64,000 nt of DNA, from contig JAJEKV010000022.1 of assembly GCA_021234155.1 (NCBI GenBank), positions 9,364,934 through 9,428,933 of the forward strand, given 5' to 3'. The notes beneath the pieces are model-generated. The model was not told the origin of the DNA. It saw only the letters and a program-made list of their open reading frames with translations, and made no database searches. The position numbers were made by a program, and so were the translations under genes. Positions 1 through 64,000 of the stretch are shown here, one piece after another (the first letter of the stretch is position 1; every line of letters begins with the position of its first letter). The DNA is from Isoetes taiwanensis (Eukaryota > Streptophyta > Lycopodiopsida > Isoetales > Isoetaceae).

Positions 1-40
1 GAGACGATGCCTAGAAGGCTCAAGGCGCGTTGAACCCGGA

Positions 41-145
41 ATGGTTTGACAAGAAGGAGGTGCCTCCTTATATATCTAGACCAACGATCAGGATCGCGCC
101 ACTCCAATGGATGAGATCGCGCCAAGTGTCGCGCATGCATTTAGG
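41..145. repeat. Dispersed repeat, copy 1
   Basis: This stretch resembles positions 5971-6076. Both copies share an AATGGTT..ACAAG start, a TATATCTAGACCAA core and an AAGTGTCG end, with many substitutions between. In both places a short inverted repeat beginning TGTGACG follows downstream (310-360 and 6082-6123). I see no coding sequence. It may be an old LTR or non-autonomous transposon fragment. Confidence 0.5.
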
Positions 146-214
146 TTCTAGAACATTCTAGAACCTTCTGGAGATAGTCCCACATATGAGAAAGACGTGA
201 AGGAATGTCTTCAA

Positions 215-302
215 CAAATATTGGTAGCGCACTTGGCAAGGGCGTATGACTCGCAACTGAAAGGTTGCGAGTTCAAACCCTGTCTTGTGCAACTACCTTT
301 TT
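215..302 (+). ncRNA. tRNA-like / SINE-head sequence with A and B boxes
   Basis: TAGCGCACTTGG fits a pol III A box and GAGTTCAAACC fits a B box, about 40 bp apart, with a T-run terminator (CTTTTT) shortly after. The middle contains the paired segments CTCGCAACTGAAAGGTTGCGAG. The acceptor and T stems do not pair well, so this is more likely a tRNA-derived SINE head or a decayed tRNA gene than a working tRNA. No anticodon can be assigned. Confidence 0.4.
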
Positions 303-309
303 GCATCCG

Positions 310-360
310 TGTGACGACCATCTTTTGTACATAGATACGAATATCCATATGGTCGTCACA
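310..360. repeat. 51-bp inverted repeat TGTGACGACC...GGTCGTCACA
   Basis: The ends are exact inverted repeats (TGTGACGACCAT / ATGGTCGTCACA) around a 27-bp centre. A diverged copy lies at 6082-6123. The termini look like the TGTGACG...CGTCACA ends of the gypsy LTR at 35118, so these could be solo termini or very small MITE-like units. Confidence 0.45.
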
Positions 361-938
361 ATGTTGTCTAGATTGCATGTCTAGCATGTTCCCGCAAGGC
401 AACACATTAGCCTTTGAATGATATCCAAATCGTGTTGCATGTCGTGAGTAATTTTCTAATGTTGTTAGAAATGTTGCTCAAATACAATTCAAACCTGTAA
501 GTGAGTCGGTAAAGAGAAATGTTCGTGGTGGCCATAAACTTCTTGTAGTCAGTAACTTATAAGATAGTGCTTTGCCCAACATCTTGGCTGCTTATAAGCA
601 TAAACATGTACCTTGTAAGAGGGGACGAAGAAGAAAGAAAGAAGGATGCTGTTCATGAAAGAAAAGGAAAGATGAAAAGTGCTTCATTGAATGCCTAGTG
701 AGCTCAAAACTAAATGGAGAAGAAAGAAAACAAATGCTTTAGAGATAGTAACACTAGGCATATTTCAAGGTACAATTTCACATTCATTGAGTAAATAAAC
801 ATGATTTTGAATATTGAAATTTTTAACTTTTGATTCTGGGCCCGCGATTAGTTATAGATGATTCCAGCCAGGATAAAATTATGCCATTTCTTAAAATTTA
901 TCAATAATTACTTTACAGGTCTAGAAGACATCTAGATA
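361..938. other. No gene seen; 3' flank of petC
   Basis: AT-rich sequence downstream of petC. The stretch 514-543 (AGAAATGTTCGTGGTGGCC and its right flank) matches 13328-13377, where a GC palindrome has been added. Nothing else can be supported. Confidence 0.5.
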
Positions 939-1777
939 CTAATCCTCTGCCCACCATGGTGCTTCACCGGTTCGAAAGTCTGTGTCAAGCCAAGGAGAGA
1001 AGACCACCATCTCATTCACAACATCAACATGGGCAAGAGGTAAAGACTGTTTATGAAGGGTGGGTTAGCGAAAAACAAACCATTGAAGTAGGATTAGCAT
1101 AATTTATGAGGAGGAAGCATGCTTACGAGGGGAGCAGGTCCTTGAATGACCTTGCCTTGAAAGTCATACTGGGAACCATGGCAGGGGCACATGAACTTAT
1201 TCTCATCTGGATTCCAAGGTACAACGCACCCCATATGCGTGCATATTGCGTTAACGCCGTAGGACGCGAGAGAACCGTTGGTTTCCATGACGAGGTAAGT
1301 GGGGCCATCCTAGGGCAAAAGCCATGAACGTTACCATGGTAAATTTCTCTCTTTTTCTTTTTCTTTTTCTTTTTCTTTTTTAAATGCAAGGCATCCATTA
1401 TTTGTATAGCAAATAAGAAGGCTTTGCCAGCTTACCGGAGACCCTCGAACGGCGGTGTGGTCACCGGGAGGGTGGCTTTTGATCCAGACTGAAGCTACAA
1501 TATCTTTGCCGTAATCATCCTGGGCTAAATCCCCTGCCGGTGCAGCCCATGCTGGATTCCAGTAGCTACTGGCGATAGCCGGTGCCATGGCTCCCATCAG
1601 AATCATGGTGCTTATGAATTTGCGCTTTCCGGGATCTGTAACATCGCCTGGGTCTCTTTCTGCCACGGAATTGCACGTAATTCTTCTGCTCGCTGCAAGC
1701 TTGGGAGATTTTCTGACGACCAGGGAAGGCGCCTGTGTAGCATGTGTTAGTTTTGCAGTATGTAGTCTATCTATCAT
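939..1777 (-). CDS. petC: Chloroplast cytochrome b6f Rieske iron-sulfur protein, 3 exons
   Basis: Rieske 2Fe-2S subunit of the thylakoid cytochrome b6f complex, which passes electrons from plastoquinol to cytochrome f. The exons are complement(1436-1777, 1127-1309, 939-1046); all junctions are GT-AG and phase 0, giving 210 residues and a TAG stop. Residues 1-45 are basic and Ser/Thr-rich, as in a transit peptide. The sequence [10 protein letters not shown] leads into the membrane anchor (about 53-80). The cluster-binding boxes CTHMGC and CPCHGS lie in exon 2. The C-terminus [15 protein letters not shown] is typical of the family. The hinge after the anchor lacks the usual glycine run and reads [10 protein letters not shown] instead. 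The first intron holds a pyrimidine-rich simple repeat on the plus strand (1349-1380). The ATG at 1777 is the first in frame; a further upstream exon cannot be excluded. The gene appears intact, and being nuclear and split it is not a recent plastid transfer. Confidence 0.93.
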
Positions 1778-2738
1778 CAGCTAACCTTCAAACAGAACAG
1801 ATCTGTCCACCTTCAGTGCAGCAATAATATGAACTGATACCGTAGCCATTCCTTGCTTTGCCCAACAGCTTGTATCCTTTTATTCTGCTTATTTAGATAG
1901 ATAAATAGACAGATTTATATGGTACATATTGGCATCAGTATGTACTATGTACTTCTCTCACGTACATGTGTACTATCTCCAAAGTACGTCATCTTGGAAG
2001 TAAATTAATGCTCCAAATACCCGGAGTTAACATGACTAGAAAACTTTGCATGTTAAAATTCAATTCTCATATTATGTTGGACTCGTCTCTATTCTATTCT
2101 ATTACAGTTTTTCCAGCATGCAAGCGCTATCAACCAAATTTTACCTCCGAAGCCTGAAGTCTAGTTATCCAATGACTCAAAACATCATTTTTGATGATTT
2201 TAAGCTTCAATCTAAAGTATAAACATTATCTAGGAAGTACAAAGATGTAGTTGGAATCAAGTAATTAATGGAAAGAGAAAGCAAAAGTAGTACATGAAAG
2301 GACTATCATCAAAAGAACTCTATTATGCCAAGGTCCATGTTGCTCATATACAGCCAAGGACCCATCAAGGAATTCAAAAAACTAGCAAGATTGAAATGTT
2401 GTCGCAGATTGACTTATTGGCAACTGCATGCATCAATATCCGCTTATGCCTTTGGCCACGGCTACACCCATCTTCTAAGAAAACCATAGCAAGTTACGGG
2501 GAAACTACCGACGACAACAAGTTTAGGTTAGTGGAAGGGACTATCCAGGTATATACCAGCATATACCCGAAATATTCCACATACCCACATGAGCGAGGGT
2601 TTGTCCTTTACAGCCAACACAAAAACTTGTTTGGGAAGCATATTAGAGACCCAGGTGACTCACTGGACAAATTACTCATTGGACATATATGAGCATATGG
2701 TTTTAGGGATTCAAGTGACTCAATTGGAGCAACCTAGA
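1778..2738. other. No gene seen; 5' flank of petC
   Basis: This must contain the petC promoter, but I can name no specific element. An open frame at 2294-2692 on the plus strand has no recognisable domain and unremarkable composition, so it is not called as a gene. Confidence 0.4.
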
Positions 2739-3177
2739 TGTAACAGACCCTTGGGATACTGCTCGAGTAGATCTGGATGTCGCGTTCCCGAGACACTGGC
2801 ATAAATGGGTAGAAGAAACTACTCATAAACATCGAGACAGTTTTGCCTAGTTGGTTAAGGGCATGTCGGTTAGGAACGTTACATTTGGTATCAGAGCAAG
2901 GCTCGAGTTCGAGTCTCTATGGAGGCAAATATGACTTGGAATACCGTTGGACGGTAGGTCATGACTTGATCTTGGACCCCACGGAATGGTGTGGTCTATG
3001 GTTTGCGACGCTCAAGGACGAGCATAGTTCTAGGGGACCCCACGGAATGGTGTGATCTATGGTTTGCGACGCTCGAGGACGAGCATGGTTCTAGGGGGAG
3101 AGAATGTAACAGACCCATGGAGGTCACTCGAGTAGATCTGAGTGGCATATTCCCAAGACACCGAAATAAATGGGTAG
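2739..3177 (+). mobile_element. TRIM-type miniature LTR retroelement
   Basis: The 5' LTR is 2739-2883 (145 bp, TGTAACAGACCC to GAACGTTACA). Two bases on, at 2886-2897, is TGGTATCAGAGC, the primer site complementary to plant initiator tRNA-Met. The interior is only about 220 bp and holds two tandem copies of a roughly 61-bp unit (2974-3096). A polypurine tract (AGGGGGAGAGAA) precedes a second TGTAACAGACCC at 3104, the start of the 3' LTR, which loses similarity near 3177. There is no coding capacity. Such elements are mobilised in trans by autonomous retrotransposons. Confidence 0.85.
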
Positions 3178-3408
3178 ATAACGATTTCCTTGAAGGATCC
3201 GCCCTTTTGGCATGTTGGTTAGCACTAGGGGGCTTAGTGCTTAACATAATTCTCACCATGTTTATTTAAAAATTTTAATTTCTTAACGCCTTGTGCATTT
3301 ATCCATCCACAGCTTCTTATCACCTTGTGCGTTCAAGGTTTTGTTCCACAATTTCTTACCATCTTGTGCTTAATGGAAAGGCTACATTCTAACTTTCCAT
3401 TAATTTTA

Positions 3409-3708
3409 CTCATAAACGTCTAGACGGTTTTGCCCACTTGGTTAATGTCAATTAGGAACGTTACCATGGTGTCCAAGACCAAGTTATGACTTACCATCCT
3501 ACGGTATTCCATGTCATACTTGGGCCATGGAGACTCAAACTCGAGCCCTGCTCTGATACCAAATGTAACATTCTTAACCCAAGATGCCCTTAATCAACTG
3601 GGCAAAACTGTCTAGACGTTTATGAGTAGTCGCTTCTACCCATTTATGCTGGTGTCTCAAGAACACGACACCCAGATCTACTCGGGCGACCTCCATGGGT
3701 CCCTTACA
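3409..3708 (-). mobile_element. Inverted, rearranged second TRIM copy
   Basis: On the minus strand an LTR of exactly 145 bp (3708 to 3564) is followed by the primer site TGGTATCAGAGC (3561-3550) and an interior running to about 3465. There it abuts a plus-strand fragment of the LTR 3' end (3409-3464). Together with the copy at 2739 this gives at least three LTR pieces in both orientations within 1 kb. Confidence 0.8.
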
Positions 3709-3709
3709 C

Positions 3710-4829
3710 TAGAGCTACAGCATTTTGTAGAAAATTCTAAAAGATTTAGCTAGATATTTTAGGGTGCTCTAATATTCTAGAGTAATAAGGTTCCATTCGC
3801 ACCCCCAATAAGATAAAATTTGATTTTTAACCAAATTTGCACAGATCCAATACTCCTGTTGATATTAAACCATCAAGGCGACATAAAAATTGCAATGGAA
3901 AACCTTAACACATGTAAGAGGCAAAGGGTACATGTTGTCAACAAGATTGGAAAAGCAAATGGTTTTTTTTTTTATAAGCATACATCTTAAAATGTCATAC
4001 AAAAGAGATGGTAATACAGAATGGTAGATTCTTAATGCTTCCATAGTAGTTAAAACGTCAAATTTGCCTTTCTTTATATCCGAGACAATTCAACACAATA
4101 GCTCATCCAAGTTGCAGCTATGGCAGTGATTCAAGGCAATAAACAAGCGAAAACCATTGTATCTGCAATATGTAGAAACTGCACTTTAGCATCAGGTATG
4201 TTCCATCCATGTTGCTTCAGTTAAATGTCCCATTCATGAGTCATGAGGGCAACCCCTTGTGCATCACCACCTTGTTAAAATAAAAATATTAACGATATCC
4301 ATACCTGGCTGACTATAATACTCAACTTTCTTCGTTCACACCACATGTGGATTGGTGGATTTCTCATAGTTGGAGCTGTTGTACATGCAGCCATCTTCAC
4401 GGTAATGGACTACAATCCAACCACAATACAACAATTTATTAGATCAGGTTCTTAGATACTGCGATGCAATAGCATCACATCTCAACTGGGCTTTTTGGGA
4501 GATCCTATTATCGATGAACATGTGGCCCAGCAAAGCCTACTGCAATTGAATTTGATGTAGTTACACTGTTCCCGCATCGGGTGTCGAATTAGTAAAATTA
4601 ACACAAGATTAATTCAAACAAAAAAAAAAACATATTAAAGGTCAGTTAAGCCTATCTTGAGTGTAGTCTAATAAAAATTTTGATGTGCCATCTGGTTTGA
4701 TTGAGTCAAAAATAACTTTAAGTAAGTTTGGTTTGAGCAGGAGCTAGTTAACGTTAACTTAAAGGCCAAAAATAGCTTAACCTTAACCTAACGACAAGTG
4801 GGAACGTGTCCTTACACAGACAAAGGATC
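3710..4829. other. No gene seen
   Basis: AT-rich intergenic DNA with short A and T runs (3963-3974, 4620-4630). No open frame with recognisable content. Confidence 0.5.
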
Positions 4830-5150
4830 AACCCTTAAAAGTTGAGCAAATGATGAGGATACTATATACCAGAAATAAATTAACTCAAGTCCTATGATGC
4901 CACTTGTAAGAGGTGATGCTTCTTATCAACCTAAGCCCCAAGGTGCAACTTATAAGCCTTAAAGTGCTTTACTTCCAGCATTCAACTCCCCTCGAACCAT
5001 TTGAAAAAGATTCTTGGATAGGCACATAGCTATGCCAGCGACAGCCTTGCTATCCTTTTGCTTCCAAAGCAAGAGATTCTTCTGGTGATCAACATCATCA
5101 AGCTTGGTAACAACCAGTTGCATTCACTGCCTTTCACAATTCTTTAAAGC
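4830..5150. repeat. Dispersed repeat, partner of 7960-8275
   Basis: Matches 7960-8275 in the same orientation, with shared blocks such as CTTATCAACCTAAGCCCCAA and CCCCTCGAACCATTTGAAAA. The right part reads on the minus strand into the Copia gag-like frame at 5124-5468, so the repeat is probably part of a Copia-type element. Confidence 0.65.
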
Positions 5151-5468
5151 TTTACCTTTGAGATAAAGTATAATCACACGCTTCCATCCATCATAACTTT
5201 TCTCATCGAAGGTTTGGGAGCGTAGGTTCATACACTTCCATCCACCATAACCTTTCCCATCGAAGGTTTGGGGGCGTAGGTTCATCAAGGTTGAATTAGT
5301 AACTGCCATCTCGGTCAAATTTCCCAAAAAAGCTGCTTTTGAACTTTGTACCTCCTTAGTTGAAAGCATGCTTTGATACCGTGTAACATGTAAATTAGGG
5401 AAGTAATTCAGGAGATAAACAATGAAAAAAACGTATTCTCTCACAAGAGAATAATCGGAACAGTCCAC
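5124..5468 (-). pseudogene. Copia-type gag N-terminal fragment
   Basis: The minus-strand frame contains the FDGKGYGGWK pattern typical of the first region of plant Copia Gag proteins (F-D-G-x-x-Y-x-x-W). It occurs twice in tandem here: MNLRPQTFDGKGYGGWK, then a diverged MNLRSQTFDEKSYDGWK. No capsid or protease follows, so this is a fragment. It is adjacent to the repeat at 4830-5150. Confidence 0.6.
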
Positions 5469-5469
5469 T

Positions 5470-5970
5470 ATTTTGAAACCTTCTGATGTGTGTCAGGAAT
5501 CTCAGGAATAGCTAGATTCTCTAACACAATCCATGGGCAAAACCTCTTCTAGAATTTGCAAGATGTTCCTCAGATGTTGAAACTGAACAATAATGAAGCA
5601 GGAAAAAGATGAAACCAAGTCGCTGATCTTCAGGATAAATTATACTAGCTTATTATGTGTTGGCAGCCCAACCCATGGCCGAGGCTGCAGTGTTACGGAC
5701 CCATATATTATCCAAATCAAAGACACTAAGTCAAGACTCTGCAAGCATGCAAATGGGTCATTACAGCTTCCATCCAATAAATTATTTACCCTTTTACTCT
5801 TCTCCCCTTCCTTTTTCCTTATTCCCATTTCCCTTTTCTCCTTTTTCCTTTCACGTTTTTTCTTTTATCCATTTTCTTACTCCTTGCTTTTTCTTTTTCC
5901 TTGCGTTTCTGTCATGAAGCTATGCGAAAGACATAGAAATAACGTAAAAAATATGCAAACTGACATTGAA
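5470..5970. other. No gene seen; pyrimidine-rich tract
   Basis: Positions 5790-5900 are nearly pure C/T. Open frames here come from that composition. Confidence 0.5.
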
Positions 5971-6076
5971 CTAGAATGGTTCAACAAGAGAGGCTCCTCT
6001 ATTTATATCTAGACCAATGGTCTAGATTGCACCACTCTTATGGATGACCTCATGGCAAGTGTCGTGTATTCAGGTA
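5971..6076. repeat. Dispersed repeat, copy 2 (partner of 41-145)
   Basis: Shares AATGGTT, TATATCTAGACCAA and AAGTGTCG blocks in the same order and spacing as 41-145. Confidence 0.5.
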
Positions 6077-6081
6077 ACCCG

Positions 6082-6123
6082 TGTGACGGCCATATTGTAC
6101 ATATGAGTATAATGGTTGTCACA
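6082..6123. repeat. Inverted repeat TGTGACGGCCAT...ATGGTTGTCACA
   Basis: Diverged copy of the inverted repeat at 310-360. The arms pair with one mismatch or G-T pair. It lies in the same relative position to the upstream dispersed repeat. Confidence 0.45.
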
Positions 6124-6528
6124 CCATCCCTCTCCTAAGACGGCGACAAGTCAACCAAACTAGAGCCGGACTAGTAAGATTGAACTTATTCGAGTAATGC
6201 CACAATCAATCAGGTAATAAACTTGGAGTCCAAAATTTCTCGAACTTCAAATTCTTCGTGATCATCCATCTCGGCCGGTGGTGGAAGTGGGCGAGTACTT
6301 GATCGGAAAAGGTATTCTTCATATAGAATTCTAGAAAGAGACATGGAACAGTGGGTGAAGCCAAACTGAAGGCAGAAGTTCCAGATGAAAAGGAGCATTC
6401 CAACTTGGTCAATAATCTGGTATAGCCCCAAGCACCAGTAGTCGAGCTTGTTACAAAGGCCTAGTCGGCCTTGTTACAAGGGCGAACTGTTGGCAGGTCT
6501 CGACACAAGAGCTAAACAAGGTCACACC

Positions 6529-6554
6529 CAGGGGGGAGGGGGAGGGGGGAGGGC
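6529..6554 (+). other. G-run block, potential G-quadruplex
   Basis: Several consecutive runs of 3-7 G separated by single A residues. By composition it can form a four-tetrad quadruplex on the plus strand. No gene context. Confidence 0.5.
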
Positions 6555-6575
6555 ATTTTTAGTGATGCTGATTAG

Positions 6576-6840
6576 CATGATGACGATAATATTCTTGGGC
6601 TGAAGATCATCTTGAAGCATGCACCGGGCCTCGGAACTAGGATTGATGGCGTCATATACTGGGGCAATGAAGGACAACCGAGCATATTAGCATGATGACG
6701 ATAATGTTCTTGGGCCTGGAGAAGATGGTGCTGAAGATCACCTTGGAGCATGTACAGCTTATCGAGTCGGGCCTCAGGACTGGGATTGATGGCGTCATAT
6801 CATGGGGCAATGAAGGACAATCGAGCATGGATACCAGAAT
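6576..6840. repeat. Imperfect tandem duplication
   Basis: The block starting GCATGATGACGATAAT at 6576 recurs at about 6690. Both copies contain GATTGATGGCGTCATAT and GGGGCAATGAAGGACAA. The second copy is longer by about 25 bp. An open frame across it (6692-6988) has no recognisable domain. Confidence 0.6.
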
Positions 6841-7600
6841 TCACAATCATCCTACTGAGGAAACTGCCAACATAGCTTCCAAGCAGCAATCATTCAATTG
6901 TAATCAAGCTGGGAGTGAAGTTCACATTAAGGCGATCTACTTACCTTCCAAAGATCCCCCAAGCTTCCAACAGCCCTCTCTCATGTAGTAATCAATCAAA
7001 GTTGATTTCTCCCAAGATAAATTTACCATGACCATGGTAACAGTCCCCCTGCAATGCACACAAGAAAATCTTGAGATGTACTTGTGTCACTTGAGCTTGT
7101 GTTTTGCAAGAATGTTTCCATGTCTATGTTTAGCAAAATAAGCCCACTTGACAATGTGCTTACAACAGAAATGCTTCTTCTAAAGAGTGACCCAAGTGCA
7201 CAGGTAAGATGTTAATACTGGCTTCTCCATGCAAAAAATAATCTCTTTGGTTGTATTCTCTGGAAACACATATCTTTTGGCACTCCATCTATCCTACTCA
7301 AAACCATAGGTTATTATTTTCTTGAGCCAGCTACAAGCCATTACCAAAGAACACTCAAGTTTATCTTGAAAGGGGCCATCCAAGTATTCATTTTTGAAGC
7401 AAATGTTTCCATATGGAACATACATGTTCCTTCAAAGGGAGTAGCTATTATTTTAAAAGAAGCTGCTGACGTTGAGGTATCTACGCTCATAGAGCGCAAA
7501 ACAAACTGTTCTAAGAAATGGAAAAAAGATTCCACTTATTGTTTACTAGATTCCCAATAGTCATCATGATGCTTTATGCAAGCTATTCCTTGATCATAAC
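6841..7600. other. No supported gene
   Basis: Short open frames on both strands near 7341-7560, none with a recognised motif. Confidence 0.4.
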
Positions 7601-7620
7601 ATTTTTTATACTGAGATTTT

Positions 7621-7908
7621 TCAAGTGTGACATTTAGAACTTATAGAGACCATTCTTAGGAGCGAAATTTTCATCAGGAAATCGCATCCACCATGTACCC
7701 ACATGCAATAGCTTGGCAAAACTTCATGAGCTTGCACACAAGCAAGTGTGCAAGCTCGATCTGAAAGATCACTAATATCCAAGCATGTCATGACTCTCAT
7801 TTGAATATCTGAAGGAAGCAAGTTCCACTCTGAAAAACAGCAGATCTCTGATTTGCTGCTGTGTTCGGAGGGAGACTCTGAACATTTCTTCATTCTTTTG
7901 CTTCCCAT
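7621..7908 (-). pseudogene. F-box-like gene fragment, copy 1
   Basis: The minus-strand frame contains EWNLLPSDIQMRVMTCLDIS, which fits the start of an F-box (W-x-L-L-P-x-D-I-Q... R-V-M-T-C-L), the domain that docks on SKP1 in SCF ubiquitin ligases. Only about 95 codons remain and no substrate-binding repeats follow. A diverged copy lies at 17796-18100 with a broken frame, so this exon has been duplicated. Confidence 0.5.
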
Positions 7909-7959
7909 AAGAACAGATCCAATTTTATTCTTTGTTTCAACCCTTAAAAGTTGACCACC

Positions 7960-8275
7960 AGATCAACCCTTAGAAGTTGAGTAAATGATGAGGAAACATA
8001 TGCTATATATCAGCAATACTAAGATGCCACTTGTAAGAGATGATGCTTCTTATCAACCTAAGCCCCAAGATGCAACTTGTATGCATTAAAGTGCTTTACT
8101 TCCATCATTCATGATCAACTCCCCTCGAACCATTTGAAAAAACTTCTTGGATAGGCACATGGCCATGCAAGCGACGGCCTTGCTATCCTTTTGCTTTCAA
8201 AACAAAAGATTCTTCTGCTGATCAACATCATCATGCTTGGTAACAATCGCTTGCATTCACTGCCTTCCATAATTT
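7960..8275. repeat. Dispersed repeat, partner of 4830-5150
   Basis: Same block order as at 4830-5150. Here it ends just before the truncated left edge of the LINE. Confidence 0.6.
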
Positions 8276-8375
8276 TCCATTTAAATTCAACATTGGACTT
8301 CTTAATAATAAGAGTTTCATTGAAGAATTTAAAGTTTTCTTTGCAACTCTAGCTCCTGTCAGCAGAACAGAATCT

Positions 8376-11315
8376 ATGAAGGTATTTTTACAAAAAATGA
8401 AGATAATCAAATCTTGGATCAAGAAGTGGGGCAAAGATTGGGCAATGAAGAAAAGAAAAGAAAAGCAGGAATTATATGGGCAAATGAGGGAGGTCAGAGG
8501 TAAATTGTTCCTAGATAAAGCTAATCACATGCTACAGCAGTTAGAGGAGGATCTTGAAAGAAAAGTTAAATTGGTTGAGGAGAATGAAGCAAAATCTCTA
8601 GCAGTCAAAAGTAGGAGTAAATATATCAATGAGATGGACAAAGGGAATTCAGCCTTCCTTTTTGGGACTGCTAAAAGCAGAATGGTCAACAATGGAATTG
8701 TACAGGTCAAAACTATTTCAGGAAATGTGATAGAAAAACAACAGGAAATAGAGGACTTCTTTCATGGTGAATATAGTAAGATCTTCAGTGAAGTTATAGC
8801 ACAGCAGGATGATGTGGAAAAATTCTTTCAAGATATACCATTGAATCCCCAAGTAAATCAAGATGAAGACCTGTTGAAGGAGCCAGATGAAAAAGAAATA
8901 TTGGAAACAATTAGGTCAATGGCAAAAGGCAAAAGCCCGGGACCAGATGGTTTTCAACCAGAATTCTATGAGGAGTTTTGGGATATTTTCAAGGATGATC
9001 TTATAAATTTCTTGCAAGGGGCTTGGAAGGCAAAGAAATTGAACCCTGCCATTAATGCTGGACATATCACTCTAATTCCAAAGGTAGGTAACCCATTGCA
9101 GATTGGGGACTGGAGACCAATCTCCCTAACAAATGCAACTTACAAAATATTAGCCAAAATCCTTGCAAACAGGCTGAAACGTACCTTACATAATCTTATT
9201 AGCCCCTGTCAAACTGCATTCTTGCAACAGAGGAATATTTTGGAGAATCACATTGGTGCATCAGAGGGATTACACTGGAATGAGATGTCTGGCCAGAAAT
9301 GTATGTTACTTAAGTTGGATTTTCAAAGAGCTTATGATACAATTAATTGGCAATTTTTGGAAAGAGCTATGAAACATTTGGGTTTTCAAGATGAGGTCTA
9401 CCAAAAAATCTGGAGTTTTAACTCTATAGCTTCATCAGCCTTGATAATTAATGGGAGTCCAACTAAGCAATTCCAATGTAGGAGGGGAGTAAGACAAGGG
9501 TGTCCTTTAGCCCCTTATTTGTTCCTAGTTGTTGCTGAAATTGTCACCATAATGGTTATCAATCTTCAAAAGCAAGGTAAAATAAAAACATTGGAGATGC
9601 CTGAGGATCAAGAACCTTTTACTATTATGCAGTATGCTGATGATACATTTGTTTTTCTTAAATATGGAGATGAGAGCTTGGAAAATTTTCTGAATGCAAT
9701 TGAGGAATTTGGAAAGGTCTCAGGATTCAGACTGAACAGGAAAAAAAGTGCAATCATTTTGGATACCACGGATCAGGTCTTACAGGATATTAAGATTCTG
9801 GATAAGAATACTTCAATTTCCATTCTAGGTATTCCTTTAGCTTTAAACAAAAACCTTGCTGGAGTATGGGAGCCAATTGTTTCCAGAATTAAGCAGAAAC
9901 TTAACAAGTATCCTGCTACTTTGTCTTTGGCTGGCAGAGTTGAAATTGCAAATGCAGTCATCAGTAGTACACATATTTATTTCTCTTCAGCTATTATTGG
10001 AGATAAATGTTCATACAACAAAATTGAGTCTGCTATTAGGAAATTCATCTGGCAGGGTAATCATAAAGTGGCTTGGTCAGATCTAATAAAGGACAAAAAG
10101 AATGGTGGATTAGGATGCAAGGATCTTTTTCTTCAAGCACAGGCTTTGGCTGCTAAATTAGTGTGGAGGTCTATTTACTGTACAAAACCATCTCCTGCAC
10201 TGAAGTTAATCAAATTTTGGATTGAAAAATCTCAAATTGTTGGCAGTCCCACTATCAAACATCAACTTCCTGACTCAGCTTTTTTCAAGATTAAACCAAC
10301 TGCAGGTACATCTAAAACTATGAAAAGGATCTTGGAAGCTTGGAATGAGGCAAGTCTTTGTTACAAACCTCCCTTTATAGATGCAAATTGTCAGGAAGTC
10401 CATATGTTTTGGCATCCAGATCTTGCTACAGAAGAGGAAGGATGCTTAGCCTTCAAACATCCACAGAAATACATGCAATGGCACAATGCTGGTATCAGAA
10501 AGTTTGAAGACTTAAGAGAAGGAAACAGATGGAAAACTTGGGAAGAGGTGGCAGTAATTACAAAGGGATCTCAGGTGGATAAGGAAATTTATAAAAAGAT
10601 AATGCTGAAAGTATCTTCAATAGATGAGTTCAGTGATAACTCTAATCAATGAACTTTAAATGGAAAAGAGGTGTACTGAGTTAAGGATGTTTACAGATTA
10701 ATCATAGGTTACAAAGATTCTAAGGCTAACAGTATGTGGAATTGTGATGAGAAGACACTGGCCAAGATTATTGCAAAGGGTTGGAAAATGTATACAACTA
10801 ATAAAATAAAAACCTTCAGATGGTTACTGCTACATCAGAGCTTACCAACAAATGAGAAAAGGGCCAAATATGATACATTAGTTTCACCTATGTGTCCCCT
10901 GGGTTGTGGTCAAACAGAAAGTTCAAATCATGTCTTCACATGTCACAAGATTGCAGACTTCTGGAGCTGGGCAGCACAGATAAATCAGGGAGCAATTACA
11001 GCTAATAACTTCCTTTCTTTTATGAATGCCAATACTCAAATCCTGAATACTACTAGAATTCTAAGTTCTTGGATCCTCTGGAAACATAGAAATAGGGTCC
11101 AAATGGGAAACAAGAATCCTTCCTTATTCTGGATTAAAAAGGAGTTCATTTATCTTATGACAAAGACAGCCGTGGCACACAAATTGGCAAAAGGAAAAAG
11201 TTATGATAGATCATGGGAGAAATTTGGTACATTTCAGGGATATTTTGATTTCTACCTTACTAATCTTAATGTATTTGATGATGTATTGCACAGGAGAAAT
11301 GAAGAGACTGAATAG
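8376..11315 (+). mobile_element. L1-like LINE, ORF2 with reverse transcriptase; two nonsense codons
   Basis: 5'-truncated non-LTR retrotransposon. The frame from 8376 shows RT blocks in order: GKSPGPDGFQPEFY, ITLIPKVGNP with DWRPISLTN, LKLDFQRAYDTINW, GVRQGCPLAPYLF, and the catalytic QYADDTFVF near 9631. After a TGA at 10650 and another TGA at 10677 the same frame continues from 10734 into the zinc-binding C-terminal domain (CPLGCGQTESSNHVFTC). Only those two stops break about 2.9 kb, so decay is recent or slight. No apurinic endonuclease is present, as expected for 5' truncation; an in-frame TAG lies just upstream. Neither a poly(A) tail nor target duplications were identified. Confidence 0.88.
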
Positions 11316-11334
11316 TACAGGAAGTGGAGAAAGA

Positions 11335-11643
11335 ATGATGGGAGTTGCTGAATATGAAGATGAAGAATTCTCTCAACTCTCCAAATTTGAGCAAGAAAGT
11401 ACATTCAAGCAGCTAAGAAGGGAAATGGTTCATGCAAAAGCTATAAAGAGGATGCTCAATAACAGAGAGGTATGGAGGTTTAATAATCTCAAACCGTACT
11501 TTGAGAACCTGTTTCATAAATGGCAGCAGAAGAGGCAAGCCCATGTCCTACTGCTACTTGACTTCACCAATTATACACCAGCGGACTTGGACACAATGCT
11601 GAGGATGTTTGGCAAGAATGACATCCCAGACTTCACCCTATAG
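11335..11643 (+). CDS. Hypothetical ORF at the LINE 3' end
   Basis: About 102 codons starting MMGVAEYEDEEFSQ, acidic then basic (KRMLNNREVWRF), ending DIPDFTL. It starts 20 bp after the LINE frame ends. I do not recognise it. It could be 3' LINE sequence, a host exon next to the insertion, or chance. Confidence 0.3.
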   Translation: MMGVAEYEDEEFSQLSKFEQESTFKQLRREMVHAKAIKRMLNNREVWRFNNLKPYFENLFHKWQQKRQAHVLLLLDFTNYTPADLDTMLRMFGKNDIPDFTL

Positions 11644-13327
11644 GATGTGCTTGATGTGGTTTAGTAATTTGACAGTGAAGTCCTGCATAATCAAAACATA
11701 TATAATTGATAATGTCCGATAGGGACGTCCACGTGGCAACGAACTGTGCATCCTAAAGTATAACGCATGTTTTTCCCGGACTTTTTTCCATAAAGAGAAA
11801 ACTAAAAAATACTTGGGCGGCAGCTGGGCGCCTGATAGCCTTGCAGCTGCTCTGGCAGCCTGCCTTGAGCCCCAGCTTGGAGCAGGAGGTTCTTTCCTTA
11901 TCCCTTCCCTTTTACTTTTATGTGTCCCTTTGAAGACCGCGAGAACAAGAGCCCCAGAGCCGGTCTGTGGGTTTGCATGAAAATTGTGGGAGATTTGGAA
12001 GTATTTTGTAACTAGAGCGGTAAAATCTGGCAGCAAAACTCCAGCAATGGTCTCCCAGCATCAGAATGAGGTGTTTAGGCAAGATCCAGAATCAGAAGTA
12101 AATTAGGTAGTGCAGCGGGCAAAATTACACCGGGGAGTTTAAGGCAGCTTCAAAGTGAAGATAGAAACAACTGTAAGATTTGAATAGTATCTTCAGCAAA
12201 CCAAGCATCCACAGGAGCAAACCGACAGCACTAGTCCTATTCTCCTGCTCTAATTTCTAGAATCCCCCTGACTCAAGCTTGCTGCAAATCCAACCTGTAT
12301 TGGGTCGCCACAATTCTGCCTTGGCCGATCCGGCCAGTCCTCTGCAATCTGAAAGCCTCTCCAATCCTATCTTGACCAATTCCGGCCTATGTGCCCAATT
12401 CCGTTGAGATGCTGTGCACTCCTCTTTGATTCGGCTCTTCTACCTCGCTCCTAAGGCCTCGTCTCTCCTGTTCCGATTCTACTCTTTTTGCTTTCGTTTT
12501 GCTTTCTTGATCCACCGACCTCTTTCCAGCTCATGTATTTTCTCTTTCAATATGGTGGTGTATTAGAAGCCCTAATTCACTAAGATATCTATTTTGCATT
12601 GCTAGTGCTCAAGAACAAGCTCCAATAAACAACGGCTTTGTAATTCTCGTGGCATTAAACACTGAATTTGATGAAAGTTTTAGTTGCTTGAACCACATGC
12701 ATGGTTGATCTCTCAAAAGAGGAAGCAAATGCAAGCTCATCATCGATCATAGAGCTAATAGAATCCTGCTCATTTTTTTTCCATTTTCTTGCAGAGATTA
12801 ATGCAAGATGAATTTGCAGAGATATTATCATCACCAAGGATGATAATACCCCCAATGTTTTGTGTTCTCTTATAAACAATTTGAGATTGATCTATTTGAA
12901 GGTTGTCTTTATCTTCATGATTTCAAGTCCAAAACAGTGATTTGTCTTAGGTATCCATTTCGGTTTTTTTAGAGTTGTATTTAAACCATAGACTAGACAA
13001 AGATAGAAATGGAATAAAATCCCATTTGACTCAATGTTATGTAATGTATTTGGGCCTCTTGAAAATTGTATAATTCTATTGGTCATTTTTCAGATATAAT
13101 TTAATCTTCTATAATAAAATGCAAGAAAACATTTATATTGGTCTATGTGCTCTAAATTACATTTCCACTTTGTGCAACATTAACAAACCCGAGGAAACAA
13201 TACAAACCTTGCAACAAACTATTTTGAGCTGAATAAATCCGTTTAACAAAAATTCGTTACTAAACAAGTATTTCGCTACTAAACCATGAACATTAAGAAT
13301 AGGTCCAATCACACGAGTATGGAACCA
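11644..13327. other. No supported gene
   Basis: Mixed sequence. The frames on the minus strand (11638-12036, 12655-12879, 12892-13086) show no recognised motif. 12250-12500 is C/T-rich. Confidence 0.4.
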
Positions 13328-13370
13328 AAGAAATGTTCGCGGCGGCCTTGGCCGCCGCGATAAATTTCTT
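13328..13370. repeat. GC-rich palindrome
   Basis: TCGCGGCGGCC at 13337-13347 and its exact complement GGCCGCCGCGA at 13350-13360 are separated by TT. The flanks AAGAAAT and ATTTCTT also pair. In the related sequence at 514-543 only the left arm is present, so the right arm is an addition here or a loss there. Confidence 0.7.
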
Positions 13371-13679
13371 GTAATCATTACAGGGATAATATCTTGGTTA
13401 TCGACAATTTTCATATCTGAAAACTTCATCTCGGTTTTATTCTCCTTTTCTGATATCTAAGTTTTGCTATAAGACTATAAGGATCTAGCTACTATAGCAG
13501 TTCCTATATTACTGAATTTTCTGATTTTCTTTGCTTTTATAAGCAAAGGTACTTATAAAAAACACCTTGCCCTCAAAAAAAAAAAACTAGCAGAAGGGCA
13601 GGGTTGAGGCAAAGGAAAGATTTATAAAATATTAATGTGTGCTAGTATGTTCACAGAAGGTATTTTACTTTAGAAATTC

Positions 13680-13915
13680 AATGCAAAGCTGTGAATTTTT
13701 GTGCCTCTTGATTGCGGCACGTTTTCAACCGGGGAAAAAAAAATGGTAAATAATAGAGATGCTCAATAATTATCCAATTTTTATGAGTAAAACAAAGAAG
13801 AGCAAAATTATGTTTTCAAATGTGTTGTGCTTTGATGGCGTAACACCATAGAAATTCAGTGCAAAGTTGTGAATTATTTACCTGTTGATTGCGGCACGTT
13901 TTGAACCGGCTACAT
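13680..13915. repeat. Two-copy tandem repeat over the CSL4-like tail
   Basis: GATTGCGGCACGTTTT and its flanks (CAAAGCTGTGAATTTTTGTG versus CAAAGTTGTGAATTATTTAC) occur at about 13683-13735 and 13858-13910, about 175 bp apart. Confidence 0.6.
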
Positions 13916-14832
13916 TTGCAGCGTCTTGTTCGGCTGGAACTTTTCCATTACAGCATGGATGCCCACGCAAATAATGTATGCACATGCCATATGAGGCTGC
14001 ACTTTAGCTATCTGGAAGTTGATTATAAATTAAAAGCCATTTTCCTTAGAGGAGGAAAACATTACCAAATACATATAAAAACACTGCCGGAATATAAAGA
14101 GAAATGGCTATTGTCGTACATAGCACATCTTCATGTCTATTTAATTGCATGCACATATATTCAATGCCCTGATAGACAAAAATGCTTTACTCTTTTCATG
14201 ATGCATTAACAGTCTATTCTAAATGCAGGATGGGCTAAACCTTTGCAGTATGATGGCACCAAGCTTTGGAACGGCTCCTTGTTCCTTCTCTCTTCTTATT
14301 TCAACAACGGGCCTCTGAATCAGAAACACATTTTAAGTGCAATTTAATAAAACATAATGATATTGTCATCATTCTACCTTAAACCTACCAATAAGTTCTG
14401 AATGGTATTTGTAAAACAAATCATCCAAGGACTGAGTCATGTTTAGTGTGGCTCTGAATAATAACTATAAGATGTGTATCCATAGTTATCACAGAACTTG
14501 TGTATTACCAGCACCAACCAATTGAAATGATCCATCCCCACTATAAAAGCATCCACGATGTTCTATCGCGCACTTATCTACGAACTGAGAAAGCATGGGA
14601 TTTCAAGAAAAACCTAAATTTGTATCCTTTCTAAGTTCTTTTAGCATAGAAAGGTTACGATAAAAAGCACACTTACTTGATCCACTGCATCTATGGGAGG
14701 CGTGATAAAGCGTTTTACGCCAACAACCGATGCATACAACTTCGATTGTGAGCAGTATGTTCCCTTCCCAGCAATGTAGTCAGAGACGTCGCCTAAGAGC
14801 TCACCCGGTGTGCAGTACACCACATCGTCCAT
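13882..14832 (-). pseudogene. Exosome subunit CSL4-like gene, partial and probably decayed
   Basis: CSL4 is a cap subunit of the RNA exosome. Exon 1 (14832-14677, 52 codons) reads MDDVVYCTPGELLGDV with the family's G-K-G-T-Y and KLYASVVGVKR, and ends DAVDQ at a good donor (GTAAGT). Exon 2 (14314-14241) continues RPVVEIRREKEQGAVPKLG, joining in phase 0 exactly as in CSL4 N-terminal domains. A third segment (about 14011-13910) reads IAKVQPHMACAYIICVGIHA, the expected S1-domain start, but it does not join exon 2 in frame with canonical sites and runs into TAG. The rest of the S1 domain is missing. A duplicated tail lies at 13683-13735. The N-terminal half could still be expressed. Confidence 0.65.
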
Positions 14833-15010
14833 AGTTTCTTCAGTTCATCCATAAACCCTAGGGCTTTCCATTACAGACTCAGGCAAGCAGAAGCAGAGGA
14901 GGGAATCGGGATGGTCGGAGAAGAGGAGAAGTGATTTTCAAGGACTTTCTAATTTTCATGGCCGTCCGATGCAAAATTAAGAAATCTAATGGTTGAGATT
15001 AAAAACAGCT

Positions 15011-15030
15011 GACGTGGCACGACACGTGGC
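15011..15030. promoter_or_regulatory. Tandem G-box/ABRE-like motif upstream of the CSL4-like gene
   Basis: GACGTGGCACGACACGTGGC contains two ACGTGGC cores, the class of site bound by plant bZIP factors. It lies about 180 bp upstream of the CSL4-like ATG on the minus strand. The identical 20-mer occurs at 17697-17716. Confidence 0.5.
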
Positions 15031-15035
15031 ATAGC

Positions 15036-15750
15036 TACACATTATCAAATATAAACTAACAATTATAATCACCGCTACTAAAATTCAAAAGAAACCGAAA
15101 GAAAACCGGAAAATGGATAGAACATTGCTGTTCGTGTTCTTCCTTGTAGTAGCTATGTGTTATGTGCGGCACAAAACGATGACGCTCTCTTGAGCTTCAA
15201 AAATCGAGTAGGTTGAAATGCAAAGAATAGCAGTTTAATGTGCAAATGGAAAGGAATCACTTGTTATTCCGTCTCTAGATGGATCCAGACCATATTTCTT
15301 TGTTTTGATGATCAATTTTATTGCCCAGTTCAATTTTATGGAGCACTTAGAGGTGAATTATTTGAAAGTAATCTTCCACCCTCTTTTCATTCTCATTTAT
15401 TCTCTATTATTTTTCCACACTTCTTTGAAAATGATTGTTGATTTGCAAATGTCTCATTTAAAAATTAATTTGTGAAGAACTGTGGGCCCAAATTCTTCCT
15501 CATGCTAGAACAATTTTACGAGCTATCGCATTAAATTTTATAAATTTTTATCATAAGTAGCTTCAAGCTACACCATCATCAGATTCAATCTTCAATGATG
15601 CTCCCTTTTTTTTAAAGAGCAAGTAAAATGTTGCATTTGTACATCTTTGTTTCAAAATTACAATAGAATGAATCTCCAACCTGCCTCTTGAATGAATAGT
15701 TTTAAGAATTTTTCTTCATCTTTAGCGCTTATGGATTTTGAGGAGGAGCT
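15036..15750. other. No supported gene
   Basis: AT-rich spacer between the two minus-strand gene remnants. The frame at 15238-15441 is unremarkable. Confidence 0.4.
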
Positions 15751-15754
15751 TTGC

Positions 15755-17045
15755 CTAGGCAAAGACATAAAGAGAGGATCTTCTTTCCACCCCGTTATTA
15801 CTGACTTTAGCACCTTTTCTTACACCCCTCATGAACTTTCCTTTGATTAGTTTGGATGTTATCTCTACTTTCCCTTTATCCCGCAAATCGAATTTTGTCA
15901 TCAGATTATCATTATATATGATAACACAACAATTATAGGAAACCATCCCGATTGACATCTCAAAAACAGTTCAAATGCTTTTCTTATACCCGATGTCCGT
16001 GATTTTTTTATTTTCACTATGCCATAATTCCCGGACCTTGTCCAATGATGATGGTGAAGCCATAACCTTTTGTCGGTGTCCAAGCCTTCCAAAGAAAATC
16101 TCATGATAGACGCCAGATTTTGGTAGTGGCGTATTTGCAATTGCACCGCTTGTTAATTGCTGAAAAATAATTTTGTTGTTCTTAAGAATATCCGAAAGTG
16201 ACCTCCACAATGGACATCCCCTACTTGAGATAAAAACTTATAAAGTAAAAAATACTTCCATCTATTGGATGGCAAAAAGGAAAGCTGGCTACCTCCGAGA
16301 ATAAGAACATCACGACTAGGCATGGTCTTTTTCCAATTTAGCAGCACTTCAATCATCTAGACCTGTTCTTGAATATGCGCCTGCACCAATGGCCTTGAAA
16401 TCCTCTAGGCGGCTTACTTTCTTGCTGCCACGTTGGTTATATGTGGTTGAAGAAACACTAGTGGTGCAGGAGAACACAGTGAGCGTAACATTTGTTTCAT
16501 CAAAAAGCCCTCCAAGCATGAGGGCCTTATGTATATCTTCCCATTGCTGGCTACCCAAATATGGCTTACTATCATCCTTCAGGCGATGGAATGTTCTTGA
16601 GCCACGAATATCAAGAAATATCATGCCTACCCCTCCTATCACATGGAAATGATAGTCCTGAGATATGCCAAAAGAGATATAAGACATTATACACTTACAG
16701 AATTCTATTCTATTCCAATTTCAGCTAGATAATTATCATTTCAGTCTGTGAAGTTCTTATGAAATCCATTCTCACCTTCTTTATGCTGGCTAGATTCTTG
16801 AAATCTATGTCCTCGTGAAGTTGTCGCTGATATTCCAAGTATACCTCCCAAGCACATCGTGCAATGAAGAAGTTAACACATTCAAAATCCCAGTCATCAC
16901 ATATATCACCCCAATTGTCTCTGATCTCATGATCATCATATATCATGACGTTTGGACAATTGGCAAGACATTTTGCAGTTGGAGGATGTTGGTGGAAAGA
17001 GAAGGCGTTGTGAGGGCAAGATACCAAGCATTCCTGGAATTCCAC
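15755..17045 (-). pseudogene. PhoD-like metallophosphatase, several frameshifts
   Basis: PhoD-family calcineurin-fold phosphoesterases hydrolyse phosphate mono- or diesters with metal ions. One exon (17045-16776) carries NVMIYDDHEIRDNWGD, the metal-binding signature. The next (16657-16418) reads YHFHVIGGVGMIFLDIRGSR. The next (16356-16293) leads to LILGG, and the next (from 16220) to GDVHCGGH, another metal site. Junctions are GT-AG with matching phases. After GGH the frame must shift near 16193-16200 to read ILKNNKIIFQQLTSGAIAN. It shifts again near 16025-16040 (NYGIVKI) and near 15970. Three shifts point to a pseudogene, though assembly error is possible for any one. The 5' exons are not secure; a 21-bp exon with ATG at 17448 and donor GTAAGA is a candidate. 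Confidence 0.72.
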
Positions 17046-17696
17046 ATTCTAGGGCAAACTAACCTGAGCTCGATGGTTATCCCTTGCCCATTATGTTAAC
17101 AATATTATGCAGTATTCATACTATTTCCCCTCCTCTTTTTTCTTTCCAAACAAAAAGCACAACTGTTGGTGGTACTGTAGAATAATATTACATACAGTTG
17201 CATGAGCACCTGCAAAAGAAATGCCTTAGTTATCGTGATAGGCCTACAGGACTAGCTTAAAAGGTAGAAACTTTAGCAGGTAACATGTCATTTTATGCAC
17301 AAATCGAAGGCAAGAACAACATCATTCTGCAAACAAAAACCAAGTGCAAACAAAACCCTTAAGCCTTACCTTGTATCGTTTACCTCAGAGGCGAAATTGT
17401 GCAAACGAAGTCATCCATTCATCTTACTGTTGGTGGTACTGCAGACATGGATGAACTCTCACTTCGGGCTCTTCGGTTAGGAGGCCCCTGGCTTTTGCTC
17501 CCTTGTTTTTCCTTTTTCAAGCACAATCCCCCAAATTAGAGCAGATCAAACCAGCTCCGCCATTCTTATGCGTCAAAGGAACGGGACTACCCACATCAAC
17601 AAGCAGGGGATTTCTGAAGTTTTTCTGAGGTTTTCTAATTTCCCTGGCCGTAGGATTCGAAATTACAGAATCGGACGGCTCAAATTGATTTTGGGT

Positions 17697-17716
17697 GACG
17701 TGGCACGACACGTGGC
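17697..17716. promoter_or_regulatory. Second identical G-box/ABRE-like 20-mer
   Basis: Same GACGTGGCACGACACGTGGC as at 15011, with a related flank (TTTTCTAATTT...GGCCGT) on its left. Its position suits a promoter of the PhoD-like gene, about 250 bp above the candidate first exon at 17448. Alternatively both copies belong to a dispersed repeat. Confidence 0.45.
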
Positions 17717-17795
17717 ATAGCTAGAATTGCAGCCTTTTGTGCAGGGGGGGTTAGGCAACCCTGCTAAAAATTCCCAAAGTTAGAACATTTTGGAA

Positions 17796-18100
17796 CTGAG
17801 ATTTTTCAAGCATGACATTTAGAATTTTTATAAAGACGATTCTTAGGATCCAAATTTTCATCTAAAAATCATGTCCACTGTGTAGCCCACATGCTTAGAT
17901 TGGAGCTTGGCAAAACCCTATGAGCTTGCACACAAGCAAGAATGATCTGAAAAGATCACTAATATCCAGGCATGGCAAGACTCTCATTTGAATATCCGGA
18001 GGAAGCAAGTTCCACTATGAAAAACAACATATCTCTGATTTGCTGTTGCGTTCTGAGGGAGACCTTGAACATTTCTTCATTCTTTTGCTTTCCATAAGAC
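17796..18100 (-). pseudogene. F-box-like fragment, copy 2
   Basis: Aligns with 7611-7915 over about 300 bp (GATTTTTCAAG, GAGCTTGCACACAAGCAAG, CATTTCTTCATTCTTTTGCT) with substitutions and small deletions that break the frame. An A-rich stretch (18108-18150) follows on the plus strand. Confidence 0.55.
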
Positions 18101-19280
18101 CACCCCCAAAAAAAAAAAAATAAATAAATAAAAAAATAAAAAAATAACTAGCAAAAAAAATAGCTTGGGCTTGGCTAATGCAAAATCCAACATATATGCA
18201 GGAATCAACAATACATTTTCTTTTTCGATCTCCAGGCCATGCCTTTTATTCTAGCAATTGCTTCGAAGCTACAGAAAAAAGAAAAACCTTTTCAAGCAAC
18301 TGCTAATAATACCACCAGGATGCTAGGGGTACTTACTATGGATGGTGGATACTACGGGAGATACAAGAGACCATTTCTTCCAATTGCCAAGTCACCATCC
18401 ATTGTGGCAAAGTGGAATCTTTTGAATCAAATTACCCTCCAGATAATCAACGAAGGGCAAGAGAGGGAAAATGGCTTAAAAGAAGTAAATTCAACAAAAA
18501 TCCTTTTACTGTATGTCACTTTGCCAATTGGGTACCTTTTACATCATCTTGCACCGATTACCTCACACAAGTCAATTATCAAAGGTGGTTATACCAAATG
18601 AGATAAATATCTGCAGAACCATAATCATTGGAGAAGAATACATCATTGACGACCTCTAAATACAATCAGCCAATGACTACAGCATCTCAAGATGCATTTT
18701 ATATAATACAGAAATGTTGCAGCAGCATATATATGGATGATTCTTGTAAAAATGCAGACACGCAGCAGCAATGACACGCAGCAGCCAGCCAAACAACTCT
18801 GTTTGCTTTGGCAGCAGCAAGGAAGGAAAGAGCAAAATCCTGAAGAGTTATGCAGATAAATTAGGCGATGTTAAATACTATACATGACACCATGCTTCAA
18901 ATTCACCACCTGCAGATGTTCTCATTCTGACGCCAGTATGAGTATCAAATTCCATTAAGAATGCGTATCATACTCTCTAAATTTGCTACAGAATTGCCCG
19001 CTTGCAAAACCGAAGCCTATTTGAATATGCTTGTTCTGATAAATCAAACTGAAATGCAATAAACCTTTTATTTGTCAAATCTTAGCAGTTATTACAAATC
19101 TTAGAGATCAAAAGCATGAATTCTTTATAGATCCTCTCCATGGAGTATTTGGTTATGTTACAGAATTTTGTATAATTTTTCAAAGAATAAGGAAATGAAA
19201 TGAATTTTGTCAACATCCCCAATAGGGCACCTTAACTGAGAGCTGACACAATCTTATGTACAAATCTCTGGCTGATGCTT
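18101..19280. other. No supported gene; 3' flank of PUX2
   Basis: A/T-rich at 18108-18150. Two overlapping plus-strand frames at 18239-18606 show no known domain. The part nearest 19281 is probably the PUX2 3' UTR. Confidence 0.4.
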
Positions 19281-21294
19281 TCAGGTCAAAAATGCATTCG
19301 CTGAAAATGGTTCTAGCATTGAAAGATAGTTTGAACGAAGACCTTGATAATCATTGCCGTTTGACTTGAACTTAAGAAATGCAGCAGGTACAAGTTCCAT
19401 CTCCTCCAGAGTGGAATTAGCAAATGGCAGTATTCGAGTCTTTGATGCAGGAAGCACAAGTTCAAATTCCATTGCACATTTAAGTGCTGCCTCCACAAAC
19501 TGTAAAAAGTGCGATTAACTATCAGAACATGCGCACATTTCAATTAACTGCATATAATGTGTAGCAACATAAAGTAAGCAAATAAGACAGGATTTGCAAC
19601 TGTGCCTTTACAGACTGACACAAGTGAACAAGAGCTGGTGGTTTCTGCCCTAGTTTTAACTTTCCATATGCTTCAAACAAGTTCTAACTTAAGCACTGAA
19701 ATATTTGTCAAGCGCTGATTCCGTGTGCATGTTTAGATCAAGGACCAGACTAAAGATAGTTTCACGTATTAGAAAAAAAAAGGAATAGCATAAACTTGCC
19801 TCATATAGCTTCCTGATGTTTTCCCTTGGGAGAAACGTGCCCTGTAGAATAATACCATCTGGAAATTGGACACGAATAACACAGAATTTATACTTGCGGC
19901 GAGCTGCAGCCAGCTGTTTCTCTCTGAAGGATTTTGGAATTAAAAGTTCTGAGTCTTCAAGCTTTTTCTTCCTTGTGGCTGCCTCCAACTTCAGCTCCGC
20001 CATTGAGAGGTTGTAAAATGTATCTGGAAGTTGTATTTGACCTGGATTACTATCAGATGATGGAGAGAATACACGGAGCTGAAATAACCAACATAGAAAT
20101 TTATAAGTAACCAACATGAAGATGGATAACGCATGTAAAATTAAACCAGAAATACCAAGATTCATTATCTTGAGAAATTATATGTCTCCTTAAATGGTAA
20201 AATGCTGACCTGACGATCAACATTTTCTGGAATGGTTTCTGGGGTTCTGTCATCATTATGCGGTGCTGCAGAGCCTGTGACAGAAACAGCATTAACTGAG
20301 GCTGATACATATGATTCCATCAACGCAACAGCTTCGTTCAGGAGTTCTATATGTTCTGTTGAGGGCTCAGCCATTACACCCCAGGATTCATCACCTTCAA
20401 ACTGAAAAGTGAACCCAAGATACTGCATAAAATCTAGGCCCCCTAGTGCAGTTCCAATAGTCTCTTTAATCTTTGGATTTGCCATTCTGATCCTCCTGAA
20501 CTTTTCGGCAACTGGTTCTTTGATAATGTTCTTCAAAAGACGTAAAATCACCTCAATAGTAGCACTTGAAGGACCTCCAGAAAGAAAAGCTGCCAACTCG
20601 GTATGCAAGTCCTGTGCTGAAGGGGCAGATTCCTGGTGGGTTATAGAACTATTCAAAACAGGAAAGTCACTGGAAACAGGAGATTTATTCGAAACAGGAT
20701 CGTGTAGTCTCTCCTGTTTTTCAGTCTGCTGATATGCATCTGCCTTATCAATATGCATTTCTGAGCTAGTTGGAGGCACCTTGCATGTTTCTGGACCTGA
20801 TGGCTTGGTCTCAGCTGGGGATGATATTTTCCATGCTTCATTTTGCTTCCTTGAAAAAATAGAGCTATCCTCCTGACAAGAGATGCTGCAGGTCCTTCCG
20901 TTTGTCTAGCAGGACGGTCTAAGTTCTTACCTAAATTATTAGCAACTACTGCAGAAAACGCATCAGAAACAGGAGCAAGAACTGACCCAGAAGTTGTAGA
21001 AGAAGGTAAGGGGGCTGTGCTAGGACGGCGGTCGGAGTTGTTGGCCTTCACAGGCTTAGCAGGTGGTTTACTCGCCTTTTCTTTTCCCCATTTTTCTTGC
21101 TGCAATCTTCTCCAATCCTCTTGTTGTTGGGCTGCTACTGCCGGACCAGAAACCCTAGCAGGCCGCGAGCCTTCCGAAGGATCTGTAGAGCTGGTACCCA
21201 ATATTTGGCCATGTCCCTTGAATTTGCGAGTGGAGCCGAATGGGTTGCTCATTTTCTTCATCAATCCCTTTGCTTTGTCCTTGAAATCGTCCAT
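19281..21294 (-). CDS. PUX2: PUX2-like PUB and UBX domain protein (CDC48/p97 adaptor)
   Basis: Plant PUX proteins bind the AAA ATPase CDC48; PUX2 links it to membrane SNAREs. The start [14 protein letters not shown] (21294) matches the family, which favours it over the ATG six codons upstream. The PUB domain lies in the long exon ([26 protein letters not shown]), ending at donor CAG/GTCAGC (exon end 20210). Exon 20078-19800 carries [18 protein letters not shown] and the UBX start [14 protein letters not shown]. The last exon (19499-19281) carries [14 protein letters not shown] to the stop. The intron 19799-19500 begins GCAAGT, a GC-AG intron. Between about 20880 and 20930 the frame changes with no splice sites that restore phase, so there is an indel or assembly error. 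The C2H2 finger usual in PUX2 was not found. Confidence 0.88.
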
Positions 21295-21490
21295 GGCTTT
21301 TTGATGCAGCAAATCCCCTCTTATAGACTAAATCATCATCTGTTCTTGATCCACGCTACGATTATATGCAGGCATGAAGGCATCTAGGCTCCATGCTTTA
21401 AGGATCTAAGAAGCTTCCTCTCGCAGGAACGCGCTCCAGAGCAAGACTCTTAATTACAGTTGTTTTGGATAATGCCCGAGATTAATCGCC

Positions 21491-22392
21491 TCTTATTTAA
21501 CAACCACGTCATGTTTGAACCAGCATGAAATAAAAAAAACTCCGTGTATTTTTTCTCTCAATGTGGCTTTAACATGACACTCACTAAAAAATGACAACCT
21601 CGTGTTTTTTTTTTTTTTTTTTTTTTTAAATTTACCAAAATAACCTTAATTGGTGACTTAATTCCCAAAATGCCCTTCGTATTTATGAAATTCCCAAATG
21701 CCCTTAATTCTTGAGTATCTTCCCAAATAGCCCCTTGTAATTTAAAAATCACCAAAAGCTAGAGATAAGCCTATCATTCTAGTACTAGAAATGATCGAAG
21801 ACAACTAACTTAATGCTTTTATAAAAATCATATTGAAGGAGAAGCTTCGTGGGCATCTTGTGGAGAAGCTACTTTACCCATCAAGGTTACTTGTGGAGCT
21901 AATTTTGCTTTTTATATACTGTCCGTATCTATCCTTCAAATATTGAACTTCTTGAAAATAATGAATTGCTACCTTCTGCAACATGGCATCCTCCTGGCAG
22001 ACCTAAAAGCAAACGGGATAAGACAGAAGACATGGATAGAGAAAAGATTGTGTACAAGTGCACACGTGTGGTAATGTCAGGCATAATGAAGGCAGTTGCA
22101 GAAATTCTATTTGACATTTTTGTTGCATATTTTTGTCATAATTATTTTTCAAATTATTGTCATCTGTAAGAAACACTTCCTCTTAGAAAATGATCCTCTA
22201 TTGTAATTACGTGCTTTTTGGTGATTTTTAAAATACAAAGGGCTATTTGGGAAAATACTTAAGAATTAAGGGTATTTTGGGAATTTCAAAAAATACAAAG
22301 GGCATTTTGGGAATTAAAGTCAACAATTAAGGTTATTTTGGTAAATTTCCCTTTTTTTTTCAAACATGACCATGGTTGGTTGTTAAATAAGA
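21491..22392. mobile_element. Mutator-like (MULE) deletion derivative with long TIRs
   Basis: Left arm 21491-21768 and right arm 22196-22392 are inverted repeats over about 190 bp (outer TCTTATTTAACAACCA, inner TTTACCAAAATAACCTTAAT and CCCAAAATGCCCTT). The left arm has an extra 85-90 bp including a T run at 21606. The interior keeps the end of a MULE transposase: HPPGRPKSKR near 21985, then KCTR and, after a one-base shift, CGNVRHNEGSC, together a C-x2-C-x4-H-x4-C zinc knuckle. Long TIRs plus this motif identify the superfamily. No clear 9-bp target duplication was seen. Confidence 0.82.
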
Positions 22393-23215
22393 TGATCGGA
22401 GATTACTAACCCTTGGACCTTTGGAGCGGGAATATGTTGAGACATATTTGCTTCGGAATATTTTGGGTTTGCATTGTTTAGGTTTGCATACAATGGAAAG
22501 GTTTTGGAATAAGGCCCCAGAATTTTCCCATTGAGGTTTTTACAATATCCACGATGCAGCCACATGCATAGTGACCATTACTCAGGGTTGCTTCTGGCAA
22601 ATCATACCTTGTTTCAATGGCCATAGCTCCTTTCAAATTGGCCCCTTCCTTTTGTGATGGCTATAGCAACATTCTCTTCAAATCATTCTCTTCTGGGCCT
22701 TCTAGATGCTCAGAACACTCTGCTAGGAGCAGAAGCCGATTGAATACGTGGATTTTCAAGCATGATCAACACGAAGCTATAGCTACGGTGATTATGTGTA
22801 AACAAAATGATCAAGGACTAAGCTTGAAGATACTATTCTATGGTCTTAAGAATGCCTCTATTGATGAAGCACCCCTTTAAAATCATCTCTAACGTTCTTG
22901 CCATCGAGGTGTTGGTAAGATTGTGCATAATTACGGTTGGAAGTGTTTGTTTCAAAAGACAAATGGGTAAGCTCAAAGTATCCGCTAGCTTTTCAACACT
23001 TCATCCGACAACCAATAAATTAGTCCATCGACTTTACTTTTTTCATTGCCCATTTCCACTAGTGTATGAAGGGAACAACTTCCAAAGACTCCTATGCTTT
23101 GTTAAATTTCACAATGTTCCCTGAGTTTTATTTATTTCCTAGGATGCCCTTGGTCAGCATACAAAGTATATTGTAGTTTTAGTAATTGCTCAAGTGCCCT
23201 TGTGAGCAAGTTCTA
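22393..23215. other. No supported gene
   Basis: Frames at 22617-22880 and 22840-23124 lack recognised motifs. The end (23130-23215) has ATGCCCTT-type repeats like those in the MULE arms. Confidence 0.4.
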
Positions 23216-23937
23216 ATTGGCAGTCGGAGTTTGTTGGAAGGTTGTTTTGTCTCTAATTGCTACAAACTACTTGTTCACGACAAAATTCTGCTTGTGTCAA
23301 GGAAGTGGGGACTTACCGCAGATAGAAACAAATTGATAAGTATATGGAAATGGGTCTGGAATAATGTATTGCCATCGAGCTGTACACTTCTATGGCAGAT
23401 TGTGCACGGGTCCCTATGGGTGAACAAGGTGGCACATAAGTTCAGAAATCATGTTAGTCCTGTTTGCCATGTCTGTGGGGGAGTGGAAGAAACAGTAGAG
23501 CACTGTATTATTAATTGTCCAGATATCCAACAAATTTCATCTGATAATGTTAAAGGAAGTGGTGTTAGGGAGGTACATTAATGCCTGGTCTAGCCCAAAA
23601 TGAAAATGGCTATTCATATAGCTAAGGGCTGGATATGCTGGTGTATATGGAAAAGGCGAAGTCTTCTACCTTTTCAAATCAATTCATCCATGCATCTGGT
23701 TTGTTTGGGACATTGAAAAGCTAAGTTTTCAAAGCAAATTAGGTGTTTAGAACTGGAGGAGGATGTTTCTCAAGAAATATGGGACCGCTATCTTAGTCGG
23801 TTTTAGACATGCAGGTTTTCACTTGCTGTATGGTTTCCCCTCATGATCCACTCTGGACATGGAGGCGTAATATCCTTCAGCAACAAGTGTACTTTTAGTC
23901 ATATTTAATTGAGATATTGTCTTTCAAAAAAAAAATG
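23216..23937 (+). mobile_element. LINE 3' fragment with zinc-binding domain and poly(A)
   Basis: The frame to 23581 shows the reverse-transcriptase-associated zinc-binding domain of plant LINEs: WVWNNVLPSSCTLLWQIVHG, then CHVCGGVEETVEHCIINC. Degraded coding continues to about 23800 and an A run (23928-23937) marks the 3' end. Confidence 0.75.
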
Positions 23938-25420
23938 TTAATTGCCCTAATGCCCTTAATTTTCTTGTAAATTTCTGAACGCCCTTGAAATCTAATAGTT
24001 TCTTTGTCAAATTTTAAATTTCACCAAATATTCTCAAGATTTAATAAAATGTTTCAAATGCCCTTGTAAACTAAAACACACAGAAATTCAAAATATAGTA
24101 ATCACCATAGACACACTCTCACATTTTCAAACTAGATCGGTGCCCAGCATATGCACGAATTACGATCCCTGACCTTATATCTACCACTTTTCTTCGCTTC
24201 TACTTCACCCTTATGAATCCTCTTTGTCCTTGGGTACCTAAAGATCTTGTTGTTGGAGACAACATGGTACCTATAATAGTAGGAATAATCTATCTTAAGT
24301 GCTTAGCTAGTAGACCCCTCACTAGGACAAGGATTTGTTATTTGTGGTCTCCCATGGATATAAAAAGACTATCTATCTATCTTAGCTGGCCAACGCCCTT
24401 CTAAGACAACGACCTACATGCGATTACTAGGTCTAGAAGTCCCACTATGGTGAATCTATAGCTAGCTAGTTAATAGAGTCTCTTTGGTTATGAGTTTTTA
24501 ATGTTTGAGATGAATAATAGTTAGATACTTTGTTCATCTTGCATGCATGTAAGTTACATCTTTGACTGAAAGAGTAGTAGATATGCATTAGTAGTGTGCT
24601 TCTCGTATTAGCGGCCGTCAAATCTTATTCGGCTCCCAACTTAAAACAAAATGTGGTTTTGGTATCAGCTTTGAAGGAATGGTTAGGAGCTTGAGTATTT
24701 ATTTCGACAGGATCTATCCCACACCTGGAGATGGTCAGGGCATGTCACGATTGATGAGCAGGATGACGCCGGGTGCTCCCAACTTGGAAGGTATCTAGCT
24801 TTGTTGATTAGCCTTCTTCACCCTGGGGTAGATCATGACAATAGGAAGTCTCCGATATGAAAAATAATAGGTGCACAAATCCTACATACTACAACATATG
24901 CATACAATTAAATGTCCTGTGGGTTTTTACATCACGTAAGGAACGATGTGCAAGACTGGACAGTGAACTCGCCGCTGTAAGGGCAAGGTGGTGGCAAGCC
25001 GCAAAGTGGTAAATCCATTGCAAAGCGATGCACCTTACCCCTTATATGAGTAGAAGTTCACAAGGGCATTTGCAATATTGGTATTCATTTTTACATGATT
25101 TAAAAAAGGTGTAATTTGAGGACACAACGGAGAATTTTTGCAGCATGAGTGAATTTTGTTGGATACTGGTACTCTAGTTGTGTTTCATTGTCTTGTGAGG
25201 AGTTTCAAAAGAGGTTCAGGCCTCAGCAACAAGATAGGAAAGTTTGAGAGCTAGTTGTACCATATATTCCTTCATGTGCAAAATAGTTGGCAATTTTCTC
25301 GAGTCACATAAGTCTATCACAATTCGTTTCATTTCTACCGGTTACAAAATGATGAGCTGATGCAATTATCAATGAAATAGAATAATCAGATAAACATTCA
25401 CGAAGTGATGCAGATATAGA
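23938..25420. other. No supported gene
   Basis: AT-rich sequence. Positions 23940-24070 repeat ATGCCCTT-like words as in the MULE arms. Confidence 0.4.
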
Positions 25421-25590
25421 AAGTTATTCGGGGATATTCTCTTACCCCAAAAGTAAAAAATTTACTATGGCAGACAGTTCACAAGGTTGCAAGAGTGAAC
25501 CATGTGGTGAATAAGTTTAATTTGGATGTGCAGTCAAGTTGTCCTTTGTGCCAAAACATAGACAAGGCTATTGAGCATTGTTTAATGTGA
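25420..25590 (+). mobile_element. LINE zinc-binding domain fragment
   Basis: Reads KVKNLLWQTVHKVARVNHVV then CPLCQNIDKAIEHCLM before a stop: the same domain as at 23216 but a different copy. Confidence 0.65.
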
Positions 25591-26308
25591 GTCCTCTATA
25601 TCGATCACTGATGTTGTCCTAGGTCTCTATCTAACAAGATGGAATTCGTTGAAGAGGCAAGCCCGGGGGTCTCACCTAGGCATATGGGGATACCACATCT
25701 GCGTGCAAGGGGTCCAGAGAAAACCCCTGTATACGACTTTTTGTAGGTGGAAAACCCCTACATACGTAAATAGGAAAAGCCAGTTTCCAAGCCCCTTTCC
25801 GTAGATGTACTTTCGGACGATCCTAATTTTTACATACCCCTACCCGATCTTGTACTTGAGTTTGTGCTTGTGCACCCTACCCCTATGTACAGAATAAATA
25901 AAATTTCAAAATGTTTTTAATTGACATTTCTCGCATCTCGGTCTCGCATTTCCCTGGGGTTCTTACATGCATGCGACATTACAAGGGTAATTCTAAGGAG
26001 CCTTTGCAAATTATGAACACGTATAATTTAGGAGCCCTTGCGAAGACAATACCGGGACAATACATGGATAATACATGCTAATGACAATACATGGAATACA
26101 TCATGGTAAGATCAATACCTCAAATTATACATCTATAATATACTACACCCTAATAGATGATGGTAAGAAATGAATGTTAAAAAACTATGGCTTTTGATGA
26201 GGTCCCATTTCTCATTCAATTATTTTTTATATTTCTGCATGTTGATGCAATACAGTGATAGTAGCTATGCATTTGGGTTATGTGCAAATAGACAAGCTTG
26301 TTATAACA
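25591..26308. other. No supported gene
   Basis: Positions 25690-25830 hold paired AACCCCT words and a TACGTA core, resembling sequence at 60500-60640 in reverse. No coding signal. Confidence 0.4.
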
Positions 26309-27577
26309 TTAAGCATCATAACAAAGACAGCATTGCGATAAAAGTTGTATAGGACCATGTAGGCTAGCCGCTGATAGTTCCAATGACCATGAACCAAAAG
26401 TAATCGCTGAGAAACCTAAAAGCGTGCAATTCGCGGTGTCCGATGCCATGACTGCTTGACGGCCTTCTTTACAGCTTATCCCGACACCAACATCTGCCAT
26501 CTGGATCATTGCAACATCATTTGCACCTGATAAAGCCAAAATACAAGTGGATAAGAATCCAAAGCAATCATTTTAAGTAGCAAATCTCCATCCATACATA
26601 CCATCTCCAATCGTTAAAGTCATTTCATTGGCCCGTTCCTTGACTAGTGCCACTATGCCGCCTTTTGATAGGGTGCAACTCTCGTTCCTTGACTAGTGCC
26701 ACTATCTTGCGCCTTTTGATAGGGTGCAACTCTCTGAAAGATACAACAACTTGACATGCCACGGCCGGTTCAAACAAACCGCATGGTACGGAATGAAATA
26801 AGAGGCGTGCTCACAGCATTTGTAACAAAATGATATTTCAATTACGTTATCCTTCAAATCTTTAGCAAAGGCATGAACAAGGCTGTTTCCATCAATAATG
26901 AGTGCAAATTCCTCCTTTTTCAAGAACTTGCTTCCTGACTTAACATCATGGCTAACTTTCTCATCTTCATCATTTGCAACATTGCTCCTCTTCATCACAC
27001 TATATTTCTTCTCAAGCGTTAGCTCAATTCTCTCCTTAGCATTTTCTAAGGCTTTTAAACATGCATCTTTAGTAGTAGCATTGATAATAATTTGCTCCAT
27101 GTGGTGTGTCAAAAGTAGACAAGAATACCCAATAGAGATAGCAGTCTCCTGCTTATCACCTGTTAATACCCATAGCTTCATGCCAGCTTCCCTTAGTGAA
27201 GCTATTGTTTCTGGCACCCCCTCCTGCAGCTTGTCCTCAATACCAGTAGCTCCTATAAGTGTCAGGCTATGCTCTACGACATTTGCAGCTTCTCTTAACT
27301 TATCCACACGATCAATCAATGAAACGATAGCTTCCTGATACTTGAACTGCCAGTTCTCAAGTTCTATTTCACCAAGATCTCTTGATGCAATTACAAGAGT
27401 TCGCAACCCTGCTCTAGCATATACATCTATGTGGTTAATTGTGGAGTCCCAGACTTGTTCAAGTTTCTCAGTTGAAAGCACATTATCTGGTAAATCAAAT
27501 GCATCTGGTTGACGGACAATGTCCAAGACAGTTGCATCTGCTCCCTTCAATAAGACTCTCTTCAGCATAAGCTGCAA
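26309..27577 (-). pseudogene. P4-type ATPase (ALA phospholipid flippase) fragment
   Basis: P4 ATPases flip phospholipids across membranes. This covers only the middle of the cytoplasmic region. 27577 down to about 26840 contains LLKGADATVLD (nucleotide binding), LRTLVIASRDLGEIE, IEDKLQEGVPETI, KLWVLTGDKQETAISIGYS and FALIIDGNSL. Near 26634-26733 is VAPYQKAQ and IVALVKER, duplicated in tandem and out of frame. 26539-26462 has [18 protein letters not shown], the hinge motif. The N-terminal transmembrane part with the phosphorylated DKTG aspartate and the C-terminal helices are absent. The tandem duplication and truncations make it a pseudogene. It is closest to the ALA1-like group by memory of motifs. 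Confidence 0.82.
26634..26733. repeat. 50-bp tandem duplication inside the flippase pseudogene
   Basis: GTTCCTTGACTAGTGCCACT followed by CCTTTTGATAGGGTGCAACT occurs twice back to back, with the two copies differing by a few bases (CTATGCCG versus CTATCTTGCG). Confidence 0.85.
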
Positions 27578-30276
27578 TCATAGAAGTCCACATAATAACA
27601 TTTGATTCCTTTTTCTTATCAAACAATTCCCTAGCATATTCTTGCTGCCCCTGTACTATATATACAGAACCTATAAGATTCCACGGAAATACACTCCTTC
27701 TATCAATAATCTCAAAGGCTACCCAAGCACAACATGGTATTCTACACTTATTGACCTCAACCTGATATGGGCAAACATTTTCTTTTCTTTTCTTTGCCTC
27801 GTAGTAGGAGCCATGGCTTGTCTGTGAATCAAACTCGCATGAACAACAAAAGCAACATCTTTACATTATGTTCTATTTCTGCGGTGTCAGTAAAGAGTTA
27901 TAAGAATAAGTAGCTACAGTAAAATTCCAGCATAAGCCATGCATTCCACCTATAACCAATGGTCTGCTTAGTTCCTGGGAATGAGTCATAGAAAATGCAT
28001 TCCAAACACACGCATACAGCCTGGAATATGTAGCTGAGATGTAAAAATTCAGTTGTATTAATTGCATATGAAAAATGCAAAACATAAAATTCAATGAATT
28101 TCTTTACTGACATAAGTTGGGACTCTATCAGAAACGGAAAACAAATATAACAAGAATCTACAACCTAAGGGACTATAAAGTCGCGAAACTTCAATCAAAG
28201 TACCTCTTCCCAAGGTGATAGATTGGTTGGAGCTTCCAAGAGTTTCCTGCATATAGTCAGCTCAGAGAAGTTTCTTTGAAGAAGGAACAACAAAATATTC
28301 TAGAACTAAAACAAGCATAAAAGATGAGATTCAAATACATTTTTACCACGCCACAGCAAGGAACATGACAGCCTTAGCTCTGGAGTTCAAATGTCTGTCC
28401 AAACGTTTACGCAACCCGGGGGCACGCATATGGAAAAAAGCAATCAATGAGATCGAATGTTGGAGCTTGCATTTTGCTCTTTAAATATAATACACGGTAG
28501 ATTGGGTTCCATGGGCGATGCTCCACGAACCCGTAGTAGATTGGGTAGAAACGTCCCCTTTAGGTCACGACCAAACAACCCGGATAGAATGGTGTTGGAA
28601 GATTGATGTGTTTTTAGCAGTGATCTTCATTTGACAACATAACTTACATTTTTTTTAATGTGGTTGGCATTCAGTCTCACTTTAACGTAAGCCTTACTGT
28701 CTCGAAAAAACTACTCACCCTTCCTACAAAAGCTTTATATTCGAACTGCATAAGCGTAATACCCTCTGCTTCAGCAACATAGTATCATTTCGAATCCAAC
28801 CTGTGACCTAAATCCAAAAAACTTGCATTTCAGAAATCCACTGTTTCAGTGGCAGGTGTTCTCCTTCACCAACAATTTCTTCCACTTCCTGAATCCATGA
28901 ACATGCACCAAAGTGAAATATGTTCCCATTTAACTGAAATAAGTACAAAGCATTGCAATCATTTTACATGTTACCTGTAGAGTTGGAGAGCCACAAAGAA
29001 GGTGACTTGCATGATGTTGCCAACTCTCCACCTTACGGATAGCAATATCTAGAACCCTCTTCTCGGCTACCATTACAGGAAACAATATACCCCGAAATGA
29101 AATGTAAATGTAGCTCGTGATGGTTAGAAGCCACTCAATAAACTTAGAGATTGTCTAATTTCTATGTTTTTTTATCCTCAATAGTCATCTTCTGTATCAC
29201 ATTTGGCATAAAATGACCATCAAACAAAAATTACATAAGCTGAATAATAACTGCTTATTTCGACTTATGATGCACGGGAGCAGTGGATATAGCACAGACA
29301 TTGAAATAAGTCCGGGTTCTGAAGCAGTCCCAATAGCCTTGAGGCATTGTTTTAGCATAAATAACCTAGATAAGCTTATTTATACCTCGGACCGTAGATT
29401 CCGCACCGGTGGATATCCTCATCTCCGCCAGATAAAACCTTCTTTATTCGATCGCCCGAGTTACGCAAGAAACAAAATCCAAGACAAGATGATTGTAAGT
29501 GCTGCAAGTCGAACTGCTATATTTGAAAGCCAAGATAGACAAGCTGGAGAAAACCTGAGTAAAGGACAAAACGTCCTTCAGCTTCTGAATTTCTGGCAAT
29601 AGCTTTCCGATTAAACCCAAAATGCAAAGAAAGAAGTCCTAGCAAAAATATTTACCTGTTTGAGGCTTCACCGACTCCTCTGCTTCAGCGACGCTCTTGC
29701 AATTTACCGTAAGTTTAAAGCATTCGGTTCTTCAGCGCATTCAGAGTAGGAGTAGGCCCTAAGGTAGCATACGGATCGGACCTTCCCGCCCAACTCCCCC
29801 TTCTCGACCACCTACGAGGGAATGGTGGTCGACCGTATGAAGCAGCAGTCCGTATACGGACGTCTCAAGTTCAAAAAAACCCCTACCCAGTCACGCTCTT
29901 GGGTCATACGGGGTTTCAATGGTGAAACCCCCGGGGAGGCAAGCCATTCACATCGGTAACTTGGCTGCTATGGATTGTATGGAAAAAAAAAGGAGGTTAT
30001 TGATTTTTTTATCACTAATTTTTGCATCTATACAGAGCCTTAGAAATACTAAGATATAAGATTAGGAAGCGGATTTTAGTTATGAGAATGAGAATGAGAA
30101 TGATTTTTTATCGTCCACTGAGGCCAATCGGCCTATGGGACCCATAAGGAGCGCAGCAAACTTATTACTGTCCGGGTTAAAAAACCCCCGCCCCGAAGGG
30201 TTTTCGAGGGAAAAACCGTGGCAGTAATAAGAATGCTGTCAAACTGTACAAGTATACATCAATGTATATATACATG
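27578..30276. other. No supported gene
   Basis: Upstream flippase exons are not recognisable. The plus-strand frame at 29213-29602 (129 codons) has no known motif. Positions 29760-29950 and 30120-30230 are unusually C/G-rich, with short complementary words (CCCCGTATG, TCCGTATACGGA). Confidence 0.35.
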
Positions 30277-30968
30277 TCAAGTGTGTGCCCGAGGATATAG
30301 CTGATCTCGCATGTCCATAACCTCCTGAAGGTATGATCCCAGCACCCGTACGGATTCTGTGTTCAATGTCACATGTAACGGCTGGCCAGGCCTGACCAAC
30401 TCAGCATAGCGCGTCCGAATTTGATCATATGCTGGGCAACTTTGAAGGGTATGAGATTCATCCTCAATGACTCCCATTTGGCAGCATTGACAGAGCATGT
30501 CCTGGCGTGGCTCACCAATCCATCTGCCCATCTCAATTCGAAGATGATGTGCCCCTGTGCGAATGGAGGCAATGAGTCTGCGCCTTTTCATGGGCAAGTG
30601 GGTACGCAGGTAGCATTGCGGGGCTCGTTCCAATGTGGGATTTATGTGGCACTGGTAGTGTGCTGTCTTGACATGTTCAAGGGCATTGGCATCCCAAAGC
30701 TTGCTGAGGAAGCAAGTGTCAAGATATTGCCTCAAGCTATGGCGATCTGCCTCTGTTTGCACATGTATGCACCTGTGCTCCTACACATTCCATCTAGCCA
30801 ACCATTGAGCTCTCTTTTCCCTTCAGCAGGCCTTGAGGCGCTGCGGCCCCATTGCCATGATATAAGCTAGTTTAGGGAGACGAGCATCGTCCATATTGAC
30901 CACCTTCTGAAAATAGACAATGTGACGATCAAGGGCCACCCTCTGAAGAGGCAAGAATCCTGTCTCCT
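30277..30968 (-). mobile_element. APE-type LINE (LINE-B), 3' segment
   Basis: The minus-strand frame contains RLIASIRTGAHHLRIEMGRW and the zinc-binding end CQCCQMGVIEDESHTLQSC, stopping at 30277. To the right it reads ...GFLPLQRVALDRHIVYFQ up to 30968, where an LTR element interrupts it. The sequence resumes at 34041 with ILLQE. Confidence 0.8.
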
Positions 30969-31737
30969 TGATACAATTCATGTATATTTGGAAAGTTGTA
31001 GCAACACAGAATCATAGAACCATAAAGAAATAATAGAACACCGGACTAAAGAAACTTTATTCATGCATAATTGATATGGCAGCACCATTAACCACCCAAC
31101 CGGATCCACTGGGTTATGGAAAAACACAAGTACTATGGAAAATACAAAGCTTTGGCATCTGGCTTATTGGCCTTCCAGACTAATCTAGCTACTCCAAATA
31201 GCCACACATCATAAATACAATTGCAGATCTGTGAAGTCGCTATGGCAGTGATCTGTGACCCCTTGTCACATTTTCGGCCATTACTCTCTCATACGGATGA
31301 ACTATAGAATGTGCTGCCTCAATTATAAAACTAGACTCCGAGCCGGTTTCAACAAGCTAAAGGTTGCTTCAATCAGAGCTCTGGTTGCGGAGATATGTCC
31401 AATTGAAGTTTCAGTTCTATTTATAGATCTCTCTGCGACTTCAGCCTTTTTTAGCAGGCAGTTGCCTTTTTCCTCAAAATATCTCCTTGCCTTTAATTAG
31501 CGTATATGACTTATCATATGGGACATTATCTATGATCTTTTCTCAACCAATAATCATCCCAATGATAGTGCCTCGACCCCTTCCATAAATATCAATGGTT
31601 CTTCACACCCACATGCTATGTTATCCTACGCCCCTTTATATTATTAGGTGACCTTAGGAATAACATTTACATAGTATTTGCCATAATTCCAATAACCCAT
31701 TCGCCGTGGACCACTCCCCCGTGCTTGCTCCATATCA
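30969..31737 (-). repeat. Element A 3' LTR
   Basis: Begins TGATACAATTC and ends CCATATCA. It is nearly identical to 33291-34040 apart from short indels near 31435-31540. Confidence 0.92.
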
Positions 31738-32770
31738 ATCCATCCCTTCTCAAGATAGATCGTCCGCGATCGTCCAAGATACGCTCAATTTCAGTCCATT
31801 CCTTAGGATTACCCCGCGATCATCCAAGATACGCTCCATTTCAATCAATTCCTTCTCAAGATGGATCTTTCATGGTCATCACCAGTCTGAAAGTTTTATA
31901 ATCCCTACAAAACTCCAGAAGTAGTTACGGATATCCGCGTACTTTCACAGTACGATATATCCTTGTACCTCCGCGGTACGTTATTATCTTTCGTACCTCC
32001 GCGGTACTACTTGATTGTATCGCCACCACGATACAGTGTATCTCCAAGATACAGATGCAACTTTTGTCAAGCCAATTGTGTTGCAATCACAATTACTAGT
32101 CTTCAAAAGTATACATCTTATGCACTCTTGTTCAAGCCAATTGTGCTGCAGACACAATTACTAGTCTACCAAGAGGCATTCCCTATCTAGTATACCATGT
32201 TCAAGCCTACTATGTTGCAATCATAGTGCTAGTCTACCATGGGTATACACAACAAAAGTATCTATTCTTTATTCCAAATAAAGAAATTCAACTTAAGAAC
32301 TTTACCCATGAGCTTGTCCCATAGGAAACAATTTGAGATTCCGCATCCAAATTTTGCATCCATATCCTTAACAACTTGTACGTAAAGTGTCCTCCCCAAT
32401 GCTTAACACTAAGCAAACCTGCAAATAAGATCAAGTGTTAATATAGATGACTTCCCAAGTCAAATATTTATATGGATGACCCCCACGGCCAATCAATCTC
32501 TCAGATCACCACGATCTGACTCCGCAATCCCAAGCATGATGCTTTTGCGGTTCTCCATACTCAGGCTTAAAGGTTGGAATTTATATAGGCTAAAATGACC
32601 AAGATGAACTTCTAGATATGGCAAGAGGTTATGGCGGGTAGTTTGGCTATAATGACAAAGCAGAGCTCAATGTTTTGCAGCAGTGGTTTACTTGTCTCCA
32701 TAACAAGCTATTTGTCTCCATGACAACTCGTCTCCACGATAAACTACTTGTCTCCATGACAAGCTTTTTC
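31738..32770. repeat. Tandem-repeat-rich interior of element A
   Basis: Three families of short tandem repeats. GATCGTCCAAGATACGCTC-type units lie at 31740-31880, CAATTGTGTTGCAATCACAA-type units at 32070-32240, and TTGTCTCCATGACAAGC-type units at 32690-32770. No coding. Confidence 0.65.
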
Positions 32771-32816
32771 ACGACAACCTAGCAGTCACCCTTATTATTC
32801 CATAATCCCCAAAGGA

Positions 32817-33179
32817 TCATAGAAGTTTCCCCAATAATCCGAACTCGTTCACAACAAGTCGGTCCATATACTTCGAGCATTCTCCACGAAAGCACTGAGT
32901 TTTCTCTGCTACTGATGCTCTAGATTCGCTTGCAGCAATAGTCACCAAATCCATCTCGGTTTCATTAACTGCTCTAATAGTGAAATCATAAGATTTCCCT
33001 TCATACATAAAGGCCTTTACTCCATTAGGATAATCCAAATCTGTTCTTGTGAACCCCAAAATGATAATCTCCTCTTCATTCCATTGCCATGCTCTAGCAA
33101 AATAAGAACTAATAGTAGTTCTTGCAGCACATACAAGAACAATGATCTTTACGGCCCTCTGGAAAATTCCTAGCTCCAT
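32817..33179 (-). CDS. Unrecognised 120-codon ORF in element A
   Basis: Starts MELGIFQRAVKIIVLVCAAR about 110 bp after the primer site, the place of a gag start, and contains TDLDYPNGVKAFMYEGKSYD. It has neither a zinc knuckle nor a capsid motif that I can see. It may be a gag remnant or a captured host fragment. Function unknown. Confidence 0.4.
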   Translation of the reverse strand: MELGIFQRAVKIIVLVCAARTTISSYFARAWQWNEEEIIILGFTRTDLDYPNGVKAFMYEGKSYDFTIRAVNETEMDLVTIAASESRASVAEKTQCFRGECSKYMDRLVVNEFGLLGKLL

Positions 33180-33290
33180 CGTTTCTGATCTCTTTAATTC
33201 CTCTCACATATTAGTGAGTCCAATTTCCACTAGTGATCCCATTGCCCTTTGGTTCCCAAAAAAATCTCAAACCTCCGCTCTGATACCACT

Positions 33291-34040
33291 TGATACAATT
33301 CATGTATATTTGGAAAGTTGTAGCAACACAGAATCATAGAACCATAAAGAAATAATAGAACACCGGACTAAAGAAACTTTATTCATGCATAATTGATATG
33401 GCAGCACCATTAACCACCCAATCGGATCCACTGGGTTATGGAAAAACACAAGTGCTATGGAAAATACAAAGCTTTGGCATCTGGCTTATTGGCCTTCCAG
33501 ACTAATCTAGCTACTCCAAATAGCCACACATCATAAATACAATTGCAGATCTGTGAAGTCGCTATGGCAATGATCTGTGACCCCTTGTCACATTTTCGGC
33601 CATTACTCTCTCATACGGATGAACTATAGAATGTGCTGCCTCAATTATAAAACTAGACTCCGAGCCGGTTTCAACGAGCTAAAGGTTGCTTCAATCGGAG
33701 CTCTGGTTGCGGAGATATGTCCAATTGAAGTTTCAGTTCTATTTATAGATCTCTCTTGCATTTTTTTAGCGTGCCATTGCTTTTTCCTCAAAATATCTCC
33801 TTGCCTTTAATTATGAACTTATCATATGGGACATTATCTATTTTCTCAACCAATAATCATCCCAATGATAGTGCCTCGACCCCTTCCATAAATATCAATG
33901 GTTCTTCACACCCACATGCTATGTTATCCTACGCCCCTTTATATTATTAGGTGACCTTAGGAATAACATTTACATAGTATTTGCCATAATTCCAATAACC
34001 CATTCGCCGTGGACCACTCCCCCGTGCTTGCTCCATATCA
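33291..34040 (-). repeat. Element A 5' LTR
   Basis: Same termini as the left copy. The primer site is immediately internal on the minus strand. Confidence 0.92.
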
Positions 34041-35117
34041 CTCCTGCAGTAGAATTTGATATGGGACTGTGGACTTCACCCCTAGTGCTCGTACTAAGAA
34101 GGCTTTCTGGACCTGCTCCAAGTCATTCCAAGTAGCAAGTGATACTACTGGGCCCCATACTTCCACCCCGTATAAAAGGACATGCTCCACGAAGATCTTG
34201 AACAGGTGTGACTGATGGGCCCAATCATACAACTCCGCTCTATGACTATTGTTTTGCATTGCATATAGTGCCTTCCAAATGCCCAGTCACTTTCGTGAGC
34301 CGTATGGATGTGTCCCAGTGCATAGTAGAAGGAAACTCCACTCCCAAATATTTGTATGTGGATGCAACTTCCACATTCGGCCTCGATGAATCGAAGGAGG
34401 GGACCCTCTACCGACGTGAAGATGATATGAAAACCACCTTAGTCTTGGCCAGGTGACGCCATATCGGGCCTTGGCGTAATGTGTCCGTGGCATCGAGATG
34501 TCGTTGCATGTCTGCTGGTGTGTAAGCTAGGAGGTCCACATCATCGGCATATATTAATTGTCCGATGATCCGATAAAGAAGGTGAGCTCCATCGCCCCAT
34601 TATCGGCAAGCCAGCTCTCCAATTGATCAATGTAAAGCCCAAACAATGTTGGCATCCCCCGACGAACCCCTATACTACTATCAAATGGTTGGCTTTGTCC
34701 GTTGCAACCGAATTCCGAGCATCTTTCATATAGCTTTCGTATTAATCGCGATTACGCAAATCTCCAGAACCCCCGGCTTTGCGGTCTTGCCCATAGTTTT
34801 TCCCGAGGCACGATTGTCAAACGCCGCCAAAAATCCACAAAGCAACAATATAGATCCCGGCGGTTCCCGCTATCTTCAATCGAGTTCGCAAGCGTGAAGA
34901 TGTGGTCAATGGTTGAGTGCTCGGTCCAATCCCGCTTTTGGGGGGGCCCGCCTCTCTTCCTCTGCCCGACCAGCAAACCGCCGCCGAGAATCCCAAAGAA
35001 GGTTTTGCAAAACACCGAACCCGACCATGATTGTTCGATATTGGCGGTCAAGGCGGTGTGGGTCACCTGCCTTATAGATGGGAACAACTCTGCTATTGGT
35101 CCACTGCAGCGGGAAGC
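34041..35117 (-). mobile_element. LINE-B, reverse transcriptase segment
   Basis: Read right to left: PLQWTNSRVVPIYKAGDP, STIDHIFTLANSIED, LYCCFVDF (A motif, then a frame break), VPREKLWARPQS, IYADDVDLLAYTPADMQRH (catalytic YADD near 34540), VASTYKYLGVEF and LLYGVEVWGPVVS, ending ILLQE at the element A junction. Several frameshifts make it a pseudogene. The right edge at 35117 is the gypsy insertion point. Confidence 0.85.
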
Positions 35118-36706
35118 TGTGACGTTCCAAGTATTTATACGGTATACGTATAAATATATTGACACGTCACCCAGTATAGATACGCCACTATGGGGTATAG
35201 TAACCTAGGGGGTTGACCTAATAGGGATTAAATTATCATTAAGGATAATAACCTATAATTAAGGAATTAATATTTAAGAAGGATAATTAAGTTAATTATG
35301 GTTTAGGAAGGCGCCACCTGGCCAAACTCGATTGGCCAGCATGGTGAATACTAATTGGATCCATTAAGGTGGATCACCACCCCCATATCAACCAAAATCG
35401 AACCAGTTGAGCGCCCAAGGAGCAGTTGAGCGCCCAAGGACTGTTGCTGACTTCACCAAAATCACTGAACAACCACTAGCTGTTGTTGCCACCCTACTTA
35501 TAGCCCTATGGAAGCACCCCACGATAACAGTTCCAGCCGAAACACGGGTTAGTAATAGTTTAACTTGTGATTGTAGGATAGTACTTCAGTACTCTCTTTT
35601 CTGATTGCTTTTGTTGAGATTAACCCTTCTCTGGTAAGTAGGATTACATTTCAATTATGAATGGTGCTCTGATAAGGAATGCTTGATGTATCTATGAAGT
35701 ATTTCGGTAGCTTCCACTAAACAAGGGTTTAAAGGGGGGGTAGAGACCTCTGAGCTCATATATGATAGTATGCTCCTAGATAGAGCCCCGTAATATGCCC
35801 ATTTGATGCGGCTGCGTACAAGAGACCCACCGGGTCGTAGACGCTATGGTCCGGCTTAGCACCGAGAGAAGGGACGCAGTGGTGAAGTGGGGAGGGTCTT
35901 GCACGAACATAAAAGGCTCCTGAGACTCCTACAGTGGGCTAGACGATGGCAGGTCCACGTAGGGGCGGGTATGGGTCCGACACTCCCCGGGTGTAGAGGT
36001 GTGATCCGTATGGAGCATCTTGCACTTTGAGTAGATTTAGGGTGAGTAAGTTGGGTGCGGATGGTCGGGGGTGTGATGCGGCACGTATTCTCTAGCTCAC
36101 CCATGGAACCACAGTGTGATCCTGGAAGGGGACGCTTCCCTCGACACCCTCATCCGGACCAGGGCGTCATGAACCCCGAGTAGGCTCAAAAGGGTGATAC
36201 CTTGAGTCTCAAGTCTCCCAAGGCTATAGCGGCCATAGCGTGGATCGACCCATCCGCAAAGTGTGCACAATGTGGGGGCGGATGGAGTGGACAACCCTAG
36301 CCGATGTTCTATGCCGCCCAACGCCCGGTTATACCTCATGTCTCACGATCTCCCCGAGATCGAAGCCGTCAGTCCATCCTCACAGGAGTCTGAACCGGGG
36401 TAGAACTTGGGGATTGGGTGTTTTCTTAGGTTTAGATGCATATTCTGTGCCGTTGGTATCTGGATGGATGCGCCACCCTTCGTGGTGGTTATTTATATAT
36501 GATTTATGCCGTGTGCTAACCCTTGTATTCATGCTTCCACGGCGTAGGCCCATCGGCGTGGGCGTGGGCCGAATGACACCTCCGTGTCCTTCACTCGAGC
36601 CTCTCTACGTAGATGGCCCGGGTCAGACGGAGGGCCCTGCCCATGGCGAGATGGATTGCCACGGGAGGGGAAAGTCCCCGTATATATACGGCCGGGGGTC
36701 GTCACA
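35118..36706 (+). repeat. Element B 5' LTR
   Basis: Starts TGTGACGTTCC, ends GGTCGTCACA. It is 1589 bp. Open frames inside (such as 35407-35604) recur in the other LTR and are not genes. Confidence 0.9.
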
Positions 36707-37473
36707 GTGGTATTGCTCGAAATCATAGCACTGACCAAACACTAACTCGTTAGTTCGGTAGTTAGGAGGAGGCTAATCTAGTGTGTTGTTTAGTCCTCTT
36801 TGATGTTTGGTTTTGTGTTAGGTTAAAGTAAGAAATTGTAGATTTAAAGAAGTTAGGGCGACTGGAGGCCCCAAGTTTGGAGGGGTTATAAATTTTTGTA
36901 GGTAGTTCAAATGAAGGAGAAAGTGGTTCCATTGGATCGGGCGTACCCCAATTACCCTAGGACAGTCGTCGCTGGCGAAAAAATGGTCAAGGGAAGGCCC
37001 GAAAGTCAACTCGGGCGCCGCTTGATTTTTGTCGCCTTTACGGTCCATGGGGGAGAGCCTAAAATCTTTGTCGGCCCGGACCGTACCGTCATGAGAGTCA
37101 ACCCGGGCCGAAGTCAACCCGGCTTGCTTTTCGTCGACCCGGTCGCCGGTGTGGGAGCGCGCAGAATGCCGCGTCGGCCGACCAGATTTTTTTCCGCGTA
37201 TTCCCCGCCGTATAAACAATTTTTTCTATACAATAAAAAAATAAAAAGTTAATAAGAAAAAAATTTAAACTTTAAAAGTTAGCCAACCGTTGAAGTTAGT
37301 ACCCCCGCCTTGCCTTCAGCGCCTCCGCCCGCCGAAACCGACGCCCGCCATCGCCGCCGGACCTGACCTTGCTTCTTCGCCCTAGTTCTTCGCTAACCCT
37401 AGCGCCTTCCATATCGCTCCCCTAGCCGCAAGCGCCTACCGCCTGTTCTTCTAGACCTCAGCGCCATAAGCCA
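36707..37473 (+). other. Element B leader
   Basis: GTGGTATTGCTCG directly after the LTR is where a primer site should be. It keeps TGGTAT of the initiator-tRNA type and then diverges. The rest is leader with no supported gene; 37300-37450 is C-rich. Confidence 0.5.
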
Positions 37474-38672
37474 TGGCCAACACCAAGAGTACTGCACATG
37501 GCTACTGACCCGGCCTTCATCGACATACTTCTGGACGAGTTGGTAAACCGCTTCGAGAACAATGATAGGATTCCCTATCCTATCTACCATTTCTCGGAGC
37601 CGTTTCTGATCCGATTGAACCTCCGCCAGCTTCCTTACACCATGGCCGAGCAACCTGACTTGGTCATGATGCTAATAAAGTTTTATCCTCCCGAATATGA
37701 AGGCCACACCGAGGAGGAGGACATACGGAAGGAGGCCGACCGTATCAGAAACTTGGCCAGGGAAGATGACCAAAGGGAGATAGAGCGAGCTGATACGGTG
37801 GCTCGAGGTAGAAAATACCGGTATCTCGGAGATGGAGTTGCCGTTATAGATGGCAGGGCCATCGAGATTCCCCCATACCGATGGGATGAGGATTCTACGC
37901 CTTCATATGGGGAGATCCCCGAGCACGATAGATTACTTAATAACGATTCAGATAGACATGGCCCAATGGGTCTCGACGGCATTCATACCGAGCTCCTCCA
38001 CGCCAATGTTGTAGAGCCGCAAGACAGGTTGAAGAAGACCTCCTGAGAGCCAGGAGTTCCCGGAAGAGCGGGAGAGGATCCAAAGGGAAAAGAAGAGAAG
38101 GCCCCAGAGCAATTACCAAATAGGCGGGGGATCGTGGAGGGCAGGGGCCCAACCCCAACAGAGCATACGACCAGAAGCACCGGAGGAAGTCCGGGGCCCG
38201 AAGTCCCAAGTCAATACAAGGGAAAAGCCGAGGGACCGGCTTCGGCTTTTGGGAAGAATCACGAAGCTCAATGGGAGGTTGGAGCGGGGTGGATGCGTCC
38301 CGACCCCGGTCGTTGGGGCCAAGACGTACACTGCACAAAGGGGCGGCGTCCCAACCCTCGCTCCACAGAGGAAACCCCACCGTACCGACCCGCAGATTGT
38401 CAGCCTTACGGGGAGATCCGTAAGTTTCAGAAGTCCACCCAACTTCTGATACGGAAGCTCCCCTTCCAGAGGTTGGTTCGGGAGATTGCCCAGGAGTTCA
38501 AAACCGACCTCCGCTTCCAGACTTTTGCCATCTTGGCACTCCAAGAGGCTGCGGAGGCTTATCTGGTGGCACTCTTTGGTGGCGCCAATCTTTCGCCGAT
38601 CCACGCAAGAGGGTCACCATAATGCCTAAGGATTTAGCCCTCGCCCGCAGGATTCGGGGGGAGCATCCTTAG
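37474..38672 (+). pseudogene. Cargo ORF 1 ending in a histone H3 fold, inside the gypsy element
   Basis: The frame from 37498 runs to a TGA at 38044 and continues in the same frame to 38604. From about 38410 it is unmistakably histone H3: [54 protein letters not shown]. After a one-base deletion near 38606 comes [19 protein letters not shown] and TAG at 38672. H3 packs with H4 in nucleosomes. The loop 1 spacing is canonical, not lengthened as in many CENH3s. Tail-like pieces lie upstream: MANTKSTA at 37474 and TTRSTGGS near 38170, compared with the usual start and the A-R-K-S-T-G-G site. They are separated by about 640 bp of sequence I do not recognise. This copy is disabled by one stop and one frameshift. 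The H3 identity is firm; the tail assignment is tentative. Confidence 0.85.
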
Positions 38673-38717
38673 CACATTTTTGCAGGGGTTTCACATTGTA
38701 AATATTTTTTGATATTT

Positions 38718-38737
38718 AATAAAAAAAAAAAAAAAAA
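38718..38737 (+). other. Polyadenylation signal and A run after the H3 sequence
   Basis: AATAAA merges into 17 consecutive A residues about 50 bp after the H3 stop. In an LTR element interior this is best explained as the tail of a captured, polyadenylated mRNA. Confidence 0.6.
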
Positions 38738-38885
38738 CTTTTTATTTTGCATTAAGAACCTTTTACTTTGTATTAAGTACGAAAATGCTGACATCAGCAT
38801 AAATAAAAGGGGTTAAAAAGGATCTTCAAAGTTTCATTTCATTTGTTATATCTGTTTTTCTTCCTTCCTCCTCCCTTCCAGCGCC

Positions 38886-40264
38886 ATGGCAGCCACCGAC
38901 CTACTTACATGGTACCAAGACGGAGAGCATTGGGATCCGCAAGTGCCCTTCGACCTGTTGCGCCCCTTGCTATGTCAGCGCCTTGATCTCATCATTAATA
39001 TGCAGCGGCACCCAGACTATGCCGGATTCCTGGAGTTTTACACAGAGGAGATGCTTCCTTTGTGTATTCCTCTTGGGGATCCTCCCCAGTTGTATCTAGA
39101 ACGGGAGGTGATCCGGGATATGTTAGGGGGTGACACCCATGCGTATGATGTGCTGAAAGGGAAGCTTAGATGGGGCAAGCACCTACAGGGCGACAATATC
39201 TTGAAGTTGCCTTCGCCCTAGCCATCCTCATGGATCAATGTGTTGAGGATGAGACTTTGCCTGCAGAGAAAGGCAAACTTCCTGAATCTTCCGAGGAGGG
39301 GGAAGACGAACATATAGGCATGGGTGACTTTGCCCGTTGGAAGCAGTTGGCAGAGGAGATGCCACCACGCCGGGAACAAGCTGCATGCTTGTCAGGGCTA
39401 GACGCCCTTCCAGTTGTGTATCACCAAGGGCAAGAATATCTTCTCTTGGATGATATCATCTGGACCTATCACATGGTGGCCGGATTTAAGCGCCGGCGTA
39501 AGGACCATGTACTCTATGAGCTAGCGGAGTACTGTATGGATGATTTTATCGACTTCGCTCCTATTGAGCTTCCTCCGGAGGTGCAGCAGTTACTCCAGTT
39601 CCACCAGGAGACCTTAGAGCTAGCTGAGACTTTGCTACGGCTTCGGGAGCTGGTGATGCAAGATCCGCCCTCTCAGCCTTCACCGGATGCCTTTACGGCT
39701 ATGGGACCTCATGTCCCAAATATTAACATGATCGAGGTTCCCTCCGGTTCGGATGAGGAGGGAGAGGATCTATACCATAATCCTGCGCATTTGAAGGTAG
39801 AGCAGCAGGAACTTAAGGAAGAAAAAGTCCCTATGGACTTAGAGGTGGCCACGTCAGAGACCCCGCAAGGGAAGGTATTGGGAAACCACCTTACTCGCTT
39901 CTTCTTATCAGCTTTTCGACAGGGGCAAGTTCTTTTTATAGCCCGAGACTTAGGGCCGGAGGCCGAAGCTTCATGGTGGACCCTCCATGCTCTTTCCACA
40001 TTGGCCGGGCACAAGAAGCTTCCCTATCGTACATTTACTTATGTACTCGTACGACGGGATCTTGCCCTGACGGCCTTGGGACAAGACATTGCACCCTGGA
40101 TGAGCATGAAGCTCCTTACGGCAGCCCCATTGGCTGTTGCCTATCCGCCAGAGGTTGCCTCCATTGCGGCTGCCACAGTAGACCCAGGGGTGACTCTGCT
40201 ACGACACCGACCGCCGCCGCCACCTCCTCGGCCTATGGATGAAGAGGGGGGACCTAGCTCTTAG
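38886..40264 (+). CDS. Cargo ORF 2 of the gypsy element, unrecognised
   Basis: ATG at 38886 in a strong context (GCGCCATGGC). The frame runs to 39221 and, after a frame change near 39180-39210, from there to TAG at 40264, for about 455 residues. It is acidic, with SSEEGEDEHIG and GSDEEGEDLY, and ends in a proline run. RPLLCQRLDLIINM near the start loosely parallels EPFLIRLNLRQLPY in cargo ORF 1, hinting at related modules. No domain recognised; not gag, which follows at 41210. Confidence 0.5.
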
Positions 40265-40460
40265 ATAATTGTATTACGCATTTTGTATTGCGTATAATTG
40301 TATAATTTTTGGTTTGGCATTCTCTTTGGCCATTCTATAGTTATGATATACCATCTTCTTATCAATTGTGACTATTGTATCAATGAATACAATTAAAATT
40401 GTTCTCTTCCATGATGCGTTCTTCTACCTATTGGAGTTTAGGGTATAACGAAATTGTTCA

Positions 40461-40949
40461 ATGTTCTATATTCATTTCTATCGTCTTGCAGAAGAGACAC
40501 TCGAAGAATATGAAGAGAGAATTACCGACCTGATAAGGAGGGATGATCCAGGGCCGCCTGACCAGGACTATGGCCAAAGGTATGGGGAGTACCCGGAATG
40601 GGACGAAGGTTACGAGATAGAACCCGCACCACCAGGGGAGCCCTATGATCCAGCCAAGGGGATGGAGATAGTCAACATTCTCAGGGAACGGGCCTTCGAG
40701 GATCTGAAGCAAACTCTTCGCCGCACATGGGACTATTAGGACATGTCAAGGCACGAAGCTTTCGAGGATACCAACGACCACCTGTGGCAAATCTTCTATG
40801 CATTAAGGAGGCTTTTTAATCTCCTTATTATTAGCCCAACGCTAGATTACCAATCTGTTATAGTCCAGGCCTGGGCACGATACAAGCTCGTTAGGGCTGT
40901 ACGTGAGAGTGTTCGCTATTCAATCTTGTACCCATTTGCGAACCCCTAG
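40461..40949 (+). CDS. Cargo ORF 3, short acidic and basic frames
   Basis: Two consecutive frames. 40461-40739 is rich in E, D, P and Y (YGEYPEWDEGYEIEP). 40743-40949 is basic and hydrophobic (ALRRLFNLLIISP). A gap of 3 bp separates them. Not recognised. They could be the remains of one protein or non-coding leader. Confidence 0.35.
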
Positions 40950-41209
40950 GCCCGGTCCCTGAAGTTTTTGTTCTTTTGATGTTATATGTGAGTTGAACTT
41001 TAAATGTCCAATGTATAATACCTGTCCTTGTATTATGTCTTTGTATTAACTTCTGTCACTACCAATGTACTGAATCTTAATGTAATGAATGTTTTCACCT
41101 GTTATAAGGATCTTTGCCATTGTACTCTTTCTTGTATTCTTTATCTAACTTATCCAAAATGGCATTTTTGTGAGACCTTATGTCACCATAAGTCGGCTTA
41201 TATCTTTTT

Positions 41210-42513
41210 ATGCTGGATATAGACGGTGAACGTAACGCCGCCTGGCAGACACCCTCAAATGCCAGTAGACTAACACCTGAACAGGAACTTATCTTAATGA
41301 AGAGACAACTAGGCGAGTTACAAGCTTATGTGTTGCACGCCAATCCACCACAGCACATACAAGAAGACGGACCGGAGTTACCTCCGTTACCCCCAAGTCC
41401 ACCTCCACAACAGCCAGCTGTACCTGAGACCAGCCCTGTACCTGCACAGAGGAGGCCCCATTCTAAATGTCGTCGGAGTTCCTCTAGGGATAGTGCCACC
41501 TCCTCACAATCAGCCACTTCTGTGTCTTCTGAGTCGTCGGTATCAGCTGGTGACCATGCAAAGCGCCGGGATAAGGAATACCGCAAGACGGTTGATACAG
41601 CCATAACTAGTATATGGAAGAATAGGAAATTGGCCCAGTTTGATGGGAAATCTAGAGGCGGACTGAATGCAGAGTCCTGGTTGGACGAAATGAAGGAGTT
41701 TGGGAAGTCCTATGGCATGACGAAAAAGGATACGAGAAAGGTTGCCACCACAAACCTTCACAGAGCTGCACATATTTGGTGGAAGGGTTATGCGAGCCAA
41801 GCATCCGGATGTAAGCGAGTGCAAGTTCAAAAAGTTTGCCAAAGCTTTTAAGTCGCGCATTATGTGCCTCGTGCGCACAAATGCCAACAAATTCAGACCT
41901 TCTACAGGTTAGAGCGTATGGGTATGTCGGTTCAGGCGCATTAATCGATGAATTTATGCGCTTAAGGCTGTATGTACCCGGTATGAATGAAAAGAGGGCG
42001 GTGGAGGGCTACATTGAAGGGTTGGCCCCATCAATTAAACGAATGGTTAAGGCCATAGACCCGAAATCAGTTGCAGAGGCTGAGGCTAAGGCATTGAGCC
42101 TCAAGAGGACACACCAAGGAACCAAATCCATCCGCCCCGCCCCTTACTCGCAGCCACCCCATCCACACACCTTACAAAACCCCGGCCAAGTCCGGGGCCC
42201 TCTCAGCAGAACTCTTATGGCCGCCAAGAGAATAGCTCCTCCAAGAATTCCATCCATCTCCTCTGACGGAGAACAGCTCCGCCGAGATAAGGCATGCTAC
42301 AGGTGTATGCGGCCCGGGCACTTTATGCAGAATTGTCCTTATGTCACGCAGACTGCCCAGCTAGCCATGGCCGACCTCGATTGGAACGATCTTGAGTCAA
42401 CATTACCTGTCGAGGAGGAGGCTCCCGAGTACATTCACGGTGCGTCTCATATCCTTGCAGCTATAGAAACCGCAACGGCCCGAAAGTCGACCTCTTTGTC
42501 ATTTCCACCATAG
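41210..42513 (+). pseudogene. Element B gag
   Basis: The capsid-like segment LAQFDGKSRGGLNAESWLDE and WWKGYA lies in the first frame (41210-41851). The remainder, from 41836, includes YVPGMNEKRAVEGYIEGL and the zinc knuckle CYRCMRPGHFMQNC near 42298. A proline/serine-rich N-terminus precedes it. The frame changes at least twice near 41800-41880, so no intact Gag is made. Gag forms the virus-like particle and its knuckle binds element RNA. Confidence 0.85.
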
Positions 42514-42845
42514 GTCACGTGGACAAGTAAGCCTTTTGTAATTCTTATGGATACCGGAAGTACACATAATTTTGCTTCTCCTAGAATGGCCCAGTCTTAC
42601 ACAACCGAAACCTTGAGGTCCCGGCCAGAGGCCTGTCACTCTAGCCGATGGTAAGGTCAGACATACTCATGGCCATCGCATCAATCTCAAGATGTAGTTG
42701 CCAGGTGCACCAGTTGCTTTGGGTGCCGAGTTAATGGATATTGGCAAATACGACCTCATTGTTGGTATGGAATTCTTGGCATCTGCAAAAGCCAACATAG
42801 ACTGCGAAAACGGAAGTTACCTTCAACGCAGACTAACGGGCCAGC
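42514..42845 (+). pseudogene. Element B aspartic protease
   Basis: FVILMDTGSTHNFASP near 42537-42590 is the active-site D-T-G motif. Downstream the frame is broken several times before pol begins. Confidence 0.75.
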
Positions 42846-45461
42846 GTGACTATAAAAGGTGAACCATTCAACCCTATTATCCAGTCTATGTCCATCAGGC
42901 AGTTAGATAAAGCTATACGCAAGGAAAAGCTCCTCTGCGTCATTAGACTTGCCTCCATTGAGTCAGATGCTAAGCAGAAGCAAGTAATCGATACCTTGCC
43001 AGAGGGGATTGCTAATCTTCGCCGAGAATTTGGTGATCTTTTTCCAGATGAGATCCAGAAGCTTCCTCCTTTCAGAGGGGTCGAATGTGAGATAGCTTTA
43101 GAGCCCGGTACTAAGCCTACCAGCAAGGCCCCATACCGTATGAGTCCTCCAGAGCTGGCAGAACTTAAGAAGCAACTTCAGGAGTTACTAAACCTAGGTT
43201 TCATTCGACCTAGTGTTTCACCCTTTGGCGCTCCTATTCTTTTTGTTAAGAAAAAGGACGGCTTGAGGATGTGTATTGATTATCGGCAACTCAACAAGCA
43301 TACCATCAAGAATCGCTATGCTTTGCCTAGAGCAGATGATCTAATGGATCAGTTGCAAGGGGCTAAGTATTTCTCAAAGATTGATCTACGCTCCGGATAC
43401 CATCAGATAAGGATTAAAGAGGAGGACATCCATAAATCTGCTTTTCGCACTAGATATGGGCATTATGAGTTTACCGTTATGCCTTTTGGATTAACTAATG
43501 CCCCGGCAACTTTCATGCGATTGATGAATGATGTCTTCCGACAATACTTGGATGATTTTGTTGTTATTTTCTTTGACGACATTCTCATCTATAGTAAGAC
43601 CCTAGAGGATCTTAGATTGGCCCTACAAAAGCTAAGACGTCATCAGCTCTTTGCCAAGTTCTCAAAGTGCAAGTTTGCCACTCCGAAGGTCGATTATTTG
43701 GGCCATGTCATTTTGGCAGACGGAATTGCTACAGATCCGGCAAAGATAGAGGCCGTAAGGGAATGGCCTATTCCAGGAAATGTTTCCGAAGTCCGCAGTT
43801 TCTTGGGATTAGCAGGGTATTATCGGAAATTTGTAAAGGATTTTGCAAAGATTGCGGCACCTCTTACAAATCTTACAAAGCATGAGAAAGTGAAGGATTG
43901 GATGGAACACTGGAAGGCAAAAGTTCAGGGGAGTTTCCAACAGCTTAAAGATGCCTTAACGTCAGCACCAGTTCTTACATTGCCCGATCCTAAGAAGGAT
44001 AAACTAGTGGCAACGGATGCCAGTAAGTTTGCCACTGGTGGAGTCCTAATGCAGGAGGGGAGGGTGATTGCCTATGATTCAAAGAAAATGAACGAGACGA
44101 AGCAGCGATACCCTACCCATGATCAGGAATTGTTAGCCGTTGTCCGTGCCCTGCGGATATGGAGACACTACCTTCTTGGTAGAAGATTTCAGTTACATAT
44201 GGATCATCAAAGCCTCCGTTATTTATCCACCCAGCCGAATCTCAACCTCCGTCAGAGGAGATGGATGGAATTCTTGGAGGAGTATCATTTTGAGATTATG
44301 TATAAACCTGGAAAGCACAATGTCGTTGCGGATGCGTTGTCACGCCATCCCTTGGTAATCCGAACCCATTGTAATGCAATTTCTACACTCACGAGTGAGT
44401 TTGGGAAGCAGATAGAACAGACCTTGGCCACAGATTCCGAGTTCCGTGATGTTTGGGATAGTTTGGCTAAGGAAGCTCGCACAGATAAGGAGCGGGAAGC
44501 CTTTCGTTCGTATAAGAAAGAGGGCAACTTGTTATATTACAAAGATAAGTTGTGTGTGCCTGAGACTTCAGGAGTACGTAAGCTCATTCTCCATGACACA
44601 CACAACAGCCCTATAGCTGGACACGCAGGTTTTATGAAGACCTACTTTAAGATTCGCTCCAGCTATTTCTGGCCTTCTATGAAGAAGGACATTGCCCGGT
44701 ACATTAAGCAGTGTCAGGTGTGTCAGCAAACCAAAGCTGAGCAGTTAAGGATTCCAGGCGAGTTACAACCTCTGGATGTGCCCAATGCCAAATGGGAAGT
44801 GATAACCATGGATTTCATTGTGGGCCTTCCACGTACTCTCCGTGGATATGATGCGATAATGGTAGTGGTCGACAAATTGTCAAAAATGGCTCATTTCTTG
44901 CCATGTCGTACCACGGACACAGCTTTCGATACTGCTCTGCTATTTGCCAAGGAGATCTTTAGATTACACGGAATGCCACGAGTTATTATATCCGATAGGG
45001 ATCCCAAATTCGTAAGTGCATTCTGGAGAGATTTCTTTGCCACCATCCAGACCAAGCTTGCTATGAGTACGGCATATCATCCTCAAACAGATGGTCAGAC
45101 AGAGCGCACCAATCGCATTATAGAGGATATGCTACGAAGTTATGTGTGGAGTAAGCAATCACAATGGGCTGACTATATCTATCTGGTCGAGTTTGCCTAC
45201 AACAGCATGAAACAGGAGTCTTACAGAATGTCTCCCTTTATGATAAATTATGGCTACCAATGCCTTACTCCAGACACATGGCATAACCCCGTTTCTAAAG
45301 TGGAGGTTTCTCAACAACTCCTCTTGGAGACGCAAGCTCTGGTCGAAGAAGTTCGGGGTTACTTGTTAGCAGCACGCAGTCGTCAGAAGAGTGTAGCCGA
45401 TAAGCACAGAACCCCACGCGTTTCCAGGTGGGGGAATCAGTTTGGCTTAAGATTAAGGTAA
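42846..45461 (+). CDS. Element B Pol: reverse transcriptase, RNase H, integrase
   Basis: One open frame of 871 codons. The RT (about residues 60-270) has [26 protein letters not shown] and catalytic FFDDILIYS near residue 243; the usual Y-x-D-D is F-F-D-D here. RNase H follows ([14 protein letters not shown] near 387; ADALSR). The integrase has an HHCC finger ([15 protein letters not shown]...CQVCQQTK) and the D, D, E residues in [17 protein letters not shown] and TDGQTERTN. It is the best-preserved part of the element. A frameshift near 45425 separates it from the integrase tail. Confidence 0.95.
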
Positions 45462-45918
45462 AACAAGCCAAGCTTAAGATTGGCAACTGCAAGAAGTTGG
45501 CACCCAGATGGGCTGGACCGTTCAAAATTATTGAGCGTGTTGGAGAGCAGGCATATCGCTTGGATTTGCCGCCCCGCTTGAAGATCCACAAGGTCTTTCA
45601 CGTGAGTCTTCTGAAACAACACACCCCTGATCCAGAGGAGGTTTTGGATACCCCAACCCTCCTAGAAATGACATAGGAGCAGCTGGAGATAGTGCCTGAA
45701 GCTCTTCGAGATCGGGCTTATAAACAAACCAGAAGGACTCTAAGTGGAAGCACTTACCAGTTGAGGATGCTACTTGGGTGATGAAGATAGACCTTGACAA
45801 GCACTATCCGGACTTCATGCGGGAATCGCAAGGCCGCACCATCAACGATGCTATCAACCCTGAAGCCGGCGGTAAGCTTAGAAGCTTGATTGCCAAGAGT
45901 AGCGCTCTAGAGGGGTAG
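45428..45918 (+). pseudogene. Element B integrase C-terminus with chromodomain-like tail
   Basis: Continues Pol after the frame change: [27 protein letters not shown] (GPY/F module) and KIHKVFHVSLLKQH. After a TAG at 45674 and further shifts come ALRDRAYKQTRRT and HLPVEDATWV, matching the end of a retroelement chromodomain, then a stop at 45916. Chromodomains in chromoviruses direct integration to marked chromatin. Confidence 0.75.
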
Positions 45919-46482
45919 ATGCATCGTAAATATAATAGTTACCGATGATGAGATCACTTTTGTGTTCTCTAGGACGTGGTGTACTGTCAATGTTGACCTG
46001 ACCACGCCTTCCTTGAAGAGCAGGCTACGTTCGTCCCGGCTATAATGGGAACTTGACCATTCCCTATGCCGCAATGAATTGCGAACCATAGACATGATAG
46101 GTTCCCTGCTAAATAGGATTTTTCTTTTCGTTACTATGGGGGTGGTCCCTTCAACCACAATCTAATTATATATACTGATATACTAACATGTGCAGGCCAG
46201 TGAGCAGTACGTGACCTGCCCATGTTAGAGGGTTGCTGATGGCCCGATTTCTTCAGTTTATTTTGTCTGCACGTCTTGTTTTGTTATTACTCGGATGTTG
46301 GTATTGGACTTAGGTCCTTAAACTTTTTTATTATGATAATCATGTGAACTGCACCTCGGTGCTTAAACTGTTTTAAACTTTAAACTTCGGAAATAAGAAA
46401 TTATCTTCCTTCATAATGTGATTTCCTATATTTGTATCTAACCCCAATGTTGAGGACAGCATTAAGTCTAAGGAGGGGAGAA
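45919..46482 (+). other. Element B 3' untranslated region and polypurine tract
   Basis: No gene. AAGGAGGGGAGAA at 46470-46482 abuts the right LTR and is the plus-strand primer. Confidence 0.75.
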
Positions 46483-48080
46483 TGTAACGTTCCAAGCATT
46501 TATACGGTATACGTATAAATATATTGACACGTCACCCAGTATAGATACGCCACTATGGGGTATAGTAACCTATGGGGTTGACCTAATAGGGATTAAATTA
46601 GCTATGCTAATGTAATCATTAAGGATAATAACCTATAATTAAGGAATTAATATTTAAGAAGGATAATTAAGTTAATTATGGTTTAGGAAGCCACCACCAA
46701 AACTCGATTACAAATGGTGGTGAATACTAATTGGATCCATTAAGGTGGATCACCACCCCCATATCAACCAAAATCGAACCAGTTGAGCGCCCAAGGAGCA
46801 GTTGAGCGCCCAAGGACTGTTGCTGACTTCACCAAAATCACTGAACAACCACTAGCTGTTGCTGCCACCCTACTTACAGCCCTATGGAAGCACCCCACGA
46901 TAACGGTTCCAGCCGAAACACGGGTTAGTAGTAGTTTAACTTGTGATTGTAGGATAGTACTTCAGTACTCTCTTTTCTGATTGCTTTTGTTGAGATTAAC
47001 CCTTCTCTAGTAAGTAGGATTACATTTCAATTATGAATGGTGCTCTGATAAGGAATGATTGATGTATCTATGAAGTATTTCGGTAGCTTCCATTAAACAG
47101 GGGTTTAAAGGGGGGGTAGAGACCTCTGAGCTCATATATGATAGTATGCTCCTAGATAGAGCCCCGTAATATGCCCATTTGATGCGGCCTGTGTACAAGA
47201 GACCACCGGGTCGTAGACGCTATGGTCTGGCTTAGCACCAGAGAAGGGACGCAGTGGTGAAGTGGGGGAGGGGTCTTGCACGAACATAAAAGGCTCCTGA
47301 GACTCCTACAAAGGGCTAGGCCCGATAGCCTGGCCACGTGAGGGCGGGTATGGGTCCCACACTCCACGGGTGTAGAGGTGTGATCCGTATGGAGCATCTT
47401 GCACTTTGAGTAGATTTAGGTGAGTAAGTTGGAGTACGGATGTGGGGGTCGCTGATGCGCACGTATTCTCTAGCTCACCCATGGAACCATCGTGGATCCC
47501 GGAAGGGGACGCCCTCGACCGCCTTCATCCGGACCGGGCCATGAACCCCGGAGTAGGCTCAAAAGGGTGATACCTTGAGTCTGTGTCTTCTAAGGCTATA
47601 GCGAAGCCATAGCGTGGATCGACCCATCTGCAAAGTGTGCACAGGAGGGGCGGATGGAGTGGACAACCCTAGCCGATGTTCTATGCCAGCCAACGCCAGG
47701 TTATACCTCTGTCTGCTGATCTCCTGAGACCGAGCCGTCAGTCCATCCTCACAGGAGTCTGAACCGGGGTAGAACCTGGGGATTGGGTGTTTTCTTAGGT
47801 TTAGATGTATATTCTGTGCCGTTGGTATCCGATGGATCGCCACCCTTCGTGGTGGTTATTTATATATGATTTATCTTTGTGTGCTAACCCTTGTATTCAT
47901 GCTTCAAGCGACGTAGGCTTCATCGGCGTGGGCGAATGACACCTCCGTGTCCTTCACTTTCGAGCCTCTCGTAGATGGCCCGGTCGGGGCGGAGGGCCCC
48001 GCCCATGGCGAGATGGATTGCCACGGGGGGAAAGTCCCCGTATATATACGGTAGGGGTCGATATATATTCGAGGCGCCAC
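46483..48080 (+). repeat. Element B 3' LTR
   Basis: Starts TGTAACGTTCC. It is close to the left LTR for the first 700 bp, then shows many small indels and substitutions. Its end (about 48054-48080) is altered relative to GGTCGTCACA, with an extra ATATATATTCGAGG. GAAGC follows. Confidence 0.87.
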
Positions 48081-49200
48081 GAAGCCTTCTGTAATGCCTT
48101 GTTGAACAATCAGACCGGTATTATGGACGGCCCCCCCCTTAAGCAATTACCCAGTATACCATCCAAGTCCAGGGCTTTCCCATTGGCAAGACGCTTTGTA
48201 GCCTTGTTCCACGTCCAAATCTGTGATTTCCAGCACTTGGCCTTCTTGCAAGGGTAATGCTGCATGTGCACCCTGAGGGTCGTATAGCTGTTGCAAGTAT
48301 TGCCTCCACTGCTCGGGAGTGATATTCCCTGTGGGCTGTACTGGCTTTCTAAGAACCCTTTGCCAGAAGGTCCTGGGGTGACGTTCCTGGGGTGATGCGC
48401 TGCAATGTACCTTGCTTTCTTAGCTTTAAGGAAGATGCGGTACTGTCTGACTGCATGTGGGCGTAAAGCAGGGTCTATGACTTGGCAGAGCCAGCGTTTG
48501 TGTTCCTTGCATCAAACCATTGATTACGTGGGAAGGTTGTGTTCCTAGAGGTCCGTCCCGGGCGGCTTATCCCAAAGCACCTCTCTGGCGCAGTCCTAAG
48601 CACACCAATCAGCCGGCCTGTCTGTTGCTCTAGTGTAGGATATTACAAAATTTCTGCCATGTCATCTATAAGCATCTGGGCATAAGCCCCTGCATGTTCA
48701 TAATCCAATCGCAGCTGAGGCATGTGAGGAGTTGTTGTACCGGGGGTTCGCACAACCTGCCAAGCCAACTTCAAGTAAAGTGGTAAGTGGTCTGAGTCGA
48801 TCTCTTCATCCTTATTAGCTATTCCCACCTGAAAGTGCTTGACGACATGCATATCCTGCTCAGGCACCAGCACATAGTCCACCACACTAGATCTGCCCCC
48901 CTAGTTTTCCTGCCTACAAGTGCTCTTGCGGGTGGAAGGCCACTGTGACAGTCCATTGCAGATTACCAGGTCAAAGATACTGCAGAGCAAAAGCAACTGT
49001 CGACCATAGCGCGTGACCTGATTGTCATCTGATGTCCGTGGCCAAGCTCCTTCTGCAGGACGCAACTGCAATATATCATCAGTCAAGGGATCAAATCTCA
49101 TGGGTTGTTCTACCCCGGTACGCGCATTGAAGTCTCCAAGGAGTATGACACTGCCCAACTGCTTATGCTGTTGTATGACCAAGGCCTTGGTCAGCAAATG
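48081..49200 (-). mobile_element. LINE-B, endonuclease and RT N-terminal segment
   Basis: Read right to left: SVILLGDFNARTGV (APE endonuclease metal/active-site block), VDYVLVPEQDMHVVKHFQVG and SDHLPLYLKL (the end of the endonuclease with its catalytic D-H), then RLANGKALDLDGI and LFNKALQ, the RT start, up to the gypsy junction. Frameshifts occur between blocks. The 5' end beyond about 49250 is missing. Confidence 0.85.
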
Positions 49201-49259
49201 TGGAACGGTTTCTTTATTCGCCTTTGAAATAACAGGACATTACTTTGTGATGTGATTTG

Positions 49260-50500
49260 CTCTACATACTTCAAATTGAGATGTAGGGGCTCACTCTACA
49301 TAGCATTATATTGTACTATACTTTATATTCAATAGAAGCTTATTTTTCAAGAAAAAAAAAAGTGAATTTTGATAGTAACTTTAGTTCTTTTACTGCAAAA
49401 TGGGATGAAGTTGGGTACCGTGCTCGAAATGCATGTAACACCGCATGCGGCATTTACTTCTAGTTCGTGTTCCTTCGCGGGATGCTAGTTGCCGACATTC
49501 AATGCCAATTTGATTCCTCCTTCCTATGAATTTCTCACTCCCTGCAAGACATTTTTGCTCTCTCATCTTAACCCCTCACTGGGTCGTCTGATTCTTGAGT
49601 TGGATGGATTGTCATATGGTGAGTAAAGTCGAGACTCTATAGACAACAAGTTTTCTCTTATGGCATTTTGTTTACAAGCAATAGTGCCGATTATGGCATT
49701 TCATCTGCAAGCAACAGTGCCAATTTTTTCATTTGTCTAATACTCTCTTCTCTTAATACTTTGTGATCCATCACAAGTATAAAAGAGTAAGCAAGATGGG
49801 AGGCTCCTAAGGTTCAGAACATAGTGCAGATCATAGCACTTGGCTTCTTTTGTGCATAGGATGTGGTATGATCCATGTACTATTCTCAAAGCATTATTCT
49901 CAAATATATGCGTTATTTTCAATTTGGTTGGATGTGTTTTGGGTGCTGTTGGTAACAAAAATTTCCAGCGTCCCGATTAGTCTAGCCTTATGTTGCACAC
50001 GATTTTTTCTTCTGTTGGACAAGTACCTCCTCCAGAAGTTTTTACCCAAATTCAATTTTGATTTTTGCCATCAATTCGCTTTCGTTGTATGAAACATTTC
50101 TTTTCTAAACTTATGCATGTTGGTTGCACATACCATTCTCCCAGGCCTTTATCTCTGGTTGCAAGTTGCGTATGCATCCTTTATATGAATAATGTCCACT
50201 TCTACCCATAGAAATGAGCTCCTTACGTTGGACTTGTAACATATGTTGATCTTTAAAAGATTGTTAAAACCGTCAAAATGAACTCAATGCCTTCTGTCTA
50301 TATGCCTTGCACAATAGAATACAGAATTCTGAACCATTGTTTGGGGTCTGAGGCGGGTTTGTGACAGCCTGCAAGATAGAAAACAAAAAGGACCTCAAGA
50401 CAATGCAGAGATTGGCAACACGAAAAATACTTAGTCTTGTCTAGCTTCTAGTCTAAAATACTGAGATATATCATACAATGGCCTTGGGTCCATAATAGCA
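49260..50500. other. No supported gene
   Basis: An A run at 49351-49361 and AT-rich sequence. 49650-49740 contains a short duplicated phrase (TATGGCATTT...CAAGCAA). Open frames are unconvincing. Confidence 0.4.
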
Positions 50501-50503
50501 AAA

Positions 50504-51990
50504 TTAGTCAGTAGATAAAATGGCTACCGACTCCCACAATCTTTGCCGATGAAGCTGAGCGGTCCACCTATGTGGCAGTTGGGTGGCCTTCGCTAGCGCC
50601 AGAAAGGCTATGATAAAATGGGTGTGCCACCAGCCATGGTAAGAAAAGGGAACAGGCATGCGGACTATCATGCCATGAAGGCCGCGACATCCTGCCGTTG
50701 CCGATTCATGGCAAGGGGCTGTGATATCCTCACTTTGAGTTATTTTTTTGTTTCTTTGTCCCTTTGCCTGCATTTGGAGACTTCATGGCAAAGGTAAATC
50801 CTGTTATACTTTTCTTGCGTGGCTCCCCATACTTTATGAATAGGGGCACAGGACTAACACTTCCCCCACCAAACAACACTTAGGTTTTCTTGGGGCGAGA
50901 AATTCAGGTACAACGTCTGGAGACACAACAATGAGTGCACTGCAGGTGGCAAGGGCTTCAGGAGTAGAAAGACTAAGGGTACGTGTCGCGTCAAAGAGAA
51001 AACCAGAATTGACCATGTCTTTAAAGGCCTGATGAACAAGAGCTGAGTATAAGAACATTCCGTGAGGAGTGCAACCTCAAGGCAGCATTGGGGTTGCAAT
51101 GTCCAATTGGACATTTGCGGTCCAGAGAACTCTGATGTAAAAATTTCAAGGCAGCACAGGGCCCCGCTTGTCGTTGAACAGATGGATTCGGAGAGGCAGC
51201 AGCTCTGATGATAGACTCCGTCAAGTCATGGGTGGCATTTGATGGAGTCTTCTATCCTTGCTCATCGAGTATGTACATCCAATTTCTAGTATTTTCAAGG
51301 GTTTCACCCTACTGTCAAGAATGCTAACATACAAATTGTAAATTCTGGTGCTGATAATGGTTTTTATCCAAAAATGATTGTGTCAATCAGAGGTGATGAT
51401 ATGGGGTCAAGCCGGGGCACCGAAGAAAGCATATAAAATCATCTTTTAGAGTATTCTAGTGCCTATTTAGTGGCAACGCGAAATTCCTCAAGCAGAGGTA
51501 TGTTCATCTGAGCATCGAGGTTTTTCCATTCAGAGCTAATCATTAAAGAAAAGGTAGGAGAAGATTTCCATTTCACAGGGATAACTTTTTCTGAAGACAG
51601 TATATGAAGATGTGATAGATGCCGGTTGATGTAAATACAATTAGGTAAAACTAAGTTCTGCTGCATTTGCCAAGTAGCATTGTGTAGCATCAAGAGACTC
51701 CTGTATCCAGAGAAGAAGATGTTCTAACAATTTACCCATATATTCATTTTCTAATGCATCAATCCATTCCAACATGTCTTTAGTCAGCAGGAGTTACTGT
51801 TGCTGTCCTGGATCTTGACCTTGGACAAATTCATCATCAAGAAACATTGCAGAAGTTTGAACAAGAAAGTAATCTCGCAATAGCTTGGGGAGCACACAGT
51901 ATAAATATACTATTTTTTGGATTGTCCCTATAGGGCAATCCCTCGCTGATGTGGGCAAAGGGCATATTGTATATGTTAGTATATATACCA
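50504..51990 (-). other. Possible minus-strand exons of an unrecognised gene
   Basis: Several adjoining frames with protein-like composition: SIIRAAASPNPSVQRQAG (helical-repeat-like) near 51200, ALVHQAFKDMVNSGFLFDAT near 51030 and LLRDYFLVQTSAMFLDDEF near 51870. They do not join without frame changes and no family is recognised. They could be decayed exons of one host gene that also includes 53142-53594. Confidence 0.3.
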
Positions 51991-51999
51991 TAATATCCT

Positions 52000-53141
52000 T
52001 TATGACTAGCCTAAACCTGCATCAAGTAGTTCTCCTCGGAGCTGTCTACGGAGCTGCCTGTACACTAGTTATTCCACGAGCATCTTGGAGGGTGATGGTT
52101 GCAAGCAAATGGTGAAAATGCAGAAGCTTGAATACCAGAGATTGATTGGGTTTAGACTCATTTGTTGGAGATTTGAGACACTCCAGCCAGTATATAGACG
52201 GAGTTGCTTATGAGAGCAAGAAGGGGACGAATTAGTTCAAGCTAGCTTACATGTTTCAGAGAAGGAAAAGGCTTCATACTAATTCGATAGAAATCTGATT
52301 TCTATTCTTCACTTGCTACTTTGGATACCATAGCGGGAGTCTGATAAATAAGAAGCTTTGATGAAAACAGACAAAAGCTCCCTCAAAAAGAGAACTTCCT
52401 TATCAAAACGGGATCGAGATCGAAGGTTGAAGGATGGCCAAAGAAGGGACAAGATCGGGTAAGAATATGTCATAATATAGAAAAGACGCCAAACTGTCAA
52501 ACCAAGTTAAACTCCATATACAAAGGTATACGTACCCTCAAATGCTACCACGAAATACTATATGATTTTGTACCAGAAAGTGCTAAAAATGGCAAGTCTA
52601 CCAAACTATTTAAGCCCTGCAAAAAGGTTTGCCACAAGTGTAAATTGCATCAACAAAATCCAACTAAAGATGATTAGAATTGATGAGTTTCTCCTGTAAA
52701 TTCTGGAACTGCAAATTACAAACTTTAAACATTTTTTAGTACTCATAAAGAGCCAGACATGAATATTGCGGGCCTATCTTCCTTGATAGCAAAAGATTTA
52801 CGTACGTCGAACTGTACTAGAGAAGGTATTTGTGACTTCAATAACATGCTGCATAGAAGGTTGCCTTGTATTTTGAGGAGATGGAGTCTGAGGCACTTCA
52901 TGTATGCGACAATTTTGTTTAACGTGATTTTGTTCCTAAGAGAGGTCTTCGATAGGGCTGATCACATGCGAGACTTGACTGAAAGAGGGGTTCTGATTGC
53001 GTGAATTTCCATAGCAGTATGGTGGCCTTCAGCCCTTCCGAAGACGTTCCAATTCCTAGAGAAGATGGCGAAGTAACAAACATAGCCAATCAATATTCCA
53101 TAGATGGTGACAAGGCAAGTCTGAGTTGATGGAGGTATCCT
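52000..53141. other. No supported gene
   Basis: AT-rich. The frames at 52309-52500 (minus) and 52759-53004 (plus) have no known motif. Confidence 0.35.
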
Positions 53142-53594
53142 TCACACTAGGGCTTCATACCAATCGAAGAAATCAAAAGTTTGCAAGTGAGCATACTCCA
53201 ATGGACGAGTCGCGAGAGAAATTTCTGTAGCCATCAACAACGACTTGAAGCCAGTGTTGTGATGAACTAAATGGGCTACAAACTGAATCATCTGAGCCAA
53301 TCTTGGAGTCGGAAGTTTTTGATCTAGAAAAGCTTCAAGGAGGTTCTTTGCAACGATTTGTCGATCATCTTCCGTGAAAGTATCAGGAATGGTGGTAAAA
53401 TTGGCAGTCGTGTAACTCACTTGCTCAAAGAGTTGAGTATCCTCATAGGCGTTGTTGCATGCAAGGCAGAGGAAAGAGAGGAAGAGGCGATAGCAGGAAA
53501 CTGAACCTCTAGCGATGATGAAGACAAAAGAACTAGTAAGGCACAAGAAGCGATAGGATTTGTGGCCATTCATCAAAGGGTTTTTATACCCCAA
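53142..53594 (-). CDS. Hypothetical protein exon
   Basis: A 150-codon open frame. It has hydrophobic stretches near the N-terminus (FLCLTSSFVFII, LFLSFLCLAC), then a soluble part: FTEDDRQIVAKNLLEAFL and LAQMIQFVAHLVHH. It could be a membrane or secreted protein exon. Not recognised. It lies upstream of the possible exons at 50504-51990 on the same strand. Confidence 0.4.
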   Translation of the reverse strand: MGYKNPLMNGHKSYRFLCLTSSFVFIIARGSVSCYRLFLSFLCLACNNAYEDTQLFEQVSYTTANFTTIPDTFTEDDRQIVAKNLLEAFLDQKLPTPRLAQMIQFVAHLVHHNTGFKSLLMATEISLATRPLEYAHLQTFDFFDWYEALV

Positions 53595-53719
53595 AAAAAC
53601 AAGGGAAAATCGAAGCCATTGAAGGTGACATAATGGGACTCTTCAATCCGTCTCCGAATGGCAGTGGGTTAGAAGGCACTATATGCAATCCTGAACAGCA
53701 GCTATAGAGTGGAGTTAGA

Positions 53720-54318
53720 TGATTGGGCCCATTAGTCGCACCTGTTCAGAGTCTTGGTGGAGTCTGTTCTTTTATATGAGGCCGAGGTCTGAGGCCCTGT
53801 GGAGTCCTTCGCTATCTAGAATGACTTGGAGCAGGTGCAGAAAGCCTTCTTGGCTCGGGTGTTAGGGGTGTAGTTTACGGTCACATATCAAATCCTGTTG
53901 CAGGAGACAGGTTTCTTACCCCTTTGAAGAGTGGTACGTGATCGACACATCGTCTACTTTCAAAAGATAGTCACTATGGACGATGTTTGTCTCTCTTATC
54001 TGGCTTATACCACAACAATGTGTCCACAGCACCTCAAGGCCTTGGAAGGAGAAATGAGCTCAGTGGCTCGCCAGATAAGTAGAAATAGGAAGATGGATAA
54101 AGACCCCATTGGAAGAAAGGTTATGTAAGGTATGCAATGCAGGGTATATAGAAGATGAACATCATGTCTTTTTGGAATGTGTCGAATATGCACATATTAG
54201 GTTCAATTTTGGCATCCAGGTGACAGAATTTTATTCATTGTTATCTTTGTCACCAATGTTTCTAGGACCATACATAAAGGCAGTGGATGCACACCGTACC
54301 TTATTACTAAAACTGTAA
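53720..54318 (+). mobile_element. Second copy of the LINE-B family, 3' part
   Basis: Matches LINE-B at protein level: LEQVQKAFLARVLGV, QILLQETGFLPL, RDRHIVYFQKIVTM, and the zinc end CKVCNAGYIEDEHHVFLEC. It has many stops. Across the site where element A interrupted the other copy this one reads straight through, confirming the insertion point. Confidence 0.75.
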
Positions 54319-54359
54319 AAACTTTGTTCCATGTGCTCCATGGTCTCTCGAGGCCCAAG

Positions 54360-54740
54360 TGAGCATTAGACATAAATTAAATTAAATTAAATTAAATAAT
54401 TACATTGATAATATTTTACTTTATCACATCGACTCATTTCACGCGTTCCGATTGTGGGGCACACTTTTCTACGTAGCGATTCCAGAAAATGCAATGCTAG
54501 TGAGGAATTTGCATAAACTAATAATATATTTTTGAAATTTTATGGAAACCTCACCTCCCTTGGCAGCTTGGGAAGTTTTCTTAAAAAGAAAATTTGGGAG
54601 GTTTCCATTCTCGGGACCTTAACCAAATTCAAGCCGAAAGCTGGGGAGGTTACCATAGAAAGAAAATTTGGGAGGTTTCCATTCTTAGGACCCTAACCCA
54701 ATTCAGAACCAATTCAGGTGTATATAATTTGAGCGTTGCT
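54360..54740. repeat. AAATT runs and an 80-85-bp direct repeat
   Basis: TAAATTAAATTAAAT lies at 54376-54395. AGAAAATTTGGGAGGTTTCC occurs at about 54588 and 54661 within a longer duplicated block. Confidence 0.6.
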
Positions 54741-54828
54741 TTTGTATAAAAGAAAAATTGGATATGAATAGGGCCGCTCAATCTACCAAAAGATGAAGAA
54801 TTCTCGTATAATGGACTACGTAATCTAC

Positions 54829-54955
54829 GGGGGGGAGGCCGTTATGTCCCGTAGGGGCTCGAGGCGGCGCTGCCTGCACGAGCAGCGGAGCTGCGAGTGC
54901 CCGTCGAGGCTAGCGGCGCCGTCGAGAGCCCCTACGTGGGCGTAACCCCTCCCCT
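54829..54955. repeat. GC-rich long hairpin
   Basis: The arms 54829-54870 and 54911-54955 are imperfect inverted repeats (GTAGGGGCTCGAGGCGGCGC against GCGGCGCCGTCGAGAGCCCC). The loop of about 40 bp is itself GC-rich with GCAGCGGAGCTGC. It is sharply different from its AT-rich surroundings. Confidence 0.65.
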
Positions 54956-55194
54956 CAAGATTATGGGACATAATCGACTCCAGTCCTTGATTACAAACTT
55001 GGAGGACTCTGGCGGAACTCGTAAGCAAAGCGCCCGACTGTTTCAAGGGTTGATCTTGTATGGAGAGTGTTGAAGTTGCGGCGTTGATACGGGATTTGAA
55101 GAAATTTCTTTGTAAACTTGTAAATTTCTGTGTAAATTTCTGTATAATCTTGTTTTTTATTCTATTTGGTTTGTAGGGTTCTCTGCTTCAAAGA

Positions 55195-55395
55195 TCGTGG
55201 GTTTCTTACAGTTTCTGCTTCAAACATTCGTCTGATTCAAGGATTCACACGCTTTTAGTGTTTCTGCTTCAAAGATCATCGAGTTTTTTAGTGTTTCTGC
55301 TTCAAAGATTCGTCTGCTTCAAAGATTCGTCAGCTTTTAGTGTTTTTGCTTCAAAGATCATCGAGTTTTTTTAGTATTTCTGCTTCAATATTGCA
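55195..55395 (+). repeat. TTCTGCTTCAAAGAT tandem repeats
   Basis: The phrase TTTCTGCTTCAAAGATCATCGAGTTTTT and shorter forms recur at least six times. They lie just upstream of the recombinase gene and may be in its 5' leader or terminal region. Confidence 0.65.
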
Positions 55396-55673
55396 CGATA
55401 ATGATAAATCATTGTTCTTTTTTCGATTTTTACTGTTATAGTCCTCATATATTTGTGCTAATGTATTAATTTACAGAGCTGTTTTCTTCAAGTTTTGCGG
55501 TTAAGATCTTCAGCTTCTTTGTTTTAAATGTGTGAGAGTGATAATAAGCTAAGAAAATGTTGTGTTTGTTGGTTTCATGCGGGTGCAGACGTAAAAAACT
55601 CAGTTCAGCAGCATTGTTTTCTGTTCTTGTGCTAGTTTTTGTGTTCGGACAAGAAGTTTGTAGAGCTTGGATT

Positions 55674-55860
55674 ATGGCAGAACCTTCTTTTAGCTTATTT
55701 TCTCAAGATTCCTAGTTGCTATCTATTGCTGCTGATGGAGGCGTTTCTGCGTGTGAGAATGATGAGACAGCACCAACTGCTGAGGAGAGAGCAGCAATTC
55801 TTGCTGAAATGGAGCAGACTAATGGAAGTAGTGATGAAGAGATGGAAGATAGTTACCATT
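55674..55860 (+). pseudogene. Acidic N-terminal segment ahead of the recombinase
   Basis: ATG at 55674 gives MAEPSFSLFSQDS, a TAG at 55713, then ADGGVSACENDETAPTAEER and AAILAEMEQ to DEEMEDS. The frame changes by one base near 55850 to reach the recombinase frame (LPLDEDLL). It looks like the natural N-terminus, now broken by one stop and one shift. Confidence 0.5.
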
Positions 55861-57390
55861 GGATGAAGATTTGTTGAGTGCAGCCATGAATGGAGGTGTT
55901 GAGCATTCGCGAAGTGTTAATGCTTGGGCTCGTAGGCGATTTGATGAGTGGAGGAAAGCTTTTAATTGTGATACGAGCATTCCTCTTGAGAGCATACCTC
56001 ATAAAGAATTGAACGAGATGCTGGGGAAGTTTATAATCCAGGTAATTTTGTTGCATCTTATATTGAATAAGTTAATGTTTGTTGTTTCTGTTAATTGCAT
56101 GTAAATAATGCATGTAATTGCACGTAAATAATCCATGTAAATAATGCATGTAATTGCACGTAAATAATCCATGTAAATAATGCATGTAATTGCACGTAAA
56201 TAATGCATGTCTATATTAATGTATGTAAATAATGCATGTAAATTATGTGTCTGCTGCTGTAGGTGAAAAAGAAGAAGGATAAAAAGTTGTATCCGCCATC
56301 AACGTAAGTATTCTACTTGTTTTTAAAAAAAAATTATGATTGTTAATGTTCATTTACTAACCATTGTCTTTGTTTTTTTAGGTTAAGTGCTCTTTATAGA
56401 GCTTATGGCAGAAATCTGAGAAGGGAGCAAGAAAAAAGGATAGGGCAGACTGGTATTCGTGAGCCTGCTTTTGACATTTTAACAGATCCTGTCTTCGCTC
56501 AGAGTAAGGAAGCTTTTATTGGTATGATAAAGAAGACAAGGGTGAGCGGCAATTATGATAGACCAAAGAAGAAGGCACCCGCTATTAGTTTTGGCCTTGA
56601 GAGTGAAATTTTGGCTGACATTGATCACCAGATAACTCATCCGATGGGTTGCATAAAAAGATTGGTGTATTTTATGCTGATGAGGTTTGGTATTAGAGGT
56701 GTGAGGGAACTTCATTCAGTGAAGGATTGTGATGTAGTATTAGAGAAAGATGATGGCGGTGAGCTTGTAAAGTATGGCGAGCGGATTAGCAAGAATCGGA
56801 ATCCTAATGCAACAAAGTTTGATGAGCATCACTTTCGTCAACCTATTTGGACATATGGGAAAGATTTTGTCTTGATGTTTAAGTTTAAGCAGTATATGCG
56901 ACATTTGCCTGCAAAGGAGAAGGATAGTGAGCCTCGTGCATTTTTTCTTCAGCCGATCTCGAAGCCACGTGGAATGGTAAGTTTAAAGATTTTTAACTTA
57001 TCTAATTAATTTAGTTGTTGTATTATAACTGTTTTGTGTTTGCTGTCAGGCGTGGTATTCTGTCACTCCAGTTGGAGTGAATAACCTTGGCAAATGGTTG
57101 AATACCATGGCTGCTGTTGTATCACCAGAAATATCAATTTGTAACAAAAGTGACAGAGTATCATTAATTTCTCGTCTTGCTGCTGCTGACACTCCCACGG
57201 TTGATGGAATGAGAATTACAGGCCATAAATCTACGTCGTCGTATGAAAAGTAAGTTGTTTATTTTGTCATTAATTTCTGATTCTTGTTTTACTAAATGTT
57301 TTGATGTAATATAGGTATGATCGCACTCGAGAATCCAAGATAAAAGCGTGTATGGATATTATATCTCCGCCTGAGTGCGAGAATTTTTGA
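55853..57390 (+). CDS. Crypton-type tyrosine recombinase (DUF3504-like), 5 exons
   Basis: Exons 55853-56041, 56263-56303, 56382-56976, 57050-57249 and 57315-57390 sum to 1101 bp in a continuous frame; every intron is GT-AG. The N-terminal helical part reads NAWARRRFDEWRKAF and IPHKELNEMLGKFIIQ. The middle reads PPSTLSALYRAYGRNLRR and KRLVYFMLMRFGIRGVREL, with the first catalytic Arg region. The core reads AWYSVTPVGVNNLGKWLNTM, then SDRVSLISRLAA (second Arg; the His of the usual NHSxR is Lys here), ITGHKSTSSYEKYDR with the His and the candidate nucleophile Tyr. Crypton recombinases cut and join DNA through a tyrosine intermediate. The 5' end is uncertain (see 55674-55860). Confidence 0.85.
56105..56215. 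repeat. 36-bp tandem repeat in recombinase intron 1
   Basis: About three copies of a 36-bp unit made of AATAATGCATGTAATTGC and ACGTAAATAATCCATGTA. It lies wholly inside the intron 56042-56262. Confidence 0.85.
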
Positions 57391-57899
57391 AAGTTTTATC
57401 TGGCTAGTTTTTGTTGGTCTTTTATCTGTTGCGAGTTTCTGATTTTGCTGATGGTAAGATTGTTCCTGCAATTGAGAATGAGAAAGAAAATGTTGTTGCT
57501 ATAGTTGTTCCTATAGTTCCTAGAGTTCTACTAGCTTATTCTGAGTTCCTCCAGTTCTCGCTAGCTTGTTCCTACAGATTCCCTACGATTGTTCCTCGCA
57601 ATTGTTGTTGTCTCTGATTTCTGGCGAACTTGTTCCTGCAATTGTATCATCTTCTAGTAATGGTGTAGAAATCTTTGATGAAGGTCAGCTGGTGAAGAAA
57701 CAGTCAGAGGTCGTAATACAAAAGGGTCAAAGCACAATATTGGGGGGCAAAAACGCGCATGGCAAGCACCCCTCCAAAGACCCCAAACCCTTTTTTTTCC
57801 CTCCATTTTTTTTTTTTTTAATTGTAATTACTTTTCTCGACTCGGACGGAACCCTAGGCGCAGGTTTTCTGCGTGCTCTGGCCAGACTAGGCCAGAGCT
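57391..57899 (+). other. Recombinase 3' flank with coding-like phrases
   Basis: Contains repeated phrases (GTTCCTGCAATTG) and two plus-strand frames (VPAIENEKENVVAIVVPIV; VEIFDEGQLVKKQSEVVIQ) of no known family. 57875-57898 is an inverted repeat, GCTCTGGCC/GGCCAGAGC. Confidence 0.4.
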
Positions 57900-58031
57900 A
57901 TGATTCTCTACTCCATCTTCATCATTGCCATGCTTCCCATGATTGTCCCGCTGGCTACAAATCCGATAGTCCAGTTCTATGAGGAGCGCCTAAGTGAAGA
58001 GACAGATTACCGGATTTGCAAAGAACCAGAG
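57900..58031 (+). CDS. Short exon with a membrane-like N-terminus
   Basis: ATG gives MILYSIFIIAMLPMIVPLAT then EERLSEETDYRICKEPE and a donor (GTAAAG). Its frame does not match the next open exon if the acceptor at 58316 is used, so the link is unproven. Confidence 0.3.
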
Positions 58032-58316
58032 GTAAAGTTTCTTTTGCATTCTATATTTTCGGGTAAAGATAGATAACAAGCCGATCTTTTCGTTCCTTTA
58101 TGTGAAAGGATGATGACAATGGTTAATTTTTGAAGTCTTTATGATCCGGGATCATTTTTTTAGTTTCCAGTCGATCTTTTAGGCTAAAAGTCGAATAAAG
58201 GCCTCCATTCTCGATTCTTTAAGTTACTGGCTTTTCAATTTTGGATGCTTAATGTTCTTATTTATCTGTTATGATCCGACCTCATTTCTCTGATTTACCT
58301 TCTATTTATTTTGCAG

Positions 58317-59107
58317 ATGAAGATAGCTTACACAAATCGAGGAGTTTGTCCAATATCGTGGCTTGTGCAATGAGGGCAAAGATCCTTGCAAGATCGGGCT
58401 TAGACGATTGCCCTAAGTCAGATTTTTTGATAGTTTGGTCTCAAGAAGTAAAGAAGGATAACAAAATAAAAGTGTCTTGCATTAGGCCAGAGTTTGAGAA
58501 TCGACTGAATGTATTGATCAAGAAAATCTATCAGTTTGGTCTGAAGAACAATGAAGCTAGAACTATTTTTGCCCGTGCATTTGCATGGCAGCACACTCGA
58601 AGAGCTGAAGAAAACCCTGGTAAGTATATGTTGGATTGGGCTACATTTGCCTTTGAAAGAATTAAGATTTCCAATAGAAACAAGAGACATAAAACAGATA
58701 TGGAGGAGATTGCTTTGAAGAACATTAGTATGGGTGTTTCTTCTTTAGAGACTGACATGTTAGGTTTTGAAGAATCAATTTCACGTATACAAAACAAAGA
58801 TCGTAGAGTCGGAGTTTCGTAAAATCGAGTTGAGGGCTTGATGGCAGGCTTTGATGAGGCAGTTGCTTCTGTCTCGGATAGATTGAAGAAGACTAAAGTA
58901 ATGATTGAAGACCTTGTAGAGGTTTGTCCAGATGAAGACCAGGCCCTTGGAAAGCTTTGTCAACATGAATCAAAGCTTGGTTTGTCATTGCTCACGATTT
59001 TGAAAAGGAAGAGGCAAGCCGATAATAGTGCAGATTTGGACCAGCAACTAACAGATCTAAGAACCGACTTGCGTGCTAAGATTGCGGTGTTGATGATTAC
59101 AAGGTGA
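58317..59107 (+). CDS. Unrecognised protein, helical and charged, one stop inside
   Basis: After an acceptor (TTTTGCAG) the frame reads EDSLHKSRSLSNIVACAMRA, EFENRLNVLIKKIYQFGLKN and ARAFAWQHTRRAEENPGKYM. After a TAA at 58820 it continues in the same frame with AGFDEAVASVSDRLKKTK and LGLSLLTILKRKRQ to a stop at 59105. It is probably mostly alpha-helical with a coiled-coil-like end. No family assigned. It follows the recombinase gene on the same strand. Confidence 0.5.
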
Positions 59108-59169
59108 AGGTTAAAAATCTGCGAGACTTGGGGATAATTTTATGAGCACAAGCATTGTAAAACCCTAGT

Positions 59170-59376
59170 CCAGGCGCCCTGCTTGTTATCAATTTTGAAG
59201 ATGGTTGCCAAGTTTGTGGCTTTGCTTTTAGTCCATCTTATAGCATGTTTGTCCAATTGGTTTGTGGACACAAATATCACCTCTTTTGTTTCCAGCAATG
59301 TGTGGAAAACCTACAATGCATGGTTTGCAAAAACGAGATATACCGAGAGAGTTGTATGCGTAACTTGGATACCTAG
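59170..59376 (+). CDS. RING-like zinc finger exon
   Basis: The frame reads PGALLVINFEDG then CQVCGFAF, a 12-residue spacer, CGHKYHLFC and CMVCKNE, ending at TAG 59374. The spacing C-x2-C ... C-x-H-x2-H-x2-C ... C-x2-C fits a RING finger, the catalytic domain of many E3 ubiquitin ligases. The frame is on the same strand as the neighbouring exons. A one-frame-shifted open frame there (59183-59392) is the shadow. The joins to its neighbours are not defined. Confidence 0.55.
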   Translation, partial: PGALLVINFEDGCQVCGFAFSPSYSMFVQLVCGHKYHLFCFQQCVENLQCMVCKNEIYRESCMRNLDT

Positions 59377-59493
59377 ACTTCTTACCTATTAAGGAGAGTG
59401 CGTAAGATTCAAATTGAAGATGATCTTTGAAGAAGAAGAGGAAGATGTTGATATTGTACAGGGTCAGGGTAAGAGACCTTTAACCAGGTCAAT

Positions 59494-59990
59494 GACATCA
59501 CCACATAAAGGCAAGCAAATGTCAATTTCAATTTGTAATTGTAAAACTTTCTTCTTAATTTATTTTTTTGTTATTGCGGTAGTTTCCAGCCTAAGAAGAG
59601 GAGAAGACCGGACACACGAAGATGTTGCTGCCGGAAGATCTTGATCTTCAAAACAACTCGCCACAGAAAGGCAAGCAAATGTCAACTTGCATTCTGTATT
59701 TCAAAAAACTTTCTTCTTAACATTTTTATTCTTATTGCGCTTGTTTCCACCGAAAAGAGAAGAGGAGAAGACAATACAGATCTTTGCAGATGATCTTGAT
59801 CTTCAAAACACCTCGCCACGACGTAAAGGCAAGCAAATGTCAACTTGCATTCTCAGAATTCAAAAACTTTCTTCTTAACATTTTTATTCTTGTTGCGGTA
59901 GTTTCCACAAGAAGGAGAAGAGGAGAAGACAAGACAAATTGGGCCGCATGATGTTGATCTTGAAAATATCCCACCGGTTGAAAAGGAAGG
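59494..59990 (+). repeat. Three tandem copies of an exon-like 150-160-bp unit
   Basis: Each unit has AAAGGCAAGCAAATGTCAA, AAACTTTCTTCTTAA, a T-rich tract, TAGTTTCCA and AAGAGGAGAAGAC. The units look like a small basic exon plus its intron repeated in tandem. An acidic-basic phrase EEEEEDVDIVQGQGKRPLTR precedes them at 59420. Confidence 0.7.
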
Positions 59991-60043
59991 GGCAAATGCT
60001 TTTCTTTGTTGAGTGATGTAGTTATTGTGGCCAAGCTTCCAAA

Positions 60044-60510
60044 TGAGAGAAAAGGCAAGCCTAAAAAGTGTAGTGCACGACCTCCTGTTGCAACTAAAGG
60101 TTATTTTTTGCTGCCCTTTTTAATGAGAGGTGGTTTTGTGAAATGAATCAAGTTTAACCACATGTTTTTGCTTTCAGATGTGCCAAAAAGTGGAAAGAAG
60201 AGAGTTCCTTATAAGAAGGGTGCAAAAGTAAGCGTGCTTTGAAGAAATCTGCCAAAGAGACTCCTGCTAGAGAGACTCCTGCCTGTGAGAATCCAACTCC
60301 TAAAGGGAAATTAGTGAGGAAGTATGCTAAAAAATCTGCCAATGTATGTATCAAGAGTGCACAATGTGAGAAAGAACTCTCAGGTATGTGCTTAATGTAG
60401 GATACATTTAATGTTTGATTTGAAATTAATAGTTTGAACATTTCACTTTTGTTTGGCAGAAGCATGGGGGATTCACACAGAAGACCCGTATAAACCTAGT
60501 GAGTGCATGG
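60044..60510 (+). CDS. Lysine-rich exon cluster
   Basis: Segments NERKGKPKKCSARPPVATK (to about 60098), DVPKSGKKRVPYKKGAK (from 60179) and KETPARETPACENPTPKGK with KYAKKSAN (to about 60382) are separated by GT...AG-like intervals. EAWGIHTEDPYKP follows from 60461. They look like a basic, possibly DNA- or nucleus-binding region of the plus-strand gene. Exact joins are unsure. Confidence 0.4.
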
Positions 60511-60661
60511 AAGGGGTTTTTTTCTCGACGTTTTCGTACGTATACTAGGGGTTTAAATCCCCCTCTTACTGACATTCTAGTGTATTTTTTCCACGGAAGG
60601 GGTTTTTTCCAACACTTTTGCGTACGTATATAGGGGTGTTTCTTCTCACTTTAAGCACGCA

Positions 60662-61307
60662 GGTGGCATATGCTCATGTGATAAAGGTGAACCCCCCGTG
60701 GGCAGAAGCTACATTGAGCAATCCAGCTGAGTCTTTTAACTCCAACCAGATTGCAAACATGTGGTTCGATTCTGCAACAGTGCCAGCATGTGGCTTGGTG
60801 CAAAATGCAGAAGCATATGGAAGCCAAATTGAAGACCTCTGCATAGATTTAGGTGCTGCTAATGCTGCATTTGAATCAATACGAGCAGTGCCTACAATGC
60901 CATCTATTCCTGCAATGGCAACTATTCCTACTATGCCATCTATTTCTGCTACACCCAGCCTTGAAATACCAATCATTCCACCAATGCCCATTGTTCCTGA
61001 GATGCCAATCATTCCACCAATGCCCATTGTTCCTGAAATGCCAATCATTCCACCAATGCCAATTGTTCCTGAAATGCCAATCATTCCCCAGTCTCCAACT
61101 GTTGCTGAGATGCACTTTGATCAAAGCATGCCAGTTGTGCAAGCAAGTGATGTTTCTAAAGGTGCTGTATCTGCAAATAAACCTGAAGATCCCACACATG
61201 AAGATCCCACACCTGAGCTTCCCAAATCTGACGAGGAAAGTGATGAAGAAGACATGACTCTTGAACAATATGTAGAGAAGACAGTTACTCTAAACATACC
61301 AGGTTAG
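60662..61307 (+). CDS. C-terminal exon with a 12-residue proline repeat
   Basis: After an acceptor (GCACGCAG) the frame reads VAYAHVIKVNPPWAEATLSN, then a P-M/I-rich section with about four copies of a 12-residue unit (IIPPMPIVPEMP), then an acidic end (SDEESDEEDMTLEQYVEK) and a stop at 61305. The DNA repeat is 36 bp and very uniform (about 60965-61085), so recent. The upstream LRTYIGVFLLTL looks like a signal peptide but has no ATG and is probably intron. Confidence 0.5.
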
Positions 61308-61310
61308 GCA

Positions 61311-62767
61311 AATGCTTCTTATTCTGTATGTTTACCAACTGTGTTTGTTAACAATTGTGCATCTTTTCACTGCAGACTGATGGAGACTGCAATATGGCTA
61401 GGCTATGAAGCTTCATTTTCGGTTCTACGGATCTTTTTTGAAGAAGTCTGTTTTTTTTGACAATGTACATACAATTTTTTAATGAATGAAAACAGGCTTT
61501 TCAAGGAATGAATTTGTACTTTCTATGCTTTTACAAACAGGTTCTGAATGTCAACATGACACAGTGTTAGATTCAGACAGTTTTAGGAACATACAGTTCT
61601 AGATTCACACACGTGAAACTGTGTGAAACTGAAAGCTGAATTTGCAAACGTTATTGCAATATATGCAATAAGCAAACTGAATTTCACTTCGAAGCTTTGA
61701 ATCTGCTGAACTTGCAAACGTTAATGCAATATATGAAACTGAATTTCACTTTGAACCTTTGAATTTGCTTAAGTGTAGTGCAAATATCTTAAGTGTAGTG
61801 TTAATGTGCAAATTTGCTTAAGTGTAGTGCAAATTTGCTTAAGTGTAGTGCTAATGTGCAAATTTGCTTAAGATAGTGCAAATTGCTTAAGTGTGAAAAT
61901 TTGCTTTAGTGTGCTCAAATTGCCTAAGTCCCAACAATGCCAAGTGCCAATTGCCTAAGTCCCAACAAAGCTAGGTAGACTCTTGGCTTGGTCTCTTTAC
62001 CAAGTTGGAGTCATTTAATGTTCTTTCAATGTCGACTGCTTTGTCAAGTTTACAAAGTAAACATTCTTCGATCTAAATCAAGGGTAGTCTAGCAACACAC
62101 ACAAAAGAGGGTTAACGATTACATACCTTGCACAATTAGCTAAGTTTTACACATTTTCCAAGAGGATAAGATTCTGGTCGATATGTTCTTCACTGGAGCT
62201 TGTCTTCCTTCCTTCCTTCCTTCCTTTTCAGCATGTAGCCAAATGCACATCTAAAAAATCCACAATAATGTGGATGCAAGTAATTCGAGTACAAGCAGAC
62301 CTCAACAAATTCCATTACAAGCAGTCCACTACTAGAAAGGCGTAAATATGTTAAAACAAAGGGGTTCAATCATGTCATTAAGAGATAAAAATTTATGTCT
62401 GAGCACATAGTACCAAAAAATTTATAGAAACAGATAAGAGTTGAAGAAATTGCTTCCAATCGCAATGTATATCAGATTCCAAGACATTGTTTGAGCCTTT
62501 GCTCAAAGAACCCTAAAAGTAAGTACGCTTTGTACTTAAGATCTCAAGAATCGCAAATGGTTTAATCTAAGTCCAAGGCAACAAACCTTTATTGTGGCAT
62601 CAAACCTCTTCTCGTGCTTGGGCCGGGCAAAGAAGTACCTCGGATGTTGGAGGAGGCAAATACTCAACAATTTGTTCATGTGCCTCATTTGAAAGGAAGT
62701 ATACATGTTCCTCATCACCTACTCAGTAATTCAACTTTTGCACACACTACAAGGTGGGAATAGCAGG
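61311..62767. other. Intergenic region between convergent genes
   Basis: 61760-61930 holds tandem CAAATTTGCTTAAGTGTAGT repeats. 62204-62226 is a TTCC simple repeat. No gene supported. It should contain the 3' ends of both flanking genes. Confidence 0.5.
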
Positions 62768-63900
62768 TTACCTCAGGCATGTTGTGTAACAGCTCGTATT
62801 TACCATCTCCAATGCTCTTGTAATACTTACCTGACAATACAATTTCCTGCCTGTTGAATTTAGAGCCCCAGTAGTCCTTAAATGCACGTTCCACAGTGTG
62901 TTTAGGTTCAGTGCACTTAATGATCCAGAAATCAACATTATCTTCATTGCCCTCCTCAAAGATTTGACAACAAAGTTGTCACCTACATCAACCATTTCTG
63001 CCTTCCACTGATTGTCCCCTTCATACTGTACATGAGTTACAGATGCCTCTTCTACCACCTCCATAGGAAGTAAAGTTTCATGTGCATACTCTCCAAGCCG
63101 AGATGCATGTCTACACTTGGACCACAGTTCTGCCCAACAGAATCTGCAAAAACATGACAGATGCCTGTGTGCCACTTCAAGAGGCATGTCTTTGCAGTAT
63201 GGCCTGATTGTATGTATCTTTATTGTGCCTTTGAGAGTCTCACAATCATATTGCATGTCCCTATTAACATCACCTAGCTTCACAAGCCAAAAGAACCTAA
63301 TGTTGGAGTTCCAAACAGTTAGTAGCAGTTGAGAAGTAATAAGCAGCCAAAAAAGGAAAGAAAAAGTATTGACCTGTTTATGTTAGTCTCTTTCAAAGAC
63401 AGTTTGGAGCTAAAATACCAAATCAGGAAGTTCACAACATCTTGTGCATTTCTCAAGGGAGTGTTGTCTCGTTTGAGCATTTCACTTGTCAAAATTCTCT
63501 TTATGACAGCTCCAGCACCGTCATGTTCCCCTTTCCCATGTGATGAAGCAAAAAAGTTCCACTGCATCTTAATCCCTGTCAACTTATAGAATCTGCCTAA
63601 GAAGAAAAAAGCCCTAGAAGATTTGAACTGGGAAGCACATCCATAGACCAGAACACATGTTTAGACAAGTGTACTCCCTTGCTCAATAAAAAGTCATGAT
63701 GACTTTGCAAACTGTGCTGGACAAACAAACTATCATGTTTCTTGTCATCAGATATGTAGAAATGTGTCTCTTTGACAATCTTTCTATCCCCAACCTTGAT
63801 ATTTGGGATCTCTCCATCTAAAGCATGCCTGTGTGTAATATGAACTAATATAGAACATTGGTCGTTATGCCAATGCATGCTCTGGATTTCCTGCTGAACT
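62768..63900 (-). pseudogene. Transposon-associated protein with SQFKSSR...HGKG signature
   Basis: Read right to left: FYISDDKKHDSLFVQHSLQS, HLSKHVFWS, after a one-base shift CASQFKSSRAFFFLGRFYKL, then TGIKMQWNFFASSHGKGEHD and GAGAVIKRILTSEMLK. A probable intron (63319-63380 region) follows, then FWLVKLGDVNRDMQYD, KGTIKIHTIRPYC and HRHLSCFCRFCWAELWSKC. This order of a D-rich block, the HGKG-x2-D-G-A-G block and a cysteine-rich end is one I associate with uncharacterised, multi-copy, probably transposase-like proteins in animals and some plants. The D residues would suit an RNase H-like fold; that is inference. The gene runs off toward the window edge and converges on the plus-strand genes. 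Confidence 0.55.
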
Positions 63901-64000
63901 TTGAAAGAGAAATTCTCGGCAAAGTCTATAAATGTAAACCATAGTACCTTTTGAAAAGATTGAAGACAGCTTCTTGAACTGATCCGCTTGCCATCCGGCC

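Follow-up and report, generated by a model that had tools for sequence, protein, structure and literature searches.

Can a core histone become a lasting part of a plant retrotransposon, and what would the element gain from it? This question is raised by the stretch of DNA analysed here (the window), 64,000 nt of Isoetes taiwanensis (assembly GCA_021234155.1, contig JAJEKV010000022.1, positions 9,364,934-9,428,933 of the forward strand). The window contains a single LTR retrotransposon, about 13 kb long (35118-48080), in which the first long open reading frame 3' of the left LTR, designated ORF-A, ends at its C-terminus in a histone H3 fold, with gag and pol following downstream.

The element is flanked by a 5 bp target duplication GAAGC, identified by eye (35113-35117 and 48081-48085). 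The left LTR (TG...CA; 35118-36706, plus strand, as all features of the element given below) and the right LTR (46483-48080) were delimited by alignment of the LTR pair, the end of the left one being set by eye against the LTR end of copy L013 and that of the right one also by eye; their alignment covers 1534 bases and contains 62 mismatches (40 transitions and 22 transversions; K2P 0.042). A degenerate primer binding site, TGGTATTGCTCG, was read from the sequence at 36708-36719; its counterpart in copy L013 is TGGTATCAGAGC, and we take it to be an initiator-Met tRNA site. The polypurine tract (46470-46482) is a motif common to copies L009 and L013. Gag with a zinc knuckle (41192-42513) is divided between two frames in the window copy and gives weak Pfam matches there, while copy L058 gives stronger ones (Ty3_capsid 1.3e-16, Retrotrans_gag 7.4e-16). 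Pol (42837-45461) includes reverse transcriptase, RNase H, and integrase according to Pfam, and the integrase C-terminus with the chromodomain (45442-45919) was recognised by reading in a broken frame, the corresponding region of L058 matching Chromo (4.1e-8, above cutoff) and SH3_Tf2-1 (2.3e-22). The order gag, protease, reverse transcriptase, RNase H, integrase was found in both the window and L058. Because of the LTRs, gag, pol, and the chromodomain after integrase (in L058, and in the window as a region with a broken frame), the element is a Ty3/gypsy chromovirus. Ogre elements have an ORF before gag, and membership in the Tat/Ogre group of non-chromovirus elements, which lack a chromodomain, was considered and is ruled out by the chromodomain (L058). 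Among the matches listed the named pol relatives were nearly all plant proteins, for example entries labelled PITA (presumably Pinus taeda) with 50-54% identity. A perfect 36-bp inverted match between gag (42236-42271) and pol (44247-44282) was also observed in the window, in one copy, and is perhaps a template-switch patch.

ORF-A occupies positions 37473-38672 and in its unbroken form is an in-frame fusion of three parts: an N-terminal domain of no known family (37473-37965), a charged, basic linker located where the H3 tail would be (37966-38371; both limits approximate), and the H3 core, which runs from KPHR to the stop codon TAG (38372-38672) and has a broken frame in the window. Between it and gag sit ORF-B (38886-40264; stop-to-stop frames of 483-492 aa in three copies) and ORF-C (40490-40949, limits approximate; frames of 165-166 aa in three copies), both of no known family: no Pfam family was found for either in the one copy scanned (L058), ORF-B gave no PDB relative, and no similarity of note was seen between ORF-A and ORF-B. 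The broken frame of the window matches Pfam Histone with an E value of 1.8e-20 and PDB H3 chains with 3.9e-29. In two other copies Pfam Histone was matched at 1.2e-40 and 1.7e-40 over 102-109 residues (the copy with 1.2e-40 is unbroken), the histone fold of H3 being present together with its alpha-N helix, and profile search found H3 chains at E 7.5e-57. Thus, the assignment of the preliminary description, an H3 fold in frame between the left LTR and gag of a Ty3/gypsy element, is confirmed in both respects, the fold by these matches inside one LTR pair and the element by its LTR pair, target duplication, gag, pol, and chromodomain; the start of the frame has to be moved from 37474 to 37473. 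The window copy had rightly been called broken, but "one stop, one frameshift" does not describe it, since alignment with an unbroken copy revealed 16 frame-changing indels and one in-frame indel.

The distribution of the H3 part was followed across the host genome (1,658,258,908 bases in 1110 contigs). The search with ORF-A DNA, H3 included, gave 1450 first-look candidates, of which the best 40 were scored, with 42 matches: the window itself, 34 copies that were fetched, and 7 partial matches, which fall at four places. Two listed pieces, taken together, extend to the end of H3 at three of the places; at the fourth (C1019) the match is confined to query positions 21-700 and does not cover H3. 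The match runs through H3 in all 34 fetched copies, but this count is not unbiased: H3 is part of the query, and scoring was restricted to the best of the 1450 candidates, so that decay may be more advanced in the whole family than in the copies scored here. One unbroken frame with both protein ends was present in 7 of the 34 (375-416 aa): six of them are 375-395 aa long counted from MATD, and L029 reaches 416 aa from an earlier ATG. The internal stretch is interrupted in several of these seven copies. Their LTR divergence (K2P) was 0.0248 in L013 and 0.0294 in L009 (partial LTR); the stretches fetched for the remaining five contained no recognisable LTR pair.

The search with pol provided a second view, with 7986 candidates and the best 40 scored, namely, the window and 39 others of 91-95% identity. 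By coordinates an ORF-A match lies about 3-5 kb from pol in the window and 7 others and 14-24 kb from it in 3, while 29 scored pol copies had no ORF-A match among the scored ones. Upstream DNA was examined for 20 of the 29 and contained H3 in 12, nine with the ORF-A form of the window (type I) and three with a divergent form (type II). The remaining eight stretches, without visible H3 (L066, L072, L073, L074, L075, L078, L081, and L082), have ORF-B truncated or not found, a foreign insert, or an offset, and say nothing either way; L082 contains the integrase end and chromodomain of another chromovirus. No clear H3-less element was found among the 20 stretches.

Two outcomes had been named in the preliminary description as speaking against H3 as a part of the element, its absence from all other copies and its arrival as a separate later insertion, and neither was seen. 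The former is answered by the 34 of 34 ORF-A-matched copies and 12 of 20 pol-upstream stretches that have H3. The latter, an independent insertion of a processed H3 copy into the window element, is suggested by the A17 homopolymer 3' of the H3 stop (38721-38737), but comparison of copies rules out this run as the poly(A) tail of a processed pseudogene: among the 30 copies with the end motif (window included), the longest A run after the stop has a length of 5 in 19 and of 4-18 in the others. Besides its presence in all 34 ORF-A-matched copies, H3 is fused in frame in the unbroken copies and is found in divergent forms of the element. Moreover, 14-15 of its 83 codons compared with plant H3 encode a different amino acid (the changes at 77 and 90 are also present in the H3 of this host), more than an insertion as young as the LTR K2P of 0.042 indicates could have gathered; such an insertion can be given practically no probability.

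The broken state of the window copy required that function be judged on its relatives, as the preliminary description had advised. In the Nei-Gojobori analysis (ratio of means) of 21 pairs of the seven unbroken copies, dN/dS was 0.078 for the N-terminal domain, 0.171 for the linker, and 0.072 for the H3 core, and in 595 pairs of all 35 copies, broken ones too (stop codons omitted), it was 0.078, 0.273, and 0.216, respectively. As a yardstick, pol gave 0.077-0.122 in three pairs (window, L013, and L039), and ORF-B and ORF-C gave 0.16-0.24 and 0.09-0.17 in three pairs each. Codon variants of the H3 core that differ by a single base were then counted by column, with stop codons, changes of more than one base, and gapped codons left out. 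Those present in at least 5 of the 35 copies were 23 synonymous and 0 nonsynonymous, those in 2-4 copies 21 and 14, and singletons 30 and 49, respectively; the shared (at least 5 copies) and singleton classes differ with a Fisher value of 1.6e-8, although the variants counted do not represent independent events. Under five mutation models, neutrality predicts that 70-75% of variants are nonsynonymous; singletons, with 62%, are at or slightly below this share (P 0.01-0.14), and the shared variants are far off it. As judged from these codon changes, the H3 core is under purifying selection, old changes within the family being filtered and recent changes after insertion hardly at all. Neutral simulation of the window copy alone gave P 0.02-0.09, which is only suggestive. 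At synonymous sites the seven unbroken copies have diverged less in the H3 core (0.23) than in the N-terminal domain of the same ORF (0.46), and this could come from recombination between types or from codon constraint.

LTR elements often carry dead fragments of host genes, and the badly broken window copy, together with the 27 of 34 fetched copies without one unbroken frame, would suit a captured H3 fragment that rides along without function. This explanation is nevertheless contradicted, barring a coding-independent cause acting on the codons, by dN/dS of 0.07 in unbroken copies, by the shared variants standing 23 synonymous to 0, and by the conservation of the protein across types with synonymous change saturated, and it is thus very improbable.

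The relation to host histones was studied with a canonical H3 protein query, which gave 9022 candidates. Among the best 150, which were scored, there were at least 15 host H3 genes, intronless and 96-98% identical over residues 1-136, and below a clear gap 135 non-host matches of 71-86% identity that start at residue 3-36 (median 25), some of them being copies already counted in the ORF-A and pol sets. Stop-free matches accounted for 129 of the 135, and 49 of these 129 have an open frame of at least 400 aa. A set of 19 non-host cores (7 type I, 3 type II, and 9 further ones) was compared with five host H3 genes taken from the 15 and proved to be 81-91% identical to the nearest of them. In the phylogeny with host genes, an analysis also suggested at the outset, the 19 cores form a single clade apart from the five host genes with ultrafast bootstrap support of 89 (protein) and 93 (DNA), and T107A and I124L occur in 19 of 19 cores and in none of the 5 host genes. 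E77 and L90 are present in all five fetched host genes, and type I shares both. On both trees the non-host clade adjoins the host gene L088 (T31, H87; H3.3-like), which matches the query over residues 1-136 unbroken, a placement on which no weight is put here; the five host genes do not form a clade of their own. The core is not of CENH3 type, with 53-57 of 98-99 residues identical to Arabidopsis CENH3 against 80-86 of 98-99 to plant H3.3. Since the non-host cores make up a single clade, one old capture of a host H3 is the simplest reading and probably the true one.

H3 is essential, and with at least 15 host copies 96-98% identical to the query it could be imagined that the H3 stretch serves as nucleotide camouflage, making small RNAs directed against the element dangerous to the H3 genes of the host. 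This proposal, extremely improbable here, is contradicted by saturation of synonymous sites between host and element cores (mean pS 0.89-0.96, compared with 0.69 among host genes), which leaves little DNA identity and places selection on the protein.

The type II copies (L065, L067, and L080) demonstrate how differently the parts of the element have changed. Against type I their N-terminal domain is 30-53% identical by stretch, the linker 31% (in the single copy with a match), and ORF-B 46-54%, while the H3 core remains about 85% identical, with pN of 0.10-0.13 and pS of 0.76-0.87. The backbone is close to that of type I, with 86-88% identity in the LTR and 80-81% in the leader (two of three copies) and 93-94% in pol DNA (all three). 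LTR, leader, and pol belong to the same family, so that the two types share a backbone on which ORF-A and ORF-B have diverged together, and this block difference between L065, L067, L080 and the window may reflect modular evolution or recombination. Three further ORF-A forms, whose N-terminal domains are 66%, 33%, and 30% identical to type I in the matched part, were recognised from short pieces of 9 of the 135 non-host matches and upstream pieces of 3 of the 9; these nine are H3-type matches, with the LTRs around them outside the comparison. All five ORF-A forms keep an H3 core 81-91% identical to host H3.

Type II cores also carry changes at conserved H3 positions, namely, R49W in two of three, L60P in all three, and changes at 102-105, which may weaken a nucleosome; the core of L065 contains a stop codon. 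Such substitutions, the long foreign N-terminal part, and weak Pfam matches to CENP-S/CENP-T, below the cutoff, agree with a repurposed fold that holds histone chaperones or H4 or pairs with another protein, as in TAF or CENP-T proteins. This is a possibility of rather low probability, because arginines 63, 72, 83, and 116, which we take to face DNA in H3, are kept in 18, 19, 19, and 18 of the 19 cores, and a pure dimer partner would not need them; the overall identity of 81-91% to host H3 also counts against it.

In contrast to the core, the canonical H3 tail with K4, K9, and K27 is missing from ORF-A. When the linker was compared with the H3 tail in six copies, it was no closer than shuffled sequences (P 0.10-0.41). 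The type I linker contains VARKSGSQYK in 6 of 7 unbroken copies, and its ARKS motif is found in most type I copies and is not kept in type II. A block resembling [RH]KSG.QY recurs across forms in the ORF-A linkers of L016, L098, and L099, which are otherwise unalike, related KSG-QY blocks being present in two ORF-A forms other than type I; the block may be a binding motif. An in-frame ATG 25 codons 5' of MATD, opening MANTKST or a variant of it, is present in 25 of 29 copies with MATD, window included (6 other copies gave no MATD match and were left out of the 29). As a lead for further work, MANTKST could be a relic of the H3 start; it is a type I start and is not kept in type II.

The N-terminal domain had no Pfam match above the cutoff, and the 331 candidates of a protein search with this region alone all fell short of E 1. 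In the search with the read-through ORF-A protein (5228 matches, 120 listed) the eight matches inspected hold at least two H3 units and no visible ORF-A part, and a search of viral contigs found none with ORF-A and none with pol. The fold predicted for the N-terminal domain without relatives had a mean pLDDT of 57 and was set aside.

According to these data the following reading is proposed, with a probability of about one half: a plant chromovirus lineage would, probably in a single event far back in time, have captured the coding sequence of a host H3, appended it to the C-terminal end of the element's ORF-A, and kept the product as a working protein that acts as a chromatin adaptor. The ORF-A protein would enter the nucleus, its conserved core would pair with host H4, and host H3 chaperones might build it into, or onto, nucleosomes, so that the N-terminal domain and basic linker would stand where K4, K9, and K27 of the host tail would be. 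In this way the element would plant its own adaptor in chromatin, the two likeliest uses being shielding of element chromatin from methylation or silencing and a landing site for the integrase complex. The ORF-A and ORF-B proteins are expected to act together, as they differ together between types on the shared backbone. Silencing marks are written on H3 tail lysines, and a more far-reaching version, to be taken as tentative, holds that the retrotransposon H3 variant replaces host H3 in nucleosomes and, lacking the tail lysines and bearing in their place an exchangeable domain specific to the element, writes a chromatin state or marks integration sites, while ORF-A/ORF-B types diversify under conflict with the host and the H3 core stays fixed. 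The roughly 320 residues before the core are unusual for a nucleosomal histone and count against the proposed reading, as do the core dN/dS of 0.216 over all 35 copies, the type II changes at conserved H3 positions, and the several ATGs in the leader.

The selection on the core would also fit an action within the particle or pre-integration complex, where the H3 part together with H4 would compact or import cDNA and no deposition in chromatin would take place. Among the long ORFs, ORF-A lies closest to the left LTR, and it has the ATG context GCCATGGCC in the window, for which reason it may be made in quantity; however, the leader before ORF-A contains 6 ATGs in the window and 7-12 in its last 760 bases in seven copies, so that translation of ORF-A is not straightforward. 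One core histone alone does not wrap DNA, and H4 would need a host source. Histones encoded by DNA viruses, described in excerpts of PMC9145170, lend this proposal some plausibility, and it is regarded as conceivable but unlikely.

The preliminary description knew of no core histone carried by a retroelement, and in agreement with this no LTR retrotransposon with a histone was found in a full-text search of open-licence PMC papers. The word "histone" does not occur in the main text of a review from 2026 on how plant transposable elements capture genes (PMC13317346) or in a review of additional ORFs (PMC7264820). H3 on transposable elements is known from fungal hAT DNA transposons, which according to excerpts of the respective reports carry H3-like (H3L) genes in Pyrenophora tritici-repentis, with ESTs reported (PMC3538342), and in Pseudocercospora fijiensis and relatives, where every copy except the original gene has been inactivated by RIP (PMC6710886). 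In both systems a captured host H3 is carried and multiplied by a transposable element; however, the fungal elements are DNA transposons with transposase and terminal inverted repeats, whereas the Isoetes element is a plant LTR retrotransposon with pol, which rules out membership in the hAT type, and its H3 forms part of a fusion with an element protein and shows long-term purifying selection.

Among viruses, excerpts of PMC9145170 describe the bracovirus CvBV-H4, a protein with an extended tail that becomes part of host nucleosomes, and singlet viral histones of H3 type, for which the same is considered likely. They resemble the Isoetes protein as captured core histones but are viral and represent H4 or stand-alone H3, in contrast to a retroelement H3 fused to a large domain; also comparable is nudivirus Orf1 from the same source, a long protein whose function is not known, with histone folds at its C-terminus. 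Among retrotransposons, the element shares LTRs, gag, pol, and the integrase chromodomain with plant chromoviruses as presented in excerpts of PMC6317226 and differs from them in that gag is preceded by three additional ORFs, of which the first carries the H3 fold. By eye its chromodomain lacks the first cage aromatic, as is described there for seed-plant chromoviruses. Orchid gypsy elements with a 2-ODD demethylase domain are also comparable, being plant Ty3/gypsy elements that fixed a host-type domain, although a different one, in an extra ORF, and no core histone domain is mentioned in the text section that deals with 121 screened angiosperm genomes (PMC9289625).

Silencing of retrotransposons works largely via marks on histone H3. 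The histone kept by this lineage suggests, from the pattern of its conservation, that the element may use H3 to act on host chromatin; if this is true, its own conserved H3, lacking the tail that receives the marks, would intervene directly in the silencing conflict and offer a natural tool for studying it. In excerpts of PMC6317226 the partner of type II chromodomains of plant chromoviruses is stated as not identified; the Isoetes element, which encodes a chromodomain as well as a histone, makes this question testable. Elsewhere in the window, at 8244-11315, long reading frames resembling LINE reverse transcriptase were recognised by eye.
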